Below, in pieces: positions 1-59,995 of a DNA stretch of 59,995 bases; position 1 is the first letter of the stretch; each line of letters starts with the position of its first letter. The stretch lies in contig NZ_JALPTB010000042.1 in the NCBI RefSeq assembly GCF_023218075.1, forward strand, positions 1 through 59,995. Reading direction: 5' to 3'. The stretch comes from Rhodococcus sp. HM1. GTDB taxonomy: Bacteria; Actinomycetota; Actinomycetes; Mycobacteriales; Mycobacteriaceae. Both the position numbers and the translations under genes were made by a program. The notes beneath the pieces were generated by a model, which saw only the letters and a program-made list of their open reading frames with translations, was not told the origin of the DNA and made no database searches.

Positions 1-953
1 CACCACCCCTGCCCGCGACCGCGGAGGAACTCGCCGCCCGGATCGCGCCCGCCGTCGTCACGATCACCGCCACCGACGGGTGGACGGGGATGGCGGGAAC
101 CGGGATCGTCCTGACCTCCGACGGCCTCGTGCTCACCAACCATCACGTCGTCAGCGGCGCCGACGAGATCACCGCCTTCAGCGCCGCGACCGGCCTGTCC
201 TACGACGTCGCCGTCAACGGCTACGACCGCGTCCACGACGTCGCGGTCGTGCAGCTCGGCAGCGCCCGGGATCTGCCGGTCGCGACGCTCGCCGACGCCG
301 AGGCGCCCCGGGTGGGTTCCGCCGTCACCGCGTTCGGCAACGCCGACGGCGGTGGGGTCGTCGTCGCTACTCCCGGCACGATCGTCGCAACCGGGCGCAA
401 TGTGCTCGTGCGAGACTCGGCCGACGGGTCGCGGCACCGGCTGACCGGGATGCTGCAGTCGGACGTGGCGATCCGGCCCGGCGATTCCGGCGGTCCGCTC
501 GTCGACGCGTTCGGCGCCGTCGTGGGAGTGAACACTGCGGGCGCGATCGCGGAGGATCCCGCCGAGACCCCCGTCGCCCCGGAGGCCTACGCGGTGCCGA
601 TCTCCGCTGCGATGCGGATCGTCGAGCAGATCCGCGCGGGCACCGGCGGCGGCACCGTGCACGTGGGCCCGACTCCTCTGCTCGGAGTCAGGGTCACCAC
701 CGTCCGCGAAGACGGCGAGAACCGCGGCGCGGAGGTGCTGTGGGTGTCGTTCGACTCACCGGCCGAGGTCGCCGGGCTCGACATCGGCGACATCATCACC
801 TCGTTCGACGGCAAGCCCGTCGCCTCCAACGGCGACCTCGAAACCCTCCTGATGGCGCGACGCCCGGGCGACACCGTCGAGATCGGCTGGCGCGACAAGA
901 CCGGTGCCGCGCAGACCGCGACGCTGACCGTCGAATCCGGTCCCCCGCGCTGA
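1..953 (+). CDS. HtrA/DegP-like trypsin-fold serine protease with PDZ domain (5' truncated)
   Basis: The gene enters from the left edge; the open frame runs from base 3 without a stop and the first ATG at 90 lies inside the protease domain, so the true start and any membrane anchor are outside the window. The visible 316 residues contain the S1C triad: His in LTNHHVV, Asp in VHDVAVVQL and Ser in GDSGGPLVD. A PDZ domain follows in the last about 100 residues (LLGVRV, then AEVAGLDIGDIITSFDG). The family degrades misfolded envelope proteins and in actinobacteria is usually membrane-anchored with the protease outside. All catalytic residues are present, so it is likely active. Its upstream neighbours cannot be seen. 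Confidence 0.9.
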   Translation, partial: PPLPATAEELAARIAPAVVTITATDGWTGMAGTGIVLTSDGLVLTNHHVVSGADEITAFSAATGLSYDVAVNGYDRVHDVAVVQLGSARDLPVATLADAEAPRVGSAVTAFGNADGGGVVVATPGTIVATGRNVLVRDSADGSRHRLTGMLQSDVAIRPGDSGGPLVDAFGAVVGVNTAGAIAEDPAETPVAPEAYAVPISAAMRIVEQIRAGTGGGTVHVGPTPLLGVRVTTVREDGENRGAEVLWVSFDSPAEVAGLDIGDIITSFDGKPVASNGDLETLLMARRPGDTVEIGWRDKTGAAQTATLTVESGPPR

Positions 954-1032
954 CGCCCCGGCCGAGTGCGCAGATCTTGTTGTGTCCCACCGAAAATCGC
1001 GACAGGTTCTGCACGCTCGGCGGCCGCGGCGC

Positions 1033-1536
1033 TCAGCGCAGCCGGTGCGTCGTCTGCCCGTGCGGGTGTTTCGCGAACACGAGGACCTTGCGCGGGTCGA
1101 CCCGGAACACCTCCGCGCCGAATCCCTCGCCGCCGAATCCTCCGTCGACGACCTCGAAGCGCCACTGCTCTCCGTACTTGGCGAGGTAGGCGTCCGCCAG
1201 CGTCTGCAATTGCGCGGGATCGGTGATCCGGTGGGCGTCGCCTTCGACCACCACGTCGGCGCCGTCGGCCCACGTGTTCGTGCCCGTCGTCACCGCGACC
1301 TGCGTCTCGTGCTGCAGGTTGCGGGCCTTCTGCTCGCCCGGACCCGTGCAGAACCAGAACGCGCCGTCGCGCCAGAGCCCGATCAGCGGGGTGACGTGCG
1401 GTCCCCCTCCGCGCCCGGTGGTGCTCAGCCAGTACAGTTCCGCGTCCGTGAGCAGGCGCTCGGTGTCGCTCCACGCCATCGGCTGCGCGTCCGGATCACC
1501 GAACCGTGTGTCGATCGTCGTCACCGGTGTGCCCAT
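1033..1536 (-). CDS. Pyridoxamine 5'-phosphate oxidase-fold (FMN/F420-type split barrel) protein
   Basis: A 167-residue protein with the split-barrel pattern: STTGRGGGPHVTPLIGLW early, then FWFCTGPGEQKARNLQ and VAVTTGTN, and a C-terminal FRVDPRKVLVFAKHP motif common in actinobacterial PNPOx-like proteins. Such proteins bind FMN, F420 or haem and reduce or sequester small molecules; the substrate cannot be told from sequence. The ATG at 1536 is chosen because a GGGAGG ribosome site sits just upstream; a longer in-frame extension to 1659 would run into the region upstream of the divergent ABC-F gene. It is not PdxH itself, which lies at 38704-39408. Confidence 0.8.
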   Translation of the reverse strand: MGTPVTTIDTRFGDPDAQPMAWSDTERLLTDAELYWLSTTGRGGGPHVTPLIGLWRDGAFWFCTGPGEQKARNLQHETQVAVTTGTNTWADGADVVVEGDAHRITDPAQLQTLADAYLAKYGEQWRFEVVDGGFGGEGFGAEVFRVDPRKVLVFAKHPHGQTTHRLR

Positions 1537-1646
1537 GCCGGCCTCCCTCGTTTCGCCGATTGTCCACCGATACCGACCTCGCCGACCGCCGAAACTCAGC
1601 ATCCCCGGGTGACGGACCCGTACACCCGGGGCGGGATAATCGCCCG

Positions 1647-3284
1647 GTGAGCGCAACACTACGAATCGACGGGCTGTCCGCGTCCCGCGGCGAACGGACC
1701 CTGTTCAGCGGACTGGACCTGACGGTCGCTCCCGGCGACGTGATCGGCCTGGTCGGCGCGAACGGCGCCGGTAAGTCGACACTGCTCACGACGCTCGCCG
1801 GCGTCGGTACCGCCGACGTGAGCGGCACGATCACCCTCAGCCCGCCCGACGCGACCGTCGGCTATCTCGCCCAGGAACCCGAGCGCATCGCCGGGGAGAC
1901 GATCCTCGGGTTCCTCGAACGACGGACCGGTGTCGCCGAGGCCGAACGCGTGATGAACGCCGCGGCGGAGGCGCTCGGCGAATCCGACGTCGACGACTAC
2001 ACCCCGGCGCTCGAACGGTGGCTCGCGCTCGGTGGCGCCGACCTGGCCGAACGCGCCGAGAAGACCGTCGCCGACCTGGGCCTCGACGTCGGGCTCGACG
2101 CCCCGATGACCGGTCTGTCCGGCGGGCAGGCGGCCCGGGCCGGGCTCGCGGCGCTGCTGCTGTCACGCTACGACGTGCTGCTGCTCGACGAACCGACCAA
2201 CGACCTCGATCTGGCCGGGCTCGAACAACTGGAGCGGTTCGTCGCCGAGACCCGCACCGCGCTCGTGGTGGTCAGCCACGACCGCGAGTTCCTGGCGCGG
2301 ACCGTCACCGGCATCGTCGAGCTGGACCTGGCGCAGCAGCAGATCGCCGTGTACGACGGCGGATACGAGGCGTACCTCGTCGAGCGGGAGGTCGCGCGAC
2401 GGCACGCGCGCGAGGCCTACGAGGAGTTCGCCGACACCAAGCAGCAGCTCGAGGATCGCGCTCGGATGCAACGCAATTGGCTCGAGCACGGGGTCCGCAA
2501 CGCGCGCCGCAAGTCGAAGGACAACGACAAGATCGGCAGGAAGTTCCGCGCCGAGGCCACCGAGAAGCAGGCGGCGAAGGCTCGCCAGACGCAGCGCCGC
2601 ATCGAACGGCTCGACGTCGTCGAGGAGCCCCGCAAGGAATGGGAACTGCGGATGTCGATCGCGGCCGCACCCCGCAGCGGCGCGGTCGTGGCGACCCTGA
2701 ACGGCGCCGAGATTCGCCGTGGCGCTTTCCGTTTCGGCCCCGTGACCACCCAGGTCGACTGGGGTGACCGCATCCTGGTGACCGGACCCAACGGCGCCGG
2801 GAAGACGACGCTGCTCGGCCTGCTCCTCGGCACGTTGACTCCCGATGCCGGCAGCGTGTCGCTCGGCTCCGGCGTCGAGATCGGTGAGATCGACCAGGCG
2901 CGCGGGCTGTTCGAGGGTGACGAGCCGCTCGTCGAGGCGTTCGGTGCGCAGATACCCGACTGGCCCGACGCGGATGTGCGGACCCTGCTCGCGAAGTTCG
3001 GGTTGAAGGGCCACCACGTGCTGCGGCCGGCGTCGTCGCTGTCCCCCGGCGAACGCACCCGCGCCGGACTCGCGCTGCTGCAGGCGCGCGGGGTGAACCT
3101 GCTGGTGCTCGACGAACCGACGAACCACCTGGACCTTCCGGCGATCGAGCAGCTCGAACAGGCCATCGACAGTTTCGAGGGCACGCTGCTGCTCGTCACA
3201 CACGACCGCCGGATGCTCGACACCACCCGCAGCACCCGACGGTGGCGCCTCGACGACGGGAAGCTGACCGAGGAGAACGCATGA
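1647..3284 (+). CDS. ABC-F family ATP-binding protein
   Basis: A 545-residue protein with two ABC ATPase domains and no membrane segment, the hallmark of ABC-F proteins that bind the ribosome. Domain 1 has Walker A GANGAGKST (residues 37-45), signature LSGGQAARAG and Walker B VLLLDEPTNDLDL. Domain 2 has GPNGAGKTT (about residue 380), signature LSPGERTRAG and LLVLDEPTNHLDL. The linker between them (about residues 245-325) is rich in Arg and Lys. ABC-F members act in translation control or in protection from ribosome-targeting drugs; which applies here cannot be decided. The GTG at 1647 begins just before the first domain. The stop overlaps the ATG of the S4 protein (ATGA at 3281-3284), so the two are probably co-translated, and both may act on the ribosome. 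Confidence 0.9.
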   Translation: MSATLRIDGLSASRGERTLFSGLDLTVAPGDVIGLVGANGAGKSTLLTTLAGVGTADVSGTITLSPPDATVGYLAQEPERIAGETILGFLERRTGVAEAERVMNAAAEALGESDVDDYTPALERWLALGGADLAERAEKTVADLGLDVGLDAPMTGLSGGQAARAGLAALLLSRYDVLLLDEPTNDLDLAGLEQLERFVAETRTALVVVSHDREFLARTVTGIVELDLAQQQIAVYDGGYEAYLVEREVARRHAREAYEEFADTKQQLEDRARMQRNWLEHGVRNARRKSKDNDKIGRKFRAEATEKQAAKARQTQRRIERLDVVEEPRKEWELRMSIAAAPRSGAVVATLNGAEIRRGAFRFGPVTTQVDWGDRILVTGPNGAGKTTLLGLLLGTLTPDAGSVSLGSGVEIGEIDQARGLFEGDEPLVEAFGAQIPDWPDADVRTLLAKFGLKGHHVLRPASSLSPGERTRAGLALLQARGVNLLVLDEPTNHLDLPAIEQLEQAIDSFEGTLLLVTHDRRMLDTTRSTRRWRLDDGKLTEENA

Positions 3285-3655
3285 GTGGCAGTGTCCGGGT
3301 CGACAGCTGGACGTGGTCGGTGCGACTGTTCAAGACCCGCTCGGCTGCCGCGGCGGCGTGCCGGGCCGGGCACGTGCGCGTCGACGGGATGACCGCGAAG
3401 CCGTCGACACCGGTGACGATCGGCGCGGAGGTCCGGGTCCGCGCCCACGGGCTCGAAAAGATCGTCGAGGTCACCCAATTGGTGAACAAGCGGGTCGGCG
3501 CCCCCATCGCGGCGACCGCCTATCTCGACCACAGTCCTCCGCCGCCGCCGAAGGAGATCCTCGCGTCGCTCCCCCGCCGCGACCGCGGTGCCGGCCGGCC
3601 GACGAAGAAGGAACGTCGAGAGCTGGACCGGATCCGCGGGTTCAACGAGGACTGA
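3281..3655 (+). CDS. S4 domain RNA-binding protein (Hsp15-like)
   Basis: A 124-residue basic protein. An S4 RNA-binding domain occupies roughly residues 4-70 (VDSWTWSVRLFKTRSAAAAA, then GHVRVDG and the V-x-V strand), followed by a Pro-rich stretch and a lysine/arginine-rich tail (GRPTKKERRELDRIRGF). This matches the Hsp15/YrfH/YlmH-like group that binds rRNA or stalled 50S subunits. The ATG at 3281 overlaps the stop of the ABC-F gene, so it should depend on ABC-F translation. The pairing with a ribosome-associated ABC-F supports a role in rescuing or protecting ribosomes, which is inference. Confidence 0.88.
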   Translation: MSGSVRVDSWTWSVRLFKTRSAAAAACRAGHVRVDGMTAKPSTPVTIGAEVRVRAHGLEKIVEVTQLVNKRVGAPIAATAYLDHSPPPPPKEILASLPRRDRGAGRPTKKERRELDRIRGFNED

Positions 3656-3667
3656 TCCGCCCGGCGG

Positions 3668-4243
3668 TCACCTCTGGGCGACGGCCGCGAGTGCGTGTTC
3701 CACGAAGGTGCGGAAGGCCCAGGCCAGGTCGTCCCGGGATCGGTGGGTTCCGCTCTCGTACCCGACGAGCATGTACATCGCGACGGTCGCCTGCCGTTCG
3801 GCCAGCGCACGGTCGCCGGTCGCGTCGAAGAAGGCCTCGGCGATGAACTGCCGACGTTCCTCGTCGGCCTCGATCTGGATCGCCCGGACGTCGGGGTCGT
3901 GGGCCGCCCACACGCGGATGGCCGCCTCGGTGTCGTGAGGCAGGTTGAGGGCGACGTCGATGAGGAATTGGAGCCGTTCGACCGGGTCGGCGACCTCTCG
4001 TGCATCGCCGATCAGGCGGTCGCTCTTGGTTTCGCGCCAGTAGTGGATGAGCGCGGACGTGTACTCACCCCAGTTGGGGAACGCGTGGTAGAACGAGCCG
4101 CTGGTGGCGCCGACCTCCTCGCACACCGTCGCGAGTTTCAGTCCGGCGTGACCCTGCCTGCCGAGCACGTCGAGTCCGGCCTCGAGATAGCGCAACTGAG
4201 CGCCGCGCGTGGGTACCTTCCTCTTTCCCCCGTCCGAAGCCAT
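3668..4243 (-). CDS. TetR/AcrR family transcriptional regulator
   Basis: A 191-residue protein with an N-terminal helix-turn-helix (residues about 12-58: YLEAGLDVLGRQGHAGLKLA, then VCEEVGATSGSFYHAFPNW) and a ligand-binding C-terminal helical domain. The ATG at 4243 is preferred over an upstream ATG at 4288 because GGAGGAG precedes it at normal spacing. It is divergent from the MpaB-type oxygenase gene across a 93-base gap, the usual arrangement for a TetR that represses its neighbour and itself; the ligand is unknown. It converges with the S4 gene with only 12 bases between the stops. Confidence 0.87.
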   Translation of the reverse strand: MASDGGKRKVPTRGAQLRYLEAGLDVLGRQGHAGLKLATVCEEVGATSGSFYHAFPNWGEYTSALIHYWRETKSDRLIGDAREVADPVERLQFLIDVALNLPHDTEAAIRVWAAHDPDVRAIQIEADEERRQFIAEAFFDATGDRALAERQATVAMYMLVGYESGTHRSRDDLAWAFRTFVEHALAAVAQR

Positions 4244-4273
4244 GTCTCCTCCGATCCGGCCACGTCCCTCGAT

Positions 4274-4289
4274 TGTGACCTCTTGCACA
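4274..4289. promoter_or_regulatory. Candidate CRP/GlxR-like box in the TetR-oxygenase intergenic region
   Basis: TGTGACCTCTTGCACA differs from the palindrome TGTGA-N6-TCACA by one base in the right half (GCACA). It lies in the middle of the 93-base divergent intergenic region, just beside an AT-rich run (AAAAATATAACC) unusual for this genome that probably holds the promoters. The match could be chance, and the site could equally be part of the TetR operator. Confidence 0.3.
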
Positions 4290-4336
4290 AAAATATAACC
4301 CTACTTACACTCCGACCGGGACGCGAAGGAGAAGCC

Positions 4337-5221
4337 GTGAGCAAACCCAACCGCAACGCCGGTCTCGACCCGGAGAGCCGATTCCACGAGATCTACCGCA
4401 ACCTGACCACCTACGAATTCCCGTGGGATTTCAACCAGGCCCTGAGCTTCGCGCTGTTCCGCACGTATGCGGTGCCGAGCATCGGGTCGCTGCTCGACGC
4501 GACCGGCGCGTTCACCGAGACCACCCAGAAGCGCTACGACGACACCTCGATCCTGCTCGAAGTCCCGCTCCTCCAGGGATTCGACAGCGCCGAGGGCAAG
4601 GCCGCGATCCGTCGCATCAACCAGATGCACCGCATGTACGACATTTCCAACGACGACTTCCGCTACGTGCTCTCCACGTTCGTGGTCGTCCCGCAGCGCT
4701 GGATCCAGGCCTACGGCTGGCGGCAGCTGACCGACGACGAACTGCTCGCGTCGGTCCGCTACTACCAGGCCCTCGGGCGTCACATGGGCATCAAGGACAT
4801 TCCGGCCACCTACGGTGAGTTCGAGACCCTCATGGACAGCTACGAGGCCGAGCACTTCGCGTTCGACGCCGGCGGTCGACGCGTCGCCGACGCCACGATG
4901 GACTTGCTCGCGTCGTTCTACCCGAGCTTCGCCAAACCGGCCGTCGAACTGTTCAGCCGCTGCCTCATGGACGAGCCGTTGCTCGCCGCGTTCCGCTACC
5001 CCGAGCCCGGAAGCCTGGCCCGGAAGCTCTCGGTCGGGGCGCTGCGTGGCCGTGCCCGGCTGCTCGCCGTCCTCCCGCCGCGACGCAAGCCGCAGTTCGT
5101 CCACGACATGCCCCGAATCCGCAGCTACCCCAACGGCTTCGACATCAACAGCATGGGCACCTTCACCCCCGGCTGCCCGGTTCCGCACACGGCGCCGGAG
5201 AAGTCCGCACCCCAGCAGTAG
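4337..5221 (+). CDS. MpaB-type/rubber oxygenase-like (DUF2236) protein
   Basis: A 294-residue protein of the oxygenase MpaB / latex-clearing-protein catalytic family. The diagnostic segment is IRRINQMHRMYDISNDDFRY near residues 91-110, where the His (H98) corresponds to the conserved histidine of the R-x(n)-M-H pattern that supplies an axial haem ligand in Lcp-type proteins; WIQAYGWRQL follows. No signal peptide is seen, so it is probably cytoplasmic. Members oxygenate varied hydrophobic substrates, but most are uncharacterised. The GTG at 4337 is preceded by GAAGGAG. A strong terminator follows at 5236, making it a single-gene transcript, likely under the divergent TetR. Confidence 0.8.
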   Translation: MSKPNRNAGLDPESRFHEIYRNLTTYEFPWDFNQALSFALFRTYAVPSIGSLLDATGAFTETTQKRYDDTSILLEVPLLQGFDSAEGKAAIRRINQMHRMYDISNDDFRYVLSTFVVVPQRWIQAYGWRQLTDDELLASVRYYQALGRHMGIKDIPATYGEFETLMDSYEAEHFAFDAGGRRVADATMDLLASFYPSFAKPAVELFSRCLMDEPLLAAFRYPEPGSLARKLSVGALRGRARLLAVLPPRRKPQFVHDMPRIRSYPNGFDINSMGTFTPGCPVPHTAPEKSAPQQ

Positions 5222-5235
5222 ACGTCTCGGGATCC

Positions 5236-5274
5236 GGCCCGCCGACCGTACGCGTCGGCGGGCCTCCCCTTTTT
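5236..5274 (+). terminator. Rho-independent terminator after the MpaB-type oxygenase
   Basis: A perfect 11-base stem (GGCCCGCCGAC with GTCGGCGGGCC, 5236-5246 and 5254-5264) with a 7-base loop is followed by TCCCCTTTTT. It is one of the few terminators in the window with a true T-tract. It isolates the oxygenase gene from the XRE operon. Confidence 0.85.
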
Positions 5275-5338
5275 CCGAGCGAATGTATCGCTCGACTCCT
5301 CAGATCGACTGAGCGTGCCACTCGCTCTGATGGCACGG

Positions 5339-5374
5339 TTGACAGATCGTTGGGTTTTCACAACACTTTGTTGT
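5339..5374 (+). promoter_or_regulatory. Promoter and palindromic operator of the XRE-ABC operon
   Basis: TTGACA at 5339-5344 matches the -35 consensus. After a 17-base spacer AACACT (5362-5367) could be a weak -10, which would put transcription start at about 5374-5375, on the A of the XRE start codon. No Shine-Dalgarno sequence is present, so the message may be leaderless. A perfect inverted repeat ACAACA-CTT-TGTTGT spans 5360-5374, overlaps the -10 and touches the ATG, as expected for an autoregulatory site. The promoter is predicted by eye only. Confidence 0.55.
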
Positions 5375-5650
5375 ATGAGCCCGGTACGCCGTGGGGAAAC
5401 CCTCCCCATCTACAACCGGATCCGCGTACTCCGCGCGGACCGCGGATTGAGCCGCAGCCAGCTCGCCGCATTGGTCGAGGTCAATCCCCAGACCATCGGC
5501 GCTCTCGAGCGCGGCGACCACTACCCCAGCCTCGACCTCGCGTTCCGCATCTGCGACGTGTTCGGCCTGCCCGTCGAGGCCGTGTTCTCGCGCACGGAGT
5601 TCGCGCCGCTGTCCGCCGGGCTGCACCGTCCCGCACCGAAGGAGGCTTGA
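5375..5650 (+). CDS. XRE-family (Cro/CI-type) helix-turn-helix regulator
   Basis: A 91-residue protein that is mostly one HTH_3 domain: YNRIRVLRADRGLSRSQLAA, then VNPQTIGALERGDHYPSLDL and FRICDVFGLPVEAVF. This small type often precedes ABC exporter operons and represses them. The start at 5375 follows directly on a palindrome and lacks a ribosome site (see the promoter entry). Its stop is 1 base before the next ATG, so it is the first gene of a four-gene operon with a membrane protein, an ATPase and a permease. Confidence 0.88.
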   Translation: MSPVRRGETLPIYNRIRVLRADRGLSRSQLAALVEVNPQTIGALERGDHYPSLDLAFRICDVFGLPVEAVFSRTEFAPLSAGLHRPAPKEA

Positions 5651-5651
5651 G

Positions 5652-6188
5652 ATGCCCGCGCAGAACCTGCTCGAGCGGTACGAGGCGCGTCGCACGCGCA
5701 GATTCCTCGACAACCAGGAACGGATGTCCGGGTGGCTCCCGACCTGGCGCACCCGAGCGCGTCGCCGGCTGCTCACCGTGATTCTCGCCGTCGTGCTGGC
5801 CTGCATGTTCGTCGCCACGACCGCGACCTATTTCGTTCCGCTCGCCGCACTCGCCTGGCTACCGCTGACACTCGTGTTCCTCGTGACCTGGACGTCCCTG
5901 CAGATCGTGTCGAGCCGGCTGTCCGACGCACCCCGGCACGCGCTCGACGAACGGGAGATCTCCGAACGCAACAGCGCCCGGTCGATCGGGCTCGGTGTCG
6001 CTCAGGTGCTCGTGATGATTCCCATCCTGGCACTACTGCTCGGATCGACCACGGACAGCGTCGACCACCAGGATCTGGCCTACGCCGCAGGAGGTTTCAC
6101 TCTGGCCTCGATCCTGTTCGCCGGCTGCCTGCCCGCGATGATCCTGGCCTGGATCCGCCCCGACGACGACCCGGAGGACCATCTGTGA
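5652..6188 (+). CDS. Four-helix membrane protein of the XRE-ABC operon
   Basis: A 178-residue protein with about four hydrophobic segments (residues about 42-60, 65-85, 112-133 and 145-167). The N-terminus is basic and the C-terminus acidic (RPDDDPEDHL). No catalytic motif is visible and I do not recognise a named family. Proteins of this kind accompany XRE regulators and ABC-2 transporters in actinobacteria. Its last codons overlap the GTG of the ATPase gene (GTGA at 6185-6188), suggesting coupled translation and possibly an accessory subunit of the transporter. Confidence 0.75.
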   Translation: MPAQNLLERYEARRTRRFLDNQERMSGWLPTWRTRARRRLLTVILAVVLACMFVATTATYFVPLAALAWLPLTLVFLVTWTSLQIVSSRLSDAPRHALDEREISERNSARSIGLGVAQVLVMIPILALLLGSTTDSVDHQDLAYAAGGFTLASILFAGCLPAMILAWIRPDDDPEDHL

Positions 6189-7075
6189 CCTTGACGCTGA
6201 GCCACCTGACCAAACGCTACGGCGACATCGTCGCCCTCGACGACCTGAGCTTCGAGGTCCGGCCCGGCGAACTGTTCGGGTTCGTCGGCAGCAACGGCGC
6301 CGGCAAGACCACCACCATGCGCATCACGCTGGGCGTGCTCGCCGCGGACTCGGGTGAGGTGCTGCTCGACGGCAGGCCGGTCGATCTCGACGTGCGCCGC
6401 ACCATCGGCTACATGCCGGAGGAACGCGGACTGTATCCCAAGATGAAAGTGGGACAACAGCTGTCGTATCTCGCTCAGCTGCACGGCCTGTCCCGTTCCG
6501 ACGCGGACGGCGCGGTGCGCCGGTGGACGGAACGCCTGGGCATCGCCGAACGTCTCGGCGACACCGTCGATTCGCTCTCCCTCGGCAATCAGCAGCGCGT
6601 CCAGCTGGCCGCCGCGCTCGTGCACGACCCGACGGTTCTCGTGCTCGACGAACCCTTCTCGGGCCTCGACCCCGTCGCCGTGGACGTCATGAGCGAGGTG
6701 CTCATGGAGAAGGCGAACAGCGGTGTTCCCGTGGTTTTTTCGAGTCACCAGCTCGATCTCGTCCAGCGCCTGTGCCACCGCGTCGGCATCATCGCGAAGG
6801 GCCGGATGCGTGCCGTCGGCACCGTCGACGAACTGCGCTCCGGCGGCGACGCCCGCCTCGTCGTGCACGCACCGCAGGCACCGCCCGGCTGGGCGGACGG
6901 ACTGCCCGGCGTCGGCACCGTCGAGCACACGGACGGCCGGACCGTGCTGTCCGTCGCACCCGGGGTCGACGACCAGCAGATCCTGAAGACCGCACTCGAA
7001 ACCGGGCCCGTGCACGAATTCTCGCTGCACCGACCGTCGTTGGCCGATCTGTTCCGGGAGGTGGTGTCCGCATGA
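6185..7075 (+). CDS. ABC transporter ATP-binding protein (NatA/ABC-2 type)
   Basis: A 296-residue ATPase with Walker A GSNGAGKTT, Q-loop region GYMPEERGLYPKM, signature LSLGNQQRVQLAAAL, Walker B VLVLDEPFSGLDP and the switch His in FSSHQLD. The EERGLYP motif is typical of NatA-like exporters for sodium or drugs. A C-terminal extension of about 80 residues follows the core. The GTG at 6185 overlaps the previous stop, and the gene overlaps the permease ATG at 7072 (ATGA). With the permease it would form a homodimeric exporter; the substrate is unknown. Confidence 0.92.
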   Translation: MTLTLSHLTKRYGDIVALDDLSFEVRPGELFGFVGSNGAGKTTTMRITLGVLAADSGEVLLDGRPVDLDVRRTIGYMPEERGLYPKMKVGQQLSYLAQLHGLSRSDADGAVRRWTERLGIAERLGDTVDSLSLGNQQRVQLAAALVHDPTVLVLDEPFSGLDPVAVDVMSEVLMEKANSGVPVVFSSHQLDLVQRLCHRVGIIAKGRMRAVGTVDELRSGGDARLVVHAPQAPPGWADGLPGVGTVEHTDGRTVLSVAPGVDDQQILKTALETGPVHEFSLHRPSLADLFREVVSA

Positions 7076-8265
7076 GCGCCCCGTTGACCACGACACGTGC
7101 GATCGGGCTCGTCGCGCGACGCGAGTTCGTCACTCAGGTTCGGAAGAAGAGCTTCGTCGTCAGCAACGCGATCGTGCTCGTCGCGATCGTGGTGGGCATC
7201 GTCGCGATGTCGATCTTCGGCGGATCCGACGACGACCGGCCCACCGTCGGTGTCGTCGCCGCGCCGCAGCTGAGCGCAGCACTCGGCGCGATCGGCGACG
7301 CCACCGGCATGCCGCTGGAGATCTCCGAAGTACCGGACGGCGATACGGGTCGCGCACAGGTCTCCGCGGGCGAACTCGACGTCGTGCTGATCCCCCGCGA
7401 GCCCGCGGGCGTCACCGCCGTCACCGAATCGAATATCGACGCCGGGCTGAAGACCGTTCTCGATGCCGCGGTCGCGCAGGACGCGCAGTCGGCGGCACTG
7501 ACCGAACGCGGAGTCGATCCCGCCGAGATCGCCGACGCCACCGCGCGATCGACCGTCGTCGTCGAAGCGATCGACCCGCCCGATCCGGAGCAGGGTCAGC
7601 GAGTCGTCCTGTCGATCGTCGCCGTGGTGTTGCTGTACATGCAGATCCTGATGTTCGGCATGTACGTCGCCATGGGGGTCGTCGAGGAGAAGTCCTCGCG
7701 CGTCGTCGAACTGCTCCTGTCGACGCTGCGCCCGCTGCAGTTGTTGTGGGGCAAGATCATCGGCATCGGTGCCGTCGGCCTGCTGCAGCTCGCCGCGTAC
7801 GGCCTCGTGGGTGTCGGAGCCGCCCTGGCCACCGACACCCTCACCATCACCGGCACCGCACTCGGGGTGTTCGCGAGCACACTCGGCTGGTTCGTCCTCG
7901 GATTCGCGTTCTTCGCGGTGCTCTACGCCGCCGCCGGGTCGATGGTGTCGCGGCAGGAGGATGTCAACTCCACCTCCGGTCCGTTGATGATGATCATCCT
8001 CGCGATGTTCTTCGCCGCGTTCTCGTCCGTCGACGATCCCGACGCCACGTGGAGCACGGTACTGAGCTGGATTCCGCCGTTCTCGGCGATCCTCATGCCG
8101 CTGCGGATCGCGGCCGGCGTCGCATCACCGTTCCAGATCGTCGGCACGATCGTGCTCATGATCGTGGTCACCGCGCTCCTCGCTGTCGTGGCGGCGAAGA
8201 TCTACCAGCGTTCGATCCTGCGGATCGGCCGCACGGTCACGTGGAAGGAAGCTCTCGGGCGGTGA
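7072..8265 (+). CDS. ABC-2 type permease (NatB-like)
   Basis: A 397-residue membrane subunit. One helix lies near residues 28-46, a large extracytoplasmic domain spans about 50-180 (DDRPTVGVVAAPQ, FGGSDDD), and five helices follow. The segment MYVAMGVVEEKSSRVVELLL is the conserved ABC2_membrane_3 signature between helices, typical of NatB/YhaP permeases. It forms an exporter with the preceding ATPase. Its last 141 bases are read on the opposite strand by the 3' end of the carboxymuconolactone decarboxylase-like gene, an unusual convergent overlap; the permease C-terminus (RIGRTVTWKEALGR) looks normal for the family. Confidence 0.9.
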   Translation: MSAPLTTTRAIGLVARREFVTQVRKKSFVVSNAIVLVAIVVGIVAMSIFGGSDDDRPTVGVVAAPQLSAALGAIGDATGMPLEISEVPDGDTGRAQVSAGELDVVLIPREPAGVTAVTESNIDAGLKTVLDAAVAQDAQSAALTERGVDPAEIADATARSTVVVEAIDPPDPEQGQRVVLSIVAVVLLYMQILMFGMYVAMGVVEEKSSRVVELLLSTLRPLQLLWGKIIGIGAVGLLQLAAYGLVGVGAALATDTLTITGTALGVFASTLGWFVLGFAFFAVLYAAAGSMVSRQEDVNSTSGPLMMIILAMFFAAFSSVDDPDATWSTVLSWIPPFSAILMPLRIAAGVASPFQIVGTIVLMIVVTALLAVVAAKIYQRSILRIGRTVTWKEALGR

Positions 8266-8643
8266 CACCGGTCCCGAAGCAGCCCGACGTTCCATCTCCT
8301 CCACGAGGATGGGCACACCGATGTTGCAGGAGTGGATCCCGACCGTGGTCGCGAACTTCAGGACGTCGAGGATCGCCTCGGGTTCCACGCCGAGTTCGAG
8401 TGCGGCACGGATGTGGCGCCGCACGCCGGGCGCATACATGTGCAGGCAACTGGCGTCCACCGCGATGCACAGGAGCTGGATCTCCCGGGGCGTGAGCGAG
8501 CCGGACTCCAGCGGCTGCATGGCCGCGGCCATGTACTGCTCGGTCCACGCCGGGTCCATCCGGTCCAGGTCGTCCCACAGCGGATTCCAGAAACCCTCGT
8601 CCCGCATGCGTTCCACGGTCGGGCGGGTTCCCGGGCCGGTCAC
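8125..8643 (-). CDS. Carboxymuconolactone decarboxylase / AhpD-like protein
   Basis: A 172-residue protein. The CMD domain covers about residues 15-115: FWNPLWDDLDRMDPAWTEQY, LTPREIQLLCIAVDASCLHM, then the VRRHIRAALELG helix. It has a C-x-H arrangement (ASCLH) and not the AhpD CxxC, so a peroxidase function is doubtful; relatives decarboxylate or isomerise ring-cleavage products or have unknown roles. The GTG at 8643 overlaps the stop of the CoA ligase gene (GTGA). The last about 47 residues, rich in Arg, Asp and His, are encoded antisense to the ABC permease and look like run-on sequence after loss of the original stop. It is the last gene of the catabolic operon. Confidence 0.8.
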   Translation of the reverse strand: MTGPGTRPTVERMRDEGFWNPLWDDLDRMDPAWTEQYMAAAMQPLESGSLTPREIQLLCIAVDASCLHMYAPGVRRHIRAALELGVEPEAILDVLKFATTVGIHSCNIGVPILVEEMERRAASGPVSPPESFLPRDRAADPQDRTLVDLRRHDSEERGDHDHEHDRADDLER

Positions 8644-10223
8644 GACACACCCGCCTGCGTCGACGAGGCGGACTCGACCAGCGCCCGCTTGAGGATCTTC
8701 CCGGTGGCGGTCATGGGCAGGACGGCCGTGAACTCGATCCGGCGCGGATACTTGTACGCCGCCATCTGCTCCTTGCACCAGTCGATCAGCTCGGCCTCGC
8801 CGAGTCGTTCTCCCGCCTCGGGGATGACGAATGCCTTGACCTCCTCACCGTGCCGCTCGTCGGGGACTCCGACGACCGCGGCCAGCGAGACCGACGGGTG
8901 GTTCATCAGCACCTCCTCGATCTCTCGCGGGTAGACGTTGAACCCACCCCGGACGATGAGGTCCTTGGCCCGGTCGACGATGTAGTAGAAGCCGTCGTCG
9001 TCCCTGCGGGCGAGGTCGCCGGTGCGGAACCAGCCGTCGCGCATCACCTCTGCCGTCGCTTCGGGCCGGTCCAGATAGCCCTTCATGACGTTGTGCCCGC
9101 GCAGCACGAGTTCACCGACCGTGTCGGGCCCGGTCACGGGATTCCCGTCCTCGTCGACGAGCATCGCCTCGATCCCCCACACCGGAACCCCGATCGAACC
9201 GGGCCGCGGCTCCCGCTCGGGGTCGCTGAACATCGCCAAGGGCGACGTCTCCGACAGGCCGTAGCCCTCGAGGATTCCGATGCCGAAGCGCTCGGCGAAC
9301 CGGGTCAGGATCTCCACGGGCAGCGCCGCCCCACCGGAGATCGCCCGGCGGAGTGTGCGGGCGATCCGCTCCACGTCGACGGACTCGTCCACCGCGCCGA
9401 GCAGCGCCCAATACATCGTCGGGACACCCGCGAACACGGTGACCGACTCCGCGAGCATGAGATCCAGGGCGGCCTTCGCCTCGAACCGGGGCATGAGCAC
9501 CAGCGTTGCACCGACCGACAACCCGGCGTTCATCGTCACCGTCTGCCCGAACGAGTGGAACAGCGGCAGCGTGAGCAGGTAGGTGTCGTGGCGAACCGGA
9601 TTGCTGTCGAACAGGCGGTTCGCGGTCAGTGCGTTGAGGACCATGTTCGCGTGCGTGAGTTCCGCGCCCTTCGGCCGGCCGGTGGTTCCGCTCGTGTAGA
9701 GCACGACCGCGGTGTCGGTCGGGCAGCGCACCACGGCACCGGTCCCGACCACCCAGTCCGGGTCGACGACGGGTCGCGCATCGCTTCCGTCGGCCGTCGT
9801 CACCACATCCGAATCCGCGGAGAGAAAGAGGATTTCGCGACAGCCGTCCGCTTCCGCGAAGGCGGACCGACCGTACTCGCCCGTCGGCAGCTCGTCCGTG
9901 CCCTCGAAGCAGAAGTAGAGGGCTGCGCCGGAATCGTTCAGGTGGTAGGCGATCTCGCGGGGCTTGAGCAGGGTGTTCAGCGGCACCACCACGCCGCCGG
10001 CCTTGAGGATGCCGTAGTACACGGCGGGAAACGCAGGAATGTTCGGGCACGTCAGCGCAATTCGTTCGCCGGGCCGGATACCGCGGTCGATCAGCAGAGC
10101 CGCGATTCGGTCGGCGCGGACATCGAGTTCGGCGTAGGTCAGCCGCTCGGTGCCGTGGACCAGCGCGACCCTGTCCGGGTAGCGGCGAGCGGAATCCTCG
10201 AGAAGCACGGAAAGATTGAACAT
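8640..10223 (-). CDS. Acyl-CoA ligase (AMP-forming, FadD-like)
   Basis: A 527-residue adenylate-forming enzyme. Motifs in order: YTSGTTGRPKGAELTHANMV (P-loop, about residues 170-190), GYGLSETSPLAMF (A5), WFRTGDLARRDDDGFYYIVD (A7), RAKDLIVRGGFNVYPREIE (A8) and the catalytic Lys in TGKILKRALV (A10). It should activate a carboxylic acid to its acyl-CoA in the cytoplasm. The ATG at 10223 is chosen because family members begin MFNLSVLLEDSARRYPDR; a GTG at 10274 that overlaps the upstream stop (GTGA) is an alternative adding 17 residues. In the operon it probably activates the product of the hydrolase or oxygenase, or the imported acid. Confidence 0.9.
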   Translation of the reverse strand: MFNLSVLLEDSARRYPDRVALVHGTERLTYAELDVRADRIAALLIDRGIRPGERIALTCPNIPAFPAVYYGILKAGGVVVPLNTLLKPREIAYHLNDSGAALYFCFEGTDELPTGEYGRSAFAEADGCREILFLSADSDVVTTADGSDARPVVDPDWVVGTGAVVRCPTDTAVVLYTSGTTGRPKGAELTHANMVLNALTANRLFDSNPVRHDTYLLTLPLFHSFGQTVTMNAGLSVGATLVLMPRFEAKAALDLMLAESVTVFAGVPTMYWALLGAVDESVDVERIARTLRRAISGGAALPVEILTRFAERFGIGILEGYGLSETSPLAMFSDPEREPRPGSIGVPVWGIEAMLVDEDGNPVTGPDTVGELVLRGHNVMKGYLDRPEATAEVMRDGWFRTGDLARRDDDGFYYIVDRAKDLIVRGGFNVYPREIEEVLMNHPSVSLAAVVGVPDERHGEEVKAFVIPEAGERLGEAELIDWCKEQMAAYKYPRRIEFTAVLPMTATGKILKRALVESASSTQAGVS

Positions 10224-10270
10224 GGGATGGGTAGATCCTGTCGTTGCGGTGTGTGATGCCCCGGAAGCAC

Positions 10271-10864
10271 TCACTTGGCCTGTGAGAGCACCGGACTCGT
10301 GTCGTCGATCAGCTCCTGCAGCAGCGTCTCGGCGGCGGACCAGAAGCCGTATCCGGCTGCGGGATTCAGATGCCCGACGTCACCGAGATCGACCAGGCGG
10401 CTCCCCCACGCCTCGGCCATTCCGGCGACCCGGCGGAAGCCGGCGAGCGGGTCGTTGCGGCTGGCCGCGACGATGCTCGGGAACGGCAGGGTACGGCGGG
10501 GAATCGGGGTCCATCCCCCGTGTTCGAGTTCGTCCGTCGTCGGATATCCGGCCGGCAGTGGCAGTTCGACGTCCGCGGGGGTCGCGAGCAGTGCCCCTTG
10601 GATCGGGCGGGTCGAATTCTGTGCCCAGTGGACGGTGGTGACGACGCCGGCGCTGTGCGCGACGAGCACCACCGGCCCGGCGGTGTCGGCGAGAACGGCG
10701 TCGAGGGCAGCGACGCGGGCGGCGCGATCGAGTTTGTGGTGTTCGAGCGGCGGCACGATGCGGGCGTCGTCGAGTCGTTCGGCGAGGAGGGTCTGCCAGT
10801 GGTCGGCGACATGGTCGCGCAGGCCGGGCACGATGACCACGGTCGGGGACGAAGAAGTGTTCAC
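10271..10864 (-). CDS. RBBP9/YdeN-type alpha/beta hydrolase
   Basis: A 197-residue serine hydrolase of the DUF1234/RBBP9 family. The opening VVIVPGLRDHVADHWQTLL is characteristic. The likely catalytic residues are Ser71 (VAHSAGV), Asp138 (RNDPLAGF) and His165 (GDVGHLNP). No signal peptide is present. Substrates of bacterial members are mostly unknown small esters or amides. It lies between the transporter and the CoA ligase of the catabolic operon, so it may hydrolyse an ester, lactone or thioester intermediate. The ATG at 10864 is the first in-frame start. Confidence 0.87.
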   Translation of the reverse strand: MNTSSSPTVVIVPGLRDHVADHWQTLLAERLDDARIVPPLEHHKLDRAARVAALDAVLADTAGPVVLVAHSAGVVTTVHWAQNSTRPIQGALLATPADVELPLPAGYPTTDELEHGGWTPIPRRTLPFPSIVAASRNDPLAGFRRVAGMAEAWGSRLVDLGDVGHLNPAAGYGFWSAAETLLQELIDDTSPVLSQAK

Positions 10865-10900
10865 AGGGAGCTCCGGGGGTCGTCGACGTACGGTTCGGGG

Positions 10901-12235
10901 TCAGCTGACCTGGACGGCGCGGTCACGCAGCTCGGCGAAGCGGCGCAGACCCGCCGGATACAGCCGCTTGCCTGCGATCAGCGCGACGATGGCGACGACG
11001 TAGATCAGCGGCGCCAGCTGCAGGGCGCCGACGAGGCCGAGGCGGTCGGCGAGGATGCCGATGACGAACGGCCCCAGCGCGAGGCCGAGCAGGTTGTTCG
11101 CGACGGTGAGGGTGCCCATGGCCGAGGCACGGACCGAGGAATGGGTGAGGTTGGCGACCATCGCGGCCGTCGGGCCGGACGATCCTGCCGAGAAGAATGC
11201 GCCGATGCCGAGGAGCACCAATTGTGCGGTGCCTGCTTCGAGACGGAACGCCGCGACCAAGGTCACCAGCGAGATCGCGCAGTAGACGATGGCGGTGGTC
11301 CACTTCCGGGCGATGTCCAGGCGCCCGACGCGGTCGGTGATCACGCCGCAGACGACCATGCCGCTGCCGATGAGGAGCACGACGATCGCTGCTGCGGCGG
11401 CGGCCTTGTCGGGAGCGAGGCCGTAGTACCGGTTGAAGAAGCTGGGTGTCCACGAGAGCAGGACCGCCGCGGTGAACATCTGCAGGCCGCCACCGGCGTA
11501 GGCGCACAGCACCGCGGGGTTGGTGAACAGGCTCGACACGGGAGCCCGGAAGCCGTCCGGCGGTGAGGCGACCTTCGTGTCGGGAGCGTCGTCGACCGAG
11601 TACCGCGCCAGTTTCCGTTCGCTGACGAGTGCGCGGAAGAGCGCCACGAGGAGAAGCCCGAACACTGCCATCGCGGCGAACGACCACCGCCAGCTCAGAT
11701 GCACGGCGATCAGACCGCCGAGCGCGACACCGACGACCGAGCCGAACGAACCGCCTGCCATGAATGCGCCGCTGAGGGTCGCGTGGATCCGCGGGGCGAA
11801 CACGCTCAGGACCAATGCGATTCCGACGCTGCCGTAGGCCGCTTCACCGACACCGACGAGGAACCGGGCGCCGAGCATCTGCTCGTAGTTGCTCGCGACC
11901 GCGCACAGCAATGTGGCGGCGGACCACAACGTGGCCATGAGCACCAGGCTCTTGACGCGACCCCACCGGTCGGCGAGCAGCGACAACGGGAGGGTGAGCA
12001 ACCCGACCATGAGCGCGACGACGCTCGTCAGCGAGGCAAGTTCCGAATCGGCCAGCGCCCATTCGGATTTGAGGAAGGGGAAGACGGCGCTGAGGACCTG
12101 ACGCGACATGTAGTCGGAGAGCAGGAGGCCGAAGGTGAGCGCGAAGACGATCCACGGGTAGGCCCGTGAGCGGGTGCGCGGTCCGGCGACGGTGGCGTCC
12201 GGATCGGCGACAGTGGTGGTGGTGTGCAGTCCCAT
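10901..12235 (-). CDS. MFS transporter, probable organic-acid importer
   Basis: A 444-residue protein with 12 predicted membrane helices. The MFS signature appears between helices 2 and 3 (LLADRWGRVKSLVLMA) and again in the second half (GVITDRVGRLDIARK). The ATG at 12235 is preceded by AGGAG at good spacing; a longer frame to 12298 lacks such a site. It sits inside the catabolic operon, which suggests it imports the pathway substrate. The family (spinster/anion-cation symporter-like) includes carriers of aromatic and other organic acids. Export is possible but less likely given the context. Confidence 0.88.
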   Translation of the reverse strand: MGLHTTTTVADPDATVAGPRTRSRAYPWIVFALTFGLLLSDYMSRQVLSAVFPFLKSEWALADSELASLTSVVALMVGLLTLPLSLLADRWGRVKSLVLMATLWSAATLLCAVASNYEQMLGARFLVGVGEAAYGSVGIALVLSVFAPRIHATLSGAFMAGGSFGSVVGVALGGLIAVHLSWRWSFAAMAVFGLLLVALFRALVSERKLARYSVDDAPDTKVASPPDGFRAPVSSLFTNPAVLCAYAGGGLQMFTAAVLLSWTPSFFNRYYGLAPDKAAAAAAIVVLLIGSGMVVCGVITDRVGRLDIARKWTTAIVYCAISLVTLVAAFRLEAGTAQLVLLGIGAFFSAGSSGPTAAMVANLTHSSVRASAMGTLTVANNLLGLALGPFVIGILADRLGLVGALQLAPLIYVVAIVALIAGKRLYPAGLRRFAELRDRAVQVS

Positions 12236-12342
12236 GGGTGCTCCTGGGGAGACGGTTCGGTGAGTGGGGACTCGGCGGGCGGTGCGGTCCCGGGGCACGA
12301 TGCGAGTGCGTGCCCCGGAACCGCTGGGTGTAGCGAGGTCGA

Positions 12343-13395
12343 TCAGGCGTGCTGTGTGAAGCCGACCTGCCCGGGGCGACGGTTGGGCGCGTAGCCGAGC
12401 TTGGCGAGGGTTTCGTCGGCGTCGCGGTAGGTTTCGCCGATCTTGTAGATGTCGCGGGCCTCCTTGCCGGTGGCGACCTCACGGCCGAGTTCGCCGGCGA
12501 TCCGGACGAGCTGCTGGATCTGCTGGACCGAGGTCATCTTCTGGCCCTTGCGACCCCAGAGGGTGTCCTCGTTGCCGCACCGGGTGTGCAGACCCATCGC
12601 GATCGCCATCGCGTTGACGGGAAGCACCGAGCGCATGAGGGTTTCGAGGGTCAGGCACGCACCGTCGGGGACGCGCTGGATGAAGTTCATGATGTTGTAC
12701 GGGTTGGGGCCGTCGAAGCCGCCGCCGATGCCCACCCACGTGAGGTTGAGGGGTCCGGTGTAGACGCCACGGCGGATGAGCCGTTCGACGGTCTCGAGCT
12801 GCGGGATGCTCGACAGCTGGAAGTGCGGCTGGATACCCGCCGCCTGCAGGCGGCGCAGGTGCTCCTCGACCCACTCGGGTCCGGCGGGCACCGTCATCTC
12901 GCGGTAGGTCGTGGCCAGCTCCGGGCGTTCCATCGAGGTACCCGCGATGTCGTCGGCGGTCATCAGTTCCATGATGTTCATCTGCGAGGTGTTGATCGCG
13001 ATGGTCACCTGATCCGGCTTCGGGTCGAGCTCGGCGAGCATGTGCCGCACGTCGTCGTCCAGCCACTTCGCTTCGGCGCCTTCACCTTCCGGAGCGAAGG
13101 AGATCGAGCCACCGACCTGCAGGATCATGTCCGGCACGGCCTCGCGCAGGCCGGCGAGAAGCTCGTTGAACTTCGACAGTCGCTTCGAGCCCTTGCCGTC
13201 GAGTTCGCGAACGTGGATGTGCAGCACCGTCGCGCCGGCCTCGTAGCAGTCCACGGCCTGCTGGATATGCTGCTCCATGGTCAGCGGCAGGTCTTCGGGA
13301 AAGTCGGAGGGTTCCCACTCCGGGCCGTAGGGGGCCGCGGTGATGACCAGCTTCTCCTGGCACTCGGGGAACAGGGCGTCGTCATGGAAATGCAT
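12343..13395 (-). CDS. Beta-keto acid cleavage enzyme (BKACE, DUF849)
   Basis: A 350-residue TIM-barrel enzyme, longer than the usual 275-310. The zinc-binding HxH is visible in VLHIHVRE, and the conserved late motif appears as RCGNEDTLW, with the metal-ligand Glu. Other family signals are LVITAAPYG at the start and NLTWVGIGGG in the middle. Characterised members condense a beta-keto acid with acetyl-CoA and cleave it to acetoacetate and a new acyl-CoA. The specific keto acid depends on pocket residues I cannot read with certainty. It is the carbon-carbon bond-breaking step of the operon. The extra residues include an N-terminal MHFHDDALFPECQEK segment. Confidence 0.9.
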   Translation of the reverse strand: MHFHDDALFPECQEKLVITAAPYGPEWEPSDFPEDLPLTMEQHIQQAVDCYEAGATVLHIHVRELDGKGSKRLSKFNELLAGLREAVPDMILQVGGSISFAPEGEGAEAKWLDDDVRHMLAELDPKPDQVTIAINTSQMNIMELMTADDIAGTSMERPELATTYREMTVPAGPEWVEEHLRRLQAAGIQPHFQLSSIPQLETVERLIRRGVYTGPLNLTWVGIGGGFDGPNPYNIMNFIQRVPDGACLTLETLMRSVLPVNAMAIAMGLHTRCGNEDTLWGRKGQKMTSVQQIQQLVRIAGELGREVATGKEARDIYKIGETYRDADETLAKLGYAPNRRPGQVGFTQHA

Positions 13396-13435
13396 GGGAG
13401 GTCTCCGTATCGGTATCGGTGGGATCGGGGGAAGG

Positions 13436-14326
13436 TCAGAAGGGGCGGTCGCCGACGATTCCGGCGCGTTCCATCCTGCGGACGGCCGGCCAGTAGTCCT
13501 GGACCGCGTAGTGCTGGGTGGATCGGTTGTCCCAGATGGCGATGCTGTTCCGGGTCCACCGCCAGCGCACCTGGTACTCGGGGATCGCCGCCTGGGATGT
13601 CAGGTAGCGCAACAGTTCTCCGGCGCCGGGCGCGTAGTCGCAACCGAATCGCACGTTCTCGGGGGTGTGGTAGTTGACCAGGTGCGTCGTGAAGGAATTG
13701 ACGAACAGGATCTTCTCGCCGGTTTCCGGGTGGGTGCGAACCACCGGGTGCTCGGCGTCGGGGAACTGCGCGTGCAGCGCATGCCGCTTCTCCGTCGACA
13801 GTGCCGCACCGAAACTCGACTCGATGCTGTGCCGCGCGCGCAGGCCGGCGATCTTGTCCTTCACCGCATCCGGCAGACGACGGTAGGCCTCGACCATGTT
13901 CACCCAGATGGTGTCGCCACCGACGGGAGGTGTCTCCACGCACCGGAGCACGCAACCCATCGGCGGGTTCTCCCGCCACGTGGCGTCGCAGTGATAGGCG
14001 TTCTCGTAGTGCTCGGGCGCGCTGTCGAGATCCTTGTAGATCCGAACCAGGCCGGGATGCTCGGGGTGGCTTCCGAGGACGGGGTGGTCCTCGAGTGCAC
14101 CGAATCGTTCTGCGAGAGCGACGTGTTCGGCGCAGGTGATGTCCTGGTCCCGGAAGAAAAGCACCTTGTGCTCGAGGAGCAGCGCGCGGAGCTGGGCGAA
14201 CAGCGTCTCGTCGCGGGCGACGTCACCGAGGTACACGCCGGACAGTTCGGCGCCGATCGTCGCGGTGAGCCGCTCGACCCGGAATGCGGTGCGGGTGTCG
14301 CCGGCCGGAGGGAGCGTTGTGGTCAT
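13436..14326 (-). CDS. TauD/TfdA-family Fe(II)/2-oxoglutarate dioxygenase
   Basis: A 296-residue dioxygenase. The iron facial triad is His112 and Asp114 (YHCDATW) and His272 (STQHYAV); the 2-oxoglutarate-binding Arg is in AVRRMERA (about residue 284). The block WTRNSIAIWDNRSTQHYA is typical of TauD/TfdA. Members hydroxylate an unactivated carbon of taurine, aryloxyalkanoates, alkyl sulfates or betaines, often releasing a group from the hydroxylated carbon. Here the product could feed the oxidoreductase and BKACE. It lies 40 bases before the BKACE start in the same operon. The substrate is unknown. Confidence 0.92.
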   Translation of the reverse strand: MTTTLPPAGDTRTAFRVERLTATIGAELSGVYLGDVARDETLFAQLRALLLEHKVLFFRDQDITCAEHVALAERFGALEDHPVLGSHPEHPGLVRIYKDLDSAPEHYENAYHCDATWRENPPMGCVLRCVETPPVGGDTIWVNMVEAYRRLPDAVKDKIAGLRARHSIESSFGAALSTEKRHALHAQFPDAEHPVVRTHPETGEKILFVNSFTTHLVNYHTPENVRFGCDYAPGAGELLRYLTSQAAIPEYQVRWRWTRNSIAIWDNRSTQHYAVQDYWPAVRRMERAGIVGDRPF

Positions 14327-14352
14327 GGGAGTGTCCTTCGAGGTGGTGCAGA

Positions 14353-15327
14353 TCAGAGGGTGAAGACCGAAGAGCCGATGCTGCGGCCGGATTCGATGTC
14401 GCGGTGCGCGCGGACGGCGTCGTCGAGCCCGTACCGCTGGTTGATCTCGATGATGATGTCGCCCGCCGCGACGTGCGAGAAGAGCTCGCCGGCGAGTTCG
14501 GCTCGCTCGGCCGGGTCTGCGATGTAGTCCGCCAGCGCGGGGCGGGTCACGTACAGCGAGCCCTTGATCGCGAGCTGCATGGCGTCGATCGGGGGGATCG
14601 GCCCCGAGGCGGTACCGAAGCAGACCAGCAGACCCCGGCGGGCGAGCGAGTTCAGCGACGTCTCGTAGGTGGTGGCGCCGATGCTGTCGAACACCACCGG
14701 GACACCCTTGCCGTCGGTGAGTTCGTGGACGCGGGTGGCGACGTCCTCACGGGTGTAGAGGATCACCTCGTCGCATCCGTGCGCCCGGGCGATCTCGGCC
14801 TTCTCCTCCGTGGACACGGTCCCGATGACCTTGATTCCCAACAGCTTCGCCCACTGGGTGAAGATCAGGCCGACACCGCCGGCGGCGGCGTGGAGCAGAA
14901 CCGTGTCGCCCGCCGAGAGCGGCCGGATCCGGCGCAGCAGGTAGGAGGTGGTCAGTCCGCGCATCGTCATCGCCGCGGCGGTCTCGAACGGGATCGCGTC
15001 GGGCAGATGGATGAGATGCTCGGCGGGCATCACGCGCTCGGTGCTGTAGGCGCCGAGAGGGCTGCCGGTGTAGGTGACGCGGTCGCCGGGTGCGAAGTCC
15101 TCGACGCCGGCGCCGACCGCCTCGACCACTCCGGCGGCCTCGACGCCCATGCCTGCCGGCAGCGGCGCGGGGTACAGGCCGGTGCGGAAGTAGGTGTCGG
15201 CGAAGTTCATGCCGACGGCCTCGTGACGGATGCGGACCTCGCCCGGTCCTGGGTCTCCGACCTCGACGGCCTCCCAGGTGAGGACCTCGGGGCCACCGGT
15301 TTCGTAGAAGCGAACGGCTTTCGCCAC
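14353..15327 (-). CDS. NADPH:quinone oxidoreductase-like MDR protein
   Basis: A 324-residue zinc-free medium-chain dehydrogenase/reductase. It begins with FYETGGPEVLTWEAVEVGDP, has NFADTYFRTGLYP, and the cofactor loop HAAAGGVGLIFTQWAKLLG, where AAGGVG is the NADPH motif of quinone reductases. No structural or catalytic zinc ligands are seen. It would reduce a quinone or an enone, or interconvert an alcohol and ketone in the pathway. It is the first gene of the minus-strand catabolic operon and starts 233 bases from the divergent AraC regulator. Confidence 0.9.
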   Translation of the reverse strand: MAKAVRFYETGGPEVLTWEAVEVGDPGPGEVRIRHEAVGMNFADTYFRTGLYPAPLPAGMGVEAAGVVEAVGAGVEDFAPGDRVTYTGSPLGAYSTERVMPAEHLIHLPDAIPFETAAAMTMRGLTTSYLLRRIRPLSAGDTVLLHAAAGGVGLIFTQWAKLLGIKVIGTVSTEEKAEIARAHGCDEVILYTREDVATRVHELTDGKGVPVVFDSIGATTYETSLNSLARRGLLVCFGTASGPIPPIDAMQLAIKGSLYVTRPALADYIADPAERAELAGELFSHVAAGDIIIEINQRYGLDDAVRAHRDIESGRSIGSSVFTL

Positions 15328-15503
15328 GGTATCTCCTTCACGGCCGCACCGGGTCGCAGACGGGCTGCGACAGGTGGGACCCGGTTTCGGGGTGCGTTCG
15401 ATCCCGTTGCGGGATCGCGGAATTCACCGACGCTGTGCGTGTCCGGCTCCGGTGTTCGTGGAGCCGATCTCTGTGATGTGACTAACACTAGTGGGCTCCC
15501 GAC

Positions 15504-15550
15504 CCCTATGCTTATCCCTATGGGACATGACCCTGTTCATTTCGGGACAT
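15504..15550. promoter_or_regulatory. Direct repeats upstream of the AraC regulator, candidate operator
   Basis: GGGACAT occurs at 15522-15528 and again at 15544-15550, 22 bases apart or about two helical turns. CCCTATG occurs at 15504-15510 and 15516-15522, abutting the first GGGACAT. AraC-type regulators commonly bind such direct repeats on one face of the helix. The block lies within 60 bases of the regulator start and about 180 bases from the operon start, so it could serve both divergent promoters. It is defined by repetition only. Confidence 0.45.
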
Positions 15551-15560
15551 CGGTGACGAC

Positions 15561-16583
15561 ATGAAGCCACTCGCCCGCTATGCATCGCTCAACAACTACG
15601 TCGAGCTCGCCCACTCGGCCGGACTCGAACCCGCCGGCATGATCCGCGACGTCGGCCTGGATCCCGCCGGTCTCGGTCTCCAGGACCGCTGGGTGCCGGC
15701 GTCGGCCATCGCAACCCTGCTCGAGAACTCGGCGACGGCGTCCGGCCGGCAGGACTTCGGCATCGCGCTCGCCGGACTGCGCCGCTTCTCCAATCTCGGC
15801 CCGTTGAGCCTGGTCGTCCGCGAGGAACCCGATGTCCGCAGCGCCGTGAAGATGCTCGTGCGCTACCAGCACATGTACAACGAGGCCCTGAGGACCCACA
15901 TCAGCGAGAACGGCGGGATCACGACCCTGCGCGTCGAACTCGACGTGGGCGTGCCCGGCGACTTCCCCCAATCGATCGACCTGGCCGTCGGGGTGCTGCA
16001 CCAGCTACTGAAGGGATTCCTGGGCCGGACCTGGCGGCCGCTCTCGGTGTCCTTCACCCGTCCCGCACCCCACGATCCGGCTCCCTATCGCCGGATGTTC
16101 GGAACCGAGGTGCTCTTCGCCGAGAGATTCGACGGAATATCCCTGTACACCAAGGATCTCGACGCACCGAACGCCATGTCGGATCCGCTGCTGCGTCCCT
16201 ACACCCGGAAGATTCTCGAAGGAGTCGACGCGCGCGAGGACGTCACCACCCTGAGCAGGGTCCGCGAGCTGATCGAACTCCTGCTGCCCACCGGACGGTG
16301 CTCGGCCGAGCAGGTCGCCCGGAGCCTGGGCGTCGATCGCCGAACCGTGCACCGCAAACTCGCCGAAGAGGGTCATACGTTCTCGTCGGTGCTCGATTCC
16401 ACCCGCGCCGAACTGGCCTCGCACATGGTGGGCAACACCCGGTACTCGCTCACCGAGGTCTCCGAACTTCTCGGGTTCTCCTCCCCCGCGAACTTCTCCC
16501 GCTGGTTCCGAAAGCAGTTCGGCCGCAGCCCGAGCCAATGGCGATCCGAGACCATAGGGGGCAGGTCCACCGAACCCGAGTGA
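15561..16583 (+). CDS. AraC-family regulator of the catabolic operon
   Basis: A 340-residue protein. Residues about 10-200 form an Arabinose_bd-type (OruR/ArgR-like) ligand domain (LARYASLNNYVELAHSAGLE; LVRYQHMYNEAL). The C-terminal about 100 residues carry the double helix-turn-helix: EQVARSLGVDRRTVHRKLAE and YSLTEVSELLGFSSPANFSR, then WFRKQFGRSPSQWR. It is divergent from the operon whose first gene starts at 15327, which is typical for an activator induced by the pathway substrate. Direct repeats between the genes are candidate binding sites. Confidence 0.9.
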   Translation: MKPLARYASLNNYVELAHSAGLEPAGMIRDVGLDPAGLGLQDRWVPASAIATLLENSATASGRQDFGIALAGLRRFSNLGPLSLVVREEPDVRSAVKMLVRYQHMYNEALRTHISENGGITTLRVELDVGVPGDFPQSIDLAVGVLHQLLKGFLGRTWRPLSVSFTRPAPHDPAPYRRMFGTEVLFAERFDGISLYTKDLDAPNAMSDPLLRPYTRKILEGVDAREDVTTLSRVRELIELLLPTGRCSAEQVARSLGVDRRTVHRKLAEEGHTFSSVLDSTRAELASHMVGNTRYSLTEVSELLGFSSPANFSRWFRKQFGRSPSQWRSETIGGRSTEPE

Positions 16584-16600
16584 CATATCGAATCGATATG
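16584..16600. promoter_or_regulatory. 17-base palindrome between the AraC regulator and YeiH genes
   Basis: CATATCGAATCGATATG is a perfect palindrome around a central A, with 8-base arms. It starts directly after the AraC stop codon and lies 56 bases before the YeiH start. It is AT-rich against the genome background. It could be an operator for the YeiH gene (yeiH genes are often under LysR control) or a small terminator-like hairpin; nothing follows it that resembles a T-tract. Confidence 0.5.
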
Positions 16601-16656
16601 CCCTGATGCCGGAATGACGTCTATCGGTTTCGGCGTCCTCGGGCCACGGTGGGAGA

Positions 16657-17715
16657 ATGGTTCTCTCCCCCACCGTCGCTACCACGCCTCCGATCCGGAC
16701 GCGTCTGCGAACTCCGTTGCCGGGTCTCGCATTCTGCGCCGTGGGTGCCGCCGCGGCACTCGGCATCGCCCGACTGTCCGGCATCAGCCCGCTGCTGATC
16801 GCGATCGTCCTCGGAGCGACGATCACCAATTTCTTTGCGCTACCGTCCTTCACGGCGCCCGGTATCGCGGTCGCCTCGAAACGGCTGCTGCGCATCGGAG
16901 TGGCACTTCTGGGCCTGCAACTGCTGCTCTCCGATGTTCTCGGCCTCGGCTGGGGCGTGCTCGCCCTCGCCGCCGCCGTGGTGGTGGGTGGGATCGCCGG
17001 CACAATGGCCGTGGGACGGCTTCTCGGCATGGAGTGGGGCGAACGCCTGCTCATCGCGTGCGGCTTCTCCATCTGCGGCGCCGCCGCGGTCGCGGCCGTC
17101 GAAGGGGTGACCGCAGCCCGAAAACAGCATGTCGTCACGGCCGTGGCGCTGGTGGTCGTGTTCGGGACCGCCATGATCCCCGGACTCCCGTTCGCCGCGT
17201 CGCTGCTGGGGCTCGACACGACTCGGGCCGGCATCTGGGCGGGCGCTGCCGTCCACGAGGTGGCGCAGGTCGTGGCGACCGGCGGCGCGATCGATGCCGG
17301 CCGTCTCGGAACGGCCGGGGCGAGCGCCCTCGCGGTCGCCGTCACCGTCAAACTCGCCCGTGTCGCGCTCCTCGCACCCGTGGTCGCGTGGATCGGTGTC
17401 GCCTCCCGCCGTCGCAGCACCACGGACGGCCCCGCCGGGCGGCCACCGCTGGTTCCGCTCTTCCTGCTCGGATTCGTCGGGTTCGTGGCGTTGCGGGCGA
17501 CCGGACTGCTGCCCGACCCGGCGCTCGACCTCGCACGACTCGCCCAGACCGCCCTGCTCACCACCGCGATGTTCGCGCTCGGCACCGGGGTGAAGGTCTC
17601 CGTCCTCCGCGGGGTCGGCTGGCGCCCGTTCGTCCTCGCGACCGTCTCCACCGTCTGGGTCTCGGCGATCGCACTCGGCGGTGTCCTTCTCCTCGGCCTC
17701 GAACCGATCGTGTGA
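16657..17715 (+). CDS. YeiH-family putative sulfate exporter
   Basis: A 352-residue membrane protein with about ten helices. The family signatures are visible: LLRIGVALLGLQL, the GFSICGAAAVAAVEG block and VHEVAQVVATGG. YeiH/YadS proteins are annotated as putative sulfate exporters, and some are linked to taurine or sulfonate metabolism, but direct evidence is limited. The gene starts 73 bases after the AraC stop. If the neighbouring dioxygenase released sulfite or sulfate, an anion exporter would fit; this is speculation. Confidence 0.85.
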   Translation: MVLSPTVATTPPIRTRLRTPLPGLAFCAVGAAAALGIARLSGISPLLIAIVLGATITNFFALPSFTAPGIAVASKRLLRIGVALLGLQLLLSDVLGLGWGVLALAAAVVVGGIAGTMAVGRLLGMEWGERLLIACGFSICGAAAVAAVEGVTAARKQHVVTAVALVVVFGTAMIPGLPFAASLLGLDTTRAGIWAGAAVHEVAQVVATGGAIDAGRLGTAGASALAVAVTVKLARVALLAPVVAWIGVASRRRSTTDGPAGRPPLVPLFLLGFVGFVALRATGLLPDPALDLARLAQTALLTTAMFALGTGVKVSVLRGVGWRPFVLATVSTVWVSAIALGGVLLLGLEPIV

Positions 17716-17735
17716 CCGCGCGACGCGAACGTCCG

Positions 17736-18527
17736 TCAGTCGAGGTAGCGCTGTAGCGGCGTCGATTCCGGCTGATCGAGCCGCCAGAATGTGCCGCCGT
17801 CGCAGGTTACGGTGTCGCCGCTGATGAAGCTTGCGACCGCGCGGGCGGCGGTCGTCGGGTCCGGAAATCGTCGGCCCTCCATCGGACCGGCCGTGATCTC
17901 GAGGGTGCCGGTAGCCGGGTCGAACCGGCCCTTGACGCGGTAACCGCCCCGGTCGGCGATCACCCGCAGCCGCAGGTCCTCGACGACCTCGGGTTCGACC
18001 GACTTGCGCACCGCACCGGCACTTGCCTTCTTCGCACGGTTGCGGGCGCACCGCTCGGCCTCGGCCTCGGCCGCGTCGTCGTCGGTGTACAGAGTGGTGT
18101 CCTTGGCTGCTGCCAAGCCGAGCAGGTCCCAGCAGTCCTTGCCGTGGACGACGCTGCTGAGGGGGATGGCGTGACTGCCTGTGTGTGTCCGGCCGGGGAC
18201 ATCCGCCATCCAGAGGTCCACCTCGGCGGCGATGCCCGCCGCGACCTCGTCGGAAGGCAACACGAAGTAGCCCGCCGGGTCGCTTCCCAGGTCGACGAAC
18301 ACCCAGAACTGCGAGCCGGTGTCGTCGGTGTCGGGCAGGGCATCCTGCCGTCTGGCCTGCCAGTCCCCGTCGATCCTGGTCCGGACGCGGACGATGCGGC
18401 TGTTTCCGTCCGCACCCAGGACCTCGACCGGGGTGCGCGGCAGGTGGTCGAGCCGCTCGGCGCGGCCTCCACGCTGGATGACCTCGGAGATGAAGGCTTG
18501 GATCCCTCGACCGGCAGTGTCGTGCAC
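17736..18527 (-). CDS. Hypothetical nuclease-like protein with a restriction-associated C-terminal domain
   Basis: About 263 residues from a proposed GTG at 18527; the start is uncertain because the frame stays open to 19223 but upstream residues do not look coding. Residues about 10-115 (RAERLDHLPRTPVEVL, VRVRTRIDGDWQARR, SQFWVFVDLG, then WDLLGL) resemble PD-(D/E)XK-like domains of small restriction-linked proteins, though the usual catalytic Lys appears as Arg (VRTR). The C-terminus (PEVVEDLRLRVIADRGG, DPTTAARAVASF, CDGGTFWRL) resembles DUF4357/RAMA domains tied to DNA modification. It is divergent from accD3 with a 208-base gap and converges with YeiH. No partner methylase is nearby. Confidence 0.6.
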   Translation of the reverse strand: MHDTAGRGIQAFISEVIQRGGRAERLDHLPRTPVEVLGADGNSRIVRVRTRIDGDWQARRQDALPDTDDTGSQFWVFVDLGSDPAGYFVLPSDEVAAGIAAEVDLWMADVPGRTHTGSHAIPLSSVVHGKDCWDLLGLAAAKDTTLYTDDDAAEAEAERCARNRAKKASAGAVRKSVEPEVVEDLRLRVIADRGGYRVKGRFDPATGTLEITAGPMEGRRFPDPTTAARAVASFISGDTVTCDGGTFWRLDQPESTPLQRYLD

Positions 18528-18735
18528 TCGACTGCGTCCATTTCTGTGTCGCGACCCGTACGCCTCGGTGAGCTGTGTTGCGACGGGTCTACGCGGCACG
18601 ACTCGGGTTACTGCACCCACAGTACGGGCACGGGGTGCGGCCACCACAGGACGCGTCGGCATCGGGTGGGTCGGGCCGAGTACCGGGCGACCACTCCGGT
18701 ATAGCTTGACACCAGGAACGACAGGTGGAGGCGAC

Positions 18736-20241
18736 GTGGCCGGCAGCAAAATCTCCGCACGGGAGTTCATCGACAGCGTCCTCGACGAGGGCAGTTTCGT
18801 CTCCTGGGACACGACACCCGTCGACGTCGGCGCCGACGAGACGTACCGCGCCGAACTCGCTCGTGCGGCCGAGCGTTCCGGCGTCGACGAATCGGTGATC
18901 ACCGGTATCGGCACGGTGCACGGCCGTCCCATCGCGATCATCGCGTGCGAGTTCGCGTTCCTGGCCGGGTCGATCGGGGTGGCCGCGTCCGAGCGCATCG
19001 TGTCGGCGATCGAACGCGCCACCGCCGAAGGGGTGCCGCTGCTCGCGTCCCCCACCTCCGGCGGCACCCGCATGCAGGAGGGCACGCTCGCGTTCGTGCA
19101 GATGGTGAAGATCGCCGCCGCGGTCGCCGCGCACAAGGCCGCGCACCTCGGATACCTGGTGTACCTGCGCAATCCGACCACCGGCGGGGTGTTCGCGTCG
19201 TGGGGTTCGCTCGGCCACATCACCGCCGCCGAACCCGGTGCGCTCGTCGGCTTCCTCGGACCGCGCGTCTACAAGGCGCTGTACCACGAGGAATTCCCGC
19301 CGGGCGTGCAGACCGCCGAGAACCTGTCCGCCAACGGCGTGATCGACGGGGTGGCACCGCTCGAGGCCGTGCGACGGCTCGTGCACCGCACGCTGCGGGT
19401 GCTGGTCGAGCCGAGCAGCCCGGACGAGGGCGCCGAGGCGGCCGTCACGGACATCGACGAGGTGCCGGATGTGCCCGCGTGGCAGTCGGTGATCCTGTCC
19501 CGCCGTCCCGAACGACCCGGGATCCGGCAGTTGCTGCGGCACGCCGCGTCGGCGCAGGTACCGCTGTCCGGCACCGGTCAGGGCGAGGCCGACAAGACGG
19601 TGCTGCTCTCGCTCGCCCGGTTCCGGGGCGTGTCGTGCGTGCTGTTCGGTCAGGACCGCAGCGGCCAGTCCGCCGCGCTGACGATGGGGCCGGGTGCGCT
19701 GCGCGAGGCGCGTCGCGCGATGCGGCTCGCCGACGAATTGCGGCTGCCGCTGGTGCTGGTCATCGACACCCTCGGGGCTTCGCTGTCGCGTGAGGCCGAG
19801 GAGAAGGGACTCGCACCGGAGATCGCCCGGTGCATAGCCGATCTGGTGACTCTGCCGACCCCGACGGTGTCTGTGCTGCTCGGTCAGGGCACCGGCGGGG
19901 GCGCCCTGGCGCTGCTGCCCGCCGACCGCGTGCTGTGTGCGCAGAACGGCTGGCTGGCGCCGCTGCCGCCGGAGGGTGCGAGCGCGATCGTGCACCGCGA
20001 CACGACGCACGCGCCGCAGATGGCCGCCGCGCAAGGAGTTCGCTCACGAGATCTGTTGCGCCACGGCATAGTCGACGGTGTGATTCCCGAATTCCCGGAT
20101 GCTACAGAAGAACCCACGGAGTTCGTGAAGCGGGTCGGCGCGGCCGTGGCCGTCGAACTGGGCGATCTGGCGAGCGAACCCGCCGATACGAGGTACGCGC
20201 GGCGCCTCGAACGCTACCGCCGGCTGGGGTTGCCCGACTGA
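18736..20241 (+). CDS. accD3: Acyl-CoA carboxylase carboxyltransferase subunit, AccD3-type
   Basis: A 501-residue single-chain carboxyltransferase. The N-half (about 20-240) is the AccD-like crotonase domain (SPTSGGTRMQEGTLAFVQM; LGHITAAEPGALVGFLGPRV). The C-half (about 290-480) is AccA-like (IDTLGASLSREAEEKGL; LLGQGTGGGALALL). There is no N-terminal zinc ribbon. Length and layout match mycobacterial AccD3 (Rv0904c, about 495 residues). It transfers carboxybiotin to an acyl-CoA, probably acetyl-CoA, with a separate biotinylated alpha subunit not in this window. The GTG at 18736 is preceded by GGAGG. In M. tuberculosis the gene adjoins prrA; here they are 11 kb apart. Confidence 0.87.
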   Translation: MAGSKISAREFIDSVLDEGSFVSWDTTPVDVGADETYRAELARAAERSGVDESVITGIGTVHGRPIAIIACEFAFLAGSIGVAASERIVSAIERATAEGVPLLASPTSGGTRMQEGTLAFVQMVKIAAAVAAHKAAHLGYLVYLRNPTTGGVFASWGSLGHITAAEPGALVGFLGPRVYKALYHEEFPPGVQTAENLSANGVIDGVAPLEAVRRLVHRTLRVLVEPSSPDEGAEAAVTDIDEVPDVPAWQSVILSRRPERPGIRQLLRHAASAQVPLSGTGQGEADKTVLLSLARFRGVSCVLFGQDRSGQSAALTMGPGALREARRAMRLADELRLPLVLVIDTLGASLSREAEEKGLAPEIARCIADLVTLPTPTVSVLLGQGTGGGALALLPADRVLCAQNGWLAPLPPEGASAIVHRDTTHAPQMAAAQGVRSRDLLRHGIVDGVIPEFPDATEEPTEFVKRVGAAVAVELGDLASEPADTRYARRLERYRRLGLPD

Positions 20242-20302
20242 AGATCCGACCCGGGAGCGTGCCGGCCGGGGAAGGTCACCGCAGGCCCCGGCGTTCCCGA
20301 CC

Positions 20303-21778
20303 TCAGGGCAGCCGGCCGCGTCGGCCCGCGAGGCGCGCGAGTTCCCGGAGCACGCCGGGGGCCTTGCGCGCCACGGTCAGGACCGCCCGATCGGACATGG
20401 TCGGGCGCGGCGGTGCCGCCGACTGCGTCGGCCGGGCCCCGTTCGTCGCGGCGAACAGCCGTACCTGACCGGGGACGCCTTTGAGCCGGTGCCTGCCGAG
20501 GTCGGTGAAGTCGATGTCGGCACCGGCCGCGAGATCGCGCACCGTTTGTGAGCACCGCACCTGCCCCGGGCCGGCGGATGCGGCGATGCGGGCCCCGAGG
20601 TGCACCGTCATCCCGGTCAGTTCCGGACCCGCACGGGTGACCGGACCGGCGTGCACACCGGCCCGGACCGCGAGTCCGAGTGTCCTTGCCGCACTGTCTA
20701 TTCGATGCGCGCAGTGCAGCGCGGCCGCCGGTCCGTCGAACACGCTCAGGGTGCCGTCACCGGCGATGCCGACCAGGCTGCCGCCGCCCGCCCCGACCTC
20801 GCCGCGCACCATCCGGTCGTGTGCGGCCAGGAGTTCCGCGAAACGGTTGTCCCCCAGCTGCGCGAGCACCTCGGTCGAGCGCACGACGTCGGTGAACAGG
20901 ATGGTCACGAGAAAGCGGTCCGCGTCGACCGGGCGGACCGTGCCGGTGGCGAGTTCCTCGACGTGGTCGAGCACCGGGATCAACGCCTCGCCGAGGGTCG
21001 CACCGGCCGGGATCGGCGGCAGGTCGTGGAAACGGCCGTTCGGCACGAGTTCGGCGACCCGGCGGACGGCGTCCCGGGCGAACAGGCTCTCCGGCTGGTG
21101 CAGCACCTCGGTGCGGCACTGGATCGAGGGCAGCACCTGCACGTAGCTCACCCGCATCGCCCACTCGAGATGCTGCTGCGCGGTTGCCGGTGTGGCAGAA
21201 CAGCGTTCGAGCATGGCCATGATGCGGCGGTTGTGCGGAACATCGAGGGTGGGGTGCGCCAGGGAGGTCAGTTCGCCGTGCCCCCAGCGTGCGTACGCGC
21301 CCCGGAAGGAATCGACGAACCGGTCCCGTTGGGCGCGGGTCCATCCGGGCGGCGGCTCGCCGTCCTCGGACAGCAGAGCCTCGGACCAAGGCTCGGCGAG
21401 GACCAGCCCGGCGACCCGGTCGGGACAGCGGGCGGCGAGCAGGGCGACCGCCCCGCAGGTACTGGAGGCTCCGACCAGTGTCACCCGCGCGACACCGGCG
21501 TCGTCGAGGACCGCGAGGACGTCGTCGGCCTGCTCCTCGAGGGTCGGAACGTGGTCGACCGGATCGGACAGCCCGAAGCCGCGCCGCTGGAAGAACAGCG
21601 ACCGCGCGAAGCTGGAGCAGCGTTCGAAGTTGTAGTGCAGATGCGGATCGGTCCACATCAGGTCCGGGTGCATCATGTCCTCGAAGAACCAGGCCACCGG
21701 GTGTGGCCCTCCGCCCACGAGCTGGTACGCCAGTGCGTGACCGTCGCGCTGGATGTACCGCGTCACGGGCGGGTCCAT
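20303..21778 (-). CDS. Alpha/beta hydrolase-class III adenylate cyclase fusion (Rv1900c-like)
   Basis: A 491-residue protein. Residues about 5-280 form an alpha/beta hydrolase-like domain (FFQRRGFGLSDPVDHVPTLE). Residues about 295-450 are a class III cyclase domain: VTILFTDVVRSTEVLAQLGD carries one metal-binding Asp, and GIAGDGTLSVFDGP follows. The usual Asn-x-x-x-Arg site reads HLGAR (Asn replaced by His), as in divergent actinobacterial cyclases. The hydrolase nucleophile elbow reads VGASSTCG and not G-x-S-x-G, so esterase activity is doubtful. The layout matches mycobacterial LipJ (Rv1900c), which makes cAMP. A C-terminal tail of about 40 residues is basic. Confidence 0.88.
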   Translation of the reverse strand: MDPPVTRYIQRDGHALAYQLVGGGPHPVAWFFEDMMHPDLMWTDPHLHYNFERCSSFARSLFFQRRGFGLSDPVDHVPTLEEQADDVLAVLDDAGVARVTLVGASSTCGAVALLAARCPDRVAGLVLAEPWSEALLSEDGEPPPGWTRAQRDRFVDSFRGAYARWGHGELTSLAHPTLDVPHNRRIMAMLERCSATPATAQQHLEWAMRVSYVQVLPSIQCRTEVLHQPESLFARDAVRRVAELVPNGRFHDLPPIPAGATLGEALIPVLDHVEELATGTVRPVDADRFLVTILFTDVVRSTEVLAQLGDNRFAELLAAHDRMVRGEVGAGGGSLVGIAGDGTLSVFDGPAAALHCAHRIDSAARTLGLAVRAGVHAGPVTRAGPELTGMTVHLGARIAASAGPGQVRCSQTVRDLAAGADIDFTDLGRHRLKGVPGQVRLFAATNGARPTQSAAPPRPTMSDRAVLTVARKAPGVLRELARLAGRRGRLP

Positions 21779-21864
21779 GGGACAACGATAGGCGGCGACC
21801 GGGCGAGCTGCGAGGGATCAGCCCCTCGTCCGACCCCGGTGACCCGGCGCGACGAGATTCCTGC

Positions 21865-22539
21865 TCACCCGCTGGAGCCCGCGACGGCACCCGCGGTGAC
21901 GGCCGCGATCATCGCGGTGTTGACCGCCTCGACCGCCTGACGGACCGCGGCTCCCGCCCATTCCCCTTCTGCGATCTCCTTCGCGCGCTTGTTCACGGCA
22001 CGCTTGTCCGCGTCCGGGAACACCTTCGAGGCCGCAGAGACGGCCGAGAGCATCGAGACAAGGGCCGCGGTCCGTGGCGCCGGAGTGAGACCGTCGACCA
22101 GCGCGGCCCGCAGTTCGGCGCGCACGTGCCGCTCGTGACTCTCGTCCACCGCGGGCCACCGGCGCGTCGTGAACAGTCCGAGGATCCGACCGCGCTCTTC
22201 CCGCAGCCAGCCCCGGTCGACGATTCGATCGATCAGCGTGTCCTGCAGACCCTTGGTGAGCTTCTCGATCGCCGACGCCGGTTTCATCGGTTTCGCGTCG
22301 GCGAGCCTGCGGGTGGCGTCGGCGAGCACCGGATCGTCCGGCGCCGGGTCCGGGCGCACCACGAGCCGGCCCTTCCGGACGACGCTGCCGTCGATGTCGG
22401 GCGTGACGGTCCCGGCGAGCGCGAGTTCGAGCAGCACCGCCCCGGCCAGCACCCGCGGCAACCGGGTACCGTCCACGATCGGTTTGCCCGATTCGTCGTC
22501 CAGCAGCAACAGCAGCAGGTCTTCGGCGAGCAGCGGCAT
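21865..22539 (-). CDS. GPP34-family phosphoprotein (Golgi phosphoprotein 3-like)
   Basis: A 224-residue protein with the GPP34 opening AEDLLLLLLDDESGKPIVDG and the middle block VRKGRLVV, RGWLREERGRILGLFTTRRWP, and ALVSMLSAVSAASKVFPD near the end. GPP34 in eukaryotes (GOLPH3/Vps74) binds PI4P; actinobacterial members are widespread but their role is unknown. The ATG at 22539 is chosen because family members begin just before AEDLLLLL; a GTG at 22548 is possible. It is divergent from prpE. Confidence 0.87.
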   Translation of the reverse strand: MPLLAEDLLLLLLDDESGKPIVDGTRLPRVLAGAVLLELALAGTVTPDIDGSVVRKGRLVVRPDPAPDDPVLADATRRLADAKPMKPASAIEKLTKGLQDTLIDRIVDRGWLREERGRILGLFTTRRWPAVDESHERHVRAELRAALVDGLTPAPRTAALVSMLSAVSAASKVFPDADKRAVNKRAKEIAEGEWAGAAVRQAVEAVNTAMIAAVTAGAVAGSSG

Positions 22540-22694
22540 GTAATCCACGTTACTGTTCGCCACCCGCTCGTCGACCGATTCGGACCGTCCGTCGCACGGC
22601 ATCCGCACCGAACCGCGGGGTGGCACCCGGGGCACCGTCCGGTCGCATAAGGTGTTCGGCGTCACAGTGCTGTGTGGAGGAAGGACACGAATCG

Positions 22695-24587
22695 ATGAGC
22701 TCGTACGCGGAGGCGTTCCGGCAGAGTGTGGAGGACCCGGAGACCTTCTGGCTCGACGCCGCGCGCGGAGTGGACTGGGTGAACGCACCGACCCGGGCTC
22801 TCGACGGTTCCGAGGCGCCCTCCTTCCGCTGGTTCCCGGACGGCACGCTCAACACCAGCGTCAACGCACTGGACCGGCACGTGCAGGCCGGCCACGGCGA
22901 CCGCACCGCGCTGATCTGGGACTCGGCGATGGTCCCGGCCAAGCGCACCTACACCTATTCCGAGCTGCTCGACGAGGTTGCCGTGTTCGCCGGCGTGCTG
23001 CGTGACCAGGGCATCGTCGCTGGGGACCGTGTCATCGTCTACATGCCGATGATCCCGGAGGCAGCCATCGCGATGCTCGCGTGCGCCCGCATCGGCGCCG
23101 TGCACTCGGTGGTGTTCGGCGGGTTCGCCGCGAAGGAACTGGCCACCCGCATCGACGACGCGCAGCCGGCGCTCCTGGTGACCGCGTCCGGCGGTCTCGA
23201 GCCGGGCCGCACCGTCGAATATCTCCCCATGGTCGAACAGGCGATCGGCCTGTCGCAGACCCCGCCGCACACCGTGATCGTCAAGGACCGCGAGTCCATC
23301 CCGGGCTCGGCCGCGGACTACAAGACCTCGTCGGCGGCGTGGTTCGACTGGGACGAGCTGGTCGCCGACGCCGGCCCGGCCGATCCGGTCCCGGTCGCGG
23401 CCACCGACCCGCTGTACATCCTGTACACCTCGGGGACCACCGGGAAGCCGAAGGGTGTGGTCCGCGACAACGGCGGTCACGCGGTCGCGCTGACCTGGTC
23501 GATGCGCAACATCTACGACATCTCCCCCGGTGACGTGTGGTGGACGGCCTCCGACGTCGGCTGGGTCGTCGGCCACTCCTACATCGTGTACGGGCCGCTG
23601 CTCGTCGGCGCGACGACCGTGATGTACGAGGGCAAGCCGGTGGGCACCCCCGACGCGGGCGCGTTCTGGCGGATCATCTCCGAATACGGTGTCCGTGCGC
23701 TGTTCACCGCACCCACCGCGATCCGCGCCGTCCGCAAGGCCGATCCGAACGCCGAGGAACTGAAGAAGTACGACATCTCGTCGCTGCAGACGCTGTTCGC
23801 GGCCGGCGAGCGTCTCGACCCGGACACCTACGAATGGGCGACCGCCGTCCTCGACCGTCCCGTCGTCGACCACTGGTGGCAGACCGAGACCGGCTGGGCG
23901 ATCGCGGCGAATCTGCGCGGCCTCGAACCGATGCCGCTCAAGGCCGGCTCCCCCACCGTCCCGGTCCCCGGCTACCGCGTCGAAATCGTCGACGGCGAAG
24001 GCAAGCGCGTCGAGGCCGGCACCGAGGGCAACATCGTCATCGCGCTGCCGTTGCCGCCCGGCACCCTCACCGGTCTGTGGCGCGACGAGGATCGCTACCG
24101 CCGCTCCTACCTCGACACGTTCCCCGGCTACTACCTCACCGGCGACTCCGGGTACATCGACGAGGACGGCTACGTGTTCGTCCTCGGCCGCTCCGACGAC
24201 GTCATCAACGTTGCCGGACACCGTCTTTCGACGGGAAGCATGGAAGCGGTCGTGGCGTCGCACCCCGCCGTCGCCGAGTGCGCGGTCATCGGCATCCGCG
24301 ACGAGCTCAAGGGCCAGCGGCCCAGCGGCTACGTCGTCCTCAAGGCCGGCGTCGATATCGATCCGGAGAAGCTCCGGCAGGAACTGGTCACGATGGTCCG
24401 CGAACAGATCGGTGCCGTCGCAACCTTCCGCGACGTGACGGTGGTGCAGGCGCTGCCGAAGACCCGATCCGGCAAGATCCTGCGGAAGACCATGCGGCAG
24501 ATCGCCGATCACGAGCAGTACACGGTTCCCTCGACCATCGAGGACCCGGCGGTGCTCGAGGCGCTGGAGCGGCAGCTCGGCGGCTAG
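22695..24587 (+). CDS. prpE: Propionyl-CoA synthetase
   Basis: A 630-residue AMP-forming ligase of the acetyl/propionyl-CoA synthetase family. It has an N-terminal ACAS_N domain, YILYTSGTTGKPKGVVRDNG (P-loop), VWWTASDVGWVVGHSYIVYG, WWQTETGW (A5 region) and the catalytic Lys in TRSGKILRKTMRQI, the site regulated by acylation in this family. The VVRDNGGHAV and DVGWVVGHSY wording is that of PrpE and not Acs. It activates propionate to propionyl-CoA. The ATG at 22695 follows a GGAGGAAGGA site. A hairpin at 24602-24637 follows the stop. Confidence 0.88.
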   Translation: MSSYAEAFRQSVEDPETFWLDAARGVDWVNAPTRALDGSEAPSFRWFPDGTLNTSVNALDRHVQAGHGDRTALIWDSAMVPAKRTYTYSELLDEVAVFAGVLRDQGIVAGDRVIVYMPMIPEAAIAMLACARIGAVHSVVFGGFAAKELATRIDDAQPALLVTASGGLEPGRTVEYLPMVEQAIGLSQTPPHTVIVKDRESIPGSAADYKTSSAAWFDWDELVADAGPADPVPVAATDPLYILYTSGTTGKPKGVVRDNGGHAVALTWSMRNIYDISPGDVWWTASDVGWVVGHSYIVYGPLLVGATTVMYEGKPVGTPDAGAFWRIISEYGVRALFTAPTAIRAVRKADPNAEELKKYDISSLQTLFAAGERLDPDTYEWATAVLDRPVVDHWWQTETGWAIAANLRGLEPMPLKAGSPTVPVPGYRVEIVDGEGKRVEAGTEGNIVIALPLPPGTLTGLWRDEDRYRRSYLDTFPGYYLTGDSGYIDEDGYVFVLGRSDDVINVAGHRLSTGSMEAVVASHPAVAECAVIGIRDELKGQRPSGYVVLKAGVDIDPEKLRQELVTMVREQIGAVATFRDVTVVQALPKTRSGKILRKTMRQIADHEQYTVPSTIEDPAVLEALERQLGG

Positions 24588-24601
24588 AGCAGAAGACGAA
24601 G

Positions 24602-24640
24602 GGACCCCGCCGCCGAGCGCTGCTCAGCGGTGGGGTTCTT
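24602..24640. terminator. Hairpin terminator between convergent prpE and yihY-like genes
   Basis: A 16-pair stem with one mismatch and two G-U pairs (24603-24618 with 24622-24637, loop GCT) lies 15 bases after the prpE stop and overlaps the stop codon of the opposite gene. The plus-strand tail is CTTCC, so there is only a weak T-tract. It probably works for both strands. Confidence 0.5.
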
Positions 24641-25694
24641 CCGTGTCGTGGCCGGCGCCGGTGCGCAGCCGTCGTCCGTAGTCGACGAGTTCCTGCAGCT
24701 TCGCGTCGTTCTTCTCGCTCACCCGGGTGTCGCGCTCGGGTAGCTGCAGCGACTCCTCCGCCGCGATGCCGGCCTGCAGCTGACGGCCGCGCTCGAGTTC
24801 GGCATCGAATTCGGCGCCGAACAGCAACGCCAGGTTCGTGATCCACAGCCAGAGCAGGAAGATCACGGCGCCGGCGAGCGAACCGTACGTGCGGTCGTAA
24901 CTGCCGAAGTTGGAGACGTAGAACGCAAAGATCACCGAGGCGGCGATCCAGGTGCCGATCGCGATGACCGATCCGAGGCTGAGCCACCGGAACTTCGGTT
25001 GTGCCACATTGGGTGTCACGTAGTAGAGCACCGCCACGATCACCACGACGAGCACGAGCATCACCGGCCATTTGGCGATGTTCCACACGGTGACCGCGGT
25101 GTCGCCGAGCCCGACGGCATCGCCGAGGGCACGCGCGACCGGGCCGCTGATCACGAGCATCGCGGCGGTCGCGCCGGCGGCGATCAGTGCCAGCGCCGTG
25201 ACGAGCAGCATCAGAGGCCGCAGTTTCCACACCGGCCGGCCCTCGTCGATCTCGTAGATGCGGTTCATCGCCCGGCCGAACGCACCGACGTAGCCCGACG
25301 CGGTCCACAGCGCGGCGAGCACACCGATGATCAGCGCGAGCCCGGCGGACGGGGCGTTCACGAGCTGCTCGACCGGTCCACGCAGGGTGTCCACCGCCGA
25401 GGCGGGACCGAGATCCTCGACCATCTGCATCATTCCGTCGACCGTGGATCGTCCCTGCCCGACCACGCCGAGCAGCGACACCACCACGAGCAGTGCGGGA
25501 AACAGCGACAGCACCGCGTAGTAGGTGAGCGCGGCGGCGAGGTCCGTGCACTGGTCGCGGCCGAATTCGCGAACTGTCCTGCGGACCACGTACTTCCACG
25601 ACGGTTTCGTCAGATCCGTCGGTGAGTCCGGTTTGCGGGGATCGTCGGGCGCGACCGTCCCACCGGTGCGTCCCGAGCCTTCGTCGACCGTCAT
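24624..25694 (-). CDS. YihY/BrkB-family membrane protein
   Basis: A 356-residue protein with about six helices. Family markers are the N-terminal REFGRDQCTDLAAALTYYAV, the LLFPALL-type first helix, and the late block GAVIFLLWLWITNLALLFGA followed by EFDAELERGRQL. YihY proteins were once called ribonuclease BN but are membrane proteins of unclear function. The C-terminal about 60 residues (EESLQLPERDTRVSEKNDAK) are hydrophilic and typical of actinobacterial members. It is divergent from the flavin reductase gene. Confidence 0.9.
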   Translation of the reverse strand: MTVDEGSGRTGGTVAPDDPRKPDSPTDLTKPSWKYVVRRTVREFGRDQCTDLAAALTYYAVLSLFPALLVVVSLLGVVGQGRSTVDGMMQMVEDLGPASAVDTLRGPVEQLVNAPSAGLALIIGVLAALWTASGYVGAFGRAMNRIYEIDEGRPVWKLRPLMLLVTALALIAAGATAAMLVISGPVARALGDAVGLGDTAVTVWNIAKWPVMLVLVVVIVAVLYYVTPNVAQPKFRWLSLGSVIAIGTWIAASVIFAFYVSNFGSYDRTYGSLAGAVIFLLWLWITNLALLFGAEFDAELERGRQLQAGIAAEESLQLPERDTRVSEKNDAKLQELVDYGRRLRTGAGHDTEEPHR

Positions 25695-25768
25695 GGCGCC
25701 ATGAGTACCCGCGCTCGGCGGCCGACCAAACGCGCGCGCCCGGCGTCCATCCGACGTACGATGCGGCG

Positions 25769-26275
25769 ATGTCCGATGCCATCAGCGGCTCGAGCGACGG
25801 GTTCTCCGCGATCGTGGACCGCCTCGACTATCCGATGTTCGTGGTGACCACGCGCGCGGCGAACGAACGCAGCGGGTGCCTGGTCGGTTTCGCCACCCAA
25901 GCGGGGATCGACCCGCCGCGGTTCCTCGTGGGCCTGTCCGACAAGAACCGCACGTTTCGGGTGGCCACCGCGGCCGATCATCTCGCCGTGCACGTCCTCG
26001 ACCAGCGGAACCTGCCGCTGGCCGCGCTGTTCGGCGGGGAGACCGGCGACGAGGTGGACAAGTTCGCACGCTGCCGCTGGAGCGAGGGTCCGCACGGCCT
26101 GCCCATCCTGGAGGACGCCGCGGCATGGTTCACCGGCGAGATCCTCGGCCGGTTCGAACTCGGCGACCACGTCGGCTTCCTGCTCGCCCCCGACGAAGGT
26201 GAACTCCGCAGCGACCTCACCGACCTCGTGACGTTCCGGGACGTACGCGACATCGACGCCGGCCACGACGCGTGA
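25769..26275 (+). CDS. Flavin reductase-like (FMN-binding) domain protein
   Basis: A 168-residue single-domain split-barrel protein. Motifs: DYPMFVVTTRAANERSGCLV, the GIDPPRFLVGLSDKNRTF segment, AVHVLDQRNLPLAALFGG and GDHVGFLLAPDEGE. These are the flavin-reductase/HpaC family marks, in which NAD(P)H reduces free or bound FMN. No monooxygenase partner is adjacent, so it may act as a general flavin-dependent enzyme. The ATG at 25769 follows the AT-poor divergent region; the longer frame upstream overlaps the YihY start. A 36-base repeat begins 16 bases after its stop. Confidence 0.82.
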   Translation: MSDAISGSSDGFSAIVDRLDYPMFVVTTRAANERSGCLVGFATQAGIDPPRFLVGLSDKNRTFRVATAADHLAVHVLDQRNLPLAALFGGETGDEVDKFARCRWSEGPHGLPILEDAAAWFTGEILGRFELGDHVGFLLAPDEGELRSDLTDLVTFRDVRDIDAGHDA

Positions 26276-26291
26276 CGACGGCTCTCCCGAC

Positions 26292-26357
26292 ATCCGCTCG
26301 GTCCCCAGCCATCCTTCCCGACGATCGTCACAGCGTCTGACTGGGTGCCGAGCGGAT
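26292..26357. repeat. Copy 1 of a hairpin-forming dispersed repeat
   Basis: Bases 26292-26327 are identical over 36 bases to 27134-27169, in the same orientation. The copy is bounded by an inverted pair ATCCGCTCGG (26292-26301) and CCGAGCGGAT (26348-26357), so the whole 66-base unit can fold as a long hairpin. It resembles a small non-autonomous palindromic element (REP- or MITE-like). It provides the last nine codons and the stop of the truncated AbiEi-like gene. No target-site duplication is obvious. Confidence 0.75.
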
Positions 26358-27039
26358 ACGGCGGAGTGCCCTCTCGAAACGCGCCACGAACATGCCGCCG
26401 GGAGTGCGGATGGTCCGCTGCAGGTCAGGGTCGGGTATGCCACTGTCGCGCAACCGCAGCCGGCTGAGGGATTCGCCGGGGCTCGCGCTGCGTCCGTCGA
26501 GGAAGCCGACGATGCGCCGGGCTGCGGCAATCCCGGTTCGCGGCGCGTCGAGCAGATCGTCGAAACACAGCCCCGGGTCGTGGCGCAGGGCGCTGTCCCC
26601 GATCACGACGGCTTCGTCCTCACTCACCGTCCGGGCGAGGTCGACGACGGTACGAGCCGGAGACGTGACGCGCATGTCGTCCAGTTCGACGACGTCCCCG
26701 TCGAGCCTCCCGGCGTGCCCGTAGCGCGTCGCCGACCGATACCCTCCTGCGTCGCGCCCGTTGGTGACGTGTACCCGCCCCAGGTCGGTACGCAACACGT
26801 CGAACCCGTGCAGGACGGCGGCGGAGATGTGGCTGAGTGCCGCCGAAGATCCGAGTTTCGCCCCTCGGCCGCGCATGGATCGTGTGCCGACCGACGTCGT
26901 CGAGATGCCGTAGTCCCTCGCTGTCGAGATAGACACCGGGCGTGAGCCGTGCGAGGTCGCCGCGTCGCACCGCCCGCCGCAGTTCGGCATCGGTACGGCC
27001 GGCCGCGAGAGCATCGCGTCGGAACAGCGGTTCTGCCAT
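26328..27039 (-). pseudogene. Broken AbiEi-like (type IV antitoxin / DUF559-related) gene
   Basis: The reading frame starts at ATG 27039 with AEPLFRRDALAAGRTDAELR and RGDLARLTPGVYLDSEG, the AbiEi-type N-terminal winged-helix pattern, and runs to about 26860. The homologous sequence then continues in another frame (SSAALSHISAAVLHGFDVLR, VTSPARTVVDLARTVSEDEA, GFLDGRSASPGESLSRLRLR, TPGGMFVARFERALRR) to a stop at 26328. So there is a frameshift near 26850-26875. The protein also ends where relatives continue into a DUF559/vsr-like nuclease domain, and its last residues come from repeat copy 1. Both defects indicate an inactive remnant. Relatives are abundant in Rhodococcus and act as predicted antitoxin/nuclease-like proteins. 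Confidence 0.8.
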
Positions 27040-27133
27040 GTCGGCCGGCGTGCCGCACGACGGCCCGCCTCTTCGTCCGCGAACCGGTGATCGGCGGCAA
27101 TCTGTGGATGGATGCGCCGCCTGTGGAATTCGT

Positions 27134-27180
27134 ATCCGCTCGGTCCCCAGCCATCCTTCCCGACGATCGGACCAGCGGAT
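27134..27180. repeat. Copy 2 of the hairpin-forming dispersed repeat
   Basis: The first 36 bases equal copy 1 exactly. The arms are ATCCGCT (27134-27140) with AGCGGAT (27174-27180), and GGTCC (27142-27146) with GGACC (27169-27173), separated by a single bulged C; the loop is 22 bases. The copy is shorter (47 bases) than copy 1. It lies in the noncoding gap between the AbiEi-like remnant and the RibD-type gene, 39 bases before the latter start. Confidence 0.75.
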
Positions 27181-27219
27181 AGCTGGCGGCACCGCGGATA
27201 CCCGTGATCTGATCGGAGG

Positions 27220-27996
27220 ATGCGCCGCCTCGACGACCCGATCGATCCCACCCGAACACTCGACGACGCCGGCCTGCGCGCGCTGTACGCCTATCCCCCG
27301 CAATTGGACGGGCCGTGGATCCGCGTCAACTTCGTGTCGTCGCTCGACGGTGCCGTCGCGGTGGACGGCCGATCCGGCGGGCTCGGGACCCCGGCCGACA
27401 AGAAGGTCTTCGGGATGTTGCGTGAGCTCGCCGAGGTGATCGTCGTCGGGGCGGGCACGGCCCGGGGTGAGAACTACGGGGGTGCGCGCACGAGTCCGGC
27501 GCTGCGCGAACGTCGCGCGGCGGCGGGTCTGCCCGAGATCGCGCCGGTCGTGGTGGTCACCGCGTCGGGCGATCTCGATCCGCAGATGCGGCTGTTCACC
27601 GACACGTTCGTGCCGCCGGTTGTGTTCACCAGTACCCGGGTATCCGATGCGAAACGTCGCGCGTTGGTCGACGCCGGTGCAGACGTGCGGGTCGTCGCCG
27701 ATCACGAGATCGACGGCGTCACGCTCGTCTCGGCGCTCGCCGACGCCGGCTGGCGCCGGGTGCTGTGCGAAGGGGGACCGAGATTGTTCGGCACGTTGAT
27801 CGCGGACGGGGTGGTCGACGAGCTGTGCCTGACGCTCGCGCCGATGCTGGCGGCCGGTTCGGCGGGTCGCATCGCGACCGCCCCGGTGTCGGCGCCGACG
27901 TCGATGCGACGCGAGCACCTGCTGGCCGACGACGACGGAACACTGCTGGGCCGGTGGGTCCGGTCCGATCACCGGGAAGGGGACTCGAATGAGTGA
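27220..27996 (+). CDS. RibD C-terminal domain reductase (pyrimidine reductase family)
   Basis: A 258-residue protein consisting only of the RibD-C (DHFR-like) domain. Motifs: RVNFVSSLDGAVAVDGRSGG near the start, EVIVVGAGTARGENYGG (cofactor loop), VLCEGGPRLFGTLIADGVVD and ELCLTLAPMLAAG. It lacks the zinc deaminase half of RibD, like mycobacterial Rv2671. It may perform the pyrimidine reductase step of riboflavin synthesis or act as a side-activity dihydrofolate reductase as shown for Rv2671. It overlaps the next gene by 8 bases. Confidence 0.85.
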   Translation: MRRLDDPIDPTRTLDDAGLRALYAYPPQLDGPWIRVNFVSSLDGAVAVDGRSGGLGTPADKKVFGMLRELAEVIVVGAGTARGENYGGARTSPALRERRAAAGLPEIAPVVVVTASGDLDPQMRLFTDTFVPPVVFTSTRVSDAKRRALVDAGADVRVVADHEIDGVTLVSALADAGWRRVLCEGGPRLFGTLIADGVVDELCLTLAPMLAAGSAGRIATAPVSAPTSMRREHLLADDDGTLLGRWVRSDHREGDSNE

Positions 27997-28474
27997 CGTG
28001 GCGGACGGCACGCGGCAGTCCGAGGAGCTGGTCGAGCGGCTCGCCGACCTCATGGACGCCCACGGGTACACGGTGGCGTGCGCGGAGTCGCTGACGTCCG
28101 GGGCGATAGCCTCGCGGCTCGGCGCCGGGCAGGGCAGCTCGGAATGGTTCCGCGGCGGCATCGTCGCGTATTCACGGTCCGTCAAGCACGGTCTGCTGAA
28201 GGTACCCGAGGGTCCCGTGGTGTGCGAGGCGGCGGCGCGGGCGATGGCCGAGCATACGGCGCGGCTGCTGGACGCCGATCTCGTCGTCGCCGTCACCGGA
28301 GCCGGTGGACCCGACCCGCAGGACGGACGTCCGCCGGGGACAGTGTGTTTCGCGACGACCGGACCGGGCGGCACCCGTTACGAGGAGCGGTACTTCGAGG
28401 GCGATCCGGAGAAGGTGCTGGAGAAGACGGTGCGTCACGCCCTGACGTTGCTGGTGGACCGCGCCTCCGCCTGA
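27989..28474 (+). CDS. pncC: CinA-family nicotinamide-nucleotide amidohydrolase (PncC)
   Basis: A 161-residue single-domain protein with the PncC marks: VACAESLTSGAIASRLG, GGIVAYSRSVKHGLL, and TGAGGPDPQDGRPPGTV near residue 105-121. It deamidates NMN to nicotinate mononucleotide, recycling pyridine nucleotide. The canonical TGIAGP reads TGAGGP here, a conservative change. It overlaps the RibD-type gene by 8 bases, so the two are co-transcribed. Confidence 0.87.
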   Translation: MSDVADGTRQSEELVERLADLMDAHGYTVACAESLTSGAIASRLGAGQGSSEWFRGGIVAYSRSVKHGLLKVPEGPVVCEAAARAMAEHTARLLDADLVVAVTGAGGPDPQDGRPPGTVCFATTGPGGTRYEERYFEGDPEKVLEKTVRHALTLLVDRASA

Positions 28475-28525
28475 CCGTCGGTAATTCGGGTGCGTGCGGG
28501 TGCACGCGGCATCTACCGTACGAAC

Positions 28526-29014
28526 ATGCAGGTTGTGTTCACCAAGGGTCCCGGTACGAGCTACGACATCGCCGTGCACCGCGGAACCGGTGCGTCGCTG
28601 GCTCCGCGCAACGGTCCCGGCGGTCATCCCTATCTGCCGCACGATCTGGTGCACCTGCTCGTCGAACAGGTGGCCGGGATCGAACTCGGGGTGTTCGGGC
28701 AGCTCGCGGCGGGCGACAACGGTCTGTTCTGGCCGGCCGATCCCGCCGAGCGGGCGAAAGCCGCCCGTCACCGGAAGTCCAAGGGCGCCAAGCTCTCCGA
28801 TCGGGCGAAGAAGGACATGACCCGATCGGAGGAACTGGCGGGAATCGCCGTTCCGGTGTGGGAGGTGCGACGCGGGTTCGCGAAAACCTTGCCCGCGTAC
28901 GTCACCCGCAACGAGATTCCACCCGTCGTCGAGCAGATCGTCGGACGACTCGACGACTACGCCGACCGGTGGCATGCGCTCCCGGTCGGCGAATCGCTCA
29001 CCGTGACATGGTGA
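28526..29014 (+). CDS. Conserved hypothetical protein
   Basis: A 162-residue soluble protein. I do not recognise a named family. Visible features are an N-terminal strand MQVVFTKGPGTSYDIAVHRG, the block GHPYLPHDLVHLLVEQVAGI (a His-rich helix), a basic middle (ARHRKSKGAKLSDRAKKDM) and a C-terminal RLDDYADRWHALPVGESLTV. The ATG at 28526 fits the start of the first strand better than the upstream in-frame start at 28490. It follows pncC by 51 bases and is probably co-transcribed. It converges with fadE with 4 bases between the stops. Confidence 0.72.
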   Translation: MQVVFTKGPGTSYDIAVHRGTGASLAPRNGPGGHPYLPHDLVHLLVEQVAGIELGVFGQLAAGDNGLFWPADPAERAKAARHRKSKGAKLSDRAKKDMTRSEELAGIAVPVWEVRRGFAKTLPAYVTRNEIPPVVEQIVGRLDDYADRWHALPVGESLTVTW

Positions 29015-29018
29015 TTGC

Positions 29019-30818
29019 TCAGAACACCTCGGGCGAGACGTCGAGCGTGGTGCGGTCCAGGCTGTCGAGCAGATCGAACTGCGGGCCGGTCTTCGGCAGC
29101 TCGAAGCGGTAGAAGTACCGGGCGGCAGCGCGCTTGCCGTCGAAGAAGGCGCCCTCGCGGTCGCCGACGGCGAGGAGCTGTTCGAGCCAGATCCACGCGA
29201 CCACGACGTGTCCGACCGCTTCCAGGTAGACCGACGAGTTCGCCAGCGCCAGTTCGGGATCGCGGCCCGCCCACAGCTTCGCCGTGGTGGTACCGACACG
29301 CACGACGGCCGCCTCGAGCTCTTGCGCGTACTCGGCGGCTGCGCCACCGGCGGCCCGCGCCTTCGCGACGGTCGCGGCGATGGTCTCGCCCAGCAGCGCC
29401 AGACCGGCACCGCCCTTCATGATCACCTTGCGGCCGAGCAGGTCCAGGCCCTGGATGCCGTGGGTGCCCTCGTGGATCTGGTTGAGTCGGTTGTCGCGGT
29501 AGAACTGCTCGACGTCGAACTCGCGGGTGTAGCCGTAGCCGCCGTGTACCTGGATCGCGAGACTGTTCGCCTCGAGGCACCACTGCGACGGCCACGACTT
29601 GGCGATCGGGGTGAGCACGTCGAGCAGCAGGCCGGCGCGGTCGCGGGCCTCGGCGTCCGCGGCGCTGCGCTCCTCGTCGACGAGCTTGGAGCAGTACAGC
29701 CCGAGCGCGAGGGCACCTTCGACGTACGCCTTCTGCGCGAGCAGCATGCGGCGGACATCGGCATGCTCGATGAGCGGCACCTGCGCGGAGGCCGGGTCCT
29801 TCTCGGCGAGCGGACGGCCCTGCGTGCGGGTGCGCGCGTACTCGAGCGACTGCAGGTACCCGGTGTAGCCGAGGGCGGTCGCGAGGAATCCGACGCCGAT
29901 GCGCGCCTCGTTCATCAGCAGGAACATGTACGACAGGCCCTTGTTGGCCTCGCCGAGCAGGTACCCGACCGCCCCCTCGCGCCCGCCCGGGGTGAAGGAG
30001 CCGTCGCCGAAGTTCAGCAGCGTGTTGGTGGTGCCGCGGTTGCCCATCTTGTGGTTCAGGCCCACGAGGGCGACGTCGTTGCGTTCGCCGAGCGTGCCGT
30101 CGGCGTTCACGAGGAACTTCGGGACGATGAACAGCGAGATGCCCTTGACGCCGGCCGGTCCGCCGGGGATCTTCGCGAGCACCAGGTGCACGATGTTCTC
30201 GGTCAGCTCGTGGTCGCCGCCGGAGATCCACATCTTGGTGCCGGTCAGGCGGTAGGTGCCGTCGTCCTGGGGGATCGCCTTGGTGGTGATGTCGGCGAGC
30301 GACGAGCCGGCCTGCGGCTCGGACAGGCACATGGTGCCGAAGAACCGGCCCTCGAGCAGCGACGGAACGAACGTCGCGACCTGCTCCTCGGTGCCGTGGG
30401 TGGCGATGACGTTGGCGTTGCCGACGGTGAGGAAGGGGTACGCGGAGGTCCCGGCGTTCGCGGCCTGGAACCACGCCATCGCCGCGCGCAGCACGGTCAC
30501 CGGCAGCTGCATGCCACCGAGCGACTCGTCGAAGCTCGCGGAGAGCAGCCCGGCCTTGGAGAACTGGTCGAGCGCCTCCTTGACCTCGGGGATCATCTCG
30601 ACGCGCCCGTCCTCGCCGATGCGCGGTTCCTCGGCGTCGGCCTTCTTGTTGTGCGTGGCGAAATGCTTGGTGGCGAGGTCGGCGCTGAGGTCGAGGATGC
30701 CGTCGAACGTCTCGCGGGAGTGCTCGGCGAAGTAGGGGCGGCCGGTCAGCGACACGACGTCGAGCCAGTCGTACAGCAGGAAGTCGAGGTCACGCCGGGA
30801 CAGGACGGGAGCGGGCAT
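29019..30818 (-). CDS. Acyl-CoA dehydrogenase, long FadE5-type
   Basis: A 599-residue flavoenzyme, longer than classical 380-residue enzymes because of an N-terminal extra domain and a C-terminal acyl-CoA dehydrogenase-like domain. Markers: FFGTMCLSEPQAGSSLADIT (FAD-binding), MWISGGDHELTENIVHLVLA, and NQIHEGTHGIQGLDLLGRK, which holds the catalytic Glu. It introduces a 2,3-double bond into acyl-CoAs. It is divergent from a TetR gene with an 18-base palindrome between them, so it is probably repressed by that TetR. Relatives include mycobacterial FadE5 and DmdC-like enzymes; the chain length cannot be told. Confidence 0.9.
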   Translation of the reverse strand: MPAPVLSRRDLDFLLYDWLDVVSLTGRPYFAEHSRETFDGILDLSADLATKHFATHNKKADAEEPRIGEDGRVEMIPEVKEALDQFSKAGLLSASFDESLGGMQLPVTVLRAAMAWFQAANAGTSAYPFLTVGNANVIATHGTEEQVATFVPSLLEGRFFGTMCLSEPQAGSSLADITTKAIPQDDGTYRLTGTKMWISGGDHELTENIVHLVLAKIPGGPAGVKGISLFIVPKFLVNADGTLGERNDVALVGLNHKMGNRGTTNTLLNFGDGSFTPGGREGAVGYLLGEANKGLSYMFLLMNEARIGVGFLATALGYTGYLQSLEYARTRTQGRPLAEKDPASAQVPLIEHADVRRMLLAQKAYVEGALALGLYCSKLVDEERSAADAEARDRAGLLLDVLTPIAKSWPSQWCLEANSLAIQVHGGYGYTREFDVEQFYRDNRLNQIHEGTHGIQGLDLLGRKVIMKGGAGLALLGETIAATVAKARAAGGAAAEYAQELEAAVVRVGTTTAKLWAGRDPELALANSSVYLEAVGHVVVAWIWLEQLLAVGDREGAFFDGKRAAARYFYRFELPKTGPQFDLLDSLDRTTLDVSPEVF

Positions 30819-30836
30819 GGCTATCCTTTCAGGACG

Positions 30837-30854
30837 ACTAAGCGCTCACTTAGT
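30837..30854. promoter_or_regulatory. Palindromic TetR-type operator between fadE and the TetR-PrrAB operon
   Basis: ACTAAGCGCTCACTTAGT has perfect 6-base arms (ACTAAG and CTTAGT) around 6 bases. It lies 19 bases from the fadE start and 58 from the TetR start. The form matches TetR operators of the AAGCG-N-CGCTT style. It would let the TetR control both divergent units. The assignment to this TetR is inference. Confidence 0.6.
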
Positions 30855-30911
30855 AAACCGGTGACGGTGCATGATGTCAACGAGCACCCCGATCGACCAG
30901 GACGGACAACC

Positions 30912-31571
30912 ATGACCGACAGCACCGCCACCACCGCCGGACCCGGCGACCCCGCCGCCCTGACCGGCGTCAAGTCCGACGTCGCGCGGCGCCTCGTGCT
31001 GTCGGCCGTGGACTCGTTCGCCCGGCGCGGCTACCACGCCACGACCACCCGCGACATCTCGGTCGGCGCAGGACTGAGCCCCGCCGCGCTCTACGTGCAC
31101 TTCCCCTCCAAGGAGGAGGTGCTGTTCGAGGCGAGCCGCATCGGGCACCGGTTCGTCCTCGACTCGATCACCGCGGCCGCCGCCGGCGCGGAGACACCCG
31201 TCGAGCGGATCCGCGCGATCGTCGACCGGTTCGTGCGCATCCACGCCGAACACCACACGATGTGCCGCGTCGCCCAGTACGAACTGCACGCCCTCACCGA
31301 CGAGCACTACCGGGAGATCGCCGAGATCCGGCGGGCGACCGACGCGGTGATCCGCGAGGAGATCCAGCGCGGCGTCGACTCGGGTGCGTTCACCGTCGGC
31401 GACGTCCCCACCGCGGCGCTGGCGATCCTCTCGCTCGGCATCGACGTCTCCCGCTGGTACCAGCCCGGCCGCATGGACATCGACGCGCTCGCCGGCAACT
31501 ACGTCGCGCTGGTGCTGTCGATGCTCGGCGCCGCCCCGGGTGCGAACGCACAGGGCACAATGCCCACATGA
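30912..31571 (+). CDS. TetR/AcrR family regulator, fatty-acid type
   Basis: A 219-residue protein with an N-terminal helix-turn-helix (residues about 24-70: [40 protein letters not shown]) and a C-terminal domain with [20 protein letters not shown], a feature of regulators of acyl-CoA degradation genes (KstR2/FadR-like group). The ATG at 30912 is used; a much longer open frame upstream is antisense to fadE. Its stop overlaps the prrA start (ATGA), putting it in one operon with a two-component system. Confidence 0.87.
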
Positions 31572-32254
31572 GCGCCCACGCCACCGTCCTGGTCGTCGAC
31601 GACGACGAGGACGTGCTCGCGTCGCTGCGCCGCGGACTGCGCCTGTCCGGTTTCGCGGTCCTGACCGCCACGGACGGTCGCGACGCGCTCGCGGTCGTCG
31701 AGCAGCAGCGGCCCGACGCGATGGTCCTGGACATGAACATGCCGGTCCTCGACGGCACCGGCGTGGTGACCGCGCTGCGCGAGGCGGGTGACGACATCCC
31801 GATCTGCGTGCTCAGCGCCCGCAGTGCCGTCGACGACCGCATCGCCGGTCTCGAAGCCGGCGCCGACGACTACCTCACCAAACCGTTCGTGCTCGCCGAA
31901 CTGGTTGCGCGGATCAAGGCGATGCTGCGACGCGGGCGGGGTGGCGCACCCTCGGCGACCGTGCGGGTCGGCGACCTCGAACTCGACCCTGCCGGTCGTC
32001 GCGTGCACCTCGCCGGGGTGCCGGTCGAACTGACCAAACGCGAGTTCGAGCTGCTCGAGGTGCTGGCACGCAACACCGGGATCGTGCTGACCCGCGAGCG
32101 GCTGCTGTCGCTGGTGTGGGGCTACGACTTCGACTCCGACACGAACGTCGTGGACGTGTTCGTCGGATACCTGCGCCGCAAGCTCGAGGCCGGCGGCGCA
32201 CCCCGACTCGTGCACACCGTGCGCGGAGTCGGATTCGTGATGCGAGAACCGTGA
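31568..32254 (+). CDS. prrA: OmpR-family response regulator PrrA
   Basis: A 228-residue regulator. The receiver domain has DDD at 11-13, the phospho-acceptor Asp55 (VLDMNMP) and Lys105 (LTKPF). The winged-helix DNA-binding domain covers about 135-226 ([47 protein letters not shown]). The wording is close to mycobacterial PrrA ([41 protein letters not shown]). PrrA is essential in M. tuberculosis and affects nitrogen and hypoxia responses. It is translationally coupled to TetR before it and PrrB after it. Confidence 0.92.
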
Positions 32255-33570
32255 TGCCACACCGTTTTTCACTTCGAGCGCGGGTTGCGGCAGCAACGGC
32301 GCTGGGCACGACCGTGGTCGTCGGCGTGCTCGGCGTGCTCGTCGCGATCGAGATCGACCGCAACAACCTCGCCCAGCTCGATCGCCGCCTCGACACCGCC
32401 GCGCAGGTTCTCGTCGCCAACGCCGGGACCGCCGGATTGTTCCTGCCCGCGCTCGGCGACGCCGGCGCGTTCGCGGTGACGATCCGCGCCGAAAAGGACG
32501 GCCACGTCCGCAGCAGCACCCCGACGCAGCTCCCCGAACTCGACCTCGGGGCCCACACCGTCACGGTCGGCGATGTTCCCTACCGCGCCGTCACCGCACC
32601 GGTCGAGGCGACGCGCGGCCGCCTGTCGGTCGCCGTTCCGTACGCGGAGGCACAGGACGTCACGACCGCGCAGCACCGGCAGCTGGCCGTCGCCGGGCTG
32701 TGCGCGATCGCGGTCGCCACCGGTCTCGGCTGGGTGTTCGGGGGCCGCGCGGTGCGGCCGCTGGTGGATCTCACGGGCCGGATCGCCTTCCGGGATCCGG
32801 ATCTCGCGCCCCGCAGATCCGGTGTCCGCGAGGCCGACGAACTCGCGGCCGCCGCCGGGGCGATGCTCGCCGACGTGGCATATGCCCAGGCCGCCACCGA
32901 CGCGGCGCTCGCAACCGCGCGGGACTTCGCGGCCGCCGCGGCCCACGAACTGCGGACACCGCTGACGGCGATGCGCACCGACCTCGAGGTGCTCTCGACC
33001 CACGACCTCGCCGCCGCCGACCGTACCGAGATCCTCGGCGACCTCGTCCGCACCCAGGGCCGGGTGGAGTCGACCCTCGACGATCTCGAACGTCTCGCCC
33101 GCGGCGACCTGTCGAGCACCGACGATTTCGTCGACACCGATCCGGTGGAGATCTGCGATGCGGCCGCCGCCGAGGCGCGCGGCCGGTATCCGGGCCTGAC
33201 GGTGGAGGTCGACGGGGAACCCGGTCGTCTCGTGCCGGCACTGCCCGGGGGCCTCCGGCTCGTCGTCGACAATGCGATCGCCAACGCGGTCCGGCACGGC
33301 GGCGCCCGCCACGTCCGGCTGACGGTCACCCCGGACGGCCCCGACACGGTGCTCACCGTCGACGACGACGGCACCGGTGTGCCCGCCGAGGAGCGGGAGG
33401 TCGTGTTCGAACGGTTCCGGCGCGGCACGGGCGCATCCCGCACCGGTTCCGGGCTCGGGCTCACACTGGTCGCGCAGCAGGCGGCGCTGCACGGCGGGAC
33501 GGCACGTCTCGAGGACTCACCGCTCGGCGGAGCGCGGCTGACGGTGAGGATCGCGAACCCGCAGGGGTGA
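32254..33570 (+). CDS. prrB: Sensor histidine kinase PrrB
   Basis: A 438-residue kinase. A first helix lies at about residues 12-33, a periplasmic domain spans about 34-140, and a second helix at about 143-163, followed by HAMP. The phospho-acceptor is His231 (AAAHELRTPLTAMR), the N-box is NAIANAVRHGG, and the ATP lid has DDDGTGVP and GSGLGLTLV. The ATG at 32254 shares its A with the prrA stop; a GTG one codon upstream is possible. It phosphorylates PrrA. The signal is unknown. It ends 90 bases before the small secreted protein gene. Confidence 0.9.
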   Translation: MPHRFSLRARVAAATALGTTVVVGVLGVLVAIEIDRNNLAQLDRRLDTAAQVLVANAGTAGLFLPALGDAGAFAVTIRAEKDGHVRSSTPTQLPELDLGAHTVTVGDVPYRAVTAPVEATRGRLSVAVPYAEAQDVTTAQHRQLAVAGLCAIAVATGLGWVFGGRAVRPLVDLTGRIAFRDPDLAPRRSGVREADELAAAAGAMLADVAYAQAATDAALATARDFAAAAAHELRTPLTAMRTDLEVLSTHDLAAADRTEILGDLVRTQGRVESTLDDLERLARGDLSSTDDFVDTDPVEICDAAAAEARGRYPGLTVEVDGEPGRLVPALPGGLRLVVDNAIANAVRHGGARHVRLTVTPDGPDTVLTVDDDGTGVPAEEREVVFERFRRGTGASRTGSGLGLTLVAQQAALHGGTARLEDSPLGGARLTVRIANPQG

Positions 33571-33660
33571 GCCGGGTCCACACCTCGGGTGGGTTCGCCG
33601 CGGCGCCGGCCGCGAGCACGATGGACGCATCAGACCACCCGATCGTCCACGGAGGACCGA

Positions 33661-33957
33661 ATGTCGAAGAGCCGCAAGCTGATCGCCGCCATGATGATGA
33701 CCGCGCCGTTGCTGCTCGGGTTCGCGGGCACCGCCGGCGCCGACTCGATGCACCGGAGCGAGGACGGTCGCTGCGACGTCGCGCTCGTCGACGAGCACGG
33801 GAACATCATCCGCATCGACGAGAAGTCTCCGGGGACCCGGCTCGACGGGCTGCGGTGCGACGACGGACTGTGGCGCTTCACCACCAACGGCAACACCTAC
33901 CGGAGCGGCGACGTCGCCACGGCCACCCTCGTCCGGGAACGGGACCGGGATCGGTGA
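33661..33957 (+). CDS. Small secreted hypothetical protein
   Basis: A 98-residue protein with a classical signal peptide (MSKSRKLIAAMMMTAPLLLG, cleavage likely after AGA near residue 27). The mature part of about 70 residues has two Cys (GRCDVALVDEHG and LRCDDGLWRF) that could form a disulfide. I do not recognise a family. A GGAGG site precedes the ATG. It lies downstream of prrB and may be co-transcribed. The C-terminus (RERDRDR) is charged. A long hairpin follows. Confidence 0.7.
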   Translation: MSKSRKLIAAMMMTAPLLLGFAGTAGADSMHRSEDGRCDVALVDEHGNIIRIDEKSPGTRLDGLRCDDGLWRFTTNGNTYRSGDVATATLVRERDRDR

Positions 33958-33963
33958 GAAAGC

Positions 33964-33999
33964 ACGACGCCCCGCATCGCGAGCGATGCGGGGCGTCGT
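33964..33999. terminator. Bidirectional hairpin terminator between the secreted protein and FKBP genes
   Basis: A perfect 17-base inverted repeat (33964-33980 with 33983-33999) leaves only 2 bases between the arms, so the loop must open a few pairs. It lies 7 bases after one stop and 12 bases from the opposite stop. There is no T-tract. Position and symmetry point to a shared terminator. Confidence 0.7.
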
Positions 34000-34010
34000 C
34001 GTGGATCGAT

Positions 34011-34733
34011 CTAGTTGGTGCCCAGCAGATCGATGATGAACACCAGCGTCTTGCCGCCGAGCGGATGCCCGGAACCGGCGGGACCGTACGCGAGCTCCGG
34101 CGGGACCGTGAGCTTGCGGCGGCCACCGACCTTCATGCCGGGGATGCCTTCCTGCCAGCCCGGGATCAGACGCCCGAGCGGGAACTTCACGGACTCGCCG
34201 CGGCTGAACGACGAGTCGAACACGTCGTTCGTGTCGTACTCGACGCCGTGGTAGTGCACGTCCACGACCGCGCCGGGCTGCGCCTCGGCACCGTCACCGA
34301 CGGTGATGTCCTCGACGACCAGTTCGGTCGGGGCCGGACCGGTGGCCGGTTCGACGACCGGCACCGCCGGCGGCACCTTCACATCGAGCAGGTCGATGAC
34401 GAACACCAGCGTCTTGCCCGAGAGCCGGTGGCCGGATCCGGCCGGGCCGTAGGCGAGCTCCGGCGGGATCGTCAGCTGACGACGGCCGCCGACCTTCATG
34501 CCCGGGATGCCTTCCTGCCACCCGGCGATCAGGCCGGCCAGCGGGAAGGTGATGGACTCACCGCGGTTCCACGACGAATCGAACTCCTCGCCGGTGTCGA
34601 ACTCGACACCGACGTAGTGAACCTCGACCTTCGCGCCGGGGGTGGCCTCGGCACCGTCACCGACCGTGAGGTCCTTGATGACCAGCTCGGTGGGTGCGGG
34701 ACCGTCCTGGAACTCGATCTCCGGCTTGCTCAT
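34011..34733 (-). CDS. Tandem-domain FKBP-type peptidyl-prolyl isomerase
   Basis: A 240-residue protein made of two FKBP domains (about residues 13-116 and 134-240) joined by a Pro/Val linker. The two share GWQEGIPGMKVGGRR and PPELAYGPAGSGH exactly, and FDSS-x-x-RGES, so they arose by internal duplication. Most actinobacterial cytoplasmic FKBPs have a single domain. No signal peptide is seen. It should speed proline isomerisation during folding. It lies 37 bases downstream of gltA on the same strand and may be co-transcribed. Confidence 0.92.
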   Translation of the reverse strand: MSKPEIEFQDGPAPTELVIKDLTVGDGAEATPGAKVEVHYVGVEFDTGEEFDSSWNRGESITFPLAGLIAGWQEGIPGMKVGGRRQLTIPPELAYGPAGSGHRLSGKTLVFVIDLLDVKVPPAVPVVEPATGPAPTELVVEDITVGDGAEAQPGAVVDVHYHGVEYDTNDVFDSSFSRGESVKFPLGRLIPGWQEGIPGMKVGGRRKLTVPPELAYGPAGSGHPLGGKTLVFIIDLLGTN

Positions 34734-34770
34734 GCGTGTTCTCCTCGTCGAGGTTGCGTTCGGACGCGCG

Positions 34771-36069
<1,299 letters not shown>

Positions 36070-36408
36070 GAAGGATCCCTCTCAAGCTCAGACCTACGAG
36101 AAACTTCCGAACATTCACGTAGAACCTAGCCGCTGGCCGGGGCGGGCGCCCAGGGAGGGTCGGTCGAAAGTCCCGGGACGGCTACCCATGCGAAGCGGAG
36201 GCGAACCCTCGTCGTGCCCGGCGATCGGCGCACACCGACGGACGTGAATGCCGCTCACCTGCGACAACACTCCACGCAAATCGATATCACGATACCGGAT
36301 CGCGCGCGGTGAGGCACCCCCGGCGTGTCCGGCCGAATGTGCACCGCACCGGTACAACGGTCACACCCGGGGCGCTCGACCCCCGTCGGACCGGGGCACT
36401 CGGCCCCG
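36070..36408. other. 339-base noncoding region upstream of gltA
   Basis: Only short, overlapping open frames without family signal are present. The gltA promoter should lie here, since the 3' end of the aldose epimerase gene borders the other side. An AT-richer stretch (ATCGATATCACGATACC, about 36280-36297) is a plausible promoter or operator zone. The right edge holds imperfect repeats (see 36365-36435). Confidence 0.5.
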
Positions 36409-36435
36409 TCAGACCAGGGCGCTCAGCCCCCACTG
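36365..36435. repeat. Three imperfect 23-25 base tandem repeats at the 3' end of the epimerase gene
   Basis: Units start at 36365 (25 bases), 36390 (23) and 36413 (23); each begins ACC and contains GGGGC-x-CTC-x-x-CCCC, written GGGCGCTCAGCCCC in the last unit. The third unit includes the final codons and stop of the aldose epimerase gene, so the repeat has grown outwards from coding sequence into the noncoding gap. Confidence 0.55.
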
Positions 36436-37326
36436 ACCGGTCCACGTCTCGCCGGGCTGCAACACGACGATGTCGATGCCCAGATTGAACGCGTCCGGCG
36501 GGCACGTCGCCGGCGCGAGCGCGAGGGCACGGCCGCGGCCCGGATAGTCGTCGGCGATCGACGCGTGCACCCACCCGAAGCCCGGGCCGGTCCACAACCG
36601 CACGCCGCGACCGTCCGGGCCGAGCAGGTCGTGCCGGACCCGTCCGTCGACGTCCTCGTCGAGCGCGCTGAAGGGGGCGTCGAGCGTGACGCCGCGCAGC
36701 GACCGCGGAGAGGTGAAGTCGTAATCGCTGTCGGCGACGGGCTGCGAGTACGCGTTCGGCAGGGACCGCTCCGGGTCGACGGGCAGCCGCGTGCCGGCGG
36801 CGATCTGCAGCGTGCAGTCGTCGAGGTCGGAGTCGCCGGCCCGCAGGTACGGATGCGCACCCAGACCGAAGGGCGCGTGATAGCCGCCGATGTTGGTCGT
36901 GGTGTGGGTGACTGTCAGCCCGGCCGGCCCCAGTTCGTGGGTGACGGTGAGCCGCAACTGGTACGGCCAGCCCTTGTGCAGTCCGACCTCGAGCGCCTGC
37001 ACGACCCGATTCTCGCTGTGCGACAACAACTCCCAATAGCTCGCCCATGCGAACCCGTGCAGCGCCGCGCCGTGCTCCGGATCGGTCACGGCGAGTTGGT
37101 GTTCGATGCCGTCGAAGAAGAAGTGGCCGTCGCGGACCCGGCCCGGCCACGGGGCGAGCACGACACCGCTGTACAGCGGTGGCCGCTCCCCGGCCGGCCA
37201 GCTCTCGGTGAGCGCGTAGGCGCCGTCGGGCGCCTCGTGTTCGAGCAGACGCAGCGCACCACCTGCACTGGACACCACAGCCCGGTACCCGTTCCCCTGG
37301 ATACCGAAATCCCTCGGATCGGACAT
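36409..37326 (-). CDS. Aldose 1-epimerase family protein
   Basis: A 305-residue galactose-mutarotase-like protein. The catalytic His-containing blocks are ALHGFAWASYWELL (about residue 88) and GLGAHPYLRAG (about 160); WTGPGFGWVH and QPGETWTGQWGLSAL close the fold. It would interconvert alpha and beta anomers of an aldose or act on a related sugar phosphate. The ATG at 37326 is preferred; a longer frame to 37413 overlaps a hairpin. No sugar genes are adjacent, so the substrate is open. Confidence 0.85.
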   Translation of the reverse strand: MSDPRDFGIQGNGYRAVVSSAGGALRLLEHEAPDGAYALTESWPAGERPPLYSGVVLAPWPGRVRDGHFFFDGIEHQLAVTDPEHGAALHGFAWASYWELLSHSENRVVQALEVGLHKGWPYQLRLTVTHELGPAGLTVTHTTTNIGGYHAPFGLGAHPYLRAGDSDLDDCTLQIAAGTRLPVDPERSLPNAYSQPVADSDYDFTSPRSLRGVTLDAPFSALDEDVDGRVRHDLLGPDGRGVRLWTGPGFGWVHASIADDYPGRGRALALAPATCPPDAFNLGIDIVVLQPGETWTGQWGLSALV

Positions 37327-37383
37327 GCCCACAGTTTCCACGGCCGCGACGATCCACACCACCGAATCGGCGCCTCCGCGCCC

Positions 37384-37423
37384 GTGTGTCGTTGTGGCGG
37401 TCGGGACCGCCACAAGTACACAC
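37384..37423. terminator. Long inverted repeat downstream of the MFS gene
   Basis: Two 19-base arms (37384-37402 and 37405-37423) pair at 17 positions with two mismatches; only GG separates them. It lies 7 bases after the MFS stop on the minus strand and 58 bases before the epimerase start. It most likely terminates the pdxH-MFS transcript; an operator role for the epimerase gene is possible. Confidence 0.6.
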
Positions 37424-37429
37424 CGGCGC

Positions 37430-38707
37430 CTACGACACCCTCACGACCTCTTTCGCGACCCGGAACCGCACGAACGCGGGGAACGCGAGCACACAGAGCG
37501 CGGTGCCGATCACGACGAGCACCCCACCGCCGGCAGCCGCGACCGCGGTGCCGACCGCCGCCGCGGCGACACCGTGGGCGACGTCGCCGATGCGCGGTCC
37601 CCCGGCGACGACCACGATGAACACACCCTGCAGCCGGCCACGCATCTCGTCGGTCGCGACGGTCTGGAGCATCGTCGAGCGAAAGGCCGCCGACACCATG
37701 TCGACGGCACCGCCGAATGCCAGGAACGCCAACGCGATCCAGAGCAGCACGGGACCGTCACCGGGCTCGGCGAACGCGACCGTGACACCGAAACCGATCA
37801 TCGCGACACCCCACAGTGCGATGCACACGATCACCGCGAGCCCCTGCCGGCGCACCCGCGGCAGCCAGCCGGAGAACACGCCGCCGAGCACCGCGCCGAC
37901 GGACATCGCCGCGAACAGCAGGCCGAGGGCGAAGCCGCCGGACACCGGGTCGCCGAACGACTCGTGCGCAATCTGCGGGAACAGGGCACGGGCCATGCCG
38001 AAGACCATCGCGACGATGTCGACCACGAACGAGGCGAGCAGGATCTTCTGCGTCGACAGGTACCGGAATCCGTCGAACACCGCGCGCAGCCCGGCCTTCG
38101 TGGTCTCCCCGAGCGGCGGGATCGCCGGCAGCCGCACCACCGCCCACAGCGTGGCGAGCAGCGCGACGGCGTCGAGCAGATACAGCGCGGACAGCCCCAG
38201 AACCGGGATGAGAACCCCGGCGAGCAGCGGTCCGGCGATCGCCCCGAACTGCATCACCGTCATGTTCAGCGAGGTCGCGGCCGCGATCTGTCCCGGTGGC
38301 AGCAGCCGCGGGATGATCGCGGACCGCGTCGGCTGATTGACCGCGAAGAACGCCTGCTGCACCGCGAACAGCCCGAGCAGCAACCACACGTTGTTCAGTC
38401 CCGCGGCGGCCTGCGCCCACAGCAGCAGCGCCGTCACGCCGAGACCGGTCGTGGTGATGGTCAGCAGCCGTCGCCGGTCCATGACATCGGCCAGCGCCCC
38501 GCCCCACAAACCGAACACCACCAGCGGGACCAGCCCGAACACACCGGTCAGGCCGACGTAGGCGGAACTGCGGGTGATCTCGTAGATCTGCTGCGGCACC
38601 GCGACCACACCGAGCTGGGCGCCGATCGTGGTGACGACCCCCGCCGACCACAACCGCCGGTAGGCGGGGTCGCGCAGCGGGGTGGTGTCGGCGAGCAGGC
38701 GCTTCAC
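37430..38707 (-). CDS. MFS exporter (EntS/DHA3-like)
   Basis: A 425-residue transporter with 12 helices of the MFS_3 type, related to EntS-like multidrug or siderophore exporters. Markers are LRDPAYRRLWSAGVVTTIGA at the start, GLWGGALADVMDRRRLLTIT (loop 2-3) and FAVNQPTRSAIIPRLLPP. The GTG at 38707 overlaps the pdxH stop (GTGA); the much longer open frame upstream is a pdxH shadow. Its link to PdxH is positional only. Confidence 0.87.
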   Translation of the reverse strand: MKRLLADTTPLRDPAYRRLWSAGVVTTIGAQLGVVAVPQQIYEITRSSAYVGLTGVFGLVPLVVFGLWGGALADVMDRRRLLTITTTGLGVTALLLWAQAAAGLNNVWLLLGLFAVQQAFFAVNQPTRSAIIPRLLPPGQIAAATSLNMTVMQFGAIAGPLLAGVLIPVLGLSALYLLDAVALLATLWAVVRLPAIPPLGETTKAGLRAVFDGFRYLSTQKILLASFVVDIVAMVFGMARALFPQIAHESFGDPVSGGFALGLLFAAMSVGAVLGGVFSGWLPRVRRQGLAVIVCIALWGVAMIGFGVTVAFAEPGDGPVLLWIALAFLAFGGAVDMVSAAFRSTMLQTVATDEMRGRLQGVFIVVVAGGPRIGDVAHGVAAAAVGTAVAAAGGGVLVVIGTALCVLAFPAFVRFRVAKEVVRVS

Positions 38708-39408
38708 GGCTGGAGCCGAACTGTCGACCAGTGCCCGTCGACGAGCCGGGTGAGGACGCGGTTGTGGAGGCGGTTGGGACGACCCTGCCAGAACTCGACG
38801 GACTCGGGGGTGATCCGCAGGCCACCCCAGAACGGCGGGACCGGGATGTCCTCGTCGACGCCGTAGCGTTCCCCGACCTCGATCATGGCCTGTTCGAGCG
38901 CGGCCCGGGACTCGATCGGCTGCGACTGCCGCGACGCCCACGCGCCGAGCCGCGAACCACGCGGCCGGGTGTGCCAGTACTCGGCGGTCTCCTCCGCCGA
39001 CACTCGCGTGACCGGTCCCCGCACGGTGACCTGCCGGTGCACGGGAAGCCACGCGAACGTCGCGGACGCGTACGGCCGCGCCGCGAGCTGGCGGCCCTTG
39101 TTCGACTCGTAGTTGGTGAAGAAGGTGACGCCGTCCGCGTCGATGTCCTTGCACAGCACGGTGCGGGTCACCGGGCGGCCGTCCTCGTCGACCGTGCCGA
39201 GCACCATGGCGTTCGGTTCCGGTACCTCGGCGGCGATCGCGTCGGCGAGCCACCGCCTCAGCAGCGACAGCCAGCCGCCGGCGAGGTCTTCGGGTTCGAG
39301 GTCGGCGTCGACGGGCGCGGCCCCTTCGGGGCCGGCCTTCGCGTAGTCGACGCGCATCGCGGCGAGTTCCCCGGGACGCCGGGGTCGGTTCTGCGGATCT
39401 GACGACAC
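38704..39408 (-). CDS. pdxH: Pyridoxamine 5'-phosphate oxidase
   Basis: A 234-residue FMN enzyme. MRVDYAKAGPEG opens the family core, TRTVLCKDIDADGVTFFTNY and SNKGRQLAA form the FMN site, and VEFWQGRPNRLHNR is the PNP oxidase signature near the C-terminus. It oxidises PNP/PMP to PLP. The start is a GTG at 39408; a start at the internal MRVDY is possible. It is divergent from citA and is translationally coupled to the MFS gene. SerC, nearby, needs PLP. Confidence 0.93.
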   Translation of the reverse strand: MSSDPQNRPRRPGELAAMRVDYAKAGPEGAAPVDADLEPEDLAGGWLSLLRRWLADAIAAEVPEPNAMVLGTVDEDGRPVTRTVLCKDIDADGVTFFTNYESNKGRQLAARPYASATFAWLPVHRQVTVRGPVTRVSAEETAEYWHTRPRGSRLGAWASRQSQPIESRAALEQAMIEVGERYGVDEDIPVPPFWGGLRITPESVEFWQGRPNRLHNRVLTRLVDGHWSTVRLQP

Positions 39409-39567
39409 GGGCGAAGACGCTACTCCGGAGACTGCGGGTCCGACCTGCGGCGGGGAGGTCTACAGTCTTGTTCGACGACAGCGGTGGGGTGCCCATCACA
39501 TTCCGGCGCCTCGCCTCACAAGCAGTGCGACCCGGACCGGGCCGCACGAAAACAAGGAGAGTCCACC

Positions 39568-40695
39568 GTGGCATCGCGCGCGTCAGTACCCGAGGATTTC
39601 GTTGCCGGCCTCGAAGGCGTCGTTGCCTTCACCAGTGACATCGCCGAACCCGACAAGGACGGCGGCGCACTGCGATACCGCGGTGTCGACATCGAGGACC
39701 TCGTCGAGCGTGGTGTCACCTTCGGAGACGTGTGGGCACTGCTCGTCGACGGCAAGTTCGGTCGCGGCCTGCACCCGGCCGAACCGTTCCCCCTCCCGAT
39801 CCACACCGGCGACGTCCGCGTCGACGTCCAGGCCGGCCTGGCCATGCTCGCCCCCATCTGGGGATTCCAGCCGCTGCTCGACATCGACGACGACACCGCC
39901 CGCGACAACCTCGCCCGCGCCGCGGTGATGGCGCTGTCCTACGTCGCCCAGTCCGCCCGCGGCATCTACCAGCCCGCGGTCCCGCAGAAGCGCATCGACG
40001 AGGCCAAGACCGTCACCGAACGCTTCATGGTCCGCTGGAAGGGCGAGCCGGACCCGGCGCACACCGCCGCCATCGACGCCTACTGGGTCTCCGCCGCCGA
40101 GCACGGCATGAACGCCTCCACGTTCACCGCGCGTGTCATCGCCTCCACCGGCGCCGACGCCGCCGCGGCCCTGTCCGGCGCGGTCGGCGCGATGTCCGGA
40201 CCGCTGCACGGCGGCGCCCCCGCCCGGGTGCTGCCGATGATCGAGGAGACCGAACGCACCGGCGACGCCCGCGCGCTGGTCAAGGGCATCCTCGACCGCA
40301 AGGAAAAGCTCATGGGCTTCGGGCACCGCGTCTACCGCGCCGAGGATCCGCGGGCCCGGGTGCTGCGCAACACCGCCCAGCGCCTGAACGCCCCGCGCTT
40401 CGAGGTCGCCGCCGCGCTCGAGCAGGCCGCGCTCGCCGAACTGCGCGAACGTCGCCCGGACCGGGCCATCGAGACCAACGTCGAGTTCTGGGCCGCGGTG
40501 ATCCTCGACTTCGCCGAGGTCCCGGCCGCGATGATGCCCGCGATGTTCACCTGCGGCCGTACCGCCGGCTGGTGCGCGCACATCCTCGAGCAGAAGCGCC
40601 TCGGGAAGCTCGTGCGACCGGCCGCGATCTACACGGGACCGGATCCGCGCTCCCCCGAGAGCGTCGAAGGCTGGGACACCATCGCACACAGCTGA
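39568..40695 (+). CDS. citA: Second citrate synthase, CitA-type
   Basis: A 375-residue citrate synthase-like enzyme, shorter than GltA2 and of the type II-like actinobacterial group (Rv0889c, CitA). Catalytic blocks: GPLHGGAPARV and MGFGHRVYRAEDPRA (His residues), and ETNVEFWAAVIL, where the usual Asp position reads Glu in NVEF. The GTG at 39568 follows AAGGAG. The NVEF form is common in this subfamily. It may act as a citrate or 2-methylcitrate synthase; the sequence does not decide. Confidence 0.88.
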   Translation: MASRASVPEDFVAGLEGVVAFTSDIAEPDKDGGALRYRGVDIEDLVERGVTFGDVWALLVDGKFGRGLHPAEPFPLPIHTGDVRVDVQAGLAMLAPIWGFQPLLDIDDDTARDNLARAAVMALSYVAQSARGIYQPAVPQKRIDEAKTVTERFMVRWKGEPDPAHTAAIDAYWVSAAEHGMNASTFTARVIASTGADAAAALSGAVGAMSGPLHGGAPARVLPMIEETERTGDARALVKGILDRKEKLMGFGHRVYRAEDPRARVLRNTAQRLNAPRFEVAAALEQAALAELRERRPDRAIETNVEFWAAVILDFAEVPAAMMPAMFTCGRTAGWCAHILEQKRLGKLVRPAAIYTGPDPRSPESVEGWDTIAHS

Positions 40696-41944
<1,249 letters not shown>

Positions 41945-41946
<2 letters not shown>

Positions 41947-42017
41947 GTTTCACGTGACGGTGGAGGACCGGGCCCGCTGGGTCCGGTCCTCCGCTGTTTC
42001 CGGCCCGGGTGAAACTC
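41945..42017 (+). terminator. Nested hairpin terminator after serC
   Basis: The core stem pairs 41962-41975 with 41979-41992 (14 pairs, one G-U, 3-base loop). An outer pair GAGTTTCAC (41945-41953) and GTGAAACTC (42009-42017) encloses it. Next to it TCTCGAC and GTCGAGA form another small hairpin (about 42015-42033). The core fits a terminator; the outer arms could form a larger alternative structure. Confidence 0.65.
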
Positions 42018-42181
42018 TCGACTCCTGGTCGAGACTTCGGGTGAACCCAGCACCATAGCGCGTCCCGGGGGAGGTTGCACGACAACCCGCCGGGCGTGGC
42101 GCGGCGTGTCCTGACCTCACCGCCCCCACCGTTCCGTTACAGTCGGGCGGGTCAGTCGCGAACCGGCGCGAGGAGGTCATG

Positions 42182-43096
42182 GTGCGAGAGCTTCGAGTGG
42201 TCGGCCTCGAGCCCGACGGTTCCCACGTCGTGCTCGCGGATCCCGCGACCGGCGACAAGTTCCGCATCCCTGTCGACGACACCCTGCGCGCCGCCGCCCG
42301 CGGCGACCTCGCGCGTCTCGGCCAGATCCAGATCGAGACCAACAGCCAGCTCCGCCCCCGCGAGATCCAGGCCCGGATCCGCAGCGGCGCATCCGTGGAG
42401 CAGGTCGCCGAGGAAGCCGGCATTCCGATGGCGAAGGTCGAGCGTTTCGCCTACCCGGTGCTGCTCGAGCGGTCACGGGCCGCGGAGATGGCGCAGCAGG
42501 GTCACCCGGTCCGGCCGGACGGCCCCGCGGTCGAAACCCTGCTCGAGATCGTCACGCAGGCCTTCCGCACCCGCGGTCACAACATCGACGCCGCGACCTG
42601 GGACGCGTGGCGCGACGACGACGGCCACTGGGTCGCGCAGCTGCAGTGGAACGCGGGACGGTCCACCAACAGTGCGCACTGGCGGTATCAGCCCGACGCG
42701 CACGGCGGCACGATCGTCGCGCTCGACGACATCGCGAGCGACCTCGTCGATCCGGACTGCGCCCGGCCACTGCGGTATCTGACGCCGGTGTACTCGGCTC
42801 GGGACGTCGACGACACCCTCGACACCGACACGGTGGGCGAGCGGGCGTCGGCCGCCGCGGAGCCGATCACCCTGGATCGAGCGGAGCCGGAGCCGGCCGA
42901 GCAGCAGGTCACTGCCGAGGCCGAGGCCCCGGTCGTCGACTCCGACGAGGACGCCGAGGCCGAATCCGTTTCCGAGGACGATCCGCAGCCCAAGCTGGCA
43001 CCGCAACACACGTCGGGCAAGGACAAGCGCGGCAAGCCCGCGCTGCCGTCCTGGGACGACGTGCTCCTCGGCGTGCGCAGCAACGGACGCGCCTGA
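42182..43096 (+). CDS. sepH: Septation protein SepH
   Basis: A 304-residue protein. The N-terminal domain (about 1-170, DUF3071) includes a helix-turn-helix-like segment IRSGASVEQVAEEAGIPMAK and the VQLQWNAGR block. An acidic, disordered linker (about 200-280) follows and ends in the conserved tail PSWDDVLLGVRSNGR. SepH binds FtsZ and promotes its assembly in Streptomyces and mycobacteria. AGGAGG at 42171-42176 is only 2 bases from an ATG at 42179 but 5 bases from the GTG at 42182, so the GTG (MRELRVVGLEPDG) is the better start and matches homologues. Confidence 0.9.
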   Translation: MRELRVVGLEPDGSHVVLADPATGDKFRIPVDDTLRAAARGDLARLGQIQIETNSQLRPREIQARIRSGASVEQVAEEAGIPMAKVERFAYPVLLERSRAAEMAQQGHPVRPDGPAVETLLEIVTQAFRTRGHNIDAATWDAWRDDDGHWVAQLQWNAGRSTNSAHWRYQPDAHGGTIVALDDIASDLVDPDCARPLRYLTPVYSARDVDDTLDTDTVGERASAAAEPITLDRAEPEPAEQQVTAEAEAPVVDSDEDAEAESVSEDDPQPKLAPQHTSGKDKRGKPALPSWDDVLLGVRSNGRA

Positions 43097-43107
43097 GGAC
43101 CGTCCCG

Positions 43108-43815
43108 ATGGCGGCGTCCGTCTCGACTCTCTGGTACGTCGACGCCCCCGAACCGGCCACGGTGTTGTGCTCCGCCCGCCCGGACCGCGATTCCGCGCAT
43201 GCGCTCGTGGGGCGACTCTATCCGGATCTGAATTCGGTTCCGCTGGAACGGGTTCCGCTGGTGGAGGCCGCCGCGTGCGCGGAGCGGGACCGGGTGTACG
43301 TGGGCAGCTATCCGGGTGTCACGGTGGTGTGCAGCCCCGACCTGCCGCAGCAGCCCTCGGAGACGCCCGAAACCTGGACGCACACACTGGGTTCCGAGCA
43401 CACCTACGTGATCCGGTCGGATCCGCCGCGGGCTCTGGGGGCGTTCGCGCAGTGGCACCACGGGGAACTGCGACGCGCGTTCAGCGCGACGACCGTCGAC
43501 ATCTTCGAGGATCACGGCGTGCCGTTCGTGTGGGAACGACCGTTCTGGGCCGGTGACCATCCCGTGCGCTGGCCCGTCGATGTCACCCCTCCCCCGCAGG
43601 CACTGCCGTTCCATCCGCGCCGTCTCGTCGAGACCGCCAACGCGGCCTGGCTCGGATTCCGGTACATCGGCCGCGAATCCGGAGAGCCGGATCCGGCCGA
43701 CATCGAGGTCTGGCGGTTCGGTCTCTACCGCGACGGCGAGACACCGCCGCCCGCAACGGATTTCACTCCACCGCCGGAACGACGGCGACGTCGCTGGTGG
43801 GGACTCCTCCGCTGA
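43108..43815 (+). CDS. DUF6928 family protein
   Basis: A 235-residue soluble protein of an uncharacterised actinobacterial family. The pattern is TLWYVDAPEPATVLCSARPD, VYVGSYPGVTVVC, FAQWHHGELRRAFS, VPFVWERPFWAGDHP and ALPFHPRRLVETANAAWLGF. The PFWAGDHP and LPFHP blocks are the strongest family marks. The C-terminus is basic (RRRRRWWGLLR). It starts 11 bases after sepH, so the two may be an operon. No function is known. Confidence 0.8.
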   Translation: MAASVSTLWYVDAPEPATVLCSARPDRDSAHALVGRLYPDLNSVPLERVPLVEAAACAERDRVYVGSYPGVTVVCSPDLPQQPSETPETWTHTLGSEHTYVIRSDPPRALGAFAQWHHGELRRAFSATTVDIFEDHGVPFVWERPFWAGDHPVRWPVDVTPPPQALPFHPRRLVETANAAWLGFRYIGRESGEPDPADIEVWRFGLYRDGETPPPATDFTPPPERRRRRWWGLLR

Positions 43816-43830
43816 CGGCCGAACCGGAGA

Positions 43831-44103
43831 TCACAACGACGTCAGCAGGATCAGCCAGCCGAGGGGAATGCCCGCGGCGACACCCACAGCCACCCAGCGC
43901 CACAACGGAATCCGGCTCCACACCCACAAGGTCGGGGCGGCACCCGCACCGGCGACCAGGTTGACCCCGAAGGCGAGCACCGGACTGATGCCCACCAGCA
44001 CCGAACCGAACGCGACGACCGTCACGACGGTCACGATGAGCGCGAACGCCGTGAGGGTCAGACCGGTTGCCCACGGGGTTGCCGAGGGAGCGGAGCGAGT
44101 CAT
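43831..44103 (-). CDS. Small membrane protein, DUF2537-type
   Basis: A 90-residue protein with three hydrophobic segments (about residues 12-35, 38-55 and 68-88). The position next to the SpoU methylase corresponds to Rv0879c, a DUF2537 membrane protein in M. tuberculosis; the similarity is judged from layout and hydrophobic pattern. Its ATG overlaps the methylase stop (ATGA at 44100-44103), so it is translated from the methylase transcript. Confidence 0.78.
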   Translation of the reverse strand: MTRSAPSATPWATGLTLTAFALIVTVVTVVAFGSVLVGISPVLAFGVNLVAGAGAAPTLWVWSRIPLWRWVAVGVAAGIPLGWLILLTSL

Positions 44104-44915
44104 CTCGGGATCCGCACCCGCTCGTAGAACGCCATGGCGGCAGCGGTCGCGACATTGAGCGAATCGGTGCCCGGCGCCATGGGGATACGCGCTCGCACGT
44201 CGGTGGCACGCATCGCGTGCTCGGTCAGTCCCGGACCTTCGGCACCGAGCAACAAAGCCACCTTCTCCCCCGTCATCGCTTCGGCGAGGGTAACAGCCCG
44301 AGGGTTCGGCGTGAGCGAGATCAACTGGAAACCGCGACCGCGCAGCAGATCGAGGTCGTGCGGCCAGTTCGGCAGGTGCGCGAACGGCACACGCAGCACG
44401 TGGCCCATGGACACGCGCACCGCGCGGCGATACAGCGGGTCGGCGCAGCCCTTGCCGAAGAGCACGGCGTCGACGCCGAGACCGGCGGCGTTGCGGAACA
44501 TCGAGCCGATGTTCTCGTGATCGTTGACGCCCTCGAGCACCGCGACGGTCGTCGCCTTCTCTAGCACGTCCCCGAGGTCGAGGGGTTCGGGGCGGGACGC
44601 GGCGGCGAGAACACCCCGGTTCAGGTGGAACCCGACCACCTCGGCCATCACCTCGGCGGAGGCGCGGTAGTACGGCACGTCGACATCGCGCAGGTCGTCG
44701 GCGAGTTCCCCGAGCCGGCGGTCGACGCCGAGCAGGCTGTTGGGCGTGAACCGCGAGTCGAGCATGCGCTGCACGACGAACACGCCCTCCGCGATGACCA
44801 GGCCCTTGCCGCCCGGGAGATCGGGGCGGCGATCCGAGGAGTTGAGATCGCGGAAATCGTCCAGCCGTGGGTCGGCGGGATCGTCGATGTCGATGACGTG
44901 AACCACGTCGCCCAT
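44100..44915 (-). CDS. TrmH/SpoU-family RNA 2'-O-methyltransferase
   Basis: A 271-residue SPOUT enzyme. The three motifs are NDHENIGSMFRNAAGLGVDA (motif 1), LLLGAEGPGL (motif 2) and IPMAPGTDSLNVATAAAMAF (motif 3), which form the knotted SAM site. An N-terminal substrate domain includes GKGLVIAEGVFVVQRMLDS. It corresponds to Rv0881. The target RNA position is unknown. It is translationally coupled to the DUF2537 gene. It starts 204 bases from the MarR stop. Confidence 0.9.
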   Translation of the reverse strand: MGDVVHVIDIDDPADPRLDDFRDLNSSDRRPDLPGGKGLVIAEGVFVVQRMLDSRFTPNSLLGVDRRLGELADDLRDVDVPYYRASAEVMAEVVGFHLNRGVLAAASRPEPLDLGDVLEKATTVAVLEGVNDHENIGSMFRNAAGLGVDAVLFGKGCADPLYRRAVRVSMGHVLRVPFAHLPNWPHDLDLLRGRGFQLISLTPNPRAVTLAEAMTGEKVALLLGAEGPGLTEHAMRATDVRARIPMAPGTDSLNVATAAAMAFYERVRIPR

Positions 44916-45066
44916 TGTCCCAGTTCACGCCTCGCGTGCAGGCGTCGGGGCGAGGGAATCCGGGTCCACCGGAATGTCGCGCTGCCAGGCCGCTGCGGCC
45001 GGGAGCGCTGCGTCGACGACCGGCCGGTCACAGGGCGACGACCGTCCGCAGCGCGGTGATGTCGGT

Positions 45067-45112
45067 CTCGTCGGTACGGGTGCGGCACGGTCGCCGCCGC
45101 CGTACCGACGAG
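45067..45112 (-). terminator. Hairpin downstream of the MarR gene
   Basis: CTCGTCGGTACGG (45067-45079) and CCGTACCGACGAG (45100-45112) form a perfect 13-base stem with a 20-base GC-rich loop. It begins 7 bases past the MarR stop on the minus strand. There is no T-tract, so efficiency is uncertain; it would separate the MarR transcript from the methylase gene. Confidence 0.6.
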
Positions 45113-45119
45113 CAGGTGG

Positions 45120-45551
45120 TTACTTGTCCTCGGTGACGAGCGTGGTGAGGATGCCCACCGCCTCGCGCAACGTGTCGAGACTCTTCTGATCGAGTTGCTG
45201 CAGCCGCTCCGTCAGCCACGCCTCCCGTGCCTGCGCCTCGTCGCGCAGCAGTTCCCGCCCCGCCTCGGACAGGTCGACGATGATCTGACGGCCGTCGGTC
45301 GGGTGCGGCGTGCGCTCCACCAGACCGAGATCGTTGAGTGATGCGATGACGCGTGTCATCGACGGTGGCTGGACCTTCTCACGCGCGGCAAGTGCCCCGG
45401 GGGTCATCGCTCCATCCTGGCTCAGCGTCGACATGGCCGACAGCTGGGTCAGGGACACTCGCGAATCGGTGCGTCTCCCCCGCAAATGACGCGTCAGGCG
45501 CACGACAGCCAGGGCGAGATCGCCCGCCAGTGCACGTGTTTCCGATGTCAT
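45120..45551 (-). CDS. MarR-family transcriptional regulator
   Basis: A 143-residue regulator with the winged helix at about residues 30-95 (SLTQLSAMSTLSQDGAMTPG, REKVQPPSMTRVIASLNDLG, then the wing RTPHPTDGRQIIVDLSEAG). It corresponds by position to Rv0880. The ATG at 45551 is chosen; a GTG at 45560 adds three residues. It is followed on the same strand by the methylase and preceded by the AzgA-type gene, whose stop is 44 bases from its start. Ligand and targets are unknown. Confidence 0.87.
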   Translation of the reverse strand: MTSETRALAGDLALAVVRLTRHLRGRRTDSRVSLTQLSAMSTLSQDGAMTPGALAAREKVQPPSMTRVIASLNDLGLVERTPHPTDGRQIIVDLSEAGRELLRDEAQAREAWLTERLQQLDQKSLDTLREAVGILTTLVTEDK

Positions 45552-45595
45552 GGCGAGCACAATACGTTATGCCACGGAAACTACCGACACATGTT

Positions 45596-47050
45596 CTAGG
45601 TGAGCACGTTGGTGATGGGATCCACCACGAAATATGCGGTGAACAATGCTGCTACCACCCACATCAGCGGGTGTAGCGTGCGGATTTTCCCGCTCGCCGC
45701 GTGCATCACCACCCAGGTGATGAAGCCCACGCCGATGCCGTTGGCGATCGAGTAGGTGAACGGCATCACCAGGATGGTCAGGAACGCCGGCAACGCGACC
45801 TCGAATTTGCTGAAGTCGATGTCCCGGACCTGCCCGATCATCAGGGCGCCCACCACGATCAGGGCGGGCGCGGCGGCCTCGATCGGCACCATCTCGTACA
45901 GCGGCGTCAGGAACATCGCGGCGAGGAACAGCACACCGGTGACGACGTTCGCCAGGCCGGTGCGGGCGCCGTCGGCGATACCCGACGCGGACTCGACGAA
46001 CACGGTGTTCGACGACGACGAGGCAGCGCCACCGACGATGGCACCGGTGCCCTCGACGACGAGGGCGCGGCCCACGTTGGGCAGGTTGCCGTCCTTGTCG
46101 ACCAGACCGGCTTCCTTACCGAGTCCGGTCATCGTGCCCATCGCGTCGAAGAAGTTCGCGAGCACCAGGGTGAACACGAGCAGCGTCGCGGCGATCACGC
46201 CGATGCGGGTGAAGGCACCGAACAGGTCGACATCACCGACCAGGCTCAGATCGGGCATGCCGGCCACCTGCCCGGGCACCTCGGGGGTGCTCAGGTTCCA
46301 GCCCTTCGGGTTGGTGCCCATCGACGGCCCGACGTCGGTGAGCGCCTCGACGATCGCCGCGACCACCGTGGTGATCACGATGCCGATGAGCAGACCGCCA
46401 CGCACCTTGCGCACGACCAGCACACCCATCAGCAGCACACCGAAGACGAACACCGCGGTGGGCCACGACGCAATCGAGCCGTCGATGCCGAGACCGACGG
46501 GCACGGTGGTGCCGGCGGCGTCGGGGATGCGGCGGACGAAACCGGCGTCGACGAGGCCGATGAACGCGATGAACGCACCGATGCCGGCGGCGATGGCCGA
46601 TTTGAGTTCCGGCGGAATCGCATTGAACACCGCGGTCCGGAATCCGGTCAGTGCGAGGACCACGATGATGATGCCGTCGATGACGACCAGGCCCATCGCC
46701 TCCGGCCACGTCACCTGCGGCGCGATGGTCACCGCGAGCAGACTGTTGATGCCCAGGCCCGCGGCGAGCGCGAACGGATAGTTGGCGATGATGCCGAACA
46801 CGATGCTCATCAGTCCGGCGACGAGTGCCGTGACCGCGGCGACCTGGTTGATCGGCAGGATGTTGCCGAGCACGTCGACCTTGGCGGTGGCGTCCTCGGG
46901 CGAGAAGCTACCGAGGATGAGCGGATTGAGCACCACGATGTAGGCCATCGCGACGAAGGTGACCACACCGCCGCGGACTTCCCGGGACACCGTAGAACCA
47001 CGTTCGGTGATCTTGAAATAGGTGTCCAGTAAACCGGTGCCTACGGCCAT
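45596..47050 (-). CDS. NCS2/AzgA-family purine (hypoxanthine/guanine/adenine) permease
   Basis: A 484-residue membrane protein with about 12-14 helices. Family marks: the N-terminal YFKITERGSTVSREVRGG, FVAMAYIVVLNPLIL, YPFALAAGLGINSLLAVTI, and FFDAMGTMTGLGKEAGLVDK with SSSSNTVFVESASGIADGAR. These last blocks are the substrate-binding signature of AzgA-type carriers (GhxP/PurP). It imports purine bases by proton symport. It is divergent from the DUF2530 gene across 81 bases. No purine riboswitch is recognised in that gap. Confidence 0.9.
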   Translation of the reverse strand: MAVGTGLLDTYFKITERGSTVSREVRGGVVTFVAMAYIVVLNPLILGSFSPEDATAKVDVLGNILPINQVAAVTALVAGLMSIVFGIIANYPFALAAGLGINSLLAVTIAPQVTWPEAMGLVVIDGIIIVVLALTGFRTAVFNAIPPELKSAIAAGIGAFIAFIGLVDAGFVRRIPDAAGTTVPVGLGIDGSIASWPTAVFVFGVLLMGVLVVRKVRGGLLIGIVITTVVAAIVEALTDVGPSMGTNPKGWNLSTPEVPGQVAGMPDLSLVGDVDLFGAFTRIGVIAATLLVFTLVLANFFDAMGTMTGLGKEAGLVDKDGNLPNVGRALVVEGTGAIVGGAASSSSNTVFVESASGIADGARTGLANVVTGVLFLAAMFLTPLYEMVPIEAAAPALIVVGALMIGQVRDIDFSKFEVALPAFLTILVMPFTYSIANGIGVGFITWVVMHAASGKIRTLHPLMWVVAALFTAYFVVDPITNVLT

Positions 47051-47131
47051 GTCGAATATCCACTCCGGAGAAGATTTGCTCGAGTCGCAACCGGGAGATT
47101 ATTGCAGCGCGGAACTACTAGTCTGCAAATT

Positions 47132-47380
47132 GTGAAAGACGCAGATGACGTTGCCGCGCAGGTCCGACGCCTCGCCGATCCCCGGCCCGCGCTCGCCCTC
47201 GGCACCGTCGCGTGGCTCGTCGCGACGATCGTCGTTCTCGTCGTCGGAGACCGCTGGTCGGCGGCGCTTCCGGTGTGCGTGGCCGGAATCGTGGTGGGGC
47301 TGCTGGGATCTGCGCTCTTCCTCGTTCAGCGGCGCGCCGCGCGCCGCGGCCGGCGCGGGGCACAGGTCGGGCTGAACTGA
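47132..47380 (+). CDS. Small membrane protein, DUF2530-type
   Basis: An 82-residue protein with two hydrophobic helices (about residues 20-40 and 46-65: ALALGTVAWLVATIVVLVVG; ALPVCVAGIVVGLLGSALFL) and a basic tail. The pattern matches the actinobacterial DUF2530 family, of unknown function. The GTG at 47132 is only about 10 bases after a TACTAG sequence that could be a -10, so the message may be nearly leaderless. It converges with the PAP2 gene. Confidence 0.72.
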   Translation: MKDADDVAAQVRRLADPRPALALGTVAWLVATIVVLVVGDRWSAALPVCVAGIVVGLLGSALFLVQRRAARRGRRGAQVGLN

Positions 47381-47405
47381 CGGATCGGGCCGCGAGCCGG
47401 GTGCG

Positions 47406-47945
47406 TCAGCGACGGATCCGCACCCGCGTGACCAACCACACCCACAGCAGAGCCCACAGCGACCCGAGGATCCAGCCGGCCACGACGTCGGTCAGCCAGT
47501 GCGCCGCGAGGTAGACGCGGGAGAGTCCGACGGCCACGGTGTAGCCGGCGAGACCGGCGTAGAGCGCCGCGCGCCACGGGCCCTGCGGACGCGCGGACCG
47601 GGCGAGAACGGCCGCGAGCGTGACCGCCAGGATCGCCGACATCATCGCGTGGCCGGACGGGAACGAGTGCGTCGACAGGTCCACCAGCCGCTCCGGCTGC
47701 GGCGGCCGGGCACGACCGAACAGCAGCTTGAGCAGGCTCATCACGGGCCAGCCGGTGAGAACCGCGCCGGCGACGAGCAGCGCGTCCTGCGGCCGCGACG
47801 CACGCATCAGCAACAGGGTCGCGACGATCGCGAGGATCGTGACCCCCACCGTGCCGCCGGTGTGGGTGACGACGGTGACGGCGGTCGTGATCGGCGGCTC
47901 CCGGACGCCGAGCATCCAGTCGAGTACCGCGACGTCGACGCTCAC
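47406..47945 (-). CDS. PAP2-family phosphatase
   Basis: A 179-residue membrane phosphatase with about five helices. The three motifs are KLLFGRARPP, FPSGHAMMSA and SRVYLAAHWLTDVVAG, with the catalytic His residues in the second and third. It would dephosphorylate a lipid phosphate such as phosphatidylglycerophosphate, undecaprenyl pyrophosphate or a similar substrate. The GTG at 47945 overlaps the stop of the sacsin-like gene (GTGA), so it is the last gene of that operon. Confidence 0.87.
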   Translation of the reverse strand: MSVDVAVLDWMLGVREPPITTAVTVVTHTGGTVGVTILAIVATLLLMRASRPQDALLVAGAVLTGWPVMSLLKLLFGRARPPQPERLVDLSTHSFPSGHAMMSAILAVTLAAVLARSARPQGPWRAALYAGLAGYTVAVGLSRVYLAAHWLTDVVAGWILGSLWALLWVWLVTRVRIRR

Positions 47946-50716
47946 GACCCGGCACCACCGCTCGCCACGGCGGCGGCGAACCCGGCGGGCGTGCAGTGGG
48001 TGGTGCCGGATCGGTCCACCCACCAGGCCACCTCGCGCTCCCCCGTCACCGCACCCGAACAGCTCACGACGAGCCGGTCGTGAACGGTCAGCGGTCCCCG
48101 GGGCAGGGGCACCCCGGTGGTCGCGGCGGCGAGCACGGCCTGCGGTTCCCGCGACCATTCGGTGGCCCGGCCCGGGCCGGTCGGTTCGGCGGACACCGTG
48201 TCGGACGCGAGCGGGAGGTCGAGCAGTTCGGCGAGTGCACCCGCAGTTGCCGTGGTGCCCATCACGATCCGTTCCGCGGGGACGACGGCGGCGAGCCACG
48301 GACGGTCGAGCACGAGCGCGTCGGCCGCGTCGACGACGGTCCCGGCGATGCTGCGCACGGCGTCCGGCAGGTCCAGTGCGGCGACGTCGAGAACCCCGGA
48401 CGCGTACGCGGCGGCGAGGGCACCGTGCGCGGCGGCGACGACCGCGGGTGCCGGGTCACGGTCCGGGTCCGCTAGGCGGTCGAGCAGCAGCGCGGCCAGT
48501 GCGGTGCTGTCGACGACCGGCGACGCCAGGCACGCCCGCAGCCGGTCGGCGTCGGGGTGCGGGCACGGATCGAGCAGGCCCTCGAAGGTCGTGTCGTCGG
48601 GGGCGCGCAATCGTCCCAGCGGCTGCCCGTCGAGAACCGCGTAGGTGCGCAGCCACCACGCGGTGTACCCCTCGCGGTCGGCCAGCGCGTCGGCGGTGTC
48701 GGGATCCGCGGCGAGCAGCGTCAGGGCTCTTGCCCATCGGGTTTCGTCGACGAGGTCGAGGTCGCGGACCGCGACGAGGGTGTCCGGGTCGGTGTCGACC
48801 GTCTCCCACCACTGCCCCTCGTCGGGCAGGTCGTGGTCCGGACCGGTGGGCAATTCCGCGCGCAGCACGGTGAAACCCCAGCCGACCCCGACGGCCCGCA
48901 ACGCGTCCACGCCGTACCGGTCGATCACCTTGGAATCGACTGTCCCGAAAGGTGATTCGTCGACGAGAACATCGGCGAGGGGCGCATCGGGCAGGAGCAG
49001 TTCGTCGGCGGGAACCAGCTCGCCGTCGACGTCGGGCAGCAGCAGGGCCCCGAGATCGCGGGGCAGGGAGCCGCCGGGAACGTGCCCGGCGAGCCGCAGC
49101 ACCGTGTCGGCGAGTTCCGCGGCGGCTTCGTCGTCGTCGGGGTCGACGTCCTCGACGGCGGCGAACAGCGCGGGGTCCGACAGCAGATCGACGGCGGTGA
49201 CGGTGCCGGCCCCGAGCCGCGCGAGCAACGGGTGAGCGGCGTCCGGGTGCACCAGCCGCACCCACGGCAGCACGAGCGGGCCGTCCACCCCCAGATCGGC
49301 TCCGAGCACGGTGGTGCGCGGACCGGTGACGAGACGCCCGTCCGACAGCGGCACCGGAATCGACGCGAGTTCCTCCGCGACCACCGCGTCCACGACGAGC
49401 GGCTCGAGCGCGTCGTACAACCGGCGCCACCACTGCGGGTCGCGGTCGAGTCCGGCGAGCAGTTCGGCGACCCGGGCCGGGCCGATCCGGTGCACGTCCA
49501 CCGCGGCGAGCAGCGACGCGTACCGCGGCCCGCACAGCGCGGGCGCGACGAGACCGGGCACGACGTCGGCGAGGGCCTCGGCCAGTTCGTCGGTGAGCCC
49601 GTCCAGCGCCGTCGCCCGTTCGGGCACCAGGTCGTCGCCGCCAGCGGCGGCGGGAAGCCAGGGGTGGGTGCGCAGTTCCGCGAGCACGGCCTCCCGGAGC
49701 AGTCCGTCGGCCTCGCTGCGCGCGAACCCGGGCACCGGCACCAGCGCGATCCGCTGGTCCGCGGGCAGCGCCGCGGCGAACCGCGCGTAGCCCTCGGCGA
49801 TCCGGTCGAGCGGGGCGCCGGGCAGCAGCCGTCGCCGGTCCGGCTGCATCGGCACGTCGGCGACGACGAGGACGGGCAGCGACAGCTCCTCGTCGGACCG
49901 GGTGGGGGCGCGCAGCACGTCGTCGCCGAGGGGCGTGATCTCCCCGGCGGCGGTGACGGGAACCAGCCAGCGCGCGTGCGGTCCTTCGCCCTCCCACCAG
50001 CGGTGCTCGCCGACGACGATCTCGTGGACGCCGCCGCCGAGGTCCGTGCGGGTGCGGGTCAGTTCGTCGTCGCCGATGGTGATCGAGCCGAGGGCGGGCA
50101 GTTCCAGCAGCAGTTCCGCAGCCTCGGCGCGGAATCCGTCGAGCAGAGCACGCGCGTCGACATCCGGGCGCAACCGCAACACGATCTCGGTGTCGAAGCC
50201 GGACACCGGAGGTTCGGCGGTGGGCCACGCCAGGCGCAGGACCGGCACTCCGGACCGCGGTGGCGTCAGGTCGTGCTCGCGCAACACCGCGCGGGTGCGC
50301 TCGGCGGAGAAGCGGATCGATCCGGTCCGGGACCGGATCCCGATGTCGTCGGAGACCGCGAGAACGGCGGTGAAGCCGACACCGAAGCGTCCGACTCCCC
50401 CGGTTTTTGCGGACGCCCGCAGCGCTGTCAGCGCCTGCACGCCGGGGCCGTCCAGCGGGGAACCGGTGTTGGCGACGTGCAGGCCGTCGTCGCCGAGCCA
50501 CACCCGCATCGCGCCGGTGATGCCCGCGCGGGTCGCGGCGTCGGCTGCGTTCTGGGCGAGTTCGGTGAGTACCCGGTCGCGGTAGCCGGCACGGACGAGG
50601 TCCGATTCGGTGGCGGTGTCCTCCCGCAGGCGGGTGGGCGACGACCGCCACGCGAGCAGCGTGCCGTCCCGCAGCGCCGCGGTACCGAACGGGTCCGCGG
50701 GGTCGGCCTGGGTCAC
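47942..50716 (-). CDS. Sacsin N-terminal ATP-binding domain-like (GHKL) protein
   Basis: A 924-residue soluble protein. An HSP90-like GHKL ATPase fold lies at about residues 25-250: LTELAQNAADAATRAG (N-box with the magnesium-binding Asn), GMRVWLGDDGLHVANTG and VGRFGVGFTAVLAVSD (glycine-rich lid). The remaining about 650 residues are Ala/Leu/Asp-rich with no recognised domain. Bacterial relatives are annotated as sacsin-like or molecular chaperones; none has a settled function. The GTG at 50716 is 1 base from the DUF3027 stop, and the stop overlaps the PAP2 gene, so three genes form a tight operon. Confidence 0.85.
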   Translation of the reverse strand: MTQADPADPFGTAALRDGTLLAWRSSPTRLREDTATESDLVRAGYRDRVLTELAQNAADAATRAGITGAMRVWLGDDGLHVANTGSPLDGPGVQALTALRASAKTGGVGRFGVGFTAVLAVSDDIGIRSRTGSIRFSAERTRAVLREHDLTPPRSGVPVLRLAWPTAEPPVSGFDTEIVLRLRPDVDARALLDGFRAEAAELLLELPALGSITIGDDELTRTRTDLGGGVHEIVVGEHRWWEGEGPHARWLVPVTAAGEITPLGDDVLRAPTRSDEELSLPVLVVADVPMQPDRRRLLPGAPLDRIAEGYARFAAALPADQRIALVPVPGFARSEADGLLREAVLAELRTHPWLPAAAGGDDLVPERATALDGLTDELAEALADVVPGLVAPALCGPRYASLLAAVDVHRIGPARVAELLAGLDRDPQWWRRLYDALEPLVVDAVVAEELASIPVPLSDGRLVTGPRTTVLGADLGVDGPLVLPWVRLVHPDAAHPLLARLGAGTVTAVDLLSDPALFAAVEDVDPDDDEAAAELADTVLRLAGHVPGGSLPRDLGALLLPDVDGELVPADELLLPDAPLADVLVDESPFGTVDSKVIDRYGVDALRAVGVGWGFTVLRAELPTGPDHDLPDEGQWWETVDTDPDTLVAVRDLDLVDETRWARALTLLAADPDTADALADREGYTAWWLRTYAVLDGQPLGRLRAPDDTTFEGLLDPCPHPDADRLRACLASPVVDSTALAALLLDRLADPDRDPAPAVVAAAHGALAAAYASGVLDVAALDLPDAVRSIAGTVVDAADALVLDRPWLAAVVPAERIVMGTTATAGALAELLDLPLASDTVSAEPTGPGRATEWSREPQAVLAAATTGVPLPRGPLTVHDRLVVSCSGAVTGEREVAWWVDRSGTTHCTPAGFAAAVASGGAGS

Positions 50717-50717
50717 G

Positions 50718-51758
50718 TCAGTCGGTCTGTTCCGGCCGGCCGGTGTCGTCGCTGGTCGTCGCCTCGTCGGTGACCGTCGGCTCCTCGGCGGGCGCCTCGT
50801 CGGTGGCGCTCGGCTCCTCGGCAGCGGGCACCTCATCGGTGACCGTCGGCTCCTCGCTGGCGGGCGCCTCGTCGGTGACCGTCGACTCCTCCGTGACAGT
50901 CGGCTCGGCGGGCGGCTCGGGCCCTTCGGCCTCGACGGTGCCCGACTCCGCCGGCGCGGCGGTGTCCGACTCTGCCGGGGCGGCGACCGTGATGATCTCC
51001 ACCGCCGCGTCGTCGTACGCGTCGAAGCGGGGCGAACCGGCACCGGTCGGAAGCGTGGTGTCCGAATGGGCACCGCAGCCGTACTGGGCGTGCACGACGT
51101 GCCCGTCCGCGGCGAACTCGTTTCCACAGACCCCGAACGCCGCGTGCAGCGACCCGGCGAGCGGCAGGAAGAATCCGCACAGCATGCAGGTCGACGGGGC
51201 GGCCTTCGCCATCTCGGTGTCCGGGCCGTATGCCTCGAACCAGCGCTGGGCCGCGTCGAGGCGACCTTCCAGGCTCATGACCTGACGACGGCCGAGACCG
51301 ATCTCGAGCGCGGTTTCGTCGACCTCGGGGTCGCCGGTCTCGACGTATCCCGGCACCAGGCGGGGATCGCCGGGGGCGGGGGCCAGCAGGTCGCCGGGGC
51401 CGAGGTCGCCGGGGCGGATCCGCTCGCTCCACGGCAGCCATTCGGGTGCGATCAGCGCGTCGGGTCCGGGCAGCAATGCCAGCTCGCTGACCGTGACGTG
51501 ATCGGACTCCGGAGCGGCGGCCACGACGACCGCCCACTGCCAACCGCGGTAACCGGGCAGGTCGGCGACGAAACGGTGGGTGGCCGCGCAGTCGTTCTCC
51601 GCGGTCACACCCAGATGCGGGCCGATCCCGCCTTCGCCGAGCTCGTCGAGAGCCGCGCGGGCGATGTCGACCGCATCGGCGAGGACAGGTCGCACAGCCT
51701 CGGCGGAGCTTTCCGCGCTGGGGGCATCAGCAGAAGACACAGCACTCACGGCTCCCAT
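50718..51758 (-). CDS. DUF3027 family protein with acidic repeat tail
   Basis: A 346-residue protein. The N-terminal about 265 residues are the DUF3027 domain (YRGWQWAVVVAAAPESDHVT; AQRWFEAYGPDTEMAK) with Cys pairs CMLCGFF, GVCGNE and YGCGAH that could bind zinc. The last about 60 residues are low-complexity and acidic, with repeated EEPTVTDE-like units (about four). DUF3027 is an actinobacterial family of unknown function. The ATG at 51758 is used; a GTG three codons later is possible. It is the first gene of the operon with the sacsin-like ATPase. Confidence 0.83.
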   Translation of the reverse strand: MGAVSAVSSADAPSAESSAEAVRPVLADAVDIARAALDELGEGGIGPHLGVTAENDCAATHRFVADLPGYRGWQWAVVVAAAPESDHVTVSELALLPGPDALIAPEWLPWSERIRPGDLGPGDLLAPAPGDPRLVPGYVETGDPEVDETALEIGLGRRQVMSLEGRLDAAQRWFEAYGPDTEMAKAAPSTCMLCGFFLPLAGSLHAAFGVCGNEFAADGHVVHAQYGCGAHSDTTLPTGAGSPRFDAYDDAAVEIITVAAPAESDTAAPAESGTVEAEGPEPPAEPTVTEESTVTDEAPASEEPTVTDEVPAAEEPSATDEAPAEEPTVTDEATTSDDTGRPEQTD

Positions 51759-51829
51759 TCTGCCGCACCCGAACGGGAGCGCGACCCTTGGCCGCCGGGA
51801 CGGCGGCCGACGACTGCGATGATGGCAGC

Positions 51830-52666
51830 GTGCGACCGCGACAGGGCAGCAAACTCCCCGGGCCGATCCGAACCGCCGGTGTCCTGGCCCCGGCCACCGC
51901 GCTGCTCGCCGCCGGAATCCTCGCCGGGTGCGGCGACGAACCCGTCCCCGACCCCGGTCCGCCCGCCGACCGGCTGCGCGTCGAGATCGTCGCGACCCGG
52001 CCGCACGATCCCGAAGCGTTCACCCAGGGGCTCGAGATCTCCGACGGCGAACTGCTCGAGGGCACGGGCCGGAGCGGCCGGTCGTACCTGTCGGCGCGGG
52101 CCCTCGACACCGGCGTCGAACGCACGCGGGTGCCTGTTCCCGACGACATGTTCGGTGAGGGCATCACCGTGGCCGGGGACACGGTGTGGCAGCTGACCTG
52201 GAAGGACGGGGTGGCCATCGCCCGCGACCGCGACACGCTGACTCCCCGCGACCACGTCGAGTACGACGGCCAGGGCTGGGGCGTGTGCGCGGCCGGGGAC
52301 CGTCTGGTGATGAGCGACGGTTCGTCCACCCTGACGTTCCGCGATCCGGCGACCTTCGACGTGCTCGGCAGCACGACCGTGCGCGTCGACGGCCGTGAGA
52401 TCGACAACCTCAACGAGCTCGAGTGCGCCGAGGACGGATCCGTCTACGCGAACGTGTGGCAGACCGACCGGATCGTCCGCATCGACCCGGGCTCAGGGCG
52501 CGTGACCGCGACCATCGACGCCGGTGCCCTGCGCGACGCGCTCACCGACGAGCAGCGCGCGGAGATCGACGTTCTCAACGGGATCGCGCAGGTGCCGGGC
52601 ACCGACCGGTTCCTCGTCACCGGCAAGTACTGGCCCACGATGTTCGAGGTGCGATTCGTCCCGTGA
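51830..52666 (+). CDS. Glutaminyl-peptide cyclotransferase, lipoprotein
   Basis: A 278-residue beta-propeller enzyme. The N-terminus (GVLAPATALLAAGILAGCGD) is a lipoprotein signal with the lipobox LAGC, so it is anchored outside the cell membrane. Family marks are PEAFTQGLEI, WQLTWKDGVAIARD, LNELECAEDGSVYANVWQTD and LNGIAQVPGTDRFLVTGKYW. It converts N-terminal glutamine to pyroglutamate. The GTG at 51830 is the first start that leaves a proper signal; the longer frame upstream lacks one. It is divergent from the DUF3027 operon. Confidence 0.9.
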   Translation: MRPRQGSKLPGPIRTAGVLAPATALLAAGILAGCGDEPVPDPGPPADRLRVEIVATRPHDPEAFTQGLEISDGELLEGTGRSGRSYLSARALDTGVERTRVPVPDDMFGEGITVAGDTVWQLTWKDGVAIARDRDTLTPRDHVEYDGQGWGVCAAGDRLVMSDGSSTLTFRDPATFDVLGSTTVRVDGREIDNLNELECAEDGSVYANVWQTDRIVRIDPGSGRVTATIDAGALRDALTDEQRAEIDVLNGIAQVPGTDRFLVTGKYWPTMFEVRFVP

Positions 52667-52736
52667 GCACCATGGATCACATCTCACGCCGGGACCTGTC
52701 TGCGCCCCCCGGGGACGGTGGGGAAGAATCGGAGGC

Positions 52737-54470
52737 GTGACCGATCCGGACGAGCGCCGACCCGCCGACCCGGCGCGCGGCCGTGCCGACGCCGACGGCA
52801 GCGACGCCGACGGCAGCGACTCCCGTTCGGCTCCGCGCTCCTCGCGTCCCGGCCGGCCCGACCCCGAGGCGAGCCATCCCGGCTACCGGAACTATCCGCC
52901 CCCGCGGCACCTCGGGTCGCGGCGCACTCCTCTGCCGCCGCTGCACCCCCTCGACGGGAATCGCAAACCCCGCGACGACGCGCGCGCGGCCTCGGAGTCC
53001 GACGCACCGCGCGCCCCGCGGATGCCGCGGAAGCTGACCGTGACCCGGGTCGCGGCCCTGCGCAGCCGGGAGCTGACGAACAAGGGCATCGCCACGTTCC
53101 GGCGCGCGGCCACCGCGGACGGCGCCGACAAGTCCGGGCTGACGGCGCTGATGTACGCGACGATGGCGAACTTCGCGAGCGACGCGGCGATCGCGGTGGC
53201 GCTGGCGAACACCTTGTTCTTCTCGGCCGCGACCGGCGAGGACAAGACGAAGGTCGCGCTGTACCTGCTCATCACGATCGCCCCCTTCGCGATCATCGCC
53301 CCGCTGATCGGCCCGTTGCTGGATCGGTTGCAGCACGGTCGCCGGCTGGCGCTGGCGGCGTCGTTCGCGCTGCGCTGCGTCCTTGCGGTGGTGCTCGTGT
53401 TCAACTTCGACAGTTGGGGCCTGTATCCGGCGGCGCTGGCGATGATGGTGCTGAGCAAATCGTTCTCGGTGCTGAAATCGGCGGTGACGCCCCGGGTGCT
53501 GCCCCCGGAGATCGATCTTGTCCGGGTCAATTCCCGGCTGACCGTGTTCGGCCTGGTCGGCGGCACCTTGGGTGCCGGTGCGGTCGCCGGCGCCGCGGCG
53601 TGGCTGTTCGGCTCGTCGGGTGCGCTGTGGCTGTGCGCCGGCATCACCGCGTTCGGCGCGTACCTGAGCATGCGGATCCCCGCGTGGGTGGAGGTCACCG
53701 AGGGCGAGGTCCCGGCGACGCTGTCCTATCACGGGTCCGAGGCCCGCACCGAGATGCTCGACACCAAGACGGAGGTGATCACCCCGCCCGGCACGCGACG
53801 CCGTCAGCCGCTGGGCCGGGCGGTGGTCACCGGACTGTGGGGCAACGGCACGATCCGGGTGCTGACCGGATTCCTGACCCTGTTCATCGCGTTCGTCGCG
53901 AAGTCCAAGACCGAGCACGACCCGCTCGTGCAGGCCGCGATGCTGGGCCTGGTCGGCGCGGCCGCGGCGATCGGCAACTTCGCCGGCAACGCGACGGGGG
54001 CGCGGCTGGCGCTGGGTCGTCCCGCGCTCATCGTCGTCCGCTGCACCGCGGCGGTGGTGATCGTGTCCGCGATCGTCGCGGCGACGGACAACATCTTCGC
54101 GGCCGCCGCCGCGGCGCTGGTCGCGGCGTGTGCGAGCGCCCTGGCGAAGGTGTCGCTGGACGCGTCGCTGCAGCAGGATCTGCCGGAGGAATCGATCGCG
54201 TCCGGGTTCGGACGTTCGGAGACGGTGCTCCAGCTGAGCTGGGTGGCCGGCGGCGCGCTGGGGGTCCTGTTGCCGCCCGAATACTGGATCGGCTTCGGTG
54301 TCGTCACGGTGGTGCTGGTTCTGGGACTGACCCAGACGATCCTGACCTACCGTGGGAAGACGCTGCTGCCCGGATTGGGCGGTAAACGTCCCGAGCACGC
54401 CGACCAAGAGACCGCCGGCCGGCGCACCCCGCGCGCGGCCGGACATTCGAGCAGGAACGGAATCAGATGA
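52737..54470 (+). CDS. MFS transporter (Rv0876c-like)
   Basis: A 577-residue protein. The first about 110 residues are hydrophilic and Arg/Pro/Asp-rich; 12 helices follow from about residue 130 (MYATMANFASDAAIAVALAN; LYLLITIAPFAIIAPLIGPL). The long cytoplasmic N-terminus is typical of the mycobacterial Rv0876c group. No substrate is known. The GTG at 52737 sits 1 base after GGAGG, which is too close for normal initiation, so a leaderless start or another start is possible. It overlaps DUF2771 (ATGA at 54467-54470). Confidence 0.85.
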   Translation: MTDPDERRPADPARGRADADGSDADGSDSRSAPRSSRPGRPDPEASHPGYRNYPPPRHLGSRRTPLPPLHPLDGNRKPRDDARAASESDAPRAPRMPRKLTVTRVAALRSRELTNKGIATFRRAATADGADKSGLTALMYATMANFASDAAIAVALANTLFFSAATGEDKTKVALYLLITIAPFAIIAPLIGPLLDRLQHGRRLALAASFALRCVLAVVLVFNFDSWGLYPAALAMMVLSKSFSVLKSAVTPRVLPPEIDLVRVNSRLTVFGLVGGTLGAGAVAGAAAWLFGSSGALWLCAGITAFGAYLSMRIPAWVEVTEGEVPATLSYHGSEARTEMLDTKTEVITPPGTRRRQPLGRAVVTGLWGNGTIRVLTGFLTLFIAFVAKSKTEHDPLVQAAMLGLVGAAAAIGNFAGNATGARLALGRPALIVVRCTAAVVIVSAIVAATDNIFAAAAAALVAACASALAKVSLDASLQQDLPEESIASGFGRSETVLQLSWVAGGALGVLLPPEYWIGFGVVTVVLVLGLTQTILTYRGKTLLPGLGGKRPEHADQETAGRRTPRAAGHSSRNGIR

Positions 54471-54961
54471 CGCTGCAGGCCCGGACGAAGAAGATCATCG
54501 CGCTGATCGCGGTGGTCGTATTGCTGGCGGCGGGTGGTCTCGCCGCGGTGGTGTGGAAGCTCGTCGACTCGGCCGAACCGCAGCTCCCGACGATCACCGC
54601 CTTCGCGCACGGCAAGAGCGTGACGGTCGAGCCGACCCAGCACTGCAACCTCTACCTGGAGGAATGCGTCGAGAATCCGCTGGGCATGCTCGACGTTCCG
54701 GCCGGGTTCCCGCTGCAGTTGTCGTTGCCGTCCGAGATCTCCGACGCCCCGTGGCGCCTGATCGTCGTCTACGGCGATCCCAAGACGGGCCAGACGTTCG
54801 TGGACGGGCGCCTCTTCGAGCCCGGTGAGCAGCGCGCGGTCACCGTCCCGTCCGATCCGTCGATCCAGCTGCTCGGCGTCGAGATCCAGCTGCCGTCGGC
54901 CGTGCAGGACGAGACGGGCACCGCGATCGCCCACGCGGTCTGGGCACTCCAGACCTACTGA
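54467..54961 (+). CDS. DUF2771 family exported or membrane-anchored protein
   Basis: A 164-residue protein with one N-terminal helix (residues about 8-30: KKIIALIAVVVLLAAGGLAA) and an extracytoplasmic domain of about 125 residues with two Cys (QHCNLYLEECVENP). The order MFS-DUF2771 matches Rv0876c-Rv0875c. Function is unknown. The translational overlap with the MFS gene suggests a partner of that transporter. Confidence 0.83.
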   Translation: MTLQARTKKIIALIAVVVLLAAGGLAAVVWKLVDSAEPQLPTITAFAHGKSVTVEPTQHCNLYLEECVENPLGMLDVPAGFPLQLSLPSEISDAPWRLIVVYGDPKTGQTFVDGRLFEPGEQRAVTVPSDPSIQLLGVEIQLPSAVQDETGTAIAHAVWALQTY

Positions 54962-54988
54962 CCGATCCGTCACACGACCCGATCTTCA

Positions 54989-55029
54989 ACGACGAGGGCC
55001 TCCGGTGCATCACCGGAGGCCCTCGTCGT
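54989..55029. terminator. Bidirectional hairpin terminator between DUF2771 and the cold-shock gene
   Basis: A perfect 19-base stem (54989-55007 with 55011-55029) has a CAT loop. It lies 27 bases after the DUF2771 stop and 17 bases from the opposite stop. No T-tract on either strand. It is among the longest perfect stems in the window. Confidence 0.72.
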
Positions 55030-55046
55030 GAGTGCGGTGACGAAAA

Positions 55047-55460
55047 TCAGGAGTCGAGCTCGCGGGCGACGGCGCGCAGCACCTCGGAGATCCGCTGGGC
55101 GGCCTTGCGGTCCGGGTACTGGCCGCGCCGCAGGTCCTTCTGGACCGACGCCTCGAGCAGGTTGATCATGTCCTCGATCATGCCGTGCAGTTCGTCGGGG
55201 CTGCGCCGCTTCTTGTCCGCGGTGCTCTCGCGGCGACCACCCTTCTGTCGCAGGGTGGGCTGTTCGAGCAGTTTCACGCTCAGTGCCTGCGGGCCGCGGC
55301 GGCCGACTGCCATGCCGAACTCGACGCGCTGTCCCGGCTTGAGGGCCTCCACCCCTTCCGGGAGTGCGGACGCCCGGACGTAGACGTCCTCGCCTTCCTC
55401 CTGGGACAGGAAGCCGAAGCCTTTTTCGACGTCGTACCACTTCACCTTGCCGCTTGGCAC
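55047..55460 (-). CDS. Cold-shock domain protein with C-terminal extension (CspB-like)
   Basis: A 137-residue protein. The cold-shock domain occupies residues about 1-66 ([20 protein letters not shown], with RNP1 KGFGFL; the RNP2 position reads VYVRASAL). A helical extension of about 70 residues ([40 protein letters not shown]) is absent from classical Csp proteins and matches mycobacterial Rv0871-type CspB. It binds single-stranded RNA or DNA. The GTG at 55460 fits the homologous start; a GTG at 55469 has AGGAG 3 bases upstream and is an alternative. Confidence 0.85.
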
Positions 55461-55618
55461 CGCGCTCACCCGCTCCTCGACAGCTGTACCCGTCCGGGCA
55501 CCTGTGGATATGCAAAACAACGCGCCCCGCAATCGGGTGCGGGACGCGTAGACGGCCGCCAGTGTACCCCGACCCGTGCGAGGGCCACGTACCTGCGCGA
55601 CCCACTACCGTGGACGAC

Positions 55619-55852
55619 GTGGGTACTTCCGATTCTTCTACGCGTCCGGGCAACGGCCTGCTGAAAGCAGCGCTGGTGTGCTTCGCCGTCGGTATCGTCG
55701 CAGTTGTCCTGATTTTCCTGACCCCGGTCGTCACGGACGGCAAACCGGGCCTGGTGCTGTATTCGCTGACCGCGGCCTGGCCGCTGGGCTTCCTGCTGGC
55801 AATCGCGTTCGCCCTGCGGTCGGGCCGTCGCGCGCGTGGAGGTGGATCGTGA
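55619..55852 (+). CDS. Small two-helix membrane protein
   Basis: A 77-residue protein with two hydrophobic helices (about residues 14-33 and 44-65: LLKAALVCFAVGIVAVVLIF; YSLTAAWPLGFLLAIAFALR) and a basic tail. No family is recognised. The GTG at 55619 lacks a ribosome site and lies 8 bases after TACCGT, so a leaderless transcript is possible; a GTG at 55610 is an alternative. It overlaps the YccF-like gene (GTGA). Confidence 0.68.
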   Translation: MGTSDSSTRPGNGLLKAALVCFAVGIVAVVLIFLTPVVTDGKPGLVLYSLTAAWPLGFLLAIAFALRSGRRARGGGS

Positions 55853-56241
55853 AGTTCCTGCTCAACGTCATCTGGCTGATCTTCGGCGGACTGTGGCTGG
55901 CACTGGGCTACTTCCTCGCCGGCATCATCTGCTGCCTGCTGATCATCACGATCCCGTTCGGCATCGCGGCGTTCCGCATCGGCGTGTATGCGCTGTGGCC
56001 GTTCGGCAAGACCGTGGTCGACAAGCCGACGGCCGGGGTCGGTTCGCTGATCGGCAACATCATCTGGGTGATCGTCGCGGGCGTGTGGCTCGCGATCGAA
56101 CACATCGTGACCGCGGTCGCGATGGCGATCACGATCATCGGGATTCCGCTCGCCATCGCGAACCTGAAGATGATTCCGATCTCACTGATGCCGCTCGGCA
56201 AGGACATCGTCTCCGTCCGATCACTCCAGTCACACCTGTGA
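55849..56241 (+). CDS. YccF-domain membrane protein
   Basis: A 130-residue membrane protein with two YccF repeats, each a hydrophobic pair: FLLNVIWLIFGGLWLALGYF, CCLLIITIPFGIAAFRI, then GNIIWVIVAGVWLAIEHIVT and ITIIGIPLAIANLKM. The IPFG/IPLA turns are the family mark. It corresponds by position to Rv0870c. Function is unknown. A perfect CRP-type box overlaps its stop codon. Confidence 0.87.
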   Translation: MKFLLNVIWLIFGGLWLALGYFLAGIICCLLIITIPFGIAAFRIGVYALWPFGKTVVDKPTAGVGSLIGNIIWVIVAGVWLAIEHIVTAVAMAITIIGIPLAIANLKMIPISLMPLGKDIVSVRSLQSHL

Positions 56242-56252
56242 CGTTAGTCACA
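56237..56252. promoter_or_regulatory. CRP/GlxR-type box upstream of rpf
   Basis: TGTGACGTTAGTCACA is an exact match to TGTGA-N6-TCACA. It overlaps the yccF-like stop and lies about 440 bases before the rpf start and about 160 bases before its likely transcription start. In M. tuberculosis the CRP protein Rv3676 controls rpfA, so the site fits the neighbouring gene. The distance suggests activation from upstream or a second promoter nearby. Confidence 0.65.
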
Positions 56253-56379
56253 TCACGTCCCGATAACATTCCGGCCTCGAACGCGCCGGGCGCCCGCAGA
56301 TAGGGCGCTACCTGCGGATTCTCGAGCACTCCCGTCCAGGTCACCTGCTTGCGCGCGAAACATGGCGCGTTATCAATTG

Positions 56380-56408
56380 GTGACACTCCGCCCCCGGAAC
56401 CGTTACCT
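56380..56408 (+). promoter_or_regulatory. Likely sigma-70-type promoter of rpf
   Basis: GTGACA (56380-56385) and TTACCT (56403-56408) are separated by 17 bases. The predicted start is about 56415, some 30 bases before the riboswitch, giving a 5' leader of about 275 bases. The region just upstream (TTATCAATT) is AT-rich. Confidence 0.45.
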
Positions 56409-56446
56409 TCGAATCCGGTCGGACTGGTCCGGCCGACCCGGATCCG

Positions 56447-57297
<851 letters not shown>

Positions 57298-57299
57298 CA

Positions 57300-57356
57300 C
57301 GAACACAGAGAAGGGGCCCCGCACCGGATCGGTGCGGGGCCCCTTCTCTGTGTTCG
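57300..57356. terminator. Very long hairpin terminator after rpf
   Basis: A perfect 27-base stem (57300-57326 with 57330-57356) has a 3-base loop GAT. It starts 3 bases after the rpf stop and ends 35 bases from the stop of the opposite small gene. It is the longest perfect inverted repeat in the window. A TTCTCTGTGTTC arm provides some T but no tract. Confidence 0.78.
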
Positions 57357-57391
57357 GAAGCTCTGCGTTCGAAAGCCTGAGGTTCGGAGAA

Positions 57392-57580
57392 TCAGCGGTT
57401 GATGACGGTCTGCGGGTGCGTGTACGGGAGGGACTCGACCGGAAGCGGGAACTCGGTCTCCTCACCGTACGGAGAGAGCGGACCCGAACGCGTGGAGGAC
57501 AACTCGGTGACGGCGAGATCGCCATCGACAAGTTCCGGCCACCCGCGATCAACGTACGTGTTCTTCGAATTGTTCGCCAT
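57392..57580 (-). CDS. Small conserved actinobacterial protein
   Basis: A 62-residue acidic protein. It starts MANNSKNTYVDRGWPELVDG and ends ESLPYTHPQTVINR; the middle has AVTELSSTRSGPLSPYGEE. The motif pattern is conserved in small Mycobacteriales proteins, where it occurs near the helicase-like gene. No function is known. No clear ribosome site is seen. It is divergent from the helicase-like gene with 59 bases between them. Confidence 0.68.
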   Translation of the reverse strand: MANNSKNTYVDRGWPELVDGDLAVTELSSTRSGPLSPYGEETEFPLPVESLPYTHPQTVINR

Positions 57581-57639
57581 GCGCTCATTTTGGCAGGTGA
57601 GTTCGCAGTGGGCCACCTCAGGTCTCTAATCTGGGACGA

Positions 57640-59925
57640 ATGACCCCGACCACCTCGTCCGGGCCCGACTCCGGGCCCCCCACCCTCGCCCGGTGGCTGA
57701 CCGGACGTCGCGACTCCGACCTCGCCGCGCTGCTGCGCGCCCGGCCGGATCTGGTGGTGCCGCCCCCGGCCACGATGACCGTGCTGGCGAACCGCGCCCA
57801 GCAGCGGGCGTCGGTGTTCCGGGCCGCCGACGAACTGACCACCGGCGACTTCGGGGTCATCGAGGCGCTCGCCCGGCTCGGGGCCGCAGAGAAGCCCGTC
57901 ACGCGCCGCGCGCTGCTCGACCGGCTCGCCGGTCGCACCACCGCGAAGAACGTCGATCGCACCCTGGACCGTCTGCGCACCCTGCTGCTCGTGTGGGGTT
58001 CCGCCGACGAACTGTCGCTGGTTCCGGCGGCCGCCGACACCGTGCCCTGGCGCATCGCCCGCAGCACTGCCTCCGATCTTCCGGACGACGCCGAGCTCGC
58101 GGCGATGATCGACGACCTCGACGCCGCCCGCCGCGGCATCCTCGACACCCTGGCCCGCACCTCCCCCGTCGGCCGGACCAAGGACGCCGCCGCGGACACG
58201 CCCGCCGACCGGCCGGTGCAGCAGCTGATCGCGTCCGGGCTGCTGATCCGCCTCGACGACGAGACCGTCGAACTCCCCCACCGGGTGGGCCAGTATCTCC
58301 GGGGCGAGGCACCGTTCGATCCGGCCGCGCTCGCGCCGCCGCCCGCGGCGCCGGCCACGCACACCGTCGCCGACATCAACTCGACCGCCGCGGGTGCCGC
58401 CCTCGAACTGCTGCGGCACGCCGAGGAACTGATCGACGCACTCGGTACCACCCCAGCCCCCGCGCTCAAATCCGGGGGACTCGGCGTCCGCGAGGTGCGC
58501 AGGCTCGCGAAGACCGTCGGCATCGACGAAACCCACGCGGCGCTGCTCGTCGAGGTGCTCGCCGCGGCCGGACTGATCGCGCGGGGCCTGCCGGACCCGC
58601 CGCCACCCACCGACGTCGACGACTACTGGGCTCCGACGACCTCCGCCGACGGCTGGATGAAGGCTCCCGCCGGACACCGGTGGGCGGTGCTCGCCGGCGC
58701 GTGGCTCGACTCGCCGCGGCGGCCGTGGCTCGTCGGCCGCCGCGACCAGAACGACAAGCCGATCGCCGCGCTGTCCGACGAGGTGCAGTCCCCGCCCGCA
58801 GTTCGCGACCGGCGGCTCCTGCTCGAATACCTCGCGGAGACCCCCGGATCGGCGCCCGACGTCGGGCAGATCCGCGCGGCACTGGCCTGGCGTCGGCCGC
58901 GGTGGGCGGGGCGGCTCGGGGGTGACGCGGTCGCCGAAACGCTGCGGGAGGCCACCGCGCTCGCCGTCGTCGCGCACGGGTCGATCGCATCCCCGGGCAA
59001 GGCACTGCTGCACGGCGGCGACGCCGAAGCCGAGATGGAAGCCGCGCTACCGGAGCCGGTGGACTACGTCCTCGTGCAGGCGGACCTGACCGTGGTCGCA
59101 CCCGGGCCGCTGGTGCCCGATCTCGCCGCGCGCATCGCGCTCGTCGCCGACGTGGAATCGGCCGGCGCGGCCACGGTGTACCGCATCAGCGAGGGCAGCG
59201 TGCGGCGGGCGCTGGATGCCGGCACCGGGGCCGGAGACCTGCACGCGCTGTTCGCGACGCATTCGCGGACCCCGGTGCCGCAGTCCCTGACCTATCTCAT
59301 CGACGACGTCGCGCGGCGGCACGGACGGCTGCGCACCGGCATCGCGTCGTCGTTCGTGCGGTCCGACGATCCGGCGCTGCTCGCCGAGGTCCTCGCCGCG
59401 CCGGTCGCCGCCACCCTGGCGCTGCGCGCGCTGGCACCGACCGTCGCGATCTCCCAGGCTCCGCTGGCCGAGGTGCTGCAGGAACTGCGGGCGGCGGGTT
59501 TCGCTCCCGCCGGGGAGGATTCGTCGGGCACGGTCCTCGATCTGCGCCCGCCCGGTGCCCGGCTGGCGGTGCCGCGCACGCGCCCCCGCTACACCGGCCC
59601 GGTCCCCCCGACCGCCGAGCAGCTCGACACGCTGGTCCGTACCCTGCGCGCCGGTGACCGGGCCGCGACCACGTCGGCGTCGAAGTCGGTGCAGGCGGAC
59701 GGAAGCCGGTCCGGCGGTGCCGCCACGATGGCGCTGCTGCAGCTCGCGGTGCGCAGCAAGCGCAGCGTCAACCTGGGGTACGTCGACGCGCAGGGCGTCG
59801 CGACCCGGCGCATCGTCGACCCGGTCGCGGTGAGCGGCGGCACGCTCGAAGCGTTCGATCCGGCCGCCGGCACGGTGCGCAGTTTCGTGCTGCACCGGGT
59901 CACCTCGGTGGCGCTCGTCGACTGA
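57640..59925 (+). CDS. Helicase-associated (XPB/Ssl2-like N-terminal) protein
   Basis: A 761-residue soluble protein that starts with a segment LARWLTGRRDSDLAALLRAR typical of actinobacterial helicase-associated proteins (Rv0862c). It has no Walker A, so it is not itself a helicase. The C-terminal third (DYVLVQADLTVVAPGPLVPD; LTYLIDDVARRHGRLRTGIA; VNLGYVDAQGVATRRIVDPV) resembles the XPB/Ssl2-like domain and a WYL-like strand set. It is usually found beside the XPB helicase gene, which should lie beyond the right edge. The stop is complete at 59925. Confidence 0.83.
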   Translation: MTPTTSSGPDSGPPTLARWLTGRRDSDLAALLRARPDLVVPPPATMTVLANRAQQRASVFRAADELTTGDFGVIEALARLGAAEKPVTRRALLDRLAGRTTAKNVDRTLDRLRTLLLVWGSADELSLVPAAADTVPWRIARSTASDLPDDAELAAMIDDLDAARRGILDTLARTSPVGRTKDAAADTPADRPVQQLIASGLLIRLDDETVELPHRVGQYLRGEAPFDPAALAPPPAAPATHTVADINSTAAGAALELLRHAEELIDALGTTPAPALKSGGLGVREVRRLAKTVGIDETHAALLVEVLAAAGLIARGLPDPPPPTDVDDYWAPTTSADGWMKAPAGHRWAVLAGAWLDSPRRPWLVGRRDQNDKPIAALSDEVQSPPAVRDRRLLLEYLAETPGSAPDVGQIRAALAWRRPRWAGRLGGDAVAETLREATALAVVAHGSIASPGKALLHGGDAEAEMEAALPEPVDYVLVQADLTVVAPGPLVPDLAARIALVADVESAGAATVYRISEGSVRRALDAGTGAGDLHALFATHSRTPVPQSLTYLIDDVARRHGRLRTGIASSFVRSDDPALLAEVLAAPVAATLALRALAPTVAISQAPLAEVLQELRAAGFAPAGEDSSGTVLDLRPPGARLAVPRTRPRYTGPVPPTAEQLDTLVRTLRAGDRAATTSASKSVQADGSRSGGAATMALLQLAVRSKRSVNLGYVDAQGVATRRIVDPVAVSGGTLEAFDPAAGTVRSFVLHRVTSVALVD

Positions 59926-59995
59926 CGGGCACCGACTACCCGGCCCCGGCACCGGCACTCTGCGGAGCCGCCCTGCCGGGTCCGCCACCCCGCCC

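What the first reader, a model, noticed from the sequence alone, without database searches (positions are those of the whole stretch)
8125..16583. Seven-gene catabolic operon built around a BKACE and a Fe(II)/2OG dioxygenase, substrate unknown
On the minus strand, spacing from 8 to 107 bases or overlap links QOR-like reductase, TauD/TfdA dioxygenase, DUF849 beta-keto acid cleavage enzyme, MFS carrier, RBBP9-type hydrolase, acyl-CoA ligase and a CMD-like protein, with a divergent AraC regulator. I do not know a characterised pathway with this set. A plausible logic is import, hydroxylation, oxidation to a beta-keto acid, cleavage with acetyl-CoA to acetoacetate plus an acyl-CoA, and CoA handling. 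A quaternary amine, sulfonate or branched acid are candidates. Key catalytic residues are intact in all enzymes I checked (H112/D114/H272; HIH; ligase Lys), so the operon looks functional.
Basis: partly seen in the sequence, partly recalled or inferred. Interest (0 to 1): 0.75.

Follow-up and report, generated by a model that had tools for sequence, protein, structure and literature searches.

The report
Probable desulfonation operon with odd BKACE
A conserved set of bacterial genes, found in soil bacteria from two phyla, probably strips sulfur from an unidentified organic sulfonate or sulfate ester and cuts the remainder with an enzyme that lacks catalytic residues its known relatives use.

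Summary
The seven-gene minus-strand operon and its divergent AraC gene are real and not chance: QOR-TauD-DUF849 lie in that order in 70 of the 80 actinobacterial loci examined, and core genes recur on plasmids of Cupriavidus, Caballeronia, Azoarcus, Novosphingobium and Streptomyces. (1) A YeiH/PF03601 putative sulfate/sulfite exporter gene (16657-17715) follows AraC. YeiH lies within 10.5 kb of 9 of 15 DUF849 loci in 61 genomes, 0.11 expected, and the TauD keeps the taurine-contact residues H70 and R270 in 90 of 90 rows. This points to a sulfonate or sulfate ester. (2) The DUF849 protein keeps the zinc site, but the catalytic Glu of a tested BKACE is Gln193 and the Tyr said to be in all BKACEs is Ser195, so 'key residues intact' is wrong for it. 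Acetoacetate-activating genes beside it still argue for an acetoacetate-forming cleavage. TauD-less copies of the same DUF849, once identical within a genome, sit with other partners. Best reading: oxidative desulfonation feeding a beta-keto acid to a divergent BKACE; substrate unknown.

The parts
8125..8643 (-). CMD-like protein (172 aa)
   Evidence: PF02627 28.6 bits, cut-off 23; the one solved structure matched is 2q0t, 161 bits
8640..10274 (-). AMP-forming acyl-CoA ligase (544 aa)
   Evidence: PF00501 330 bits; K526 conserved in at least 97% of 40 rows; none of the best 25 NCBIfam families listed is over its cut-off
10271..10864 (-). RBBP9/YdeN-type serine hydrolase (197 aa)
   Evidence: PF06821 142 bits; S71, D138, H165 conserved in at least 97% of 77 rows
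10901..12298 (-). MFS transporter (465 aa; in-frame ATG at 12235)
   Evidence: PF07690 150 bits; in 76 of 80 loci
12343..13395 (-). DUF849/BKACE-fold enzyme (350 aa) with zinc site but without the canonical Glu and Tyr
13436..14326 (-). TauD/TfdA Fe(II)/2-oxoglutarate dioxygenase (296 aa), probable sulfonate or alkyl-sulfate dioxygenase
   Evidence: PF02668 223 bits; E. coli TauD is the best match that I know to be characterised, 186 bits; H81 and R287 (TauD H70, R270) in 90 of 90 rows
14353..15327 (-). QOR-like zinc-free MDR reductase (324 aa)
   Evidence: NF008024 363 bits, cut-off 348; kin include 2-haloacrylate reductase 1wly, 278 bits; in 70 of 70 loci with TauD and 0 of 10 without
15472..15549 (-). 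conserved control region upstream of QOR: GTCCC at 15548-15544 and 15526-15522, GGATAAGCAT 15517-15508, ACATCACA 15479-15472
   Evidence: alignment of 15 intergenic regions; exact GTCCC-N17-GTCCC within 450 bases upstream of QOR in 49 of 70 loci
15561..16583 (+). AraC-type regulator with Arabinose_bd domain, divergent
   Evidence: PF12625 135 bits, PF12833 64 bits; in 79 of 80 loci
16657..17715 (+). YeiH-family putative sulfate/sulfite exporter (352 aa), 73 bases after AraC
   Evidence: PF03601 205 bits; TIGR00698 146 bits, below its cut-off of 233; co-location

Best explanation
An inducible operon for using an organosulfonate (less likely an alkyl sulfate ester) as carbon source. Proposed order: MFS import; the TauD-type dioxygenase hydroxylates the carbon that bears the sulfonate, which then loses sulfite and leaves a carbonyl, here a beta-keto acid of the form R-CO-CH2-COO- (inferred); YeiH exports the sulfite or sulfate (inferred); the divergent DUF849 enzyme cleaves the beta-keto acid with acetyl-CoA to an acyl-CoA and acetoacetate (inferred, with an active site that cannot use the known Glu and Tyr); acetoacetate is activated by a CoA-transferase, near the operon in many relatives and in trans here (inferred), or by acetoacetate-CoA ligase. 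QOR probably reduces an alpha,beta-unsaturated acid or ketone belonging to the TauD branch, and the hydrolase opens an ester or thioester (guesses). AraC acts on the paired GTCCC boxes upstream of QOR (inferred). In some sister loci a short-chain dehydrogenase, perhaps acting on the matching beta-hydroxy acid, stands in place of the TauD branch.
For: Shown: gene set and order. YeiH within 10.5 kb of 9 of 15 DUF849 loci, 0.108 expected, on either side of the operon, and inside the Novosphingobium operon (PF03601 237 bits); YeiH at 50% or more identity in 13 of 70 loci with TauD, 0 of 10 without. TauD: iron triad, H81 and R287 in 90 of 90 rows; taurine hydrogen-bonds to His70 and Arg270 (PMC9304159, passages; that these hold the sulfonate end is recalled), and sulfate/sulfonate-binding residues are said to be shared by TauDs and type II sulfatases (PMC3675115, passages). 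Acetoacetate: CoA-transferase subunit A in 37 of 80 loci, NCBIfam over cut-off in the copy tested; acetoacetate-CoA ligase in L085; three strong and one weaker adjacent PF01144 pairs elsewhere in the own genome (their substrates were not tested). Two routes into one enzyme: same-genome DUF849 pairs L015/L016 350 of 350 identical, L052/L043 349 of 351, L071/L081 342 of 351, one of each in a TauD-less and one in a TauD locus. The operator pattern also occurs at TauD-less L012, L015, L021, L039 and L046.
Against: YeiH is absent from 6 of 15 loci, its substrate is unproven, the distance limits were set after seeing the data, and the genomes are related. No sulfite-oxidase-type gene (PF00174) lies near, and none of the listed TauE matches does (list truncated). 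The sulfur-binding residues are shared with alkyl sulfatases, and D94 and S158, amine-side residues of taurine dioxygenase, are largely kept as E/D and S/T. Distant dehydrogenases (28-34% identical to the SDR of L046) stand near TauD and DUF849 in some Cupriavidus copies, for example L098 and L127. QOR, CMD and the hydrolase have no clear place. The DUF849 lacks the Glu whose replacement by Leu kills BKACE15 and the Tyr, so the cleavage may not be the BKACE reaction. CoA-transferase and ligase co-occur in 23 of 70 TauD loci, and 22 of 70 have neither, which plain acetoacetate activation does not explain. In Caballeronia grimmiae propionate-cycle genes follow, unexplained.
Confidence: 0.45

Rival explanations
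1. Sulfur-free acid pathway: TauD hydroxylates an unsubstituted beta carbon, as gamma-butyrobetaine hydroxylase does, a dehydrogenase makes the beta-keto acid, and the DUF849 enzyme cleaves it. YeiH is a bystander or exports another anion.
For: Same logic as gamma-butyrobetaine to carnitine to dehydrocarnitine (recalled); DUF849 with an SDR in five TauD-less loci, and distant SDRs beside TauD and DUF849 in some Cupriavidus copies; SDR plus BKACE is the published deoxyribonate route (PMC6365646, passages); Glu26, aligned with a Kce glutamate that I recall as binding the amino group of its substrate, is kept in 95 of 99 rows; TauD D94 and S158 equivalents are E/D and S/T.
Against: YeiH co-location 9 of 15 against 0.11 expected; in the 70 actinobacterial TauD loci no SDR at 40% or more identity to that of L046 was found, and QOR is a zinc-free reductase family, not a known alcohol dehydrogenase; TauD keeps the H70 and R270 equivalents.
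Confidence: 0.3
2. Alkyl sulfate ester pathway: the TauD is a type II sulfatase like AtsK or Rv3406, leaving a ketone and sulfate, which YeiH exports.
For: Type II sulfatases share the sulfate/sulfonate-binding residues (PMC3675115, passages); Rv3406 and AtsK match at 128-140 bits; TIGR00698, the NCBI family of YeiH, is named a putative sulfate export transporter.
Against: E. coli TauD matches better, 186 bits; the type II sulfatase read about, Rv3406, serves sulfate scavenging, whereas an exporter implies surplus.
Confidence: 0.15
3. The DUF849 enzyme does non-BKACE chemistry (for example hydrolysis, decarboxylation, or acyl transfer as in BsfD), and the CoA-transferase acts on another 3-oxo acid. 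This can hold together with any of the other readings.
For: Gln193 and Ser195 in place of the Glu and Tyr; a Tyr-to-Phe relative, BsfD, does different chemistry (PMC12871164, a preprint, passages); two of the seven published DUF849 groups are 'not BKACE' as a whole (PMC4922564, passages); cis-epoxysuccinate hydrolase shares the fold.
Against: Zinc ligands, Arg272 and Asp277 in 99 of 99 rows; nearest solved relative by sequence and fold is Kce; acetoacetate-CoA ligase equivalog beside one copy.
Confidence: 0.3

Closest known systems
Canonical BKACE / 3-keto-5-aminohexanoate cleavage enzyme (CcaKce 2Y7D-G; BKACE15/PdKce 8RIP, 9HNF)
   Same: PF05853, TIM-barrel fold, zinc ligands H59, H61, E276 and the Arg and Asp near them
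   Different: Catalytic Glu171 (PdKce) is Gln193, Tyr173 is Ser195, two residues fewer before the GG of the loop near residue 95, about 350 instead of 270-310 residues; 26% identical to CcaKce over 242 aligned residues
Taurine dioxygenase TauD (1GQW) and type II alkyl sulfatases AtsK / Rv3406
   Same: iron triad, 2-oxoglutarate Arg, taurine-contact His and Arg, and E/D and S/T at the places of D94 and S158
   Different: Y73 and N95 are L/V/A and Y/F in nearly all rows; NF007104 241 bits, below its cut-off of 313; carbon-catabolic operon instead of a tauABCD-type set
Deoxyribonate pathway with SDR and BKACE (PMC6365646, passages)
   Same: a dehydrogenase makes a beta-keto acid, a DUF849 enzyme cleaves it, acetoacetate is activated
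   Different: no dioxygenase or sulfur in it; its BKACE is 61% identical to the assayed BKACE_178 (as stated there)
Carnitine / dehydrocarnitine route (recalled)
   Same: 2-oxoglutarate hydroxylase, then beta-keto acid, then BKACE
   Different: no carnitine dehydrogenase or betaine genes among the eight genes scanned; exporter linkage points to sulfur

Membership tests
Canonical BKACE | PF05853 domain over the curated cut-off | tested here: met
   213 bits against 24.8
Canonical BKACE | zinc ligands His, His, Glu | tested here: met
   H59, H61, E276 in 99 of 99 rows (the window's own gene counts twice, as window and L001)
Canonical BKACE | catalytic Glu (E171 PdKce, E143 CcaKce) | tested here: not met
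   aligns without gaps to Q193 against 2y7d, 3e02 and 8rio; Q 95, A 3, V 1, E 0 of 99; E171L inactive
Canonical BKACE | Tyr stated to be in all BKACE sequences (Y173 PdKce, Y145 CcaKce) | tested here: not met
   S195; S 71, A 15, T 7, Y 3, G 2, V 1 of 99 (statement from the preprint PMC12871164)
Canonical BKACE | beta-keto acid + acetyl-CoA to acyl-CoA + acetoacetate | not testable with these tools
   needs enzyme assay
Taurine/sulfonate dioxygenase (TauD) | HxD...H iron triad and 2-oxoglutarate Arg | tested here: met
   H112, D114, H272, R283 in 90 of 90 rows (the window's gene counts twice)
Taurine/sulfonate dioxygenase (TauD) | His70 and Arg270 taurine contacts | tested here: met
   H81, R287 in 90 of 90 rows; such residues are shared with type II sulfatases
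Taurine dioxygenase equivalog | NF007104 cut-off | tested here: not met
   241 against 313 bits
Taurine dioxygenase equivalog | amine-side residues Y73, D94, N95, S158 | tested here: inconclusive
   L84 and Y107 differ; E105 (E or D 87 of 90) and S171 (S or T 89 of 90) are kept (alignment gapped near D94/N95)
Type II alkyl sulfatase (AtsK) | sulfate, not sulfite, released | not testable with these tools
   needs assay
YeiH sulfate/sulfite exporter (PSE) | PF03601 | tested here: met
   205 bits against 24.5
YeiH sulfate/sulfite exporter (PSE) | TIGR00698 cut-off | tested here: not met
   146 against 233 bits
Carnitine degradation operon | carnitine dehydrogenase and betaine handling | tested here: inconclusive
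   none among the eight genes scanned with Pfam and NCBIfam; rest of genome not searched for it

The most novel reading that the evidence does not exclude
A widespread, undescribed carbon-catabolic route for a natural sulfonate in Actinomycetota and Pseudomonadota, in which oxidative desulfonation directly makes a beta-keto acid and a new class of DUF849 enzyme, using neither the Glu nor the Tyr of known BKACEs (perhaps the His191-x-Gln193 pair instead), carries out the cleavage.
Probability: 0.3. Interest if true: 0.8.

Novelty: new variant of a known kind. Interest (0 to 1): 0.6.

Why it matters
This clade is large (6364 database proteins at E <= 1e-20 among 7999 scored), and many of the 120 best listed are named '3-keto-5-aminohexanoate cleavage protein', although the 99 members aligned here lack the Glu, and nearly all the Tyr, on which that chemistry is said to rest; the name is probably misleading. 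If the sulfur link holds, the operon would be an undescribed sulfonate-to-acetyl-CoA route in common actinomycetes and Burkholderiales, and would give a testable function to an orphan DUF849 clade. It also offers a clean experiment on how a BKACE fold works without its base.

Tried and rejected
Substrate from operon logic alone: 3-sulfopropionate, sulfosuccinate, sulfoacetate, lignosulfonate-type and deoxyribonate-type acids were weighed; none is singled out by the data. Cleavage of malonate semialdehyde by BKACE is in print as an engineered reaction (PMC11961710, passages and one section) but does not mark this family. Quaternary amine: not the first choice, but not excluded, since two of four amine-side residues are kept. 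YeiH as chance neighbour: rejected by the count, with the caveats that genomes are related and the distance limits were set after seeing the data.

Controls: PF00174 has no match near the 15 loci (nearest on a shared contig 71 kb); PF01925/TauE, none near among the listed matches, but the list was truncated. The GTCCC-N17-GTCCC pattern is not unique: it occurs twice in the window, the second time near 34106. A single-sequence AlphaFold model was poor (pLDDT 43.6) and not used; the aligned model is moderate (pLDDT 62.1) and used for fold only. The zinc and active-site statements rest on sequence alignment.

Literature: no paper describing this gene set was seen in the listings (open-access library; one search listed 20 of 72 papers and 20 of 53, the rest unseen); one search was a look-up for TauD residues. 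Papers were seen as passages found by term (PMC11961710 also one section; the others PMC12871164, PMC4922564, PMC12133276, PMC6365646, PMC9304159, PMC11582611, PMC8557817, PMC3675115, PMC11852219). Bastard 2014 was not read, only its groups as retold in PMC4922564.

Full report
What is there. The window holds seven minus-strand genes, 8125-15327, with overlaps of 4 bases at two junctions and gaps of 26-44 bases at the others (CMD start taken at 8643), and a divergent AraC gene at 15561-16583. The genome (6.93 Mb, 247 contigs) has one PF05853 match, this one. TIGR00698, 'YeiH family putative sulfate export transporter', matches at 146 bits, below its cut-off of 233.

Conservation. A scan of one-genome-per-species contigs confirmed 220 places with a close relative of the DUF849 protein and kept the best 80, at 83-96% identity, in Rhodococcus, Prescottella, Nocardia, Gordonia, Tsukamurella, Mycolicibacter, Saccharopolyspora, Kutzneria and others. 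Searched with the window's proteins (anywhere within at most 21 kb, some loci shorter), of 80 loci: QOR 70, TauD 70, always together and in the order QOR-TauD-DUF849; RBBP9 67; MFS 76; AraC 79; CMD 39; the ligase 36; CoA-transferase subunits A 37 and B 36; all eight window genes 18. Dropped before these counts: matches under the per-gene identity limits (25-40%), then ligase matches under 55%, second-ligase matches under 60%, acyl-CoA dehydrogenase matches, and YeiH matches under 50% (13 loci over, 15 with any). Many species are close kin, so the loci are not independent. On plasmids the DUF849 protein was found in 24 records; 16 of these regions were read, and TauD lies in 15 of them: Cupriavidus, Caballeronia, Paraburkholderia, Azoarcus, Novosphingobium, Diaphorobacter, Streptomyces, Embleya, Rhodococcus, Tsukamurella. 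The exception is Ensifer, 48% identical, with CMD and VOC genes and an SDR nearby. Cupriavidus sp. P-10 has seven copies on one plasmid. In the Cupriavidus and Caballeronia paralogs read, QOR, TauD and RBBP9 recur, with tripartite-transporter binding proteins, porins, and in several loci distant SDRs (28-34% to that of L046), for example beside DUF849 and QOR in L098 and L121.

Sulfur. In 61 genomes (own plus 60 relatives) there are 15 DUF849 loci at E <= 1e-100 in 13 genomes. TauD at E <= 1e-90 gives 16 places in the same 13 genomes, one beside each of the 15 DUF849 loci and one extra. PF03601 occurs in 32 of 61 genomes. YeiH lies within 5 kb of 6 of the 15 loci and within 10.5 kb of 9; expected numbers from copy number and rounded genome size are 0.056 and 0.108 (Poisson 4e-11 and 5e-15; no correction for relatedness, limits chosen after seeing the data). 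Of the six genomes for which the side was computed, YeiH is on the TauD side in two and on the downstream side in four, so the link is not just one inherited arrangement. In Novosphingobium sp. ES2-1 a PF03601 gene (237 bits) starts 3 bases after MFS in the operon itself. Loci without TauD have no YeiH (0 of 10 against 13 of 70 at 50% identity). PF00174 (sulfite-oxidase type) is not near, nor is any listed TauE (list truncated). YeiH is a putative sulfate exporter and a candidate sulfite exporter (PMC11582611, passages), so sulfite and sulfate cannot be told apart from it.

The dioxygenase. The best match that I know to be characterised is E. coli TauD (186 bits); the entry 5vn6, named taurine dioxygenase, is much closer (459 bits), and I know of no characterisation of it. 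In 90 rows (the window's gene counted twice, as window and L001) the iron triad, the 2-oxoglutarate Arg, and the equivalents of H70 and R270 are invariant. Taurine hydrogen-bonds to His70 and Arg270 (PMC9304159, passages; that this is its sulfonate end is recalled), and sulfate/sulfonate-binding residues are said to be shared by TauDs and type II sulfatases (PMC3675115, passages). Of the amine-side residues, Y73 is L/V/A and N95 is Y/F in nearly all rows, while D94 is E or D in 87 and S158 S or T in 89 of 90 (the alignment is gapped near D94/N95). So: a sulfonate- or sulfate-type pocket that is not that of taurine dioxygenase; a nitrogen-bearing substrate is not excluded.

Two routes to one enzyme. 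Ten of the 80 loci lack TauD and QOR. Five of these have a short-chain dehydrogenase at 40% or more identity to that of L046; L052 and L071 have SsuA-like binding proteins (L052 scanned; L071 by likeness to it), and L052 a TauC/SsuC-like permease, all below NCBIfam cut-offs. In a tree the TauD-less DUF849 proteins lie at several places among the others, and in three genomes the TauD-less copy is nearly the TauD-operon copy: 350 of 350 (L015/L016, R. koreensis), 349 of 351 (L052/L043), 342 of 351 (L071/L081). The four other same-genome pairs compared were 81-94% identical (L074/L039 are both TauD-less). The simplest reading is one enzyme on one kind of intermediate, reached by desulfonation or by dehydrogenation of a hydroxy acid.

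Control. Upstream of QOR a block is conserved over 15 aligned loci: paired GTCCC boxes 22 bases apart, then GGATAAGCAT. The exact pair is present in 49 of 70 loci with QOR; 5 more fit a looser form and 16 do not. It is also found upstream of DUF849 and of the divergent genes in TauD-less L012, L015 and L021, upstream of MFS in L039 and L046, and next to AraC in L074, but not in L052, L065 or L080, and only elsewhere in L071. The pattern is short and occurs once more in the window, near 34106. An AraC operator is the likely meaning (inference).

What is not explained: the role of CMD, of QOR (kin to 2-haloacrylate reductase as well as quinone reductases) and of the hydrolase; why ligase and CoA-transferase co-occur in 23 of 70 TauD loci while 22 have neither; the propionate-cycle genes after the C. 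grimmiae operon; and the substrate.

Verdict. Observation confirmed; interpretation partly supported and sharpened towards a sulfonate; one supporting claim (intact BKACE residues) wrong. New variant of a known kind, interest 0.6.

Noticed in passing
L092 (Pseudomonas aeruginosa plasmid) and L100 (Paraburkholderia terrae plasmid): TauD relatives at 56-61% identity sit with a 2,4'-dihydroxyacetophenone dioxygenase-family gene, an alpha/beta hydrolase and AraC; no DUF849 is annotated in the 16-17 kb read: perhaps a related but different pathway.
   Followed up: no
L091, Rhodococcus opacus plasmid: TauD (63%), ligase (64%), an alpha/beta hydrolase, MFS (74%) and AraC together, with no DUF849 or QOR in the 17 kb read.
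   Followed up: no
L090 5537-11998: In Caballeronia grimmiae a small hypothetical gene, a Rieske protein and prpB-prpC-acnD-prpF follow the operon, hinting at propionyl-CoA as a product.
   Followed up: no
window 18319-20241: A carboxyl-transferase protein (PF01039 197 bits, PF03255 163 bits) lies just beyond YeiH.
   Followed up: no
W01, Cupriavidus sp. P-10 plasmid pMTS1: Seven DUF849-family copies on one plasmid, several with tripartite-transporter binding proteins and porins.
   Followed up: partly
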